Shown: in pieces, positions 1-37,810 of the stretch
Position numbering within the stretch: the stretch's first letter is position 1
Layout: each line of letters opens with the position of its first letter
Virus record (IMG/VR): IMGVR_UViG_3300042465_002754
Location: 1 to 37,810 of that record
DNA from: a virus
DNA length: 37,810 bases
Direction: 5' to 3' (one strand)
The notes under the pieces: generated by a model
What the model saw: the letters and a program-made list of their open reading frames with translations, nothing else
What the model was told of the DNA's origin: nothing
Databases searched by the model: none
Position numbers and translations under genes: made by a program

Positions 1-127
1 AACCAGCGGGACAACACCATCGTGGTCTACAACTACCGCGAGGAGCTGGCCGAACTCCGACGCCGCTACCCCCACGCCGCGACCGTGGACGAGCCCGACG
101 CCATCGCCCGGTGGAACGCCGGCAAGA
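1..127. repeat. Left copy of 127-bp terminal direct repeat (contig closure overlap)
   Basis: Identical to 37684-37810. The repeat lies inside the helicase gene, and joining the two copies restores one uninterrupted frame. A length of exactly 127 equals a k-mer size commonly used by short-read assemblers, so this is most simply an assembly overlap showing that the molecule assembles as a circle (circular or circularly permuted DNA) rather than a biological terminal repeat. Confidence 0.9.
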
Positions 128-399
128 TCCAGCTACTGCTGATCCATCCGAAGTCGGCCGGGCACGGGCTGAACCTCCAGCACGGCGGCAACAAGATGGT
201 GTTCGTCTCGCTGCCCTGGTCGCTGGAGCTGTACGAGCAGACGGTCGGGCGGCTGCACCGCGGCGGCCAGACCAAGCCGGTCTGGGCCTACGTGTTACTA
301 AGTAACAAGACTATTGACGAGCGCATCTGGGCTGCGCTGTATGACAAGCGGGCGGTGTCGGACATTGCCTTGGACGAACTCAAAGGAACACCGGCATGA
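1..399 (+). CDS. SNF2/DEAD-like helicase, C-terminal part (gene crosses the window join)
   Basis: Codons 318-449 of a 449-aa helicase whose N-terminal part is at 36733-37810; the frame runs through the 127-bp repeat shared by the two window ends. It holds the second RecA-like domain: a motif V-like GHGLNLQ and motif VI QTVGRLHRGGQ (about residues 397-407), the arginine-finger region typical of superfamily 2 SNF2-type phage helicases. The stop overlaps the next start (ATGA at 396-399), so the two are translationally coupled. The role is ATP-driven duplex or branch remodelling in replication or recombination, inferred from family and from the VRR-NUC nuclease gene just upstream on the circle. 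The split is a linearisation effect, not a broken gene. Confidence 0.9.
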   Translation, partial: NQRDNTIVVYNYREELAELRRRYPHAATVDEPDAIARWNAGKIQLLLIHPKSAGHGLNLQHGGNKMVFVSLPWSLELYEQTVGRLHRGGQTKPVWAYVLLSNKTIDERIWAALYDKRAVSDIALDELKGTPA

Positions 400-584
400 A
401 CTGGCGTGAACTGAACGCCCGACTGGGTAGCCTGCGCGAAGACGAACTGGAGGGCATGATCCAGGCGGAACTGCGGGGTGAGCGTCGGCCCACCCTTCTG
501 ATCCGTATGCACCAGCGGTTCACCGTCCTGCGGAACCTCCGCGAGCGGCGCGAGATCTTGAACGTGGCAACCTCGCCGCGTTAG
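396..584 (+). CDS. Small hypothetical protein, 62 aa, coupled to helicase
   Basis: Starts inside the helicase stop (ATGA), so expression is probably coupled. The product is highly charged and helical-looking, with ELNARLGSLREDEL at the N-terminus and an Arg-rich LRNLRERREIL segment at residues 46-56. There is no recognisable domain and no membrane segment. It ends the rightward replication/recombination operon and converges with the 323-aa late gene, overlapping it by 4 bases. No terminator hairpin is apparent between the two. I do not recognise its function; position suggests an accessory to the helicase. Confidence 0.65.
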   Translation: MNWRELNARLGSLREDELEGMIQAELRGERRPTLLIRMHQRFTVLRNLRERREILNVATSPR

Positions 585-1552
585 CGAGATATGCCGTATA
601 TGCGGTCGTAGACTGGATGCTCTACGCCTCGCACGCTGATGCGCCCCACCTCTTGGCCTAGCTCGATGTCGCCGCGCGTAGTGGGGCGCAATCTGGGTTC
701 TGATTTTGCGTGTGGATACCGTGTCATTTGGACCGGCCCTTCAAAGTCAGTCCCTAGCGAATAGTAGTGCTTGTTGCCGTGCGTTACGGAAACAAGCGTA
801 GGGTAGTTTTCAGCGTTAGGCGGGGGGTCGCCTACCCAGTTCCAGCCGGCGCTGCGCCGGAAAAGATTTGTGCGGATAATCCCGCCCGTACTCGGCGCCT
901 CGGCCACGTCCGGAGAAGTCAAAAACACCGGGCGGCCATTCGCGTCGATCTCAATGCGCGCCCCGGCACGGGTCTGCCCCGTAATGTCTTGCCCGGTAAA
1001 AGTTCCGGTGTTCGGGTCTCTCACCGGGTTTTCAAGATACCGGCCGCCTAGCACCTGTTCCCCCTCGGGCATCATGCGCTGCGGTTGCGGAAACACGGAC
1101 CTAAAGCGGTCTGTGATCGACAGCCCGCGCAAAGCATCCTGCGCCCGCTTAACCACAGAAGCCTCCGCTTCGCTTGGTTCCATGCCCATCATAGCGCCTG
1201 CGGCGCCCAGCGCGGCGCGTCCTGCTCGCGGCGCAACGCGGCCGATAGGCCCTGCTGCGGACAGGACCACATCAGACGCCGTCTGCGGCACCAGCAAGTC
1301 TACGACGCCCGTCGTCATGCCGGCTCGCCCTGCAATGCGGTCGGCGCGCATGGCCGCCATTTCCGGGCTGACGCCCTGGCTAATTTGGTAATCGTACACT
1401 TGCTGGCGAACACGACCCGGCGTTTCCATAAACGCCCTATACGCATCGCTCGCTCCACGCCCAGCGCCGCTTAAAAACCGCGTGAACGCATTGGTGGGCT
1501 GACCGTAATCGGTATCTGGCGCCACACCCAACATTGCATTTCGCCGGTCCAT
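581..1552 (-). CDS. Putative virion-associated protein, 323 aa, last gene of late operon
   Basis: The start ATG at 1552 follows AGGGGAC by about 5 bases. The N-terminal half is Ala/Gly/Arg-rich, with ARFSGAGRG-like composition (residues 25-40) and a low-complexity stretch at about 95-125, as in podovirus internal or ejected proteins. The C-terminal half (about 185-323) looks like a compact domain, with repeated NPVRDPNTGTFTG-type turns and a final segment rich in aromatic and basic residues (YYSLGTDFEG, then a VRGVEHPVYDRIYG ending). I do not recognise the domain. It lies downstream of the endolysin, outside the usual ejection-protein cluster, and is the last product of the late transcript. 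It could be an injected effector or a structural protein. Confidence 0.7.
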   Translation of the reverse strand: MDRRNAMLGVAPDTDYGQPTNAFTRFLSGAGRGASDAYRAFMETPGRVRQQVYDYQISQGVSPEMAAMRADRIAGRAGMTTGVVDLLVPQTASDVVLSAAGPIGRVAPRAGRAALGAAGAMMGMEPSEAEASVVKRAQDALRGLSITDRFRSVFPQPQRMMPEGEQVLGGRYLENPVRDPNTGTFTGQDITGQTRAGARIEIDANGRPVFLTSPDVAEAPSTGGIIRTNLFRRSAGWNWVGDPPPNAENYPTLVSVTHGNKHYYSLGTDFEGPVQMTRYPHAKSEPRLRPTTRGDIELGQEVGRISVRGVEHPVYDRIYGISR

Positions 1553-1562
1553 AGCGCGTCCC

Positions 1563-2174
1563 CTACGTCAGAAGTCCGAGCGCCGTAGCGTAGCGCGACC
1601 GCACGTCGTCGATGCCGATGAGGCCGCCGTTGATCCGCTGGCGGCAGCGGTCAACGGCGCCTGCGTCAGCCAGGTCGTTGCAGTTGTTGGCGTGCCAGAA
1701 GATCGCGGCGCTCTCGGCCGCGCCTTCGCGCGTCTCCAGCCACTCGGGCAGGTCGTCCACCGGCATACCCATGATCTCGGCTAGGCTCTCATAATTGTAC
1801 CGACCCGTGGTCTGCATCAGACCACGGCCGATGAAGCGCCAGCCGTCGCCAGGGTTCTTGTTCCCCATGCGCCCGCCGTAGGCGGCCTCGGCAATCGCCT
1901 TCTCGTCAGCGGGGCGCGACACGGTGCGGCCCACCTCGGCGGCGTACTCCGGCGTGAAGTACTTCGGCCATTGCTTCACCAGGGCTTCGGGGCGGTAGTT
2001 GAGGCTCTCCCGCAGCTTCCGGCCGCCCGCCGTCTCATGTCCGGTGTTGGCCAAGAACATCGCCACCCGCTTCGACGTGTTGATCTCGCGTCGGGCGCAG
2101 GCCGCCTCCAGCACCGCCGCCCACTCGGCGGGGTCGGCCCAGTTCAGTCCCTGCATCAGCTTGGCGGTAATCAC
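1563..2174 (-). CDS. Endolysin, glycoside hydrolase family 19 (chitinase-like muramidase), 203 aa
   Basis: Hydrolyses host peptidoglycan at lysis. GH19 signatures are visible: GHETAGG at residues 45-51 with the likely catalytic Glu47, and the second conserved block NKNPGDGWRFIGRGLMQTTG around residues 105-124 leading into RYNY. The length is usual for phage GH19 endolysins. There is no signal peptide or transmembrane segment, so export should depend on the neighbouring holin. The start is GTG at 2174, overlapping the holin stop (GTGA), which makes the pair translationally coupled. The gene ends in TAG shortly before the 323-aa gene. Confidence 0.92.
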   Translation of the reverse strand: MITAKLMQGLNWADPAEWAAVLEAACARREINTSKRVAMFLANTGHETAGGRKLRESLNYRPEALVKQWPKYFTPEYAAEVGRTVSRPADEKAIAEAAYGGRMGNKNPGDGWRFIGRGLMQTTGRYNYESLAEIMGMPVDDLPEWLETREGAAESAAIFWHANNCNDLADAGAVDRCRQRINGGLIGIDDVRSRYATALGLLT

Positions 2175-2686
2175 TTGCGAACCATCCTGCTCATCGCTTC
2201 GCTCTTTTCCTTACTGCCGGCGCTGCTCCCAAAGTAGTAGGAAACGATGCCGCCCCAAGCGGTGCCCAGCGTGCCGAGCATGACCAGCAGCGCCTCGCCG
2301 CCTTGCGTGGGCAGGCCGTAGGCAATCATGTAGCCCAACACCCCGAAGAAGCCGAGCGTGACCGCGCCCGCCAGGGCCTTGGGCGTCCAGTCGCCGGTCT
2401 TCACCTCGCGTTCGCGGGCGCTGCTGCGGTCGGCGGCGTCGATGCGCTGAAGGTCGATCTCCAGCTCGCGCATCCGCACGGCGAAGTCCTGTTCGGCTTT
2501 CTTCAGCGCCAGCAGTTGATCCGGCGACGCCTTCGCCGCCGCGTCGATCAACTCGTCTTCGGTCCCGTCGGGCTTGCCCAGCAGGGCCTCGGAGATGGCC
2601 CGCGTGGCCATGCCAGCGAGCGGGCCGCCGACGGCCGTGGCGATGGAGGGGGCGACCGTGCGGACGAGGTTCAGAAGCTGGTCCAT
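2171..2686 (-). CDS. Holin, GTA_holin_3TM-like family, 171 aa
   Basis: Membrane protein thought to open the inner membrane so the endolysin can reach the wall. It has an N-terminal hydrophobic/amphipathic region (residues 5-37), a charged helical middle (about 50-110), then two clear hydrophobic segments, AGAVTLGFFGVLGYMIAYG and LLVMLGTLGTAWGGIVSYYF, followed by a basic tail SSAGSKEKSEAMSRMVRK. This matches the 3TM holin family seen in gene transfer agents and many proteobacterial phages. The ATG at 2686 shares a base with the upstream stop (TGATG). The frame is open further upstream, but that overlaps the 155-aa gene and is rejected. Confidence 0.85.
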   Translation of the reverse strand: MDQLLNLVRTVAPSIATAVGGPLAGMATRAISEALLGKPDGTEDELIDAAAKASPDQLLALKKAEQDFAVRMRELEIDLQRIDAADRSSAREREVKTGDWTPKALAGAVTLGFFGVLGYMIAYGLPTQGGEALLVMLGTLGTAWGGIVSYYFGSSAGSKEKSEAMSRMVRK

Positions 2687-3153
2687 CAGTCGCGCTCCAG
2701 CGTGAAGGAGAGGTTCGGATGTCGCGGGTAGGTGACGGTGCGCTCGCCCTCCGGGCACTTGTAGCGGATCGTGGCGAGTAGCGTGGCGCGGCCGGGGTGG
2801 ACCGGAGACTTGTCGGAGATCTCAAGCATATAGGTGAAGGTGTCGATCTCGGGGCCAGCCGGGCCGGTGAAGCGCGTCATGCTGGGCGTCGCCTCATGAA
2901 TGAGGCCGGATGCGTCCCTGACGGTGACGTTAAAACCTTCGACGGAGCAGTCGTCGCGGCGCTTGACGCGGGCCACGGTCACGGTGACGGGCTGGCCGAT
3001 CTTCGCATCCGCGATGCGGAAGTGTTCCGGCGCCCAAGAGATGATCTCGTTTTTGAACCAGCCGAACTTCTCGCCGGCGGTGTAACCGCCCACGGCCAGC
3101 GCAAAGGTGGCCGTGGCAAGCTGGACAACGGGCGTCAGCTTCGGCAGTTCCAT
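2686..3153 (-). CDS. Membrane-anchored periplasmic protein in lysis cluster, 155 aa
   Basis: A short N-terminus is followed by one hydrophobic segment (VVQLATATFALAVGGYTAG, residues 8-26). The remaining part is predicted soluble, beta-rich and charged, with two cysteines that could form a disulfide. The topology suggests an inner-membrane anchor with a periplasmic domain. The start ATG at 3153 overlaps the preceding stop. The gene sits between a small membrane coiled-coil protein and the holin, so a lysis role (spanin-like or holin modulation) is plausible, but no lipobox or nested Rz1-type frame was found. Function not recognised. Confidence 0.75.
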   Translation of the reverse strand: MELPKLTPVVQLATATFALAVGGYTAGEKFGWFKNEIISWAPEHFRIADAKIGQPVTVTVARVKRRDDCSVEGFNVTVRDASGLIHEATPSMTRFTGPAGPEIDTFTYMLEISDKSPVHPGRATLLATIRYKCPEGERTVTYPRHPNLSFTLERD

Positions 3154-3383
3154 CACTTGTCTGCCTTGCGTTCCAGGCGGTCGAAGATGGCTTTCACCAT
3201 CGACTTGATGTCCTGGATGTCTGCCCGATAGTCGTCCTTGCTGACGTACTTCGTGTGCATTGCCCGCTCCAGATCTTTCACGTCGTCTTGCAGCAGGCGG
3301 ATCGAGTCCCACACAACCTTCAGCATCCAACCCATTGCCGTGCCAGCCACGCCGACGATGATGTTTACGAGATCCTGCGACAT
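3153..3383 (-). CDS. Small membrane-anchored coiled-coil protein, 76 aa
   Basis: One N-terminal membrane segment (LVNIIVGVAGTAMGWMLKVV, residues 5-24) is followed by a highly charged helix with heptad-like spacing (IRLLQDDVKDLERAM, then DIQDIKSMVKAIFDRLERK). The start is taken at ATG 3383, which has AAGGG about 9 bases upstream; an in-frame TTG at 3392 is less likely. Proteins of this shape are common in phage lysis regions as holin-like or i-spanin-like components. It is the first of four overlapping genes ending with the endolysin. Exact role unproven. Confidence 0.72.
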   Translation of the reverse strand: MSQDLVNIIVGVAGTAMGWMLKVVWDSIRLLQDDVKDLERAMHTKYVSKDDYRADIQDIKSMVKAIFDRLERKADK

Positions 3384-3395
3384 AGGCGGCAACCC

Positions 3396-5435
3396 TTAGC
3401 GAGCCATGGCGTTGAACGGATTTTCGTAGGGCGACATCGCGTTCGTCGCCTGCGGAATGATACGCAGCGCCGGGTTCCGAAGCGCCTCTGCCGTAGCTTC
3501 GAACGGCGCGCGGGTAGCGCCGACGACGCGGGCTTGGTTCATCTCGCGGCGCATCGCACGCTCCAGAGCGTTCGCCGTCGCCTGCGGGTCCATGAGGTCC
3601 GTGGCGATCTTGATGGCGAGTTCCTGGTTAATCTTGCCTTCCAACTTGGACATGATGGTGTTGGCAATCGTGGCAACGCGGTTGAGGAAGTTTAGCCGCG
3701 GCGCCCCGGTGGCTTCCGTCACCACGGCCTCAATGTTGGGCACGCCCGTCCGCGCTTGGCGGGCCAGCTTGTTCGCCTGTTCCTCCCGCGCGATGTCGCG
3801 GCGGATACCGTCCACGATCCGCATCTGGTCGGGCGTCAGCACTTCGGACAACTGCGAGAAGCGCGCCTCACCTGTCGCGCGGCGAAGCGTCGTCGGCGCC
3901 TCCTGGATGCCGCTGGCAAACATGGCACCGCGCGTCGCCTCGCCCGTCACCGGCTGCGTCAGGCGGTTCTCCAGCACCCGCGCGACCCGCATCTGGTCAA
4001 TGGGGCCGCTGGCCGCTTGGAACGTCTCGCGGGCCGTCCGATAAGCGTCCGACCGGCTATCAATCCATCGGAGCAACTCTTTGCGGGTGTTAATGATGGC
4101 GTTGCGTTCCGCCTTACCCAGACCCGAGGCGTTGTCTGCAATGAGATCGTCAATGCCACGCTTGACGTATTGCAGATCCTGCACGCTGTAGGCGGCCGGC
4201 GGTGCGGGGGGTGTTGGAGGCGCCGGCACGGGGCGCCCTTGCGCGTCCAGTAGCCCGCTGGGCGCCGAAGGCGCAGGGGGCTCCGGCGGGCGCATCGAGA
4301 AGGGCCGGTTTTCTTCGGCGGCAATCCTCGCAGCTCGCTGAACAGCCTGTTCCATAGACGGCCGCGACAGCAGACTTTCGATAGTCGTGTCGGTAGGCAG
4401 AACATCACGTTCGGCGCGGGTGAACAGCGGGCCGGTCTGCGCGGCGCGAGCCTCTTGCGCTGCCTCCAGCGCCCCGCCACGGGCCGGCATGACGCCGGTC
4501 GGCGTAACGTCGGGCGCTGCTGCAAGGCGAGCCCGCGCTTCCTGGGCCGGCGCTCCGCTAACTTCTCGCATGGCCGACAGGCGGGCGCGGGCCTGCTCTG
4601 CGGCGCGAGCGGCGGCTTCGGACGGCAGCACTCGTTCGCCGGATCGCGCGAACGCCGTGAACTCTGCCGAGCCGGTCGGCGCGACGATCTGCGACGGCAG
4701 CGGGCGAGAGCCAGGCACGATCTCGGCCTGCGGGCTGCGAAGGGCCTCAACGATCTGAGGACCGCGTCCGGCCGCCGCTTCAATGTACGCTGCGGCCTCC
4801 GGGTCCGTCGCGCGGTAGCCACGCTCAACGACCGTACCTGCGCCGCGCCCGGCCAGCGCAATCGGCGCGATGATCGGCGTCAGCGGGTTAGTGACAGCCT
4901 CTGCTGTCCGAAGCACGCCGGCCGTACCTGTCGCGCCTGCGCGGCCAGCCGCCATGGCGCCGCCACCGAACAGCGTGGACACGTCCGCGAGAAAGCCGAC
5001 GGGATCTTCGGCCACCTTGTCACGAAGGCCCTCAATAGACCCGTAGTTGCGGGCGTACTCGCCGCCGACGGCGCTGGCGAGTTCGCTGATGCGCTGCGTC
5101 GTGGCCGGGTTGTCGAGCCGGTCGATGGCTTCAAACACCCCCGTCGGCAGCACTCGCCGAGCGCCCGCCCGCAGACCACCCGCCGCTAGATCGGCCAAGT
5201 TCTGCGCGGTTTGAACCGGGCTGGTGATGGCCTCAACGATGCCGCCGTAAAACTGCGCGGCGCTGCGGGGGAGGTTCTGACGGATGTCGGCGGGGACGTC
5301 CGACCATGTGCGGCGCTGCCCCGGCATACCTTCGGCGGCGGGCGCTGTATCCAGCGCGAACCCCGGCGGCAGAGCAGCGGAGGGAGCGGCGGGAGGTTCG
5401 TCCAGCGTGAAGCCAGGAGGAAGCGCGCCGCTCAT
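3396..5435 (-). CDS. Large internal virion / DNA ejection protein, 679 aa
   Basis: Probable capsid-internal protein injected with DNA, analogous in position to P22 gp16/gp20. The N-terminus has two copies of an LPPGF-x-LD motif (residues 5-12 and 22-29), then an Ala/Arg/Gly-rich region with repeated hydrophobic helices (about 60-200), a Pro-rich linker (about 385-415) and a charged C-terminal helical part. The start chosen is ATG 5435, overlapping the stop of the upstream ejection gene (ATGA); a GTG at 5450 is possible. No enzymatic motif is visible. Long plus-strand frames opposite it are GC-driven shadows. Confidence 0.8.
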   Translation of the reverse strand: MSGALPPGFTLDEPPAAPSAALPPGFALDTAPAAEGMPGQRRTWSDVPADIRQNLPRSAAQFYGGIVEAITSPVQTAQNLADLAAGGLRAGARRVLPTGVFEAIDRLDNPATTQRISELASAVGGEYARNYGSIEGLRDKVAEDPVGFLADVSTLFGGGAMAAGRAGATGTAGVLRTAEAVTNPLTPIIAPIALAGRGAGTVVERGYRATDPEAAAYIEAAAGRGPQIVEALRSPQAEIVPGSRPLPSQIVAPTGSAEFTAFARSGERVLPSEAAARAAEQARARLSAMREVSGAPAQEARARLAAAPDVTPTGVMPARGGALEAAQEARAAQTGPLFTRAERDVLPTDTTIESLLSRPSMEQAVQRAARIAAEENRPFSMRPPEPPAPSAPSGLLDAQGRPVPAPPTPPAPPAAYSVQDLQYVKRGIDDLIADNASGLGKAERNAIINTRKELLRWIDSRSDAYRTARETFQAASGPIDQMRVARVLENRLTQPVTGEATRGAMFASGIQEAPTTLRRATGEARFSQLSEVLTPDQMRIVDGIRRDIAREEQANKLARQARTGVPNIEAVVTEATGAPRLNFLNRVATIANTIMSKLEGKINQELAIKIATDLMDPQATANALERAMRREMNQARVVGATRAPFEATAEALRNPALRIIPQATNAMSPYENPFNAMAR

Positions 5436-6919
5436 CGCATAGGCACCCACTGACCGTTTTTAAACTCAATGCGCTGGCCGTTCGGCCCCGTGGCCGTCTG
5501 ACCTTCGCGGAACGCTGTTGGAGTTTGCGTCTGTCCGGTGCGCGCCGGTTGGGCGCCCGGTGCGGGCGTCGCCGCTCCACCGCTAACGCCAAACTGATCT
5601 CGGCGGGCTTCCATAAGACGGATGATCTCACGGGCGGCGGCCAACCGCGTCTCATTCGGGATCGTCGGATCGGCCAGACGACCCGCGGCCTCTTGGTAAG
5701 ACCGAGTGTCGCGGTCAGACTGCGGGCCTTCAAAACGCGGCACCAGCTTCAGCACGATGTCCGCAATTGGCGCCAGCGCCGCCGCAGCCTGGCTGCTGCG
5801 GGAGGAGACACCTACGAACTCACCTGCGATATCCAGCAGGCGGCCGACGCCGCTGCCCGTCGAACGCTCAAGCAGACCACCTGGCTGGGAGATGCGGCGC
5901 AGCTCCGCAACACCCCGTTCAAGCTGGGCCGCTTCTTCGCGGCGAGTAGCGGCCGAGCGAGCCTCTAGGCGCGCCGCTTCGGTCGCGCCGGCTTCGGCGC
6001 CTGCCTGCTGAACGGCCCTGGCACCCCGCGCGGCTTGCGCCTGTTCAAAAGTCGTCGGGGCGGCGGCAGCAGGGGCCGCGCCCGGACCCGCCGCAAGCGT
6101 GGCCGCCGCCGCGCTAGGCAACATCATGTTCGCAGGCGCGGGTGCGGCCGGGGCGGCGGCTTGCGGGCGGCGCAGATCGACAGGGGCCACCGCTGGCGCA
6201 GCAGTCCCGCCCGGCGCCATTTCCTGCGCGAAAGTGAACGCCCCCGAACGGGGATAGACCAACATCGGACGCCCGTCAGGGCCGGTGGCGACTTGCGGCG
6301 TCTCCGGGCGGGCGCCACTGAGATATTCAGCGCGGCCTCGCATGGCGGTCTGCCATTCGGGCGTGCCAGGCCGCACGCCAGCGTTAAGCAGCGCCCGTTC
6401 AAACTCGTTCGGTCGGCCAGCAGCGGCGCCTTCTGACGCGCGGCGGATCAGACCTTCGGCACCTTCCGCAATTCGGCGGGCGTTCTCGACTGAAAACTGC
6501 GCGGGGATGGAGCCGGCGTACTGCGGAAACCGTTCGGCCACATATGCCCGAGCAGCGCCGTACTGCTCCGGGGTTGTGGCGGCGGCAAATAGGTCGCGGC
6601 CTACCTTAAGGGCCTCGGCCTCTGCTCGCGCGTTGTACTGCCCCGTCTGAGCGCGGATGCGGGCGCCCTCTAAGTTACGCTGCTCAATCTGCTGCGCCAT
6701 CATGGGCGCGGCGCGGCGAAGCTGGCTAACGCCCTCCGGCGTGTTCAGATCAACGCCGGAGGCCATCAGACCGCGAAGCGCGTTGCGCTCCTGCGCCGTC
6801 TCCTGCGCCTCGGCCATCCGCATCCGGTTCATCTGGATGTTCTGGATCTGCCCATACACCTCCCCGATGTTGGGCATCTGGAAGGGGCGGACCTGCGTGG
6901 CGATGGAGTAGTCAACCAT
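5432..6919 (-). CDS. Internal virion / DNA ejection protein, 495 aa
   Basis: Ala/Gln/Arg-rich protein with long predicted helices at the N-terminus (IQNIQMNRMRMAEAQETAQ, residues 26-44), an Ala/Pro low-complexity middle (about 235-290), a further coiled-coil-prone stretch (about 290-345) and a short C-terminal tail ending GQRIEFKNGQWVPMR. This composition is typical of P22-type ejection proteins. The ATG at 6919 has AAGAAGGGG about 8 bases upstream. It is followed without a gap by the 679-aa protein and preceded by the gp7-like protein, matching the P22 cluster gp7-gp20-gp16 by order. Confidence 0.8.
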   Translation of the reverse strand: MVDYSIATQVRPFQMPNIGEVYGQIQNIQMNRMRMAEAQETAQERNALRGLMASGVDLNTPEGVSQLRRAAPMMAQQIEQRNLEGARIRAQTGQYNARAEAEALKVGRDLFAAATTPEQYGAARAYVAERFPQYAGSIPAQFSVENARRIAEGAEGLIRRASEGAAAGRPNEFERALLNAGVRPGTPEWQTAMRGRAEYLSGARPETPQVATGPDGRPMLVYPRSGAFTFAQEMAPGGTAAPAVAPVDLRRPQAAAPAAPAPANMMLPSAAAATLAAGPGAAPAAAAPTTFEQAQAARGARAVQQAGAEAGATEAARLEARSAATRREEAAQLERGVAELRRISQPGGLLERSTGSGVGRLLDIAGEFVGVSSRSSQAAAALAPIADIVLKLVPRFEGPQSDRDTRSYQEAAGRLADPTIPNETRLAAAREIIRLMEARRDQFGVSGGAATPAPGAQPARTGQTQTPTAFREGQTATGPNGQRIEFKNGQWVPMR

Positions 6920-6934
6920 GTGCGTCGCCCCTTC

Positions 6935-7741
6935 TTAGGTGTAGCCGAAGCCACTCATCATCGGAGAAAGACCAGGGGCCGCATAGCCACCCCCGCCGCC
7001 CGACGGGTTTAGGTAGTTGTACATCATGTAGTTCGGCACCGCCTGCGACAGCGCGCCCGTCAGGGCATTCGTGGCGCCGACGTAGCCCGAAGCGCGGGCC
7101 TGACCGGCACCCGCCAGCCCAGCGGCCTGAGCAGCTCCAGCGCCCATGTACGACCCGGCCACACCGCGGCCGACGTCGCCAGCAGCGTTCGACAGAACAT
7201 TCGTGCTGGTCTGGCCGGCGCCCATGAGGCTTTGAAGCGGGTTGAGCTGGCTGGCGCGGTTGGCTTGGTAGCGATTGAAAGCGTTCTGGTACTCTTGCGA
7301 AGCCAAATCCTGCCCAAACCGCTGGATGCCCTTAAGCGTCGCGCCGGACAACAGACCACCGCGGGCCGCTGCCGACCGCTCTAGGGCTTTCATGCCCTCG
7401 CTCATGCGGAAGCCGTAGCCGGGGTCAGCCTCATAATCGGCCATGCTGAAGTCGCGGGCATAACGGCCGTAACCTGGTTCGGTTGGTTCCCCGCCCAAAC
7501 CCAGCAGTGACAGCAGCCGGTTCTGAGCGGTCAGTCCAGCTTCGCGGAAAGGAGCCTGAAGCTCGACCTGCCGTTCAAACATCGCCCTCTGTTCTTGCGC
7601 CGCCCGTTCGGCAGCTTGAACCTGAGCGGCGGCGGCTTCGCGTGCAGCGTTGGCCTGCGTTTTGGCGGCGCGGCTAGAGCCAAGGGCGCCGGCGCCGGCA
7701 CCGATTGCGGCAGAGCCAAGAATAGCGGTTTCGATACCCAT
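6935..7741 (-). CDS. DNA transfer protein, P22 gp7-like ejection protein, 268 aa
   Basis: Minor virion protein expected to leave the capsid with the DNA and help it cross the host envelope. Recognised by the strongly conserved core of this phage family: DPGYGFRMSEGMKALERSAA (about 130-149), GGLLSGATLKGIQRFGQDLA and SQEYQNAFNRYQANRA before a Gly/Ala-rich tail. The N-terminus is a hydrophobic Ala/Gly stretch (residues 5-22) followed by a Gln/Ala coiled coil. The start ATG at 7741 overlaps the stop of the 119-aa gene. The C-terminal GGGGG run is short and unlikely to be functional. Confidence 0.86.
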   Translation of the reverse strand: MGIETAILGSAAIGAGAGALGSSRAAKTQANAAREAAAAQVQAAERAAQEQRAMFERQVELQAPFREAGLTAQNRLLSLLGLGGEPTEPGYGRYARDFSMADYEADPGYGFRMSEGMKALERSAAARGGLLSGATLKGIQRFGQDLASQEYQNAFNRYQANRASQLNPLQSLMGAGQTSTNVLSNAAGDVGRGVAGSYMGAGAAQAAGLAGAGQARASGYVGATNALTGALSQAVPNYMMYNYLNPSGGGGGYAAPGLSPMMSGFGYT

Positions 7742-8100
7742 TATCCGGCCCTCTCGACAATGCCGTCGTCGTAAACGTTAAACCCTAACCGCCGAAAGAT
7801 ATCAAACATGTAGTCATGCCCCGGCGCGATACGGCTGAACGCGCCTTCATCCGCAAAAAGTTGCGCTATCACGCCTTTGGTCGCCCACTTCTTTCGCCAC
7901 TCCGGCAGGATGGAGACGTGGACCTCTCCGTCCTTAAAGTAGGCGGCGCCGATGCGCTCGCCGTCCCGAACGATAGTCTTCACCGTCCAGTCTTCCAGCG
8001 CGGCTTCGTATGCCTCGTAGTCAACCGGCGAAGACCAATCAGTCGCGGCATAGCCTACGGCCAGCCCCGCCTTTCGGTCATCCACCAGCGCCGTCGGCAT
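7741..8100 (-). CDS. GNAT-like protein next to ejection genes (T7 gp13-like position), 119 aa
   Basis: The layout resembles an acyltransferase-type fold: a strand-rich segment VRDGERIGAAYFKDGEVHVS (about 44-63), then ILPEWRKKWATKG where the acetyl-CoA loop would lie, then a helix and a final LGFNVYDDGIVERAG. The canonical Q/R-x-x-G-x-G/A loop is not clear. Phages of several types carry such a protein immediately before the internal virion genes, as T7 gp13 does, so an assembly role is likelier than free acetylation. It overlaps both neighbours by single bases, indicating tight coupling. Moderate confidence in the fold, low in the function. Confidence 0.7.
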   Translation of the reverse strand: MPTALVDDRKAGLAVGYAATDWSSPVDYEAYEAALEDWTVKTIVRDGERIGAAYFKDGEVHVSILPEWRKKWATKGVIAQLFADEGAFSRIAPGHDYMFDIFRRLGFNVYDDGIVERAG

Positions 8101-8438
8101 TACTGCGTCACCTCGCGCCCGCTGGCGCGGATGTTAAGCGCAGCGGCCGTGCCGGCGATAGTGGAAATGAAGGCGCCAGGCGACAGCACTTGGCCCACGA
8201 TCTCGGGGAAGGTGTACGTCTCGTTTGCCTGGAGCGTCTTGGTGCGGACGATTAGGTTGTTGTTGCCGGGGGCGCCTGCGGCCGTGACGAGGTTGATGCT
8301 GATCGTCGCCGCCGAACCGCTGTAGTTGGTCGCCGTGAACTTGTCGATGATCGTCGTCACGCCGTTCGCCGTGTACTGCGTCGTCTGCGTGTTCTCGACG
8401 GTCTTGGCCGGGATCAGAACTACAACGGAGACAGCCAT
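8100..8438 (-). CDS. Small putative tail or virion structural protein, 112 aa
   Basis: Thr/Ala/Asn-rich, beta-looking protein without charged clusters, signal peptide or membrane span. The sequence alternates polar and hydrophobic residues (TVENTQTTQYTANGVTTIID, then ITISINLVTAAG-like strands), as in phage decoration or tail-collar proteins. It sits between the cupin gene and the gp13-like gene in the tail/ejection part of the late operon. Similar small proteins of unknown role occur in many podovirus late operons. Function not recognised. Confidence 0.7.
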   Translation of the reverse strand: MAVSVVVLIPAKTVENTQTTQYTANGVTTIIDKFTATNYSGSAATISINLVTAAGAPGNNNLIVRTKTLQANETYTFPEIVGQVLSPGAFISTIAGTAAALNIRASGREVTQ

Positions 8439-8441
8439 GTC

Positions 8442-8708
8442 CTACCCCTTCACGATGTTGACGAGGCGAGAACCGGCCTCGTTGGCGATGAACTCATGGG
8501 CCTCGTGAGGGCGCCAGTCTAGCACGTCGCCGGCCTTCACTTCGCGCTGCCAGCCAGCTCCATGCGCCAAAAAAGAGCCCGCCGCCACAACGCTAATGTG
8601 TACGTCCGTCTCGCTGTGCGTGTGCATGGGCAGCACGTCGCCAGCCTTGGGGAAGTCGTAGATCGCCCCTGTCAGCTTACCAAGTGTGAATGGCTTCGTC
8701 TCCAACAT
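8442..8708 (-). CDS. Single-domain cupin protein, 88 aa
   Basis: A compact beta-barrel cupin. Motif 1 is recognisable as MHTHSETDVHISVVAAGSF (residues 27-45), giving three histidines and Glu33 as possible metal ligands, and motif 2 as GDVLDWRPHEAHEFIANE (about 60-77) with further histidines. That is nearly the whole protein, so there is no attached enzyme domain. It lies within the tail/ejection part of the late operon, 3 bases from the 112-aa gene and overlapping the 81-aa gene, and is therefore expressed with virion genes. It may bind a metal or sugar in the particle, or be a metabolic accessory gene. Confidence 0.82.
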   Translation of the reverse strand: MLETKPFTLGKLTGAIYDFPKAGDVLPMHTHSETDVHISVVAAGSFLAHGAGWQREVKAGDVLDWRPHEAHEFIANEAGSRLVNIVKG

Positions 8709-8953
8709 CAGAGAACCGCCGGACCGCCGCCTTCGGGCAGCACAACAGGCGGAGGCGGCGGCGGAGGCGGCACAGGAAAGAAACTGCCGTTAAACCAGTA
8801 AAACTGGTCGGCAACCACGTCGCTGCTGCACTCAGCCCAAAACAAAGGGCTGGCTACCGAGAACGCGGTGACAACAACCTCGGCTACGCGGTTGCCTAAA
8901 ACGGCGCCTGTTACATCAACAACTTTCTCGGTAGGGGAGATAAGGGCGTACAT
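8708..8953 (-). CDS. Small tail-region protein with polyproline run, 81 aa
   Basis: Begins MYALISPTEKVVDVTG, has an aromatic centre (DQFYWFNGSFFPV, about 49-61) and then a run of eight prolines followed by VVLPEGGGPAVL. It directly follows the fibre gene (3-base gap). Proteins beginning this way and containing a W/F-rich turn often accompany phage tail fibres, so a fibre-associated structural or assembly role is likely but not shown. The polyproline run is encoded by a GGC/GGA-type simple tract on the plus strand near 8751-8777 that could vary in length. Confidence 0.65.
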   Translation of the reverse strand: MYALISPTEKVVDVTGAVLGNRVAEVVVTAFSVASPLFWAECSSDVVADQFYWFNGSFFPVPPPPPPPPVVLPEGGGPAVL

Positions 8954-8956
8954 AAT

Positions 8957-10072
8957 TTAAGCTCCTACCCACTGAACATAGGCAATACCCGTGCCGCCCG
9001 TTGAACCGCCGCCGGGGACTATGCCGCCAGCACCCCCAGCCCCTCGTCCGTTTGATGTGTAGAAAAACCATGCGGCACTGCCAGAAGCCGCGCCGGCTGA
9101 TCCTTGAGTGCCGTTTGCAAGACCACCCCCGCCGCCCGTAGCGGAAATTAGCGCGCCAAACGACGTTGTGCCGCCGGTAGATCCGTTAGCGTTGGCGGCC
9201 CCACCAGCGCCCCCGGTGCCGACGGTAACGGTGTACGTTGTGCCTGGCGTGACGGCTACGTTGTTGACGCCCATCCCGCCTGCGCCGCCCGAACCGCCGT
9301 CGTTAGTGCAGCCCGTGGTGTTAGAGCCGCCGCCGCCACCGCCAGCGCCAATCACGACAATCTGTGCGCGTGTGACGCCGGCCGGCGCGGTCCAAGTGCT
9401 GCTGGAGGTGAAAAACTGCTCGCGGAGCTGAACAACCGACGCAGGCGGCACAGACAGTTCGCCCGCAGAGAGGGACAGTCCCGAACCGATTGTAATCTCC
9501 TCTACCGCGCCGATGCTTGCCGTCGAACGGCCCAGCAGGCGCGCCGTGTTCATGGTCAGGCCAGACGCCGTAACGTCGCCGGTTGCGGCGGCGCCAAGGT
9601 TAGTGCGTGCAGTCGCGGCGGTAGACGCCCCCGTGCCGCCCTTGGCAACGGGAATGACGCCGCCGTTCCAAATGCCGCTTATGTCGCCGGTTACCGCCAA
9701 ATCACCAGCAATGGTCACGTCGTCACCGACGCTCAGATCGCCAGTAATAGTGACGTTACCCGTGAACGTAGGGGAGTTAACCGTAATAGCGCCATACACA
9801 TTATCGTAAGTAGCAATCGTAACGCCGAGCGAGGTCTGGAGCAAAAACTTGTATGTGCTGGCGCTATCAAGCCAAATCTCATTGACGCGGCCGGCGGCGT
9901 CGAGAACGATTGGGTTGGTGTGCGGGGCCGTGCCAGCGGACGACGTGTACGTTGCCAGTGGCGTCGTGGTGCCGGCGGCGTAGGTGTAGACGAGGCCGCC
10001 CGACAAAGGGTCGCCGTTGTTGTCGAAGAACTGCGCCCCGACACCTGCAAAAAGCGAGATAACGACGGGCAT
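8957..10072 (-). CDS. Tail fibre/spike with P22-like head-binding N-terminus and glycine-rich tip, 371 aa
   Basis: Probable receptor-binding protein. Residues 8-85 resemble the particle-binding domain of P22-type tailspikes (QFFDNNGDPLSGGLVYTYAA, then NPIVLDAAGRVNEIWLD). Residues 95-150 are short repeated beta turns (NVTITGDLSVGDDVTIAGDL) followed by the common fibre motif AKGGTGASTAATARTNLG. After WTAPAGVTRAQIVVIGAG (about 225-242), the C-terminal 130 residues are extremely Gly-rich, like glycine-rich receptor-binding tips that form polyglycine sandwiches. No depolymerase motif is visible. It is followed by the polyproline protein and preceded by the 185-aa tail protein. Confidence 0.85.
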   Translation of the reverse strand: MPVVISLFAGVGAQFFDNNGDPLSGGLVYTYAAGTTTPLATYTSSAGTAPHTNPIVLDAAGRVNEIWLDSASTYKFLLQTSLGVTIATYDNVYGAITVNSPTFTGNVTITGDLSVGDDVTIAGDLAVTGDISGIWNGGVIPVAKGGTGASTAATARTNLGAAATGDVTASGLTMNTARLLGRSTASIGAVEEITIGSGLSLSAGELSVPPASVVQLREQFFTSSSTWTAPAGVTRAQIVVIGAGGGGGGSNTTGCTNDGGSGGAGGMGVNNVAVTPGTTYTVTVGTGGAGGAANANGSTGGTTSFGALISATGGGGGLANGTQGSAGAASGSAAWFFYTSNGRGAGGAGGIVPGGGSTGGTGIAYVQWVGA

Positions 10073-10075
10073 GGG

Positions 10076-10633
10076 CTACCTCGGCACCAGGGTGATCGTA
10101 GGTGCGACCGTGTAGGTCACACGCAGATAGTCGTATGGCGACAGCCAAAATACCCCCGCCACCGACCCGACGCCATAGAAAGTTACGTTGTCGCGGGAGA
10201 AGGCGATAGCCGACACCGTGCCGCCCGTCACGATCAGATCAACCGAACGGCCGGTCGTGTTCTGGAACGTGAAGGGCGACGCGCCCACGGTGACGCCGCG
10301 CGGCGGGATGCTCCAGCCGGGCACCTCGTCGGCAGGCGGTGGCGCAACAGCAAGGCCGTCAATGGCCTCCCACAGCACAAGATTGGTATCGGCGCTGTAG
10401 CTTCCGGGAGGGCTAAGGGCTGCGTCTTGCAGCGCGGTAAGGAACACAGACGGGTCAGCCGACGGAGGGCCAACTTGCAGATCTTGAAGGGTTTCGGTGT
10501 TGGACCCGCTGCCCGTCAAGATGAACAGGTTAAAGAAGAAGCGATACCACTCACGGGTCATCAGCCCCGTGTTAGCGTCGATGACGGAGACGCGGGGCGC
10601 GGGGAGGCTGGTGACGTTAATGGTGCTAGGCAT
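10076..10633 (-). CDS. Putative tail protein in gp26 position, 185 aa
   Basis: The N-terminus MPSTINVTSLPAPR is followed by IDANTGLMTREWYRFFFNLF (about 21-40), a pattern often seen in phage tail or neck proteins, then a loosely structured Pro/Ala/Ser region and a beta-rich C-terminus. The start is ATG 10633, overlapping the gp10-like stop by 8 bases; an ATG nine codons upstream would overlap more and is less likely. In P22 this position encodes the tail needle, but no long coiled coil is present here, so homology to gp26 is not supported. Structural role inferred from context. Confidence 0.72.
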   Translation of the reverse strand: MPSTINVTSLPAPRVSVIDANTGLMTREWYRFFFNLFILTGSGSNTETLQDLQVGPPSADPSVFLTALQDAALSPPGSYSADTNLVLWEAIDGLAVAPPPADEVPGWSIPPRGVTVGASPFTFQNTTGRSVDLIVTGGTVSAIAFSRDNVTFYGVGSVAGVFWLSPYDYLRVTYTVAPTITLVPR

Positions 10634-12173
10634 TGGTCGGCCGAAGCGCCAGCTCGGCACCCATGATAGCGATCTTCACGGGGTCGGTGCCGGATATCTC
10701 GTACACCCGGTCGCGGATCTCCAAGGTCATGCCAAGGCGGCGCCAGATGGTGCGGAAGCCAAACTGGCCAATTCGGCCCATAGACTTCCAATGTTCGTTG
10801 GACCAAGTGTGGCCGCCATTGTCCGACCAACGCAGCATAACTCTTGGTATCATGGTGGCTAGGGGTGAGTAGGTGGCGTAGATCACGTCGCCGCTCTCGG
10901 TCAGAAGGCGGTCGCCAGACTCGGTGAGAAGCGCGCCAACCAGCACCTCCGACAAGTAGGTGTCGATTGAGTCCGGCGGCTGGTCCAGACCTACGCCTGT
11001 CTCGCAGTCCAGTTGCAGGCTGTAGTGGGTCGTGCGCTTTAGGTTGTTCTGGCCCGTCGGCAAAGCGCGCCAAGAGCGCAGCCACCGTTGGACCGCGCCG
11101 TTGTCGGCGTAAACGTCGAGATCAAAGGCGTAGAGATTGCCGTTCTGGTAGTCGCCCACGACAACTTCACTGTTGAACGCCATCTGGCAGTTGCTGCGGT
11201 GGCGGGTGTAGTCGCCGTTGTCCCAACCGGCGCGCTCATGCCACGCCTGTGTGGCGATGTCGTAAACCCAAGTGGTGTCCGCTTGCGGGAAGATCAGCAC
11301 ATAGAACGAGTGGCCATCCTGCTGATAGGTGTAGGCAATCGCGTCCGACAGGTTGCCGTACTGCTGGATGTGCCATTCAACAGCGTGGGTCGAGATGCGG
11401 ACGGCTTGGTAGCCGTTGGTTCGGTAGACGATGCCGCGCCCGCGGGCGTCGGCGCCCAGCCAGAAGACACCGTTGTCCATTTTGGCAACGGAAAAGGCCG
11501 CAACGCATCCCACCTCGTTGAAGGCGCCTTGGATGCGCTGGAGCGGGAAGTCAGCCGTGCCGGCGTTGTACCAAACCTCGGTCGAATTGGTGCCGAACAG
11601 CCAGACTTCGCGGTTGCTGACGATCAGCGAGACAAGGCCGTCAGGCGAACCTTCGGCGCTGGCAAAGTCAAGCGGATCAACCTGTGTGCCTTCCAGCAGG
11701 CTTGTGATCCAGATCTTCTGGCTGTTTGGTTCGTTGAACACGAAGTAACCGTCAAGATAGGCAACAGCCACGGCGCCGGGGAAGTCAACGTCGGTGATCT
11801 GTTGAAAGACGGTCGTCAGAGTGTTGTAGATGTAGCTGGGGCCGTTGGCGGCGATGAAGATCTGCGTGCCGTTGTCGGCCATCGACACCGGGCCAGTGTT
11901 GGCAACCGTCCCGATGGTCGTGACGTTCCAGCTCGTATCGACGCGGTAGAGCGTGTTGCCGGCCACAACGTAGCCGTAGATGCCCAACTGCCACAGCCCA
12001 CGTACAGGGCCAGACCCCACCGTTGCCAGCAGACGCAAGCCTGGCGCACGCTGAAGAAATGCCGGTTCCTTGCCGGCCTCGGGCACGATCTCAGGGAATA
12101 GGTTCACCATGCGGCTGTCCGCAGCGTTAACGCTGCGAGCTACATAGGAGGATCCGAGGATCGGCGTCTTCAT
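10626..12173 (-). CDS. P22 gp10-like packaged-DNA stabilisation / tail hub protein, 515 aa
   Basis: Closes the portal channel after packaging and joins the gp4-like adaptor to the tail tip. The family is recognised by the N-terminal pattern ADSRMVNLFPEIV (residues 18-30) and RAPGLRLLATVG, followed by a beta-propeller-like series of W/Y/G blades (for example GLWQLGIYGYVVAG, VWLFGTNSTEVWYN, GDYQNGNLYAFDLD). A small TESGD repeat occurs at about 425-440. Length is close to P22 gp10. The start ATG at 12173 has a GGGGG run about 7 bases upstream. Its 5' end abuts the antisense HNH endonuclease gene. Confidence 0.85.
   Translation of the reverse strand: MKTPILGSSYVARSVNAADSRMVNLFPEIVPEAGKEPAFLQRAPGLRLLATVGSGPVRGLWQLGIYGYVVAGNTLYRVDTSWNVTTIGTVANTGPVSMADNGTQIFIAANGPSYIYNTLTTVFQQITDVDFPGAVAVAYLDGYFVFNEPNSQKIWITSLLEGTQVDPLDFASAEGSPDGLVSLIVSNREVWLFGTNSTEVWYNAGTADFPLQRIQGAFNEVGCVAAFSVAKMDNGVFWLGADARGRGIVYRTNGYQAVRISTHAVEWHIQQYGNLSDAIAYTYQQDGHSFYVLIFPQADTTWVYDIATQAWHERAGWDNGDYTRHRSNCQMAFNSEVVVGDYQNGNLYAFDLDVYADNGAVQRWLRSWRALPTGQNNLKRTTHYSLQLDCETGVGLDQPPDSIDTYLSEVLVGALLTESGDRLLTESGDVIYATYSPLATMIPRVMLRWSDNGGHTWSNEHWKSMGRIGQFGFRTIWRRLGMTLEIRDRVYEISGTDPVKIAIMGAELALRPTNA
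12121..12136. repeat. 16-bp perfect palindrome inside gp10-like gene
   Basis: The sequence gcagcgttaacgctgc is a perfect 16-bp inverted repeat. It lies in the first codons of the gp10-like gene, about 75 bases from the HNH endonuclease start. It may be coincidental coding sequence, a protein-binding site, or related to the endonuclease target. Confidence 0.35.
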
Positions 12174-12175
12174 GC

Positions 12176-12204
12176 TTGACCCCCACGCCAAGCGGTAATA
12201 TTAA
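12176..12204 (+). promoter_or_regulatory. Candidate sigma-70 promoter for the HNH endonuclease
   Basis: TTGACC at 12176-12181 and TATTAA at 12199-12204 are separated by 17 bases. Transcription would start within a few bases of the ATG at 12212, giving a leaderless or near-leaderless message, which fits the absence of a Shine-Dalgarno sequence there. The promoter also overlaps the ribosome-binding region of the oppositely oriented gp10-like gene. Seen by motif only. Confidence 0.35.
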
Positions 12205-12211
12205 CGTAGCT

Positions 12212-12682
12212 ATGCAACCCGATCTTACGGCGGATCGCCTCCGCGAACTTACGGAATACAACCCGGATACGGGTGTGTTTACGTGGGCAATCAGCCGGCG
12301 AAAATGCCGGAAAGGCGACCGTGCTGGCTGCATAGCGAGCAACGGCTACGTCGTCATTCGCATAGACGACCGGCTGTATCTGGCGCATCGGTTGGTATGG
12401 CTGCACGTTCACGGCCGGTGGCCGGCGGAACAGATTGACCACACAGACCGAAACCGGGCGAACAACGCGCTGAACAATCTGCGGGAAGTGACGAATGCCC
12501 AGAATGCGTACAACCAAAAAGCCCGCCCAAACAAAAGCGGCTTTACGGGCGTTCGCAAAGAAAACAACAAGTGGCTGGCTAGCATTAGAGTGAACTACAA
12601 AGAGGTTCGACTCGGGCTTTTTGACACGCCCGAAGAGGCCCACGCCACATATATTGAAGGCAAGCGCCGCCTTCATCAGTAG
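12212..12682 (+). CDS. HNH endonuclease with C-terminal AP2-like DNA-binding domain (free-standing homing endonuclease), 156 aa
   Basis: The HNH core spans about residues 58-102, with AHRLVWLHVHGRW and then IDHTDRNRANNALNNLREVT, the His and Asn residues of the ββα-metal fold. Residues 110-156 form an AP2-type DNA-binding domain (SGFTGVRKENNKWLASI, then LGLFDTPEEAHATYIEGKR). The architecture is typical of phage homing endonucleases that copy themselves into cognate genomes. It is the only plus-strand gene inside the 23-kb minus-strand late operon, wedged between gp4-like and gp10-like genes, with its 3' end overlapping the gp4-like gene by 7 bases. By eye its base composition is less GC-rich than its neighbours, consistent with recent acquisition. 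Confidence 0.88.
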   Translation: MQPDLTADRLRELTEYNPDTGVFTWAISRRKCRKGDRAGCIASNGYVVIRIDDRLYLAHRLVWLHVHGRWPAEQIDHTDRNRANNALNNLREVTNAQNAYNQKARPNKSGFTGVRKENNKWLASIRVNYKEVRLGLFDTPEEAHATYIEGKRRLHQ

Positions 12683-13386
12683 TTACCCGCAAAAATATTA
12701 AATCTTTGCCTAGTCCCCACGATGCTGTAGGGCAGCGCCATCACATCATCCGGGTTGTTGATCCGCTTGAGGTTGCGCTTCGACGTCATGGCGATGCGCG
12801 ACACCTGTGGGGTCGGCTCAACACCGAACTCCGGCGCCATCTCGCAGGCCAGATTGTAGCGGAAGGCGCGTAGGTAGCCGGGCGGAAAGGTCAATTCCGT
12901 TGCCAGATTGGCGGGCTTTGACAGCGGCTGCACCGAGACGATGTGGAACTCCAGCACCTTCGTCGGAACCGGGTAAACGTACATCTCGATGTTCGGATAC
13001 GTCATGTTGACCCACAGCACCTGGGGGTAGGTGCTGGTGACGGTCTTCACGGCGATGCCGTTGTACTGCTGCTGATTGATCAGCTTGAGGCCATAGGAGA
13101 TGCCGGTCGCCGGGTCGCGGAAGTAAGTGCTGTCTTCCACCAGGATTGGGCGGTCGCCCACGATATCGCCGGTCGGCCCAAAGGTGCGAAAGAGCGCGCC
13201 GGGCGGCCACGTCTCCACTTGATCAATGGTCGAGAACACGGCAAGGCGCTCGGTGTTCCAACTGTCGATCATCTGGTTCATGGCGTTGAGCGCGTCCTGA
13301 GACGTCTCAGCGGACGGCGTTTCGCCTTCGGCCAGCACGCCCAGCAGGCGGAGCGATCCGTTGATGATGTCGCCTGCCGTGGCCAT
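12676..13386 (-). CDS. P22 gp4-like head completion / tail accessory factor, 236 aa
   Basis: Binds below the portal after DNA packaging and builds the tail adaptor ring. The N-terminus ATAGDIINGSLRLLGVLAEG is the hallmark of this family, followed by ALNAMNQMIDSWNTERLAVF and the conserved LTFPPGYLRAFRYNLACEMA (about 167-186). The length fits. The gene directly follows the 70-aa protein (stop and start within 2 bases) and precedes the gp10-like gene, as in P22 order, apart from the inserted endonuclease. In P22 the family can have muramidase activity; I see no motif to claim that here. Confidence 0.86.
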   Translation of the reverse strand: MATAGDIINGSLRLLGVLAEGETPSAETSQDALNAMNQMIDSWNTERLAVFSTIDQVETWPPGALFRTFGPTGDIVGDRPILVEDSTYFRDPATGISYGLKLINQQQYNGIAVKTVTSTYPQVLWVNMTYPNIEMYVYPVPTKVLEFHIVSVQPLSKPANLATELTFPPGYLRAFRYNLACEMAPEFGVEPTPQVSRIAMTSKRNLKRINNPDDVMALPYSIVGTRQRFNIFAGNY

Positions 13387-13387
13387 G

Positions 13388-13600
13388 TCAGTCGTCCTTA
13401 TTGGCGCGCGGGCGGCCTCGACGGCGCGGGGCCTCAGAGGTCATTGTATCACCACCAGCGGCGCGTGCCAGCATATTGACGGGGGCCGCGTTTGCCTCCG
13501 CCATCCGCGACCAGCCGTTCTCCTCGTCCTGTTCGGCCTCAAGGTCCATGAAGGCGACCTTAACGCCGTGCCGAGGGTGTTCAAGGTAGATGACTGGCAT
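13388..13600 (-). CDS. Small basic-tailed protein, 70 aa, AT-hook-like C-terminus
   Basis: Acidic N-terminal half (LEAEQDEENGWSR, about 20-32) and a basic C-terminus with RRRGRPRANKDD at 59-70, where RGRPR resembles an AT-hook. It lies between the terminator after the head-protein gene and the gp4-like gene. Function is not recognised; the tail could bind packaged DNA or be a flexible virion element. The start at 13600 lies downstream of the hairpin at 13618-13641, so this gene needs readthrough or a local promoter. Confidence 0.6.
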   Translation of the reverse strand: MPVIYLEHPRHGVKVAFMDLEAEQDEENGWSRMAEANAAPVNMLARAAGGDTMTSEAPRRRGRPRANKDD

Positions 13601-13617
13601 GTGAGCCTCAAAAGGTC

Positions 13618-13641
13618 GGCCCCCTGCCGAAGCAGGGGGCC
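13618..13641 (-). terminator. Stem-loop terminator with UUCG tetraloop after the head-protein gene
   Basis: A perfect 10-bp stem (GGCCCCCTGC paired with GCAGGGGGCC) encloses a loop that reads TTCG on the minus strand, a very stable C(UUCG)G tetraloop. A short T-run (TTTT) follows 5 bases after the stem. It lies 8 bases beyond the stop of the 138-aa gene and would end or attenuate transcripts carrying scaffold, coat and head protein before the tail genes. Confidence 0.75.
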
Positions 13642-13648
13642 GGGCACA

Positions 13649-14065
13649 TTACACGACGCGGTAGAGGGTCCAGGCGCCGGCCGCAGACTTGCGGGCGACG
13701 AACTGGGCGCCGGTCGTGACCGGGACGGTCATCGTCAGCGAGCCCGTGATCGTCCAGCCGGTGTTGGTGGCGATGATCGCCGTACCGGAGGACGTGCCAA
13801 GGTTCACCAGACGGAAGGCAAACGCCGTACCCACCTTGTCCGAGTTGGACAGGACGAGTTCCAGATCCGCCACCGTCGGCAGAGTGTAGGTGACGGACGC
13901 GGCGGTGATCCCGGAGTTCGCCAGGATCAGCCCGTTCAGCACCTGCGCCGGGGTGAGCGTCGCCGCCGTAGTGACGGAGACGGGATCGGGGAGCGCGTCG
14001 ATCAGAGGCTCGTTGAGGTTGCCGTCACCGACTTGGTAACCGCCGCCGCCATTCGGAATTGCCAT
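13649..14065 (-). CDS. Putative head decoration or accessory protein, 138 aa
   Basis: Starts MAIPNGGGGYQVGDGN, then a Thr/Ala/Val-rich beta-type protein with repeated strand patterns (VSVTTAATLTPAQVLNGLIL; TYTLPTVADLELVLSN; WTITGSLTMTVPVTTG). It immediately follows the coat gene and precedes a strong terminator, so it is likely produced in large amounts with coat. These points suggest a capsid-surface or decoration protein, but I do not recognise a defined family. Confidence 0.72.
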   Translation of the reverse strand: MAIPNGGGGYQVGDGNLNEPLIDALPDPVSVTTAATLTPAQVLNGLILANSGITAASVTYTLPTVADLELVLSNSDKVGTAFAFRLVNLGTSSGTAIIATNTGWTITGSLTMTVPVTTGAQFVARKSAAGAWTLYRVV

Positions 14066-14089
14066 GTTCGTGTTCTCCTTTCCTGTGCC

Positions 14090-15295
14090 TTAGCCCCAGA
14101 GCCGCACGGCCATGGGCGGGCGGATGGTGTTGAAGCCGTAGAGGACGTCGATACGGCAAGGCAGGCGGTCGTTGTTGATGTCGTACTGGCGCACGACACG
14201 CAGCGAGATGCCGTTGTGAACCTGGCGAGAGGCCATGTCCACGCCCTGCGGCAGCAGCAGGTCGGCCGTGGCGAACGAGATTGCGTCCTTGTGGTAGATC
14301 AGGTTCTGCGGATACGACGTGGAAGCCGCACCGAGGAACGTGACCACCGCACCAGCCTGCGGGAAGCTATCGACGGTCGCCAGCGCGTTGGTCGAGGTAA
14401 AGATCGCCGGAGCAATCTTGACCGCAGTGTACGCGCCGCCGGACGCCGCAATGGCTTCCGTCACCACGAACTGCTGGAGCGAACCCGTGGACTCGCGGGT
14501 CTGCGGGTTGACCGCAAACACACCCGCCACCGTGAACACGTCGCCAGCGGCCAGCGTCTGCGAGCCGGTGCCGGTGATGTTCAGCGTGGCTTGGCCCTGC
14601 GTGGTCACGGTGGTCGTCACCGTGTGCGCGCCGGTGCGGGAGCCGGTCTGGTGCTGCTTGATCGACTGAGACATGTTGATCTCGTCGTAGCCCAGCACGC
14701 CCATGCCCATCATGCCGTTCTTGAACTGGCGGCTGATGGTGTCGGTCGGGTTGAACAGGCCCTTCATGCCTTCGACGAGGCCCGCGTTGGCGGCCGGGTT
14801 CACGGTCGCGTAGCGCGGCGACATCACGGCGGCCGACTCGTTCAGCTTCTGCTGGCCCTGGAGCAGCACCAGAGAAGTGGCCGGGGTCGTGCCGGGGGTG
14901 CCGACCGACTGGAAGACCGACTTGTACGCATTCGCCACGTCCGCGTCGATGCTGGACGCGAGCTGCGAAATACGAGGCTTCAGCACGCGCTCTGCGAAGT
15001 CGTCGAGCTGCATGGTGAGTTCGGCCGAGGTGAAGTTCACACCGATGTGCTTCTGGCTGGAAACCGTCAGCGTGGTGAACTGCTCGTTGTCGTCCTGCAC
15101 CTGGAGAGCCGCGCCATCGGTCACCAGCGCGCGGTCCGGCAGACGGATGCGGAGGGTGGAGCCGATCTTCGCGCCTTCGACGGCAAAGCTGTCGTCGTAC
15201 TGGCGGTTGACGTTGCGGGTGAGGACGAGGTTGTTCTCAAGGATCTCCAGGGCCTTCCTGGTGATCATGTCGATAGTAAGAAGCGAGTTTGCCAT
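14090..15295 (-). CDS. Major capsid (coat) protein, P22 gp5-like, 401 aa
   Basis: Forms the icosahedral shell. The sequence matches the P22-type coat family: N-terminus ANSLLTIDMITRKALEILEN with the N-arm helices, IGSTLRIRLPDRALVTDG (about 46-63), the QKHIGVNFTSAELTMQLDDF block (81-100), and a C-terminal GISLRVVRQYDINNDRLPCR (about 366-385) ending in the VRLWG tail usual for this fold. Length is close to P22 gp5. It directly follows the scaffold gene (12-base gap) and precedes the 138-aa head protein. The strong codon and composition match to the surrounding late genes suggests vertical inheritance in this module. Confidence 0.92.
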   Translation of the reverse strand: MANSLLTIDMITRKALEILENNLVLTRNVNRQYDDSFAVEGAKIGSTLRIRLPDRALVTDGAALQVQDDNEQFTTLTVSSQKHIGVNFTSAELTMQLDDFAERVLKPRISQLASSIDADVANAYKSVFQSVGTPGTTPATSLVLLQGQQKLNESAAVMSPRYATVNPAANAGLVEGMKGLFNPTDTISRQFKNGMMGMGVLGYDEINMSQSIKQHQTGSRTGAHTVTTTVTTQGQATLNITGTGSQTLAAGDVFTVAGVFAVNPQTRESTGSLQQFVVTEAIAASGGAYTAVKIAPAIFTSTNALATVDSFPQAGAVVTFLGAASTSYPQNLIYHKDAISFATADLLLPQGVDMASRQVHNGISLRVVRQYDINNDRLPCRIDVLYGFNTIRPPMAVRLWG

Positions 15296-15307
15296 CTCGA
15301 AAGATCC

Positions 15308-16093
15308 TTAGCGGTTGCGTGTGGCTTCCCACTTTTTGATCTGGCGCAGGCGCTCGGCCTCGATCCACTCCGACGTAGACATGTTTTTGACGGAACGGGG
15401 GTCCGTCGTGTCGTAGCCAGGCGTGGACGTCGAGCGAGCCGTCACCGGAGCAATAGGGGCCGGGGCGGTTGACGTCTTCTTAACCGGAGGGTCGGCGGCC
15501 AGCTTGGCCTCGATCCTGCCGATCTCCTTGGCCTGCATGAACGGAGACAGGTTGGCGATACGCGCAGACTCTTTCGGATTGGTCCCAAGCCAGTAGATGA
15601 TATCGGGACCAACGTCAGAAGCCTGGATGGTCTGGGCCATAACATCAGTCACAGGAAGGCTCGGGTTGTACGCGACCTGTTCAAAGTCGTCGTACTTGCC
15701 GCGGGCGGCTTCCTCTTTCTCATGGTAGGCTTCGATCACCTTAGCCTGCTGCTGGGACGCCTCACGCTGTCGAAGCAACTCCTGCGCTTTCTGCTCGGCC
15801 AGGGCCTCTGCGTACTTGGCAGCGTTGTCGAAATCGTCAGGTGCCGGAGGGTTGACGGGCATTGCCCGCTTCGCCTCAAGCTCGGCCAGCTTTTGGGCTT
15901 GCTCTCGCTCCCATTTCCGCTGTTCGCGGGCAAGGCGCTTGCCGACAATCGCGTCCAGTTCCTCCTGTGTAAAGGTCTTGGACGCCTCGTTCGGCGTTTC
16001 GGCCGGCGTAGAAACGTCGGGGGCAGGCGCCGCCGTGGCTGCCTGTTCCGGCGCGGGTGCTTCCGCTAGGGTGTTAACGTCTTCGGTAGACAT
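15308..16093 (-). CDS. Scaffolding protein, P22 gp8-like role, 261 aa
   Basis: Guides coat assembly into procapsids and leaves before packaging. Typical features: a Pro/Ala/Glu-rich disordered N-terminus (1-35), a long charged helix with KRLAREQRKWEREQAQKLAE (about 52-71), a Gln/Glu/Ala-rich coiled-coil middle (about 85-125), and a short basic C-terminus ending ERLRQIKKWEATRNR that would dock onto coat. The gene directly precedes coat and follows an intergenic stem-loop. AAGGATCG lies just before its ATG. The assignment rests on composition and position rather than on a conserved motif. Confidence 0.88.
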   Translation of the reverse strand: MSTEDVNTLAEAPAPEQAATAAPAPDVSTPAETPNEASKTFTQEELDAIVGKRLAREQRKWEREQAQKLAELEAKRAMPVNPPAPDDFDNAAKYAEALAEQKAQELLRQREASQQQAKVIEAYHEKEEAARGKYDDFEQVAYNPSLPVTDVMAQTIQASDVGPDIIYWLGTNPKESARIANLSPFMQAKEIGRIEAKLAADPPVKKTSTAPAPIAPVTARSTSTPGYDTTDPRSVKNMSTSEWIEAERLRQIKKWEATRNR

Positions 16094-16136
16094 TTTCGAT
16101 CCTTACGATCCCTGGTGAACCGCACCAGTACGGATG

Positions 16137-16162
16137 TCGGCCGGCAGCTTTTTGCCGGCCGA
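16137..16162. terminator. 10-bp perfect stem-loop between fibre cassette and scaffold gene
   Basis: TCGGCCGGCA pairs perfectly with TGCCGGCCGA around a 6-base loop. It lies 5 bases beyond the stop of the 57-aa gene and 43 bases before the scaffold ATG. No T-run follows on the minus strand (an AAAATTTT tract precedes it), so it may attenuate transcription or set an mRNA end rather than act as a full intrinsic terminator. Confidence 0.5.
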
Positions 16163-16167
16163 AAATT

Positions 16168-16341
16168 TTAGTTAGGCTCGGCCGGAGCGATGGTGAGTTC
16201 ACCCGCCGCTACCAGATCCATGATGTCCTGGTAGTCGGTGTTCGCCGGGTCGAGCGGTACGAAGCTGGTCACGCCGTTGATATCGCAGCGAATGCTGGTG
16301 TTGACGCCGTTGAAGGCGATGTATTGGGCGTTGGTGTACAT
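16168..16341 (-). CDS. Small tail-fibre-associated protein, 57 aa
   Basis: ATG at 16341, TAA at 16168-16170. The product begins MYTNAQYIAFNGVNTSIRC and ends DIMDLVAAGELTIAPAEPN, with a DPANTDYQD turn in the middle. Short proteins with a NTDYQ-x-IM-x-LV-x-x-G-x-L pattern accompany tail-fibre or neck-fibre genes in many phages, so an assembly or accessory function is likely. It lies 3 bases after the 451-aa fibre gene and before the stem-loop, forming the end of the fibre cassette. Confidence 0.7.
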   Translation of the reverse strand: MYTNAQYIAFNGVNTSIRCDINGVTSFVPLDPANTDYQDIMDLVAAGELTIAPAEPN

Positions 16342-16344
16342 GGT

Positions 16345-17700
16345 TCAGAGTTCCGCAGATGCTGTCGCGTTTATGATATAATAGCCACCAGCCAACACAG
16401 AACCAGAGCCTCGTATCCCAACAGATGATGAACCAACTGTGGTTACCGTTGCTGTTGGCCTTACGCCGCCTTGGTCACTCCAATCTGCCGATGCTTGATC
16501 TGGGGAAAAAGTGACAACAGTTGGCTGTGCCCTCATCGGGCAGGCAAACCACCAGCTAGCATTAAATGAAACGTTAGTTGCAGAGCTAGACCCAGTAAGG
16601 CCACCGGCGCCCCCCGCGTTCTGTGCAGGCGCAATACCTTGCTCAAATGTCTTTTGAAAATACCTCTGGCACAGCGCCAGTTCCTGTCCAAACTGCCTGC
16701 GTTCAAACGGCGTAGCGATGGTGCCGGGCTCAAACTGCACGTTTCCGACGTCCCAAGTGCCGCTCGTCTGCGCGCCCACGGTAAACAAGATCTCAACGCC
16801 GGTCGTCGCCGCCGCCGGCACCGCAATGTTGACGGAGTAGCGCGTCAGCGTGCTGGTGACCGTAAAGGTGCCGGTGGCAATCTGCGTTTTGGTCGGCGTG
16901 CCGATGGTGCCGAAAGTGTCAGCGGTCGTGGCGTAGTTCGCCGTCCACGTCACCGTCGTTAGGAGCGAGTTGGCAATATCAACGGACAGCGTGCAGGTCT
17001 GGCCAGCAAGATCATAGCTGTTAAGCGCCTCAATGCGCTGGCCGATACCGACCGCCGTAACGGATGCGGCGCCCGTGATGCGAAGCAGGTTGCGGTTCGC
17101 CCCGGCGCCCGACACCTGTGCTGCCGTGACGTTTGCCCCCGTGCTGTAGATGAAGAAGCGGTCCACGCAGGGGTAGCCTGTGCTGGCCGTAGGCACGCCC
17201 GTACCAGCCGTCACGGTGGCCGACGTTGCCCGCTGGGCAATGTACATATTGCCGTTGATCAGCCGGTTTCGCTGGAAGCTGCTGGACATCACGGCGGTGC
17301 CGGTAAATGTCGCGTTGCCGGTGCTGTCGAGGCGCAGCGCCTCAACGCCGCCCTCTGCAAAAGCGATGGTGTCGGCCGCCGGAAAAAAGATGCCCGTGTT
17401 GCTGTCGCCGGTAGGCGAGATAGACGGCGCGGAAACGGTTCCCGCCCCTGCGTTCACAGTAGCGCCAGAAACCGTACCGGAGGCGGTGACCGTAGCGCCA
17501 GACACCGTACCGGAGGCGGTGACCGTAGCACCAGACACGGTGCCAGTCGCAGTAAACGCCGCGCCATTAACCGTGCGGCCAGCGGTCAGATTGGCGACGC
17601 TGACCTGGTCGGTCGTGCCGCTCTGCACAATCGGCAACACCTCCGTCCCTGCAAGGGGCGTAGTCGCAGCAGGAAGGGCAGAAATCTTGACGTCAGCCAT
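16345..17700 (-). CDS. Tail/head fibre protein with lectin-like C-terminal region, 451 aa
   Basis: The N-terminus MADVKISALPAATTPLAGTE is typical of phage fibres that attach to the particle. Residues 45-85 contain three copies of an 11-residue repeat GTVSGATVTAS, predicted to be a beta-solenoid stalk. A RNRLINGNMYIAQRATS segment (about 143-159) and GNVQFEPGTIATPFERRQFG (about 321-340) followed by QELALCQRYFQK are hallmarks of carbohydrate-binding domains of tail fibres. No chaperone cleavage motif was seen. Its location between portal and scaffold is unusual for P22-like order; it may be a capsid- or collar-attached fibre. Confidence 0.85.
   Translation of the reverse strand: MADVKISALPAATTPLAGTEVLPIVQSGTTDQVSVANLTAGRTVNGAAFTATGTVSGATVTASGTVSGATVTASGTVSGATVNAGAGTVSAPSISPTGDSNTGIFFPAADTIAFAEGGVEALRLDSTGNATFTGTAVMSSSFQRNRLINGNMYIAQRATSATVTAGTGVPTASTGYPCVDRFFIYSTGANVTAAQVSGAGANRNLLRITGAASVTAVGIGQRIEALNSYDLAGQTCTLSVDIANSLLTTVTWTANYATTADTFGTIGTPTKTQIATGTFTVTSTLTRYSVNIAVPAAATTGVEILFTVGAQTSGTWDVGNVQFEPGTIATPFERRQFGQELALCQRYFQKTFEQGIAPAQNAGGAGGLTGSSSATNVSFNASWWFACPMRAQPTVVTFSPDQASADWSDQGGVRPTATVTTVGSSSVGIRGSGSVLAGGYYIINATASAEL
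17461..17559. repeat. Three 33-bp tandem repeats in fibre gene
   Basis: Units at 17461-17493, 17494-17526 and 17527-17559 encode the 11-residue fibre stalk repeat. The first two differ by a single base, the third by several. The near-identity of two units suggests recent duplication and possible length variation of the stalk. Confidence 0.85.
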
Positions 17701-17704
17701 GTGG

Positions 17705-17866
17705 CTACTCCAACAAAATTAGACCGCCATTTTCTTGAACGAGGTTCTCCCCGTTCTCGGTTTCAAGGTTGCCTTGCGCTTGGTCCGGCCCATAGCCGGA
17801 AAACAACGTGGCAATGCTACCTAGCCCGATAGCAAGCCCGTTCCGAAGCGCGCCGGCAAACCCCAT
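17705..17866 (-). CDS. Small protein with E-x-G-x-x-L repeats, 53 aa
   Basis: ATG 17866, TAG 17705-17707. The first 22 residues are hydrophobic and Gly-rich (MGFAGALRNGLAIGLGSIAT), possibly membrane-inserted. The C-terminal half is a short repeat series, LETENGENLVQENGGLILLE, like the TESGD-x-L beta repeats in the gp10-like protein. The GGAG before the downstream fibre ATG lies at its own stop codon, so the pair is tightly coupled. Function is unknown; a fibre base or attachment piece is possible. Confidence 0.6.
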   Translation of the reverse strand: MGFAGALRNGLAIGLGSIATLFSGYGPDQAQGNLETENGENLVQENGGLILLE

Positions 17867-17869
17867 GGC

Positions 17870-18172
17870 TTAAGCCTTGTTGATCGGCTTGCAGTACACT
17901 ACGCCGTCCGTGGCCACCCGAATGGCGCTGACGCGCCAGACGCCACTGACGGTGATCGGGACCGCAAAAGGAATGGGGGTCTGAGCTGGGATCGGCGTGC
18001 TGGCCGTCGTAGCTACAGCGCCTTCACCCACCTCAACGTAGCAAGCTTGGTCAGACCAGATGACGACGCCCTGCGGCCCGGCGTTCCAGCCCGTCGTGTT
18101 GGCCGCGGTCCCGGTAAAGGACGCGGTTTGAGCCGGAAAATCGGCTTTGGACAGAGGCTTCAGCAGTTCCAT
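17870..18172 (-). CDS. Putative small virion surface protein, 100 aa
   Basis: ATG at 18172 is chosen; the frame is open much further upstream, but that portion overlaps the DUF5856 gene and reads as low-complexity Arg/Ser/Thr. The protein MELLKPLSKADF... is beta-rich, with GVVIWSDQACYVEVGEGA (about 35-52), repeated Thr/Pro turns and a final RVATDGVVYCKPINKA. Similar proteins near portals of other podoviruses are uncharacterised; a small capsid-attached protein is plausible. Confidence 0.72.
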   Translation of the reverse strand: MELLKPLSKADFPAQTASFTGTAANTTGWNAGPQGVVIWSDQACYVEVGEGAVATTASTPIPAQTPIPFAVPITVSGVWRVSAIRVATDGVVYCKPINKA

Positions 18173-18185
18173 CGGTGCGACGTCC

Positions 18186-18551
18186 TTAAGCAAGGAACTT
18201 GAGCTTATACAGCGTAGAGAGATACAGCGCGACAATTTCGTCAACGATGTTCTGAAGCGCCGTATCGCTCTTGTCCATGACCTTGTAGCGCATGTCCTCG
18301 ATGTCCTTGAGGTTGTCCTCAAGAAACTCGACGATGTTGTTGGTCTTTTTGGCCGACATAAGCGCAATCGGCCCGATCAGCCCGTGCCGGCCCTGGTAGG
18401 CTTCCGCCAGCGTGTCCGCGAGGTCAATTACGCCGTCGTAGAACTTCTGAAGGGCCTTGTGCTTGGCGTAGCTGCGGGTGTTCAGATGCACGGAATGGGC
18501 CGTATCACGGGCTAAAAACAGCGTTCCGATGAACTCAGCGCAGTTGCTCAT
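18186..18551 (-). CDS. DUF5856-like helical protein, 121 aa
   Basis: The N-terminus SNCAEFIGTLFLARDTAHSV, then HLNTRSYAKHKALQKFYDGV and ADTLAEAYQGRHG, matches the pattern of phage DUF5856 proteins, a small four-helix, ferritin/Dps-like fold. Conserved His and Glu positions (H20, H23, H31, E50) could be metal ligands, as in Dps-like folds, but this is inference. The start ATG at 18551 overlaps the portal stop. Widely distributed beside portal and head genes, it probably has a virion or late-infection role that is still unknown. Confidence 0.75.
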   Translation of the reverse strand: MSNCAEFIGTLFLARDTAHSVHLNTRSYAKHKALQKFYDGVIDLADTLAEAYQGRHGLIGPIALMSAKKTNNIVEFLEDNLKDIEDMRYKVMDKSDTALQNIVDEIVALYLSTLYKLKFLA

Positions 18552-20704
18552 TGCATTGGCCCTCCTGGGGCCATTTCAGGCGGCAGGGGGGCCATTTCGG
18601 GCTCCATGACGGGCATCTGGCGCTCCATCGGGGTGTCTCGGCCCACAATGTCACCCGTGTCCATCGCCGCGGCAATGGTGCCCATCACGATGTCCTGGAT
18701 CTGCTCCGGCGTCATGCCGGCCTGGACGGCCGAAATGCGCTTCGTCTCGGCGTCATACGCCTTGATCTGCACTTCCTGGGCCTCAATGGACTGCTCGACG
18801 CGCTGAAGCATCCCAACGACTTGGTTCAGCTCCTTCGTCAGCGCCTCGATCTGCATCTTGGCCATCTGCATCTCGGGCGACTGGTCCTCGCCTTCCATGA
18901 CCTTCGGGTCGATGATCTTGGCGAAGCGGGCCGCCATCTCCTGCGCGCCCGGCCAGTCCATGTTCTTGATGAACAGGTCGCCCGCGACGGTCCAAAGTTG
19001 CGGGTTGGACTGAAGCAGCATGGACATGGCGTCCAGGGCCTCCTGGCGCTTGGTCATGTAGCCAGGCCCGGTGGTCACGCAAACGTCGTAGGTGCCGACC
19101 GACGGGTTGTAGATCTTGTCGATCACCAGCCCGTTCTCGTCGCGGATCTCCTTCACAGGCTCCGGCTGCGTCGGGTTGATGCGGACCATGCCGACCTCGC
19201 CGTCGAGGCCCACGATGCGGGCCACGCGGGCGGTGTCGTAGATCTTCGGAATCATATCGACGAGCTGGCGCGTGACGTGGCGGATGGCGCGGGAGAGGTT
19301 ATCGACGAAGTGATACGTCCCGGTGTCGCCCTGCTTCTCGCGCGCCAGGATGGCCCGGCCCGACCGTTCGTTGCTCTGGGCGCCGAGGCTGCTGTCGTAC
19401 TGGCCCGTGGTAGACTTGATGTCGTCAGAGGCGCCCAGCTTGGCCTGGATGAGCCCAGTCTGGGCCAGCGGCGGCGGGGCGCGTTGGGGCAGCGGCAGGA
19501 CCGCGCCAGCGCCGTCTGTGACGTCCGGGTTGACCTCCAGGTACGGCCAGTTGTTCGTGTTGGCCGTCTTCCACTGCATCTCGTAGCCTTCGAACTGGCC
19601 GCCATAGCCAATGAAGGGCGCCTTGGGGGCCAAGGCCAGCATCTCGGCCTCCTGGCTGACCCAATAATTGTACATGCGCTGGGCGTCCTTGGCGTTCCGC
19701 ACAAGGCCCGAGACGTAGAGCTGGCCGTCCACTTCGAACTCGTTGCCGACGACGCGCACGACCGGGATCCACTTGCCCGCCCAATCGCGCTCCTCCAGCA
19801 CTTCGAAACCGTTGGTCTTGATCCACTTGCACTTCTTGCGGTCCACCTTGCGAGACCGCAGCGGCTTGCCGAACATGGCCTTGAGGGCCTTGTCCTGCGG
19901 CGTGCCGGCGAAAGCCGTGATGTTGTCCGGGTAGAGGTGCAGCGTCGCCGCTTCATGCTCGTAGTAGAAGTACTCCGCGATGCGAACCATGTCCTCCGAC
20001 AGCCACTGCGACAGGCTCTGGTCGCCCACGCCCTGCGTCATGAGGCTGGAGATCGGCGCGGCGTCCGGAAACATCCGCTCGTAGTCGGCCTTGCTGACGT
20101 CCTCGGTGATGAAGCACCACTCGGCGTCCGAACCGCACGGATCCTGAATGGTGGGGTCCATGTAGACCGAGAAGGCGTTGCGGACGCGCCCAATCTTGAT
20201 GTCCTGGTCGAAGCTGTCGTCGCGGCAATACTCGGTCAGAAGGCGAATGTAGCCCTCGCCATAGGTGACCTGGTTATCGCAGGCGGTGTCGTAGGCGACG
20301 TCGGCGTCCGAGATGTACTCGATGTGCCGGACCATGCCGTCGAAGATCTCGGCCACGCGCACGTCGGCGCGGTCGTCGGCCGGGATCACCTTGCCTGTCG
20401 GGCGGTTCTGGCGCTGCTCGTTCGTCACCTGACGGACGTGCTGCGGCAGCTTGTTGATCGTCAGGCAGGGGCGGGCGTTGATCGTCTGGCCCTGCACCGA
20501 CCCGCGGGTAGCCAGCACGTCAGCAGGCCACTGCCACTGGTTATCGGGCGAGCCCGCCATGAAGCGCAGGTCGTCCAGCTCGTCCTCGCGGCTGTCCGAG
20601 TACGCCGACAGTGCTAGCGTGTACCGGCGCCGCATAACGGACAGGCGGTCGGCCTCGCCGCTGTCGGAGACGCGCCCCGCAGCCTGTACGTCGTTCGCGG
20701 CCAT
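18548..20704 (-). CDS. Portal protein, P22 gp1-like, 718 aa
   Basis: Forms the dodecameric DNA gate at one capsid vertex. The length is close to the P22 portal (about 725 aa). Landmarks are the early motif FMAGSPDNQWQWP (about 48-60), RPCLTINKLPQHVRQVTNEQ (about 78-97), RVRNAFSVYMDPTIQDPCGS and the wing/stem region RAIRHVTRQLVDMIPKIYD. The C-terminal part (about 625-718) is a Gln/Glu-rich helix followed by Met/Pro-rich MEPEMAPLPPEMAPGG, which fits a barrel with a flexible end. It follows the terminase and basic mini-gene cluster in P22-like order. No protease fusion is present. Confidence 0.93.
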   Translation of the reverse strand: MAANDVQAAGRVSDSGEADRLSVMRRRYTLALSAYSDSREDELDDLRFMAGSPDNQWQWPADVLATRGSVQGQTINARPCLTINKLPQHVRQVTNEQRQNRPTGKVIPADDRADVRVAEIFDGMVRHIEYISDADVAYDTACDNQVTYGEGYIRLLTEYCRDDSFDQDIKIGRVRNAFSVYMDPTIQDPCGSDAEWCFITEDVSKADYERMFPDAAPISSLMTQGVGDQSLSQWLSEDMVRIAEYFYYEHEAATLHLYPDNITAFAGTPQDKALKAMFGKPLRSRKVDRKKCKWIKTNGFEVLEERDWAGKWIPVVRVVGNEFEVDGQLYVSGLVRNAKDAQRMYNYWVSQEAEMLALAPKAPFIGYGGQFEGYEMQWKTANTNNWPYLEVNPDVTDGAGAVLPLPQRAPPPLAQTGLIQAKLGASDDIKSTTGQYDSSLGAQSNERSGRAILAREKQGDTGTYHFVDNLSRAIRHVTRQLVDMIPKIYDTARVARIVGLDGEVGMVRINPTQPEPVKEIRDENGLVIDKIYNPSVGTYDVCVTTGPGYMTKRQEALDAMSMLLQSNPQLWTVAGDLFIKNMDWPGAQEMAARFAKIIDPKVMEGEDQSPEMQMAKMQIEALTKELNQVVGMLQRVEQSIEAQEVQIKAYDAETKRISAVQAGMTPEQIQDIVMGTIAAAMDTGDIVGRDTPMERQMPVMEPEMAPLPPEMAPGGPMQ

Positions 20705-20871
20705 TACTTACCCTTGAGCACCTTGGCGGCGGTGGCCCGAACGTCGAGCTTCGCCGGGATCGAACCGTGGCAGTCCTTGTGATAGGTGCCACTGTTGCGG
20801 CTTGTCATCCCGCCGTTGGCCACCTTCGGCTCGCGCGCGTTCAGCTTCTTGATGGGTTCCAGCTTGTTCAT
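20704..20871 (-). CDS. Tiny basic protein, 55 aa
   Basis: ATG 20871, TAA 20704-20706, overlapping the portal start (TAATG). Sequence begins MNKLEPIKKLNAREPKVANG and contains TYHKDCHG (about 29-36), then a Lys-ending tail. Net strongly basic. It is the last of four short Lys/Arg-rich genes that overlap end to start between the surface-protein gene and portal. No family recognised; nucleic-acid or capsid-inner binding is possible. Confidence 0.65.
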   Translation of the reverse strand: MNKLEPIKKLNAREPKVANGGMTSRNSGTYHKDCHGSIPAKLDVRATAAKVLKGK

Positions 20872-21011
20872 CACTTCTTGCCCTTCTTGGCCGCTTCGCG
20901 CTTGGTCGAGTACGCGATTGCGACCGCCTGCTTGGCCGGTTTCCCGGCGGCAATCTCAGCCTTCACGTTCTTGCGGAACGCCTCTTTGGAGGTGGACTTC
21001 ACCAGAGGCAT
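20871..21011 (-). CDS. Tiny basic protein with KQAVAIAYS motif, 46 aa
   Basis: ATG 21011, TGA 20871-20873 sharing a base with the next start (TGATG). The sequence has AFRKNVKAEIAAGKPAKQAV and ends in a Lys-rich tail. It resembles small phage proteins of the DUF6496-type pattern (G-x-P-x-KQAxAIA), whose role is unknown. Position suggests expression just before portal. No membrane segment. Confidence 0.65.
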   Translation of the reverse strand: MPLVKSTSKEAFRKNVKAEIAAGKPAKQAVAIAYSTKREAAKKGKK

Positions 21012-21012
21012 G

Positions 21013-21174
21013 TCACTTACCCTTCTTCGCGGGCTTGGCCGTCTTGGCAGACTCGCGGAACGCAGCCGCGGTGGGCGCGCCCTTGGAGCCCGGCTTTCGC
21101 ATCTTCTCGCCAGAGCCGGCGGCGATGCGGGCCTTCTTCGCGTGGATATTGGCGTACAGACCTGGCTTGGCCAT
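21013..21174 (-). CDS. Small conserved phage protein (GLYANIHAKK type), 53 aa
   Basis: Start ATG 21174. MAKPGLYANIHAKKARIAAG is followed by GSGEKMRKPGSKGAPT and a Lys-rich tail. This pattern is shared by many short phage and bacterial proteins of unknown function, often next to head genes. Basic and Gly-rich, probably disordered. It overlaps the 85-aa upstream gene by one base. An upstream in-frame ATG falls within the 85-aa gene and is not used. Confidence 0.7.
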   Translation of the reverse strand: MAKPGLYANIHAKKARIAAGSGEKMRKPGSKGAPTAAAFRESAKTAKPAKKGK

Positions 21175-21431
21175 CAGCACTTCCACCTTCTCATGCTCGC
21201 CTTGGCGCGGTCGGCGTTCTCCGACTTGGCTACCACACCCGCCATGCGGGCGCAAAAGGACTTTTTGCGGCCCTTGTCAGCCTCAGTCTTGGGGCTGGGC
21301 GCCGGGGGCTTAAGGTTGGAGCCCGTCTCGCGATTGTACTTGGCCCGGCCCTTTGCAGTCAGGCCGGCGCCCTTATCCGTCGGTAGCTTCTCGCCGCGGC
21401 CTACGGCCAGCGATACGCTTTTTTTTGGCAT
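21174..21431 (-). CDS. DUF6321-like basic protein, 85 aa
   Basis: Start ATG 21431. SLAVGRGEKLPTDKGAGLTA (about 6-25), KGRAKYNRETGSNLK, KTEADKGRKKSFCARMAGVV and the ending RAKASMRRWKC are the conserved blocks of this small phage family. It has two conserved cysteines and a strongly basic charge. Function unknown in the family; co-occurrence with terminase and portal suggests a packaging or virion role. It is the first of the four-gene basic cluster and follows the surface-protein gene by one base. Confidence 0.78.
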   Translation of the reverse strand: MPKKSVSLAVGRGEKLPTDKGAGLTAKGRAKYNRETGSNLKPPAPSPKTEADKGRKKSFCARMAGVVAKSENADRAKASMRRWKC

Positions 21432-21432
21432 C

Positions 21433-21909
21433 TTACACGCAATGGATAACGGCAAAGTTCAACACGACGGCTTCGGATAACGGACCGGCTGAGATGTTAC
21501 GCAGGACAAACGCGCAAGAACCAGCCGTGTGGCCTGAAACCCAGCAGTTGTAGGTTACATTTGACGCCACGCCGCCAGCCACGTTGACAATCACTAAATC
21601 TTTGGCGGATATTTTGCTGTTGGTCATAGTAAACGCAACATTGGTAGTAGCGTTGAGGGTAGCATTGTTCATCGTAATTTGGCCCGCTGAGGCGTTAATC
21701 GTCACGCCCGTAGACTTGTCGGTCAACTGCGTGACGGTGCTCTGCGCGGCTGCCGCGTAGCCCAGCTCGTCGGAGGCGTAAATGTCCACGCCGTTGATGT
21801 CAGTGCCGCTGATGTCAGTGCCGCTGACGGTTGTTGCGTTGACGATATCAGCGCCGACAATGTTTTGGTCTTCGTAGGCGACGCCAATCGGCTTGGTGTT
21901 GCTCGTCAT
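21433..21909 (-). CDS. Putative capsid surface/decoration-like protein, 158 aa
   Basis: The N-terminus has short repeats (TTVSGTDISGTDINGVDIYA, about 28-47). After ASDELGY, the rest is beta-rich and similar in pattern to a widespread phage protein type: TDKSTGVTINASAGQITMNN (62-81), then TLNATTNVAFTMTNSKIS and NISAGPLSEAVVLNFAVI at the end. Members are usually annotated hypothetical near terminase genes. A surface or decoration role is inferred from sequence style and position. The gene lies between terL (3 bases) and the basic mini-gene cluster. Confidence 0.72.
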   Translation of the reverse strand: MTSNTKPIGVAYEDQNIVGADIVNATTVSGTDISGTDINGVDIYASDELGYAAAAQSTVTQLTDKSTGVTINASAGQITMNNATLNATTNVAFTMTNSKISAKDLVIVNVAGGVASNVTYNCWVSGHTAGSCAFVLRNISAGPLSEAVVLNFAVIHCV

Positions 21910-21912
21910 GTC

Positions 21913-23436
21913 CTAGGATCCCATCCAAGACGTCTGTATGCCGCCCGCAGCATAATTGCGCCGCGGAGCCCTGTCCACATATTCCCGATGGGCCACCGGA
22001 AAGGCGAAGGTGACGGCGATGGCGTCGGCGGCGTCGGGGCTGGCCAGCCCGCGGGCCTTCATGTCCTTCTTGCTCTCCAGATAGATCGTCCCCTTGCTGT
22101 CGGGCTTCATCATCGGCCCAGTCAGGTCGTTTTTGAGGAAGCGGTCCTGCGGGATCGACCCCGTTTTGAGCCACTCCCGCATCTCGCCCCACATCTCGGC
22201 GCGCTTGTTGCCCCACATCACCGGGTTCTTCGACTTGTTGCCGAAGTTGACCCCCTTCACCTTGTACCTCTGCTCCTTGAGCCGGTCCACGATGCCAGCG
22301 CCCAGGCCGCCTTCGTCGATGACCACCAGCGCCGGCTTGTACGTCTCGATGGCCTCGATAACGTGGCCGACAACGGTCATGGTGTCGTCGCCCTTGTGCC
22401 GCTTGATGGCGATGATGTCGCGCCCCTGGCGGATGGCCAGCACCGTGCTGTCGCTGCCGAACCGCGCCGGGTCCACCCCGAGAATGACAGGTGCTGACGG
22501 ATCCTTGTACGGTGGTCGGATCATGGCGCCGTCTACCAAGCTGGCGCCGATGAACTGGTCGTCGGATGCGTTGGGAAACTGCCCGTAGACCTCGACGTGG
22601 GCCTGGGTGCTGTCCGGCCCGTACTCGTCGATGATCTGCTGGTAGACCTGCTTGTCGGTGCCCTCGACCGACCTGGCATCCACGATCTTCGTACCCCAGA
22701 AGTCTCGCTTGGAGTGGAAGCATTCGTAGAAGTACCCCGCGTTGCGGCGAGGGTTGCTGAACGCCAGCCAGAAGCGGTGCGGCGTGTTCTCGGTGAAGAA
22801 GCCCGCGGCGACCGACCAGATCGTGTCGTCGATACCGCTGGCCTCGTCGTAGATCAGCATCACGCCGTCGAAGTTGTGGACGCCCGCGTAGGCGTCGGGG
22901 TTTTCCGCCGACCACAGCCGGCCCTCGACGCCCCAGTAGCGCGTGCCCATCTTGAGGTCGCGCTCGACCAGCTCCGTCAGCCACTTCGCCGGCATGACGC
23001 GCGTCGCGCTGACTTCGAACCAATGGCTGTTGAGGCTCATTGAGAGCCACTTGGTGATCTCGGCCCAGGTGACGGAGCGAAGCTGCGCCTCGCTGTTGGC
23101 CGACACGATGGTCGTCGAGCCGATCCTGGTCGATAGCATCCAGATGACCAGCCAGGACACCAGCGCCGACTTGCCGATGCCGCGGCCGGACGAGATGGCC
23201 ATGCGAAAGGTGTCGAAGTCCACCTTGCCGTTGTTGCTGCTGATGTGGTCAGCCAGGTTCTGCAACACCTCACGCTGCCACTTGCGCGGCCCCTGGAAGT
23301 GTTCCAGCGGCGTGCCCTTCTGCCCCCACGGGAAGGCGAACAGCACGAACTTGAGCGGGTTGTCCTTGATGGCCGGCGTCCACAGCCGGCTCATCAACTC
23401 CATCTCGTCGTCGGGCGAGTACTTAACCGTCTGCAC
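21913..23436 (-). CDS. Terminase large subunit (packaging ATPase/nuclease), 507 aa
   Basis: Powers DNA packaging and cuts the concatemer. The ATPase Walker A is SSGRGIGKSA at residues 82-91 and Walker B is VMLIYDEA (192-199, D197 E198). The RNase H-like nuclease has GVDPARFGSDST (320-331, D322), VVIDEGG (371-377) and the late acidic motif SPDAADAIA (about 468-476). The start is GTG 23436; an ATG with support is not seen nearby, and the gene overlaps the small-subunit stop by 14 bases. Whether packaging is headful or site-specific cannot be decided from sequence, although the circular assembly favours circularly permuted DNA. Confidence 0.95.
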   Translation of the reverse strand: MQTVKYSPDDEMELMSRLWTPAIKDNPLKFVLFAFPWGQKGTPLEHFQGPRKWQREVLQNLADHISSNNGKVDFDTFRMAISSGRGIGKSALVSWLVIWMLSTRIGSTTIVSANSEAQLRSVTWAEITKWLSMSLNSHWFEVSATRVMPAKWLTELVERDLKMGTRYWGVEGRLWSAENPDAYAGVHNFDGVMLIYDEASGIDDTIWSVAAGFFTENTPHRFWLAFSNPRRNAGYFYECFHSKRDFWGTKIVDARSVEGTDKQVYQQIIDEYGPDSTQAHVEVYGQFPNASDDQFIGASLVDGAMIRPPYKDPSAPVILGVDPARFGSDSTVLAIRQGRDIIAIKRHKGDDTMTVVGHVIEAIETYKPALVVIDEGGLGAGIVDRLKEQRYKVKGVNFGNKSKNPVMWGNKRAEMWGEMREWLKTGSIPQDRFLKNDLTGPMMKPDSKGTIYLESKKDMKARGLASPDAADAIAVTFAFPVAHREYVDRAPRRNYAAGGIQTSWMGS

Positions 23437-23878
23437 GGATCCGCTCCGGGTAGGGCTTGGCGTCCTCGGTCAGCGTGGGTGCGGGCTCTGCGACCCCCTC
23501 GATGACGCGGCGCTGCGCTTCTTGTAGCGCGTTCGTGATCGAGATCGTCTGGTTGACCTCGACCGTCACGGCCTGCTTCGCCACCCAGCCGTGGACGTGC
23601 TTCAGAATGTCCAGCGCCGCCTTGGCGTCGCCCTCGCGGGCGGCAGTGTGCAGCACGTTGGACATCTCCATCTCGCCGTCGGCGCGGCCCTTCTCCTCGG
23701 CCAGCGCCGCCAGCGGGTCAAACTCGCAGAGACTGCGGTACTCTGCGGGGCGCATTCCGGCGGCCAGCGCCAGCGTGTCTCCACGCAGGCCCTTGCGCGC
23801 CGCGTTGTAGATGGCCTCCAGCCGCGCTTCCGTCGCTTGCAGCCGCCGCGGCTCATACGGGAGGGAGAAGATGGTCAT
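23423..23878 (-). CDS. Terminase small subunit, 151 aa
   Basis: DNA-recognition partner of the large subunit. The N-terminal 25-75 region has helix-turn-helix style spacing (ARLEAIYNAARKGLRGDTLA, then LAAGMRPAEYRSLCEFDPLA), followed by a helical oligomerisation region (EMSNVLHTAAREGDAKAALD, about 75-94) and a C-terminal tail that would contact the large subunit. ATG at 23878; it is the first gene of the late operon, and a sigma-70-like promoter lies about 120 bases upstream at 24001-24028. Length and position are standard for this role. Confidence 0.87.
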   Translation of the reverse strand: MTIFSLPYEPRRLQATEARLEAIYNAARKGLRGDTLALAAGMRPAEYRSLCEFDPLAALAEEKGRADGEMEMSNVLHTAAREGDAKAALDILKHVHGWVAKQAVTVEVNQTISITNALQEAQRRVIEGVAEPAPTLTEDAKPYPERIRADG

Positions 23879-24000
23879 GCTCGCTTTGTATCATGTTGTG
23901 TGACGCGGGTGCAAAGGGCTTGCAAAAAATAAAAAATTGCTTGTGGCCCCTCCGGCCCTGGACCGGGCGGCCGGCGGGTCCCCTCCCCCCGGCTGCCTGC

Positions 24001-24028
24001 ATTATACAATCTATTACAGGCATTCCAA
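24001..24028 (-). promoter_or_regulatory. Candidate sigma-70 promoter for the late operon
   Basis: On the minus strand, TTGGAA (24028-24023) and a perfect TATAAT (24006-24001) are separated by 16 bases. It points into terS with a roughly 115-base leader that contains a GC-rich potential hairpin region near 23947-23995 and an A/T run at 23921-23938. Palindromic repeats at 24037-24091 lie just upstream, suggesting regulated use. Confidence 0.55.
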
Positions 24029-24036
24029 CGTCTGCA

Positions 24037-24091
24037 CATATGAACAGCTATTCATATGAACAGCTGTTCAAGTGTTCATGTGTACATATGA
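24037..24091. promoter_or_regulatory. Tandem palindromic operator-like sites (GAAC-N4-GTTC type)
   Basis: catatgaacagct occurs twice (24037-24049 and 24053-24065). It builds a perfect 14-bp palindrome tgaacagctgttca (24057-24070), a near-palindrome tgaacagctattca (24041-24054) and further half sites tgttcaagtgttca (24066-24079), with acatatg at 24084-24090. The core GAAC-AGCT-GTTC equals the GAAC-N4-GTTC pattern of Gram-positive LexA boxes; alphaproteobacterial LexA boxes differ (GTTC-N7-GTTC). The cluster lies 10-60 bases upstream of the late promoter, so a repressor or activator probably binds here. Confidence 0.6.
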
Positions 24092-24127
24092 CCAGGCATT
24101 GGATTGTATACGCCGCGGCCAGGCGCG

Positions 24128-24332
24128 TTGGGCGGTTTGGGCAGCGCGACGCAGGGTCGGGCCGAGGGATGGGCAGGATGGGCGGTTTGGGCAGTGCCCA
24201 AACATGTCGACGCGAGGCATTGGCATGTTGGGCGGTTTGGGCGACGCAGCGCGAGGTTGACGCTAGCAATGCGTGGGAGCTGACCGCGCCCGCCTAGCTG
24301 GAGAGGGTTTTGGGCAATTGGGCGGTTTGGGC
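24128..24332. repeat. Four direct iteron-like repeats, TTGGGCGGTTTGGGC, roughly 50-bp spaced
   Basis: Copies are at 24128-24142, 24179-24192 (first base differs), 24228-24242 and 24318-24332; repeat starts are 50, 50 and 90 bases apart. Three are followed by a gacgc element within 10 bases. Inverted partial copies lie beyond (aaaccgcccaaa at 24423-24434 and caaaccgcc at 24453-24461), and the half-site gcccaaac occurs at 24196-24203. No gene occupies 23879-24663. The array plus the adjacent AT-rich patch resembles an iteron-type origin or a multi-site regulator-binding region. Confidence 0.7.
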
Positions 24333-24358
24333 GACGCCCGGAAAATCCACCAGCCTTC

Positions 24359-24422
24359 ATCCCTATAATACACATGTTATAATATAACACTTATATCTAA
24401 ACATATTACCTACTACCTACCT
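24359..24422. other. AT-rich patch in GC-rich intergenic region, possible DNA-unwinding element or early promoter
   Basis: About 60 bases that are overwhelmingly A/T in an otherwise GC-rich genome. It contains TATAAT twice (24364-24369 and 24378-24383) and a dyad gttat-aat-ataac (24376-24388). It sits between the direct and inverted copies of the iteron-like repeat. It could be the melting element of an origin and/or carry -10 boxes for the rightward early operon; no convincing -35 was found. Confidence 0.5.
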
Positions 24423-24434
24423 AAACCGCCCAAA

Positions 24435-24663
24435 GCCGCGCCCGTTCCTAGGCAAACCGCCGCATCCCGCGCGATTACCACCGGCCAAGCTGGGTCGCCC
24501 AAAACACACACGTTTTCAGCCTTCACATTACCATCTGTCCACAAACAGATTCCGTTGCATTGCGACACGAGAAAAATATGCAGCTGGCGCTACATTTTCT
24601 GTTGCATCGGCTGCGAAGTGGCTTATACGCTTCTCTTGTCGCAACCGATTAGGAGCTGCACCA
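24435..24663. other. Non-coding upstream region of early operon
   Basis: No gene is supported here. It holds a weak inverted copy of the iteron motif (24453-24461), a gcccaaaa half-site near 24497, and an 11-base near-repeat ttccgttgcat (24550-24560) / ttctgttgcat (24597-24607), 47 bases apart. TTGCAT at 24602-24607 with TATACG at 24624-24629 (16-base spacer) is a weak promoter candidate. An AGGAGC ribosome-binding site precedes the first early gene. Confidence 0.4.
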
Positions 24664-24954
24664 ATGGCCAAGGCCACCACCACAGAATGCGTTGTGTCCT
24701 ACCGCACGGGGGGCGAACTCTCCTGCAAGTGGCATCGCCTGCCGGGCCGCATGTCGTTTGAAGCCGCGCTGGCCAAGCGGGATGAACTAATGCGTATGGG
24801 TTACGCGGCGCTTGTGACGCCCGCGCACGCCGCCGACTCTCTCGGCTTGCCAATTGGCTGGCGCGCGGCCGATGTAGATTGGGAGCGCGACGAAATCGTT
24901 TACGGCACGCATGAGACGCAATGGACATCCCACAAGCTTCTATCCGCGCGCTGA
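24664..24954 (+). CDS. Early small protein, 96 aa
   Basis: ATG with AGGAG 7-8 bases upstream. Starts MAKATTTECVVSYRTGGELS, followed by KWHRLPGRMSFEAALAKRDE and LMRMGYAALVTPAHAADSLG. Proteins of this pattern (a YRTGG start, then an amphipathic helix and a MGY-x-AL turn) recur as uncharacterised early phage proteins. No catalytic motif, no membrane segment. First gene of the rightward early block; it ends just before a strong hairpin at 24966-24987. Confidence 0.8.
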   Translation: MAKATTTECVVSYRTGGELSCKWHRLPGRMSFEAALAKRDELMRMGYAALVTPAHAADSLGLPIGWRAADVDWERDEIVYGTHETQWTSHKLLSAR

Positions 24955-24965
24955 CACTCGCGCCC

Positions 24966-24987
24966 GCGCGCGGTTCCGACCGCGCGC
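24966..24987. other. 9-bp perfect GC hairpin between first two early genes
   Basis: gcgcgcggt pairs with accgcgcgc around a TCCG loop, in the 80-base gap between two early genes. No T-run follows, so it is more likely an attenuator, processing site or mRNA stabiliser than a full terminator. Confidence 0.5.
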
Positions 24988-25034
24988 ATGGCGAGCGCCA
25001 GTAGCTCGACGACACAAGTGAGAGGGACAGGACC

Positions 25035-25352
25035 ATGAACGGCTTTAGCATTACTTATGACACCGTCACGCCGGAGAGCGCCGAGGACGGCGATGTCGCC
25101 GACTCCGGCTTTCTGGTCGAAAGCGTGACTTTCCGCGAGGCTATGGATGAACTGCGCTGGTATCGCGGGGGGCACGTCGAGGCCGACTGTTACCCCGTCC
25201 GTAACCCGCGCTGGTTCACGTTCATCGCCGCGTCCGAAAACTACGCCACGGGCGAAGTGACAAGCTACAGCCTGCATATTCCGCCGCAGATCACCGAAGC
25301 CTCGCGCCAGCGCATTGCGCGGCTGCTTGGCTGCTACGGCGCCCGCAAGTGA
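25035..25352 (+). CDS. Early protein of unknown function, 105 aa
   Basis: ATG preceded by GTGAGAGGGACAGGACC. MNGFSITYDTVTPESAEDGD begins an acidic N-terminus; SFREA-like helix ESVTFREAMDELRWYRGG (about 29-46), VEADCYPVRNPRWFTFIAAS and a basic C-terminal helix ITEASRQRIARLLGCYGARK (86-105) follow. The centre contains YATGEVTSYSLHIPP. Such proteins appear in early regions of several GC-rich phages; function unknown. Next gene starts 12 bases after the stop with the same leader type. Confidence 0.78.
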   Translation: MNGFSITYDTVTPESAEDGDVADSGFLVESVTFREAMDELRWYRGGHVEADCYPVRNPRWFTFIAASENYATGEVTSYSLHIPPQITEASRQRIARLLGCYGARK

Positions 25353-25366
25353 GAGGAACCGCCACC

Positions 25367-25585
25367 ATGTCCGATCCACAGCCCATCCGTATCCGCCACA
25401 GTCGCCAAGGCTACCGCGAGGCCGCGGCCCGCCTCGCCGTCATGCAGCGCCGCGTGGCCGCGCTGCTGGTCGCGCTGGAAGATGCGCCGGACGATCTTAC
25501 GCAAGCCATGGCCGAGACCGCCGCGCCGCACCTAGAAGCCGCCGCGTCTGCGCTCCGCGCCGCCGCTGCCGAACTGCACCGCTAA
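25367..25585 (+). CDS. Early small helical protein, 72 aa
   Basis: ATG 25367 preceded by GTGAGAGGAACCGCCACC; the frame opens earlier at an ATG-less GTG/ATG region overlapping the previous gene, which is rejected. Almost entirely Ala/Arg/Leu helix (AARLAVMQRRVAALLVALED at about 18-37; AAPHLEAAASALRAAAAELH at about 52-71). Probably an oligomeric helical adaptor. No family recognised. Confidence 0.65.
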   Translation: MSDPQPIRIRHSRQGYREAAARLAVMQRRVAALLVALEDAPDDLTQAMAETAAPHLEAAASALRAAAAELHR

Positions 25586-25601
25586 GAGAGGATCCGCCAC
25601 C

Positions 25602-25700
25602 ATGCAAACGCTTCGCACTCTCGCCATCGCCATCGGCTACGGCATCATCACCGGCCTTTGCGTCACAGGATTTTGGGCTCTGCTAATCGTGACGCCTTAG
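25602..25700 (+). CDS. Single-pass membrane peptide, 32 aa
   Basis: ATG preceded by TAAGAGAGGATCCGCCACC. The translation MQTLRTLAIAIGYGIITGLC continues with VTGFWALLIVTP. Nearly the whole peptide is one hydrophobic span after a short basic N-terminus, so it should insert in the inner membrane. It shares the conserved leader with neighbouring early genes, which supports real translation. Function unknown; similar phage peptides act in superinfection exclusion or host takeover, but that is only a possibility. Confidence 0.55.
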   Translation: MQTLRTLAIAIGYGIITGLCVTGFWALLIVTP

Positions 25701-25772
25701 AGCCTATTGCGTCACAGCACACATAACGTTAAACGGTCAATTGCGACCACCGCACACAAGGGAAACGACACC

Positions 25773-25961
25773 ATGACCGACATCGACACCGTGACGCTAG
25801 AAGATGACGCGATCAACGCCGCCATCGCCACCATACAGGACGCGCTAGGCGTGACGGACGGCGGCCTCGCCGCGCTGCACCTCGCCGGCGAGGATGACGC
25901 CACCCTGCGCGCCATCCTGCGCCGCTACATCGCCGCTGAAATCGCCAACAAGGGAGAGTGA
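25773..25961 (+). CDS. Small acidic early protein, 62 aa
   Basis: ATG 25773 with AAGGGAAACGACACC upstream. MTDIDTVTLEDDAINAAIAT, then IQDALGVTDGGLAALHLAGE, DDATLRAILRRYIAAEIANK: two helices with a GVTDGG turn, strongly acidic at the start and basic near the end. A 72-base gap (25701-25772) with a repeated ttgcgtcaca precedes it. No domain recognised. Confidence 0.7.
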   Translation: MTDIDTVTLEDDAINAAIATIQDALGVTDGGLAALHLAGEDDATLRAILRRYIAAEIANKGE

Positions 25962-25965
25962 CACT

Positions 25966-26229
25966 ATGACCGACCCGACCGACAACCTCACCGTTGTGTG
26001 GCGCCGCAACCCGCGCATCGGCATTGTTGAAGACGTGCAGATATGGTCCGGCACGCCCGACACCGGCACGCTGCTATTCGACACCTCGGCCTGTGCGGAT
26101 CCCGACGACGCGCTCGACCACCTCCTGCGCATCGCGTCGGACTACTACAAGCACGATCCGCGCGACGACAGCGACGCGCTCCCGCCGGACCATGCCGTCA
26201 TCGCCGCCTATTGGGATCACCTCGCATGA
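25966..26229 (+). CDS. Early hypothetical protein, 87 aa
   Basis: ATG 25966 preceded by AAGGGAGAGTGACACT. Begins MTDPTDNLTVVWRRNPRIGI; VEDVQIWSGTPDTGTLLFDT looks like two beta strands, then DPDDALDHLLRIASDYYKHD is an acidic helix. Its stop overlaps the next start (ATGA). Function not recognised. Long shadow frames on the opposite strand are discounted because this frame has a good ribosome-binding site and compact packing. Confidence 0.7.
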   Translation: MTDPTDNLTVVWRRNPRIGIVEDVQIWSGTPDTGTLLFDTSACADPDDALDHLLRIASDYYKHDPRDDSDALPPDHAVIAAYWDHLA

Positions 26230-26429
26230 GCGACACGCCCGCACCCCTGAGCGCGGACGCGCTCGCCTACCGCGCGCGGACGCTGGAGCGCATCTGCACC
26301 GACCTCGCCGCGCTGTACGCCGACGCGGAGGCCAACCGGCTCCCGCAGGGCGTTGTGATGGGGCTGCATTGGCTCTGCGAGGACGCCGCTAGTGTGCTGG
26401 CGCATCTGCGCGGGATGATGGAACCATGA
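26226..26429 (+). CDS. Early helical protein, 67 aa
   Basis: Overlaps the previous stop (ATGA). MSDTPAPLSADALAYRARTL, then ERICTDLAALYADAEANRLP and QGVVMGLHWLCEDAASVLAH form two or three amphipathic helices with one Trp and two Cys. Its stop overlaps the next tiny start. No domain known to me; probably a host-interaction or regulatory protein by position. Confidence 0.65.
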   Translation: MSDTPAPLSADALAYRARTLERICTDLAALYADAEANRLPQGVVMGLHWLCEDAASVLAHLRGMMEP

Positions 26430-26497
26430 TCTTTAACCTACTCATTCGCGCCGTTGCGATCCTCGCGGCGACGCTACGCAAGAGAGGGACACCATGA
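26426..26497 (+). CDS. Putative 23-aa membrane peptide
   Basis: ATGATC at 26426 overlaps the previous stop; the frame reads MIFNLLIRAVAILAATLRKR and GTP, ending in a TGA that overlaps the next ATG (CCATGA). One hydrophobic segment with a basic C-terminal end. It could be a leader peptide coupling translation of the next gene rather than a functional protein. Support is only the two perfect overlaps. Confidence 0.4.
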   Translation: MIFNLLIRAVAILAATLRKRGTP

Positions 26498-26709
26498 GCG
26501 AAGACATGCACCACCGTTTTCGGGGCGACGACCTGCAACGCTACCGGGCCGCGCTTTACGCCCAATGGAGGGCCGCGCGCGACGGGATCGTGATCCCCGA
26601 CGAGCGCCTGCACCCGGACCGGATCACGGTCGAGTATGCCGACGACGACCGCGCGCGAGCCGTCATCTTCTACGCCGTGGGTATAGATGTCCGCGTCCGG
26701 CTGCCATGA
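26494..26709 (+). CDS. Early hypothetical protein, 71 aa
   Basis: ATG preceded by AAGAGAGGGACACC. Starts MSEDMHHRFRGDDLQRYRAA, then QWRAARDGIVIPDERLHPDR and ITVEYADDDRARAVIFYAVG. A charged helix followed by beta strands. It overlaps the next frame by 4 bases. Not recognised. Confidence 0.68.
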   Translation: MSEDMHHRFRGDDLQRYRAALYAQWRAARDGIVIPDERLHPDRITVEYADDDRARAVIFYAVGIDVRVRLP

Positions 26710-26846
26710 CCGCCGCCCGGCCTGCCACGCGGGACGAACGCGGCAGGCCGGGCGATGCGCGGGCCATGGGGGAGGACGGCCGCAGCGCACGGCGGGCGCG
26801 ACCACCGCAGCACCGCCACGAACACCGTTACACAAGAGGGGGATAG
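26706..26846 (+). CDS. Putative small Arg-rich protein, 46 aa
   Basis: ATG overlaps the previous stop (ATGA). The frame reads an Arg/Gly/Pro-rich sequence (RPATRDERGRPGDARAMGED, then RRARPPQHRHEHRYTRGG), highly basic and probably disordered. Such composition also arises by chance from GC-rich DNA, so coding status is uncertain; the stop followed at once by the next ribosome-binding site is mild support. Confidence 0.4.
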   Translation: MTAARPATRDERGRPGDARAMGEDGRSARRARPPQHRHEHRYTRGG

Positions 26847-26852
26847 ACCGCA

Positions 26853-26975
26853 ATGGAAGTAATCGATTGGCTGAAACTGATCCTGGCCGGGATCGTGGGC
26901 TTTATCGGGCTGGCCCTGCTGGCCGGATACATCCTGCTGCGCCGTATCGACGCGGAGGATGATCGTTGGCCATGA
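26853..26975 (+). CDS. Single-pass membrane protein, 40 aa
   Basis: ATG preceded by AAGAGGGGGATAGACCGCA. MEVIDWLKLILAGIVGFIGL, then ALLAGYILLRRIDAEDDRWP: an N-terminal amphipathic start, one long hydrophobic span, a basic stop-transfer (RR) and an acidic tail, so the C-terminus is probably cytoplasmic. The stop overlaps the next ATG (ATGA). A clear, well-initiated membrane peptide in the early block; function unknown. Confidence 0.65.
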   Translation: MEVIDWLKLILAGIVGFIGLALLAGYILLRRIDAEDDRWP

Positions 26976-27199
26976 TCCGCACCACGCCGCCACCCTTCCG
27001 CACGATCCGCGTCCTCTGCGCCTCGATCGCCGTCCATGAGCAGCTTCTGCGGCTCGCTTATGAGGGCGGGGAGGAACACTGGCGCATCCAGCGCATCCTC
27101 GCGGACCTTGGCCGCCAACTGGACGAAGCGGAAGCCGTATGGGCGCGCCACAACAAGCGCGAGCCCGCCAAGCCCGCCACGCAGGAGGCCCGAGCATGA
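26972..27199 (+). CDS. Early hypothetical protein, 75 aa
   Basis: ATG 26972 overlaps the previous stop. Proline-rich start (MIRTTPPPFRTIRVLCASIA) then helices VHEQLLRLAYEGGEEHWRIQ and RILADLGRQLDEAEAVWARH, with a Lys/Pro/Ala tail. The helical part resembles a small HTH or coiled-coil but no signature is clear. The stop overlaps the next start (ATGA). Confidence 0.6.
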   Translation: MIRTTPPPFRTIRVLCASIAVHEQLLRLAYEGGEEHWRIQRILADLGRQLDEAEAVWARHNKREPAKPATQEARA

Positions 27200-27423
27200 G
27201 CCTTGCCGACGACCTGACCGCCATCGCAGACATGGCCGCCGCCATGGCCGCCGAAAACGACCCTGCCCGCGCCGTTGTGGCGCTGGAACTACTGGCGCTG
27301 ATCATGCCCGACTTAGTGGAGCGGGCGCGGCTGCTGGAAGGCCAAACGGTGCCGCCGCACTGGCGGCGCCAGCCATGGGACGGCCAACCCGCCGGCAACG
27401 TCATGCCGCTGCGGAGGTGCTGA
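27196..27423 (+). CDS. Early hypothetical protein, 75 aa
   Basis: ATG overlaps the previous stop. MSLADDLTAIADMAAAMAAE, then NDPARAVVALELLALIMPDL and VERARLLEGQTVPPHWRRQP form Ala/Leu helices followed by a Trp/Arg/Pro tail. The stop shares a base with the next start (TGATG). No family recognised. Confidence 0.62.
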   Translation: MSLADDLTAIADMAAAMAAENDPARAVVALELLALIMPDLVERARLLEGQTVPPHWRRQPWDGQPAGNVMPLRRC

Positions 27424-27731
27424 TGCCGGTCCACGCTAGTGACTTCATCGCCCGGCGGCTGGAGATCGTCACGCAGGGCCGCCAACAGGGCCGGACGTGG
27501 GACCAGTTGGCCGAGGAGGTGGGGAACATCACCGCCAAGGGCTTGTCCGCTTGGTGGGCCAGCCGCACCCGCACCGCGCAGGCGCAAGCGCAATTCCGCG
27601 CCCGGCTGAAGCGTCCGCTGGACGTGAAGCCCAACACTACCCCGCGGGCTTGCCTGCGGTGCAACAAAACGTTTGACAGTGAGGGGGCACATAACCGACT
27701 GTGTGCCCCGTGCAGATACGCAACAACGTGA
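27423..27731 (+). CDS. Putative DNA-binding protein with HTH and C-terminal zinc ribbon, 102 aa
   Basis: The N-terminal half has helix-turn-helix style spacing: QQGRTWDQLAEEVGNITAKG at about 20-39, then LSAWWASRTRTAQAQAQFRA. The C-terminus holds CLRCNKTFDSEGAHNRLCAP followed by CRYATT, a C-x2-C...C-x2-C zinc ribbon (about 79-98) with a His in the loop. An early transcription or replication regulator is plausible. It precedes the MarR-type gene by 14 bases, so the two may form a regulatory pair. The ribbon pattern GAHNRLC is also seen in small phage zinc-finger proteins. Confidence 0.72.
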   Translation: MPVHASDFIARRLEIVTQGRQQGRTWDQLAEEVGNITAKGLSAWWASRTRTAQAQAQFRARLKRPLDVKPNTTPRACLRCNKTFDSEGAHNRLCAPCRYATT

Positions 27732-27745
27732 AGGGACAACACAAC

Positions 27746-28048
27746 ATGACCGACACCCTAACCATCCCGCCCGAGGCGCAGGCGTTCATTCTGGCCTCGC
27801 AGCCTGACGCCAACATGACCTGCCGCCAGATCGCCATCCTGGCCCTGGTGGCCGAGTACCCCGGCGAGAGCAACAAGATCATCGCGGAGACGCTGGGCGT
27901 GCCGAAGCCGGTGGTGACGCGATCCGCCGACAAACTGATCGAGCTGGGCCTGCTGAAGCGCCGCGTCTCCATGATGGACCGCCGCAAGGTCGAGATGACC
28001 GTCACACCCGCAGGCGCCCGACTGGTGCGCGAAATCGCCAGCGCGTGA
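27746..28048 (+). CDS. MarR-family winged helix transcriptional regulator, 100 aa
   Basis: Start ATG 27746 with GTGAAGGGACAACACAAC upstream. The domain spans nearly the whole protein: TCRQIAILALVAEYPGESNK (about 25-44), helix-turn-helix IIAETLGVPKPVVTRSADKL with recognition helix PVVTRSADKLIELG, and wing residues RRVSMMDRRKVEMTVTPAGA. It lacks the long terminal dimerisation helices of full-length MarR, so it is a short form. Candidate binder of the palindromic sites near 24.06 kb or 35.99 kb (inference only). Confidence 0.85.
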   Translation: MTDTLTIPPEAQAFILASQPDANMTCRQIAILALVAEYPGESNKIIAETLGVPKPVVTRSADKLIELGLLKRRVSMMDRRKVEMTVTPAGARLVREIASA

Positions 28049-28068
28049 CGCAGACAAGGGGGACCAAC

Positions 28069-28326
28069 ATGGGACGCAACACAACCGAGGCCGCTGACAT
28101 CGCCATGAGCAGCGCCTTCGCCGCCGCCGAGCAGGTGGCCGTGCTGCTGGACCGCTATGCGGGCGACAACGGCACCGACCCCGCCGTGATCGAGGGCTGG
28201 GCCGATACGCTGCGCCAACTGGCGACGGGCATCTACGCGACGCTGGGCGCGCCGGCGCTGATGCTGCCGAGCGGCGGGCTGGTGCCGGCGGCGCATCTCA
28301 ACATCTACAAGGGGGACGAACCATGA
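28069..28326 (+). CDS. Early hypothetical protein, 85 aa
   Basis: ATG 28069 chosen because AAGGGGGACCAAC lies just upstream; a GTG at 28045 is less likely. MGRNTTEAADIAMSSAFAAA, then EQVAVLLDRYAGDNGTDPAV and IEGWADTLRQLATGIYATLG: Ala-rich helices followed by a Leu/Pro/Gly tail (LMLPSGGLVPAAHLNIYKGD). The stop overlaps the next start. Not recognised. Confidence 0.65.
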   Translation: MGRNTTEAADIAMSSAFAAAEQVAVLLDRYAGDNGTDPAVIEGWADTLRQLATGIYATLGAPALMLPSGGLVPAAHLNIYKGDEP

Positions 28327-28538
28327 GCGACCGCGTGCTGGGGCCTGTGCGCGAAGCCTTCGCGTATGCCCACCCCGAGCGGGTGCAGCTCGTCCTGCAT
28401 GGCGTCGAGTGTAAGGACGACCGCGTAGCCGAGCTGACACCCCTACAGGCGCTGCGGCTGGCCGAGACGCTGGTGCGGTCAGCGAAGGACATCCTAGAGG
28501 CCGCCGCCGTCACCGGGCTGGAATACAGGGGCGGGTGA
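28323..28538 (+). CDS. Early hypothetical protein, 71 aa
   Basis: Overlaps the previous stop (ATGA) and shares a base with the next start (TGATG). MSDRVLGPVREAFAYAHPER, VQLVLHGVECKDDRVAELTP, LQALRLAETLVRSAKDILEA: an alpha/beta small protein with one cysteine. No domain recognised; probably an accessory early protein. Confidence 0.65.
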   Translation: MSDRVLGPVREAFAYAHPERVQLVLHGVECKDDRVAELTPLQALRLAETLVRSAKDILEAAAVTGLEYRGG

Positions 28539-28741
28539 TGCTGACGCAACTCAACCCGCCCCTGCCGCTGCTCACGCCGAAGGGAAAGGCGTGGGCGCAT
28601 CTGGTGATCGACTACGGGCCGGAGGCCGACCTCATGTGGGTCTGCTTCCAGGATGAGGACGGCGCGTGTTGGACCTGGTGCAACCGCGACGTTCGCATCC
28701 AGTCCAACGCGACGTTGGGCCGCGTCACCCCACGACCTTGA
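28538..28741 (+). CDS. Conserved small phage protein (LIDYGPE/WVCF type), 67 aa
   Basis: Starts MLTQLNPPLPLLTPKGKAWA, then HLVIDYGPEADLMWVCFQDE and DGACWTWCNRDVRIQSNATL. The pattern TPKGKA-x-AH-x-x-IDYGPE followed by a WVCF strand and a WT-x-x-N turn is recurrent among phage hypothetical proteins. A small, beta-rich barrel is likely. The last 17 bases overlap the convergent primase-helicase stop. It closes the early block; function unknown. Confidence 0.75.
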   Translation: MLTQLNPPLPLLTPKGKAWAHLVIDYGPEADLMWVCFQDEDGACWTWCNRDVRIQSNATLGRVTPRP

Positions 28742-31034
28742 GGTCCACGACCTTCGGCGCGCTGCCGTCCTCGACCATGCGCCGAAGGTCGCTCTTGCTA
28801 TACCGCTTGGCCACGTCCGGCGCCGCGAAGATGTGCTTCTTCGTCTGGTACTCCGACGACGCCACCCGCCCCACATCCACCCACCGGGCTTCCATGATCG
28901 CGTGCAGCAGCGCCGCCTGCGGCACCTTCACGCCGGGCGGCATCATCGCTGCCAGGCGATCGCAGAGCGCGTGGAACGGCCCGGCGACCACGCCCTTGGC
29001 GAACTCGCCCTGGCGCGTCCGCACCATGTCCACGATGCTGCTCTCGGCCATGCTCATGCTATGCTCGACCAGCGACGCCTTGACGTCCGTCATGGGCGGG
29101 GCGGCGCCAGGGTTGAACGCCGTCACGTTGCGGGCGTAGAGCCAGCGGGCGATAGCGGCGAAGCCACCCTCCTCCTTGTACCAACGCCAGATCGCCTGCG
29201 CTTCCTTCGGGTCCATGCGGCCCGCCGTGGACCAGATGACGAACCAGCGCCGGTCGTCGCTCGACAGCGTGATCGGGATCATGTCGTTCGAAAAGGCCAG
29301 GACGAACGCCCGGTTCAGCGTGTCGTAAGGGTGCAGGCCCTTGCGGTTCACCACTAGGTATTCCGGCGGGGCGGCGATGATCGGCTTCAGCCGGTTCGCC
29401 AGCGCCCGACGCTCCCGCGCCTCCGGCTCCTTCAGCTCGTTCAAAAGGATAATCTCGCTCTCCAGCGCGTAGCCCCACTGGCTGTTGATCGTGTCGCCGT
29501 CGATCAAGCCGCGGTTGACCAGCGTCGGGCCGCAGACCGCCCACATGAACGGCGCCCACATCGTGTCCTTGCCGCTGCCGCCGTGACCGCCGTGCAAAAC
29601 CGCGTGGTTGATCTTCACGCGCGGGTTCTGGACCTTGAACGCCATCACGTCCCAGATGTGGTCGAGATCCGCCGCATCCGGCACCAGCCGGCGGCAATGG
29701 TCGAGCCAGCGCGACACGTCGCCGCCAGGCGCCCCCCACACGTCCGGTCGGGCATCGACCCAGCGGTTGCCGTAGACCTCGCCGTTGCGCGACACCAGCA
29801 CGCTCTCGCCCGCAGCGTAGGTCACGCCCACCAGCACCCGTGCGCCCATCGCCTGCCGGTTCTCGTCGTAGCAGGTGCTGGCCTCGATCTTCTTGCCGCT
29901 GTGGATGGACCGGCAGGGGATGTGGCGGAACAGCGCGTTGAAGGCGTTGCGGCTGATCTCCCGCCGGTCCACCAGGTCGAAGTAGCAGTCATCCGAGAGG
30001 ACATAGGCGAAGCGTTCATACCAGCCCGCCTTCTCGACCCGGCCCAGCTCCTTGCGGTCCACCTCTGCGATGATCTCGGCCGCGCGGTCGGGGAAGTTCT
30101 CGGTCGGCGTCAGCTTGTCGAGGGTGCGCGACATCTGCTCCGCCAGCAATTCGTCCCGCAGGCCGTGGCCGGCGCGCGGGCCGCCCTGGTCGCAGACCCA
30201 CTTGAGGAAGGCGGCGCTGTCCAGATGCTCGCAATGGCCGTGGTAGCAGCAGAAGGCGCGGTTGAGAGGGTTATAGCGGGCCTCGTTCTGGCCGGTCGTG
30301 TGTTCCGCCGCGTTCGGGCAGACGACGCCCAGCCAGCCCTCTTGGTTGGTCGCCGACAGGACAAGGCCCTGCTCGTTCAGCCACTCCAGCACCGCGTCCT
30401 TACCCGTGTCGCGCAGACGGAAGACGCTCTGGGACGCCGTGTCAGCGGGCGCTGGCGTGACGCCCAGGGCCTCGCAGATCTGCGGGAGGGTGAACTCACG
30501 GTCAGGGTGGAACTCGACCAGGCGCGCCTTGAAGCCGTCGCGGCCGGGCTTGAGATTGACCGACCCTGGCAGTCGGAAGTTGCGGACGGCGTTGGTCGCG
30601 CCGGGGTCGGTGTAACCGGCAGCGGCGATGGCCGTCATGGCGGCTGTGAATTCGCCCTTCGTCGGCTGCTCCGTGAAGGCGTAGCCCCACTGGAAGGAGC
30701 CCTCGCTCGTCTCCATGACCCACGTCGGCGGCAAAGGCGGCGTCTTCGCCTTGGTCCCCACGTCGTCGAGCATCATCACCAGGACGTATTCGCAGTTGCC
30801 GGCGGATGCGGACGGCTGGCCGTCCTTGAAGCGGTCGATGATGAAGGATCCGGTGTTGGCGTACCACGCGCCGTCGGTGCGCTTCTTGGACGGCATGAAG
30901 GCAGGCCAAGTGTACTTCGGCGTGCCGTCAGCGTGCAGCGCCTGCTGGCCATCCCGCAGGACCGCCTTCTGGCGCACCACCAACAGTGTCTCGTTCTCGG
31001 GCGCGAGCCCTTGCAGGAACTCTACGAAGTCCAT
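28725..31034 (-). CDS. Primase-helicase: primase-like N-terminus fused to DUF5906/SF3-type helicase, 769 aa
   Basis: N-terminal 180 residues look like an archaeo-eukaryotic-type primase-polymerase: an acidic metal-site candidate MLDDVG and the conserved NFRLPGSVNLKPG (about 152-164). A Cys/His cluster VCPNAAEHTTG ... CCYHGHCEH (about 237-270) may bind zinc. The C-terminal helicase has a P-loop HGGHGGSGKDT (about 482-491) and LLNELKEP (about 530-537, Walker B-like), the pattern of DUF5906-type replication ATPases. Start ATG 31034 has AAGGGGGAAAAG upstream; an in-frame ATG at 31055 overlaps the polymerase stop. Likely the phage primase and replicative helicase; no TOPRIM domain was seen. Confidence 0.85.
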   Translation of the reverse strand: MDFVEFLQGLAPENETLLVVRQKAVLRDGQQALHADGTPKYTWPAFMPSKKRTDGAWYANTGSFIIDRFKDGQPSASAGNCEYVLVMMLDDVGTKAKTPPLPPTWVMETSEGSFQWGYAFTEQPTKGEFTAAMTAIAAAGYTDPGATNAVRNFRLPGSVNLKPGRDGFKARLVEFHPDREFTLPQICEALGVTPAPADTASQSVFRLRDTGKDAVLEWLNEQGLVLSATNQEGWLGVVCPNAAEHTTGQNEARYNPLNRAFCCYHGHCEHLDSAAFLKWVCDQGGPRAGHGLRDELLAEQMSRTLDKLTPTENFPDRAAEIIAEVDRKELGRVEKAGWYERFAYVLSDDCYFDLVDRREISRNAFNALFRHIPCRSIHSGKKIEASTCYDENRQAMGARVLVGVTYAAGESVLVSRNGEVYGNRWVDARPDVWGAPGGDVSRWLDHCRRLVPDAADLDHIWDVMAFKVQNPRVKINHAVLHGGHGGSGKDTMWAPFMWAVCGPTLVNRGLIDGDTINSQWGYALESEIILLNELKEPEARERRALANRLKPIIAAPPEYLVVNRKGLHPYDTLNRAFVLAFSNDMIPITLSSDDRRWFVIWSTAGRMDPKEAQAIWRWYKEEGGFAAIARWLYARNVTAFNPGAAPPMTDVKASLVEHSMSMAESSIVDMVRTRQGEFAKGVVAGPFHALCDRLAAMMPPGVKVPQAALLHAIMEARWVDVGRVASSEYQTKKHIFAAPDVAKRYSKSDLRRMVEDGSAPKVVDLKVVG

Positions 31035-31044
31035 CTTTTCCCCC

Positions 31045-33015
31045 TTACTTGCCATACCTGGTCATCACCGCAGCCTCGATGTTGAGCGGTATCCCTGCCG
31101 CCCAGGCTGGAGGTGAACACATGATGCGCTGCATGGCGGCCTGCGCCGCCTCTGGGTCGCTCGTCTCGACCACCACCTCGTCATGGACGTGCAGCACGAC
31201 GTCGTGACCCTCGGCCTCTAGCTGGCGCAGGGCATGGCGAAGCAGATCATGCGCGGTGGCCTGGGTCACGTTCTCGCACGCAAGCCCCTTCCAGAGCCGC
31301 GCGCGGGGCCACTCTTTCGCGTCCGCTGCGGGCTTCCAGGAGGCTTTCGCATAAGTGACGCCCTCGGCCTCAAGCCGCGCGAAGGGATAACAGAGGACGC
31401 GGCCGGAAGGCAGAGCATACCAAAGATGCTGGCCGTCGAACAAATAGGTGATGCGTCCGGCGGTAAACTCATGCCCGCGGTTCCGTATCGCCCGCGTGTA
31501 TGCCTCCTCCAGCCCCTGCCAGAACGGCACCGACCAGGAGTTCGCCCGCCGCCACGCATCCACCATCTTCCTGGCCTCGCTCTCGGGCAGGTTGATGCCG
31601 TAGATCCGGCCCATGGCCGCAAAGGCGCCGACGCCGCCAGCGAAGCCGCAGGCCAGCTCCTGCACCTTGCCGACTTGGCGCTGGTCCTTCGTGACCTCCT
31701 CGACGGTGGTGCGGAAGGTCGCGGCGGCGTTGACCTTGTAGACGTCCTCGCCGCGTTCGAAGATCCCCAGCTTCTCGGCGCCGCTGTTCGACTTCGACAG
31801 CCAGGGGTTCACCCGCGCCTCGATGGCTGACCAGTCAGCCGCGATCAGAACCTTGCCAGGGGCGGGCAGCAGCGCCGGGCGCAGCATCCCCTTCAGCACG
31901 TCCGTCACCCGCTTGCCGTAGGCCGGGACGATCTGGTGCCCTCGCACCATCGCCTGGCGCACGTCCTCCGGCGCGGCAGCGCACTTGCGGGGGAAGTTAT
32001 GGACCTGGGCGCCGTAGCTGGACGCGCGGCCGGTCGCAGCGCCGCCAGCGAAGACGAACGCGCCCCGCACCCGGCCGTCCTCGGCGTCGGCCAGTTCGGC
32101 CAGCCGGCTGAATTTTGCCACGCTGGAGGCCCACAGGTCGTCCGCGCATTGGATGACCTCGGCCACGTCAGCCGGCACCTCGTCGGGGTTCTCGGCGGCC
32201 AGGACCAGCAGGTTCGCCCGGACGTTCTTGTCGATCGACACCTTGGCTTCGCCGTCCTTGTGGACGACCATCAGCTTGCGGGCCTGCGGCCCGACCCGGT
32301 GTTCGACCCACGCCCGCATCTTGGGGCTGCGGACGCTGGTGATGGCGCCGCCTGTCACCTCGCGGACGGTCTGCTCGATCTCGACCAGTTCCTGGCCGGC
32401 GTAGCGCACGGCGGCCTGGCAGAGCGCCGTGTCCACCAGGACGCCCCGGTCGTTGATGCGCTCGTTGACGTGATAGTCCAGCAGTTCCTCGTCCGACAGG
32501 TCGCGCATCGCCTTGCTGACGGCGCGCATCGCACGGACATCGGTTTCGCAGTATTCGACCATCTCGGCCAGTAGCGCCGCGTCCTCGCGGAAGGTGCCGT
32601 CGGGGCGGGGGATGCACAGCGCGCGGATCAGTTGGGCGCCGCGGTGGTCCTTCTTCATGGACGCGCCAGCGAAGCGGCCCACGTCCTCCAGGCTGCCGGG
32701 GCCGCAGTTGGCGCGGGCCTGGGCGGCCGTGCAGTAGAACTGCTCCAGCGCGGGCTCCGGGAAACCTTGGTCGGGGGCTAGGACGTACCAGAAGATCATC
32801 CGCTCAAAGGCGGCGTTGTGGGCGCGGATCTGGCCCCGGTGATGCGCCACCCGGTCGGGGAAGGGCTGGCCGGGCATCCAAGTCTCGACCTCCCCGTCCC
32901 CGAAGGCGTAGGACATGCACAGCACCTGCGTGCTGGGATCCTGCGCGTAGTTGTACGCGCCCGCGCTCGTTAGGTCGCAGCGGCTGCGCGTCTCAAAATC
33001 AAGCCAGAGGATCAC
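31045..33015 (-). CDS. Family A DNA polymerase with 3'-5' exonuclease domain, 656 aa
   Basis: Replicates phage DNA. Exonuclease motifs: LDFETRS (residues 5-11, D6/E8), IRAHNAAFE (63-71) and EYCETDVRAM (154-163). Polymerase motif A is IAADWSAIEARV (391-402), motif B is TKDQRQVGKVQELACGFAGG (442-461) with the O-helix Arg446/Lys450, and motif C is LHVHDEVVVE (608-617) with H611-D612-E613. Length is typical for phage T7/pelagiphage-like polymerases. The start overlaps the methyltransferase stop (ATGA), and the primase-helicase follows in the same operon. No thioredoxin-binding loop is obvious. Confidence 0.95.
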   Translation of the reverse strand: MILWLDFETRSRCDLTSAGAYNYAQDPSTQVLCMSYAFGDGEVETWMPGQPFPDRVAHHRGQIRAHNAAFERMIFWYVLAPDQGFPEPALEQFYCTAAQARANCGPGSLEDVGRFAGASMKKDHRGAQLIRALCIPRPDGTFREDAALLAEMVEYCETDVRAMRAVSKAMRDLSDEELLDYHVNERINDRGVLVDTALCQAAVRYAGQELVEIEQTVREVTGGAITSVRSPKMRAWVEHRVGPQARKLMVVHKDGEAKVSIDKNVRANLLVLAAENPDEVPADVAEVIQCADDLWASSVAKFSRLAELADAEDGRVRGAFVFAGGAATGRASSYGAQVHNFPRKCAAAPEDVRQAMVRGHQIVPAYGKRVTDVLKGMLRPALLPAPGKVLIAADWSAIEARVNPWLSKSNSGAEKLGIFERGEDVYKVNAAATFRTTVEEVTKDQRQVGKVQELACGFAGGVGAFAAMGRIYGINLPESEARKMVDAWRRANSWSVPFWQGLEEAYTRAIRNRGHEFTAGRITYLFDGQHLWYALPSGRVLCYPFARLEAEGVTYAKASWKPAADAKEWPRARLWKGLACENVTQATAHDLLRHALRQLEAEGHDVVLHVHDEVVVETSDPEAAQAAMQRIMCSPPAWAAGIPLNIEAAVMTRYGK

Positions 33016-34097
33016 GGCTGGCAGTCCATCACGGCTGCGATGAACTCTGCGGCGAGCGGCGCGACAATCGCGTTGCCGTAGGCGCGCAGGCGTCCCACGC
33101 GGGCGGGAGCCCCATGAGCCAGCGGGAATGTGCCGGGTTCAACTGGCCGCCACTTTCCATCCCGGCACAGGAGCCAGTCAGCATCTCGCCAGAAGCCGTG
33201 AAGCGGGCCGGGCCGCCCGATGCCTCCGGGATCGTCCTGGCAATCTGGTCCAGACCCATCTCGCTCTTTCGATCCCCGCCCCGCGAGCGAAAGCTGTCCG
33301 TCTGCGGCGTCGGCCATCCCGTCAGCACCGCCATCTCGTTCAGCGGTCGGGCGTTGTGCGTGTACTCGTTCCCAGGGTTCAGCGCCCCCTTGTAATCCCT
33401 CGCCGCTGGCGTCGGCCACCCCGCCAGATGCGTCGCCACCGCCGTCAGCGTGTCGGCCTTCCCGCGCCCCCAGCGCATCCCGCTGCTCTCGCCGTCCTCC
33501 AGGCGCGGCGTCGGCCAGCCCGCCATCGTTGCGGTCGTCCGCAGATCCATCCCGCCGTCCCCGTGCAGACCCGCGCCATTCGTGTCGCTGGTCCGCGGCG
33601 TCGGCCACCCACCACAGCCGCTGGCGGATGTGCGGAGCGCCGACGCTCGCCGCGCCAAGATCGGCCGCCCCGACTGCATATCCCACGCCTTCCAGGTCAG
33701 CCCGAACAGCGTCGAGCCAGTCTCGGCCAAGCGCGCTCGCAACCTGCTCTCCAAGGACGACTGGAGGCTGGCACTCCGCGATGAGGCGGTGGAACTCTGG
33801 CCACAGGTGCCGCTCGTCGGCGGTGCCGAGCCCTCGGCCGGCGGCGCTGAAGGGCTGGCAGGGGCAGGATCCGGTCCAGACGGGGCGGCTGTCGTCCCAG
33901 CCAGCGGAGCGCAGGGCGTGGGACCAGACGCCGATACCGGCGAAGAAATGGGCCTGAGTAAACCCTGCGACGTCTGCCGCAGCCACGTCCCGAATAGACC
34001 GCTCATCCACAACTCCATCTGCGATGTGGCCAGCCGCAATGAGGTTGCGAAGCCATTGGGCCGCGAAGGGCTCGATCTCGTTGTAATACGCTGCCAT
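33012..34097 (-). CDS. DNA (cytosine-5) methyltransferase, phage Dcm-like, 361 aa
   Basis: Transfers a methyl group from S-adenosylmethionine to cytosine in DNA, probably protecting phage DNA from restriction. Motif I is [12 protein letters not shown] (51-62), motif [13 protein letters not shown] (77-87) with catalytic Cys80, motif VI is the common phage variant GEQVAS (116-121) instead of ENV, motif [16 protein letters not shown] (about 155-166) and motif [11 protein letters not shown] (about 338-347). Between motifs VIII and X lies an unusual Gly/Asp/Ala/Arg-rich target region with four ADA repeats. ATG 34097 begins [17 protein letters not shown], the typical family start. A long second frame is open through the same DNA. 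Confidence 0.9.
33029..34018 (-). other. Alternative-frame ORF (329 aa) inside the methyltransferase gene, with WPTP repeats
   Basis: On the same strand but shifted frame, an open reading frame spans nearly the whole methyltransferase gene (ATG 34018 or 34006). It reads [31 protein letters not shown] and four GWPTP units, ending [20 protein letters not shown]. From general knowledge, phage hypothetical proteins with LTWK-x-SGR, WPTP and RWLMGLPP-x-W patterns recur at dcm loci, so this may be conserved overlapping coding or a shared dual-frame artefact of GC-rich DNA. It is reported as open; translation is not shown. Confidence 0.35.
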
Positions 34098-34106
34098 GGG
34101 GTGAAA

Positions 34107-34132
34107 CGGCCCCCAGCTTGCGCCGGGGGCCG
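34107..34132 (-). terminator. GC stem-loop between 216-aa gene and methyltransferase
   Basis: An 8-bp perfect outer stem (CGGCCCCC with GGGGGCCG) and two inner pairs, followed on the minus strand by GTTTCA. It lies 7 bases beyond the 216-aa stop and 9 bases before the methyltransferase ATG, with the GGGGG Shine-Dalgarno candidate inside its 3' arm. It may attenuate transcription and hide the ribosome-binding site. Confidence 0.5.
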
Positions 34133-34139
34133 ATCCTTC

Positions 34140-34790
34140 TCAGGCCGAGCGACGACGACGGCGACCCGCCTCCGGCGCCGGTTCCTCGGGCGCGGCCTCC
34201 TCGGCCACCTCCGCGTCAGGGCCGTCGAGGCTCACCCACTCCACAATGTCGAACACAGGCGTGTAGATCCGCCCGTACGACTTGTGGGTGTAGTGTTCCT
34301 TCTTCAGCCGCACCACCGGCACCGGCTTGGACTGGTCCTTCTCCACCTGCGTGGCGATGGCAAGGGCCAGCACCTGCGCGGCGCGCTTGCCGCCGACCGA
34401 GGTCGTCGAGAAGCGGGCTTCCATGTCCTTGTCCTCGCCGCTGACGCACTTCAGCGACATGCCGACCTGCGGCTCCCAGCCCCGCTTGGAGCCGGGCGGC
34501 GCCGGTTCCAGTTCCGGCAGCGGCTGCGAGACGGAGACGGTCTTCTCCCCCAACACCTCGCCGTCACCCCAAGCGATGTAGCCGTGGGTGAAGGAGAAGG
34601 GGTTGATGGCCCACAGGCTGTCAGTCTCGACCTCAGTCTGGTCGGCGCCGAACACCCAATGGCCGGTCTTGTCCATCTTGAGGATGACCGTGTTGCCGAG
34701 CGTCGTGCCCGTGTTGAGCGACCGCAGGGACTGCGACAGCGACTGCACGGACGGGAGGTTGGCGTTACCGAACTTCGTGACTTCGTTCAC
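34140..34790 (-). CDS. Conserved replication-region protein, possible ssDNA-binding role, 216 aa
   Basis: GTG start at 34790 with AAAGGA about 8 bases upstream. The protein begins [20 protein letters not shown], has [20 protein letters not shown] (about 34-53), a DNA-binding-like centre [20 protein letters not shown], and [20 protein letters not shown] (about 163-182). The acidic C-terminal region ([16 protein letters not shown]) ends in RRRRRSA. Proteins at this position, between DUF2800 and polymerase, are often ssDNA-binding (DUF2815-like) in other phages; homology is not established here, so the role is inference. Confidence 0.7.
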
Positions 34791-34808
34791 TGTAATTTCC
34801 TTTCGTGT

Positions 34809-35948
34809 TCAGACGAGCTTACCAAGAGCGCCCGCCAACTGGCGGCCGATCTGCAACTCCGCCGGCCGGGGATCGCTCTCCGGGGCCAGCGTGGTGCCTG
34901 ACGAGACGGCGACGGCCAGTTCACCCGGCAGCGCGAGCTTGCGCTTCTTGAGCGCCTTCTCGGCCTGCGCCGGGCTGACCAGCTTCGTCACCGTCAATTC
35001 CGTGTCGTCGAGGCCGAGCGCCGCAAGCGCCGCCATCGCCTCGTCGTCGTTCACCCATTGGCGGGTCGCGCGCTTCTGCACCAGCTTGAAGCCGGGCACG
35101 GGGACGCCCTCCGCCAACATCTGCTCTGCCAGCGCCCGCGCGCTTGCAAGGTACTCCTCGATCATGGGCGCGTGTTCCAGCACCTTGCCCAGCCGGGTGG
35201 CGTCGATGTTCTGGAGGCTGGTCTTCAACGTGCGATCTACGGCGCCGGTCAGTAGCGGGCAGACCGGCTTGGCCGCGCACCAACGGCAATGGTCGCCCGA
35301 CTGCATGGACGGATCCGGCCCCATCGCCTCCTTCACGGCGGCGAACAACTGCCGCTCAAAGGCGCGGATGCGGTCGGGCGTCGTGCGCCACAGCTTCACC
35401 GGCACGGGCGCCGTCGGCTGGACAATGATGCAGTCGATGCTGGTGGCGTCCTTGAATGCCCACGCGACCTTCGGCGTCCGCATCGCCGCCGCCGCGTAGA
35501 ACATCGCCTGCGGGTTTTCCTTGACCTCGACGTCCACGCCGTCACCGAACTTCCAGTCCAGCACGATGGCGGTGCTGCCGATACGGCCGACCAGATCGGC
35601 CGAACCGAAGACGCCCGGCAGCGCGTCACCGAAGCCGACGGTGGCTTCGCACTCGTAGGTCATCTCGCGGCCTGGGTCGATCACATCAAGGGCATCCAGC
35701 GCCGGGCGGATCTTCGTCTCGATCAGTTCCGCCGTCACGGACACGCCGCCCAACGTCTGGCCGATGAACTCCTCCGGCTGACCTTCGTGGGCCAGAACCC
35801 CCTCCATGATGGTGTGGCAGAGGGTGCCTTCGTCGGCGTAGCGGGAGGAGGGGCGGGGCGGCATCTGCTGCACCAGCTTGACGGAGCCGGGGCAGGCGAT
35901 GACCCGCTTGGCGGTCGAACCGCCGACGATGTTGGAGTGTGCTGCCAT
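34809..35948 (-). CDS. DUF2800 / Cas4-like PD-(D/E)XK nuclease-type protein, 379 aa
   Basis: Probable recombination or replication exonuclease-related protein. Landmarks: STAKRVIACPGSVKLVQQMP (about 10-29), DEGTLCHTIMEGVLAHE (about 38-54), a RecB-like core FGSADLVGRIGSTAIVLDWK (about 113-132) with the acidic D and K expected of PD-(D/E)XK, FGDGVDVEVKENPQAMFYAA, and a Cys cluster SGDHCRWCAAKPVCPLL (about 217-233) fitting the Cas4/AddB-type iron-sulfur or zinc site. ATG 35948 has AGAGGACGAC upstream. It is the first gene of the leftward replication operon, behind the promoter at 35979-36007. Confidence 0.85.
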   Translation of the reverse strand: MAAHSNIVGGSTAKRVIACPGSVKLVQQMPPRPSSRYADEGTLCHTIMEGVLAHEGQPEEFIGQTLGGVSVTAELIETKIRPALDALDVIDPGREMTYECEATVGFGDALPGVFGSADLVGRIGSTAIVLDWKFGDGVDVEVKENPQAMFYAAAAMRTPKVAWAFKDATSIDCIIVQPTAPVPVKLWRTTPDRIRAFERQLFAAVKEAMGPDPSMQSGDHCRWCAAKPVCPLLTGAVDRTLKTSLQNIDATRLGKVLEHAPMIEEYLASARALAEQMLAEGVPVPGFKLVQKRATRQWVNDDEAMAALAALGLDDTELTVTKLVSPAQAEKALKKRKLALPGELAVAVSSGTTLAPESDPRPAELQIGRQLAGALGKLV

Positions 35949-35978
35949 GTCGTCCTCTACTGAACCTCGCTTGCCCGC

Positions 35979-36007
35979 ACCATATGACAACAGAACCTGT
36001 TGCACAA
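35979..36007 (-). promoter_or_regulatory. Candidate promoter with embedded dyad for the replication operon
   Basis: On the minus strand, TTGTGC (36007-36002) and TATGGT (35984-35979) are 17 bases apart, followed by a 24-base leader to the DUF2800 ATG. Within the spacer is the perfect dyad caacag-aac-ctgttg (35988-36002), a likely operator. The 86-base gap lies between divergent genes, so the same site could control both directions. Confidence 0.5.
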
Positions 36008-36034
36008 TAGGCAATGCAGCGGTATGGGTTGGCC

Positions 36035-36319
36035 ATGCGCGAGAGCGAGATTGAACGCCATCTGGTCTGGCACGTCACCCGGCTGGGCGGCGTTGCCTAC
36101 AAGTTTCGGTCGGTCACCCACCGCGGCGTGGCCGACCGGATCGTCTGCCTGCCAGATGGCAGCACACATTTCGTCGAACTGAAGACGAAGGGCGGCCGGC
36201 TGTCGCCACTCCAGAAGCTGTTCGCGCAGGAGATGGAACGCATGGGGCAGCGGTACGCTTGCCTCTGGACGAAGGAGCAGGTGGATGCCTGGGCTAAAGA
36301 TACGGCCGGTGTCGCTTAA
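36035..36319 (+). CDS. VRR-NUC domain nuclease, 94 aa
   Basis: Structure-selective PD-(D/E)XK nuclease, a Holliday-junction or flap resolvase type. MRESEIERHLVWHVTRLGGV (1-20) is followed by KFRSVTHRGVADRIVCLPDG with the metal Asp, and HFVELKTKGGRLSPLQKLFA carrying the E-x-K pair (about residues 48-50). The length is typical of stand-alone phage VRR-NUC proteins. ATG 36035 is chosen over ATG 36014 because family members begin MRESEI. First gene of the rightward recombination operon; it overlaps the GNAT-like gene by 35 bases. Confidence 0.88.
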   Translation: MRESEIERHLVWHVTRLGGVAYKFRSVTHRGVADRIVCLPDGSTHFVELKTKGGRLSPLQKLFAQEMERMGQRYACLWTKEQVDAWAKDTAGVA

Positions 36320-36740
36320 GATCGCGCAAGAGTATGTGCGCGATTACCACCGGCACAACAAACCTCCGGTCGGACACAAGTTCTCAATCGGCCTCTACGA
36401 CAGCGACCGTCTCGTTGGTGTCGCCACGGCTGGGCGACCCGTGGCCCGTATGTTGGACGACGGGTTGACGCTGGAGGTTACGCGCACATGCACCGACGGG
36501 ACGCGCAACGCCAACTCCATGCTCTACGGCGCCATCGTCCGCGCTGCGACCGCGCTAGGGTACGCGCGCTGCGTAACCTACACGCAGCACGACGAGTCCG
36601 GGGCGTCTCTGCGAGGAGCGGGCTGGACGCCGGCGCAGGCGCTGCCGGCGCGGGCAGGCTGGACGGCGCCCAGCCGACCGCGTGAGGACATCGGATCTGG
36701 CGGCGTCGCCCGCATCCGGTGGGAGCGGAAGTGTGCTTAA
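36285..36740 (+). CDS. GNAT-like protein of XF1762 type, 151 aa
   Basis: ATG with GAAGGAGCAGGTGG upstream. A GNAT-type fold is suggested by FSIGLYDSDRLVGVATAGRP (about 33-52), VTRTCTDGTRNANSMLYGAI (about 65-84) and YARCVTYTQHDESGASLRGA (about 93-112), then GWTPAQALPARAGWTAPSR. This pattern matches a widespread phage/plasmid protein annotated as XF1762-like; the substrate is unknown. It is tightly coupled, overlapping the VRR-NUC gene (35 bases) and the helicase start (8 bases). The basic end RIRWERKCA is conserved in style. Confidence 0.75.
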   Translation: MPGLKIRPVSLKIAQEYVRDYHRHNKPPVGHKFSIGLYDSDRLVGVATAGRPVARMLDDGLTLEVTRTCTDGTRNANSMLYGAIVRAATALGYARCVTYTQHDESGASLRGAGWTPAQALPARAGWTAPSRPREDIGSGGVARIRWERKCA

Positions 36741-37810
36741 TCTCCGCCCCTACCAGGATGATGCGGCCGACTTCCTCTACGAGCATGACCGGGGGATGAT
36801 CCTGGCGCCCGTGGGGGCCGGCAAGACGGCGATCACCCTGACGGCCATGGCGGCGATGGTGGCCGATGGCCACGTCAAGCGGTGGCTGGTGCTGGCGCCG
36901 AAGCGCGTCTGCACCGACGTCTGGCCGGTCGAGGGGCCGAAGTGGGCGCCGGGGCTGACGATGGCGGTTGCCGTCGGCACGCCCCGCCAGCGGGCTGCGG
37001 CGTTCGCGTCGGACGCTCGCGTCGTCGTCACCAACTACGACAACCTCCAGACCGCGCCGCCGGATCTCAGCAGCTTCGACGGCATCGTCTTCGACGAACT
37101 GACCCGGCTGAAGAACCCGTCGGGGAAGCGGTTCAAGGCGCTGGAGAAGCACATCGAGCCGTTCAACGTGCGCTGGGGCCTGACCGGTTCCTTCACGTCG
37201 AACGGCCTAGAGGACGTCTTCGGGCAATGCAAGATCGTGGAGCAGGCGCTGCTGGGCCGGTCGAAGGGCGCCTTCCTCCAGAAGTACTTCGTCTGCATGA
37301 ACCGCGAGTACGGCGAGTGGATGCCGCGCAAGGGTGCCCTGGGCGCCGTTATGGACGCCATCCGCCCGGCCACCTACGTCCTGGAGCCCGGCGAGTACAA
37401 GGACCGCCTGCCGCCGCTGCACACGGTCGAGATGCGCTGCGACCTAGCTGACCGGGCGCCCTACGAGAAGATGAAGAAGGACTACCTCGTCGAACTGAAG
37501 GGCCAGCAGATCACGGCCCTGACGGCGGCGTCCGTCACCAGCAAACTCCAGCAGATGGCCAGCGGGTTCATCTACAATAGCCAGACCGTAGCGCAGGAAA
37601 CGGCGGGCAAGTTTACGCAAGCCAAGGAGGCGGTCTGGTTTTCGCCGCACAAGTTCGACCTGCTGGACGAGATCCTGGCCGAAAACCAGCGGGACAACAC
37701 CATCGTGGTCTACAACTACCGCGAGGAGCTGGCCGAACTCCGACGCCGCTACCCCCACGCCGCGACCGTGGACGAGCCCGACGCCATCGCCCGGTGGAAC
37801 GCCGGCAAGA
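36733..37810 (+). CDS. SNF2/DEAD-like helicase, N-terminal part (continues at 1-399)
   Basis: Residues 1-359 of the 449-aa helicase. GTG start at 36733, preceded by GGGAGCGGAA and overlapping the previous stop. LRPYQDDAADFLYEHDRGMI (Q motif), Walker A APVGAGKTAI (25-34), motif Ia LVLAPKRV, motif II FDEL (120-123), and motif III-like WGLTGSFTSNG (about 153-163). The second RecA domain begins near NTIVVYNYREE (about 322-332). Compact phage helicases of this type are typically SNF2-like and work in replication or recombination; here it follows a VRR-NUC nuclease, suggesting joint work on branched DNA. The frame is complete only when the ends are joined. Confidence 0.9.
   Translation, partial: MLNLRPYQDDAADFLYEHDRGMILAPVGAGKTAITLTAMAAMVADGHVKRWLVLAPKRVCTDVWPVEGPKWAPGLTMAVAVGTPRQRAAAFASDARVVVTNYDNLQTAPPDLSSFDGIVFDELTRLKNPSGKRFKALEKHIEPFNVRWGLTGSFTSNGLEDVFGQCKIVEQALLGRSKGAFLQKYFVCMNREYGEWMPRKGALGAVMDAIRPATYVLEPGEYKDRLPPLHTVEMRCDLADRAPYEKMKKDYLVELKGQQITALTAASVTSKLQQMASGFIYNSQTVAQETAGKFTQAKEAVWFSPHKFDLLDEILAENQRDNTIVVYNYREELAELRRRYPHAATVDEPDAIARWNAGK
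37684..37810. repeat. Right copy of 127-bp terminal direct repeat (contig closure overlap)
   Basis: Identical to bases 1-127; see the left copy. Removing one copy gives a 37,683-bp circle and restores the helicase gene. Confidence 0.9.

Follow-up and report, generated by a model that had tools for sequence, protein, structure and literature searches.

The window, by which we mean the whole stretch of 37,810 nucleotides analysed here, begins and ends with the same 127 bases (1-127 and 37684-37810), and because its ends overlap in this way the record closes into a circle, with the helicase gene spanning the join. We take it to be a circular genome of 37,683 bp that is probably complete. It encodes a portal and a coat protein of the P22 type, a large terminase, a family A DNA polymerase and a primase-helicase, and is the genome of a podovirus with a P22-type head (GC content 64.6%). 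The late genes are oriented leftward, the small terminase gene (TerS, start at 23878) being the last of them, and small early genes run rightward from 24664; only mechanical ORFs occur between these two points. The repeat array studied here sits in this interval, about 250 bp from the start of TerS, and so does lie between divergent operons, as the first-pass annotation had stated. The same genome carries genes for a DNA methyltransferase and a Mom-like DNA modification protein (33012-34097 and 36285-36740), which suggests that the phage DNA is modified.

The array had been described as four direct copies of a 15-bp repeat, spaced 50, 50 and 90 bases, next to a 60-bp AT-rich patch and followed by inverted partial copies, and this description holds. 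Three copies are exact (TTGGGCGGTTTGGGC at 24128, 24228 and 24318) and one, ATGGGCGGTTTGGGC at 24178, has a single mismatch. With up to three mismatches allowed, the window contains 8 matches against 1.97 expected, a number reached in none of 100 shuffles, and the four non-overlapping copies of the intergenic stretch compare with a maximum of two in 60 dinucleotide shuffles. The 15-mer itself resolves into two overlapping copies of a 9-bp unit, TTTGGGC(A/G)G, mostly arranged as tandem pairs: its core TTGGGC occurs eight times in direct orientation (24128, 24137, 24187, 24228, 24237, 24310, 24318 and 24327) and three times inverted in the intergenic stretch (Table 1). The AT-rich patch has 23% GC and is the lowest-GC 60-mer of the genome, and the inverted partial copies are found on its far side, one of them at 24419-24433. 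The GC-skew switch that the annotation had proposed to look for is absent, the skew across the window having neither a switch nor an extremum at the array; the third-position skew of the leftward genes (-0.086 on one side, -0.043 on the other) is uninformative.

Table 1. Positions of the repeat units, of the AT-rich patch and of the replication genes in the window
Feature	Position	Strand	Remarks
Iteron cluster 1	24128..24142	+	two units TTGGGCGGT TTGGGC, 9-bp-spaced
Iteron cluster 2	24178..24202	+	ATGGGCGG TTTGGGC AGT, then inverted unit GCCCAAA (24196-24202)
Iteron cluster 3	24228..24242	+	TTGGGCGGTTTGGGC
Iteron cluster 4, adjoining the AT-rich patch	24309..24332	+	TTTGGGCAATTGGGCGGTTTGGGC, three units
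AT-rich patch, presumed DNA-unwinding element	24364..24423	.	kept in relatives; near-identical in L256
Inverted iteron pair, far side of the patch	24419..24434	-	ACCTAAACCGCCCAAA; inverted set kept in relatives
Outer inverted unit	24497..24503	-	GCCCAAA
Primase-helicase, 776 aa, presumed initiator	28725..31055	-	weak RepB-type primase match at the N-terminus, DUF5906 SF3-type helicase, C-terminal winged-helix-like domain
C-terminal domain, residues 656-776, co-varying with iteron letters	28728..29090	-	
Strand 2 and wing, residues 728-737, strongest co-varying positions	28845..28874	-	residue 734 at 28854-28856
Family A DNA polymerase, presumed extension from the opened origin	31045..33015	-	no co-variation with letters

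Two other elements lie between TerS and the array. The leader upstream of TerS (23879-24022), which includes the C-rich tract CCCCTCCCCCC, is the best conserved intergenic DNA among the relatives and is possibly a terminator, a leader or a packaging signal. The interval between this leader and the iterons (24033-24106) holds overlapping palindromes, CATATGAACAGCT(A/G)TTCATATG and related copies, which also occur in L258, L259 and L265 and are absent from the close relative L256; they look like the operator of a separate regulator.

When the intergenic region was compared with the phage collection at the DNA level, no match was obtained; relatives (IMG/VR contigs among them) were collected by two family searches that yielded about 160 loci. 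Absence of the repeats from relatives with the same replication genes, which had been named as refuting the origin, applies to the exact letters but not to the array: the layout is conserved, the exact letters almost never are. In none of these first 160 or so loci do the letters of the window's iteron occur in two or more copies (the first relative to carry them, L256, was found among the later held-out loci), but direct units, an AT-rich gap and inverted units stand at the same gene position in 124 related loci, these being the ones with a clear motif call. Between the last direct unit and the first inverted one there is a gap with a median of 105 bp (interquartile range 99-111), which measures 80-125 bp in 98 of the 124; tandem units lie 8-10 bp apart in 105 of them, and 9 bp dominates the pooled spacings. 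A few loci lack a clear motif, and some arrays are unclear.

The letters differ from phage to phage (the unit is TTTGGGCAG in the window, TTTCGGCAG in L016 and TGTGGACAA in L066), and the copies agree within each phage. At the same intergenic place there are TTCGGC units in L014, L084, L085 and L086 and TAGGTCA units in L090 to L092, and automated calling recovered more letter types: TTGGGTCA, TGTGGACAA, TGTGGGCAA, TGTG(G/A)GTCA, TTTAGGCTA, AATTGTCAA and others. Because all copies within a phage share their letters, we think that these are imposed by a reader acting in trans. Some loci carry repeats of another sort. In L097, L102 and L105 the interval between TerS leader and iterons is occupied by long simple tandem arrays (TGGTGTGGTGC, GGGCAGGGCAG), and L163 (MW202483.1), whose primase is 55% identical, has palindromic TGTAAACA repeats near TerS (about 8230-8430 of the locus) that are possibly a different iteron type. 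By eye, no comparable array was seen in Rhodoferax phage P26218, whose annotated RepA is unlike this primase-helicase, nor adjoining TerS in DSL-LC05.

Which protein might be this reader? A phage repressor or early regulator, with the array as its operator region, would suit the position between divergent transcription units; the early gene block does contain a MarR-type gene (27701-28048), and the separate palindromes at 24033-24106 look operator-like. The MarR gene, however, occurs in only 4 of the fetched loci, so that a known reader common to all the phages is lacking, and the window and L016, which differ in their iteron letters, share it at 98% identity. An AT-rich patch bracketed by opposed sets of units is moreover typical of origins, and the letters track another protein, the C-terminus of the primase-helicase, as described below. 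We thus consider the operator hypothesis very improbable.

The primase-helicase matches DUF5906 with 35.7 bits (cut-off 27.6) and the PHROG DNA primase family at 8.5e-14, and its RepB_primase score of 20.7 is below the cut-off of 24.3 and thus weak. Its C-terminus is predicted to be a winged-helix-like domain. In the model of the last 146 residues (pLDDT 81-92), helices at 64-74 and 83-92 are followed by a strand at 96-101, a loop and a second strand at 110-114. Comparison with PDB structures gave extended winged helices (Z 6.2), PadR (4.8) and the replication terminator protein RTP (4.7), all middling, and Foldseek returned nothing at E <= 0.001 for this domain, so that it is the succession of predicted elements that supports the winged-helix assignment. 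A profile of the domain found chance matches only among PDB sequences. The sole solved structures with a sequence match to the protein are those of the primase-polymerase/helicase of phage NrS-1 (residues 522-608, E about 3e-4); this match is confined to the helicase core, and the presumed origin-reading domain lies outside it.

We compared pairs of phages with a primase-core distance under 0.15, sharing or not sharing iteron letters (the iteron types being assigned partly by hand). Over the C-terminal segment 656-760 of the primase, same-letter pairs are 0.069 apart and different-letter pairs 0.189, whereas there is no effect for TerS (0.089 and 0.090), TerL (0.049 and 0.050), the polymerase (0.066 and 0.067) or primase residues 1-80 (0.096 and 0.096). 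Once covariates are included, the primase C-terminus has a standardized residual difference of 1.01 (permutation p 0.0005), against -0.14 for TerS (permutation p 0.84) and -0.35 for the polymerase. These figures bear on the hypothesis that the array is a packaging (pac) site recognised by the small terminase. The array does adjoin the TerS gene, and repeats occur in some phage pac sites, but such a site should make TerS track the letters, which it does not, and would have no need for an AT-rich patch between inverted sets. A pac function therefore strikes us as very improbable.

Some association with the letters is also seen for the helicase segment 441-655 (standardized residual difference 0.55) and for segment 241-440 (0.62). 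Permutation of labels leaves some shared ancestry, and we therefore turned to individual residues and to a tree. The strongest contrast between letter types, with hardly any variation inside a type, is found in a cluster of positions at 728-737, to which 769 has to be added; 728, 731, 732, 734, 735 and 737 are among the top positions. As the loop of the model corresponds to residues 732-739 of the full protein, this cluster coincides with the predicted strand 2 and wing. The association is concentrated at 721-760 (mean delta 0.26 and 0.17) and drops to 0.04 to 0.08 at 661-720.

Within the cluster, a rule can be stated for residue 734. In the discovery set, a TGT-type iteron (TGTNG) is present in 28 of 28 phages with Arg734 and in none of 26 without it. 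On a tree of primase residues 81-440, Arg734 and the TGT type each change nine times, and the independent pairs on supported branches agree in six cases out of six (sign test p 0.031, the minimum attainable with six pairs). As these first counts come from the data that suggested the rule, three further queries were used to obtain new loci; 74 remained after dropping those with an array known from the first set, and the rule was fixed beforehand and the calls made automatically. The TGT type was called in 20 of 20 held-out loci with Arg734 and in none of 42 without it, 12 of the 74 being uncalled; the p-value of 1e-16 overstates independence, since many of these loci are close to each other. 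L256 has a wing loop identical to that of the window, and carries the window's iteron and a near-identical patch. Three other phages, L059, L055 and L069, have primase cores only 4-5% apart, yet three iteron types and different wings; judged from their sequences, this is a recent natural switch of specificity.

One could still argue that the letters and the primase C-terminus were swapped together by recombination, as linked DNA and without direct recognition. One variable gene block is indeed flanked by the array on one side and by the part of the primase gene encoding the C-terminus on the other, and the association of residues 241-655 with the letters would fit such an exchange. It would not lead one to expect an association concentrated at 721-760 and not at 661-720, nor the comparison of the window with L016, in which several intervening genes are 80-98% identical and both ends differ, nor a rule for Arg734 that is obeyed by deeply diverged phages and by the held-out loci alike. 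We therefore leave only a slim chance to linked exchange.

The candidate replication origin proposed from the repeats and the patch is therefore the best supported reading, with the layout kept in 124 loci and letters that change along with the part of the primase-helicase predicted to bind DNA. In our view this phage very probably starts its replication at 24128-24503, where the 9-bp units would be recognised by the winged-helix C-terminus of the primase-helicase, above all by its wing, and the protein would load from both sides, melt the DNA and prime. Against this have to be counted the missing GC-skew switch, the middling fold matches of the C-terminal domain, the loci without a clear motif or call, the 4.2 kb that separate the presumed initiator gene from the array and, again, the association of residues 241-655.

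The known systems to which the array may be compared are several. In PICI origins, two iteron sets always flank an AT-rich region (PMC6092414), and so they do in the window and the 124 loci. The initiator of PICIs and SaPIs is a helicase, sometimes fused to a primase, and the C-terminal domain of the SaPI Rep acts on the iterons (PMC7581432). The protein of the window likewise combines primase and SF3/AAA-type helicase parts (the primase part being weak), and its C-terminus, which co-varies strongly with the letters, is the candidate reader of the iterons. Unlike the PICI/SaPI Pri-Rep-ori, the candidate origin is not directly downstream of its presumed initiator (the gene ends at 28725, with the array at 24128-24503), and we deal here with a whole phage that encodes a family A polymerase and has no satellite life cycle.

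A second system is P4, whose alpha protein unites primase and helicase parts and reads the origin. The 8-bp type 1 repeats of P4 also occur in both orientations, several of them 9-11 bp apart, but the window has no second array comparable to crr. Kinship with alpha was not detected (best BLASTP E 2.1; C-terminal profile probability 0.1, with P4 represented by one sequence only). The array differs from a lambda-type origin, which has its iterons inside the initiator gene, in being intergenic. In Vibrio cholerae, initiator-specific iterons of PLE diversify under attack by an origin-directed nuclease (PMC8263062); the PLE RepA differs from the present protein in being a RepA_N initiator without primase or helicase activity, of a different family. 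A literature search, with subscription papers outside its range, found no description of origins in this phage family.

The array may thus work like the PICI/SaPI and P4 origins, and by this analogy we infer the following scenario. The C-terminal winged-helix domain would bind the 9-bp units, mainly through wing residues 728-737; with one set of units on either side of the AT-rich patch, pointing towards each other, two helicase assemblies would load from opposite sides, each on one of the opposed sets. The self-loading primase-helicase would then melt the patch between them, prime, and hand over to the family A polymerase of the phage, so that replication would start bidirectionally at the array.

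The unusual feature is that matched pairs of initiator and site occur here as a natural series. Coexistence of replicons, and the ability of parasites to hijack them, depend on the specificity of an initiator for its origin. In this family nature supplies more than 100 such pairs on a single protein scaffold; specificity has changed at least nine times, and even phages that are nearly identical (L059, L055 and L069) can differ in their letters. The joint change of the repeat letters and of a small patch of the primase-helicase in about 120 related phages suggests how an initiator and its DNA target may change together, and the natural pairs allow the joint change of an initiator and many site copies to be tested. 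The series also offers a way in which origins of uncultivated phages may be located and typed by sequence alone.

One may go further and suppose that single wing residues set single bases of the iteron, Arg734 specifying G at position 2 and Asp/Glu732 specifying C at position 4 (an acidic residue 732 goes with C at unit position 4 in L014, L016, L259, L262 and L267), and that the phages thereby fall into mutually incompatible specificity groups between which they switch repeatedly. We put this forward tentatively, as an idea that is on balance rather doubtful; if it were true, repeated switching would possibly allow these phages to escape satellites, rival phages and origin-directed nucleases.
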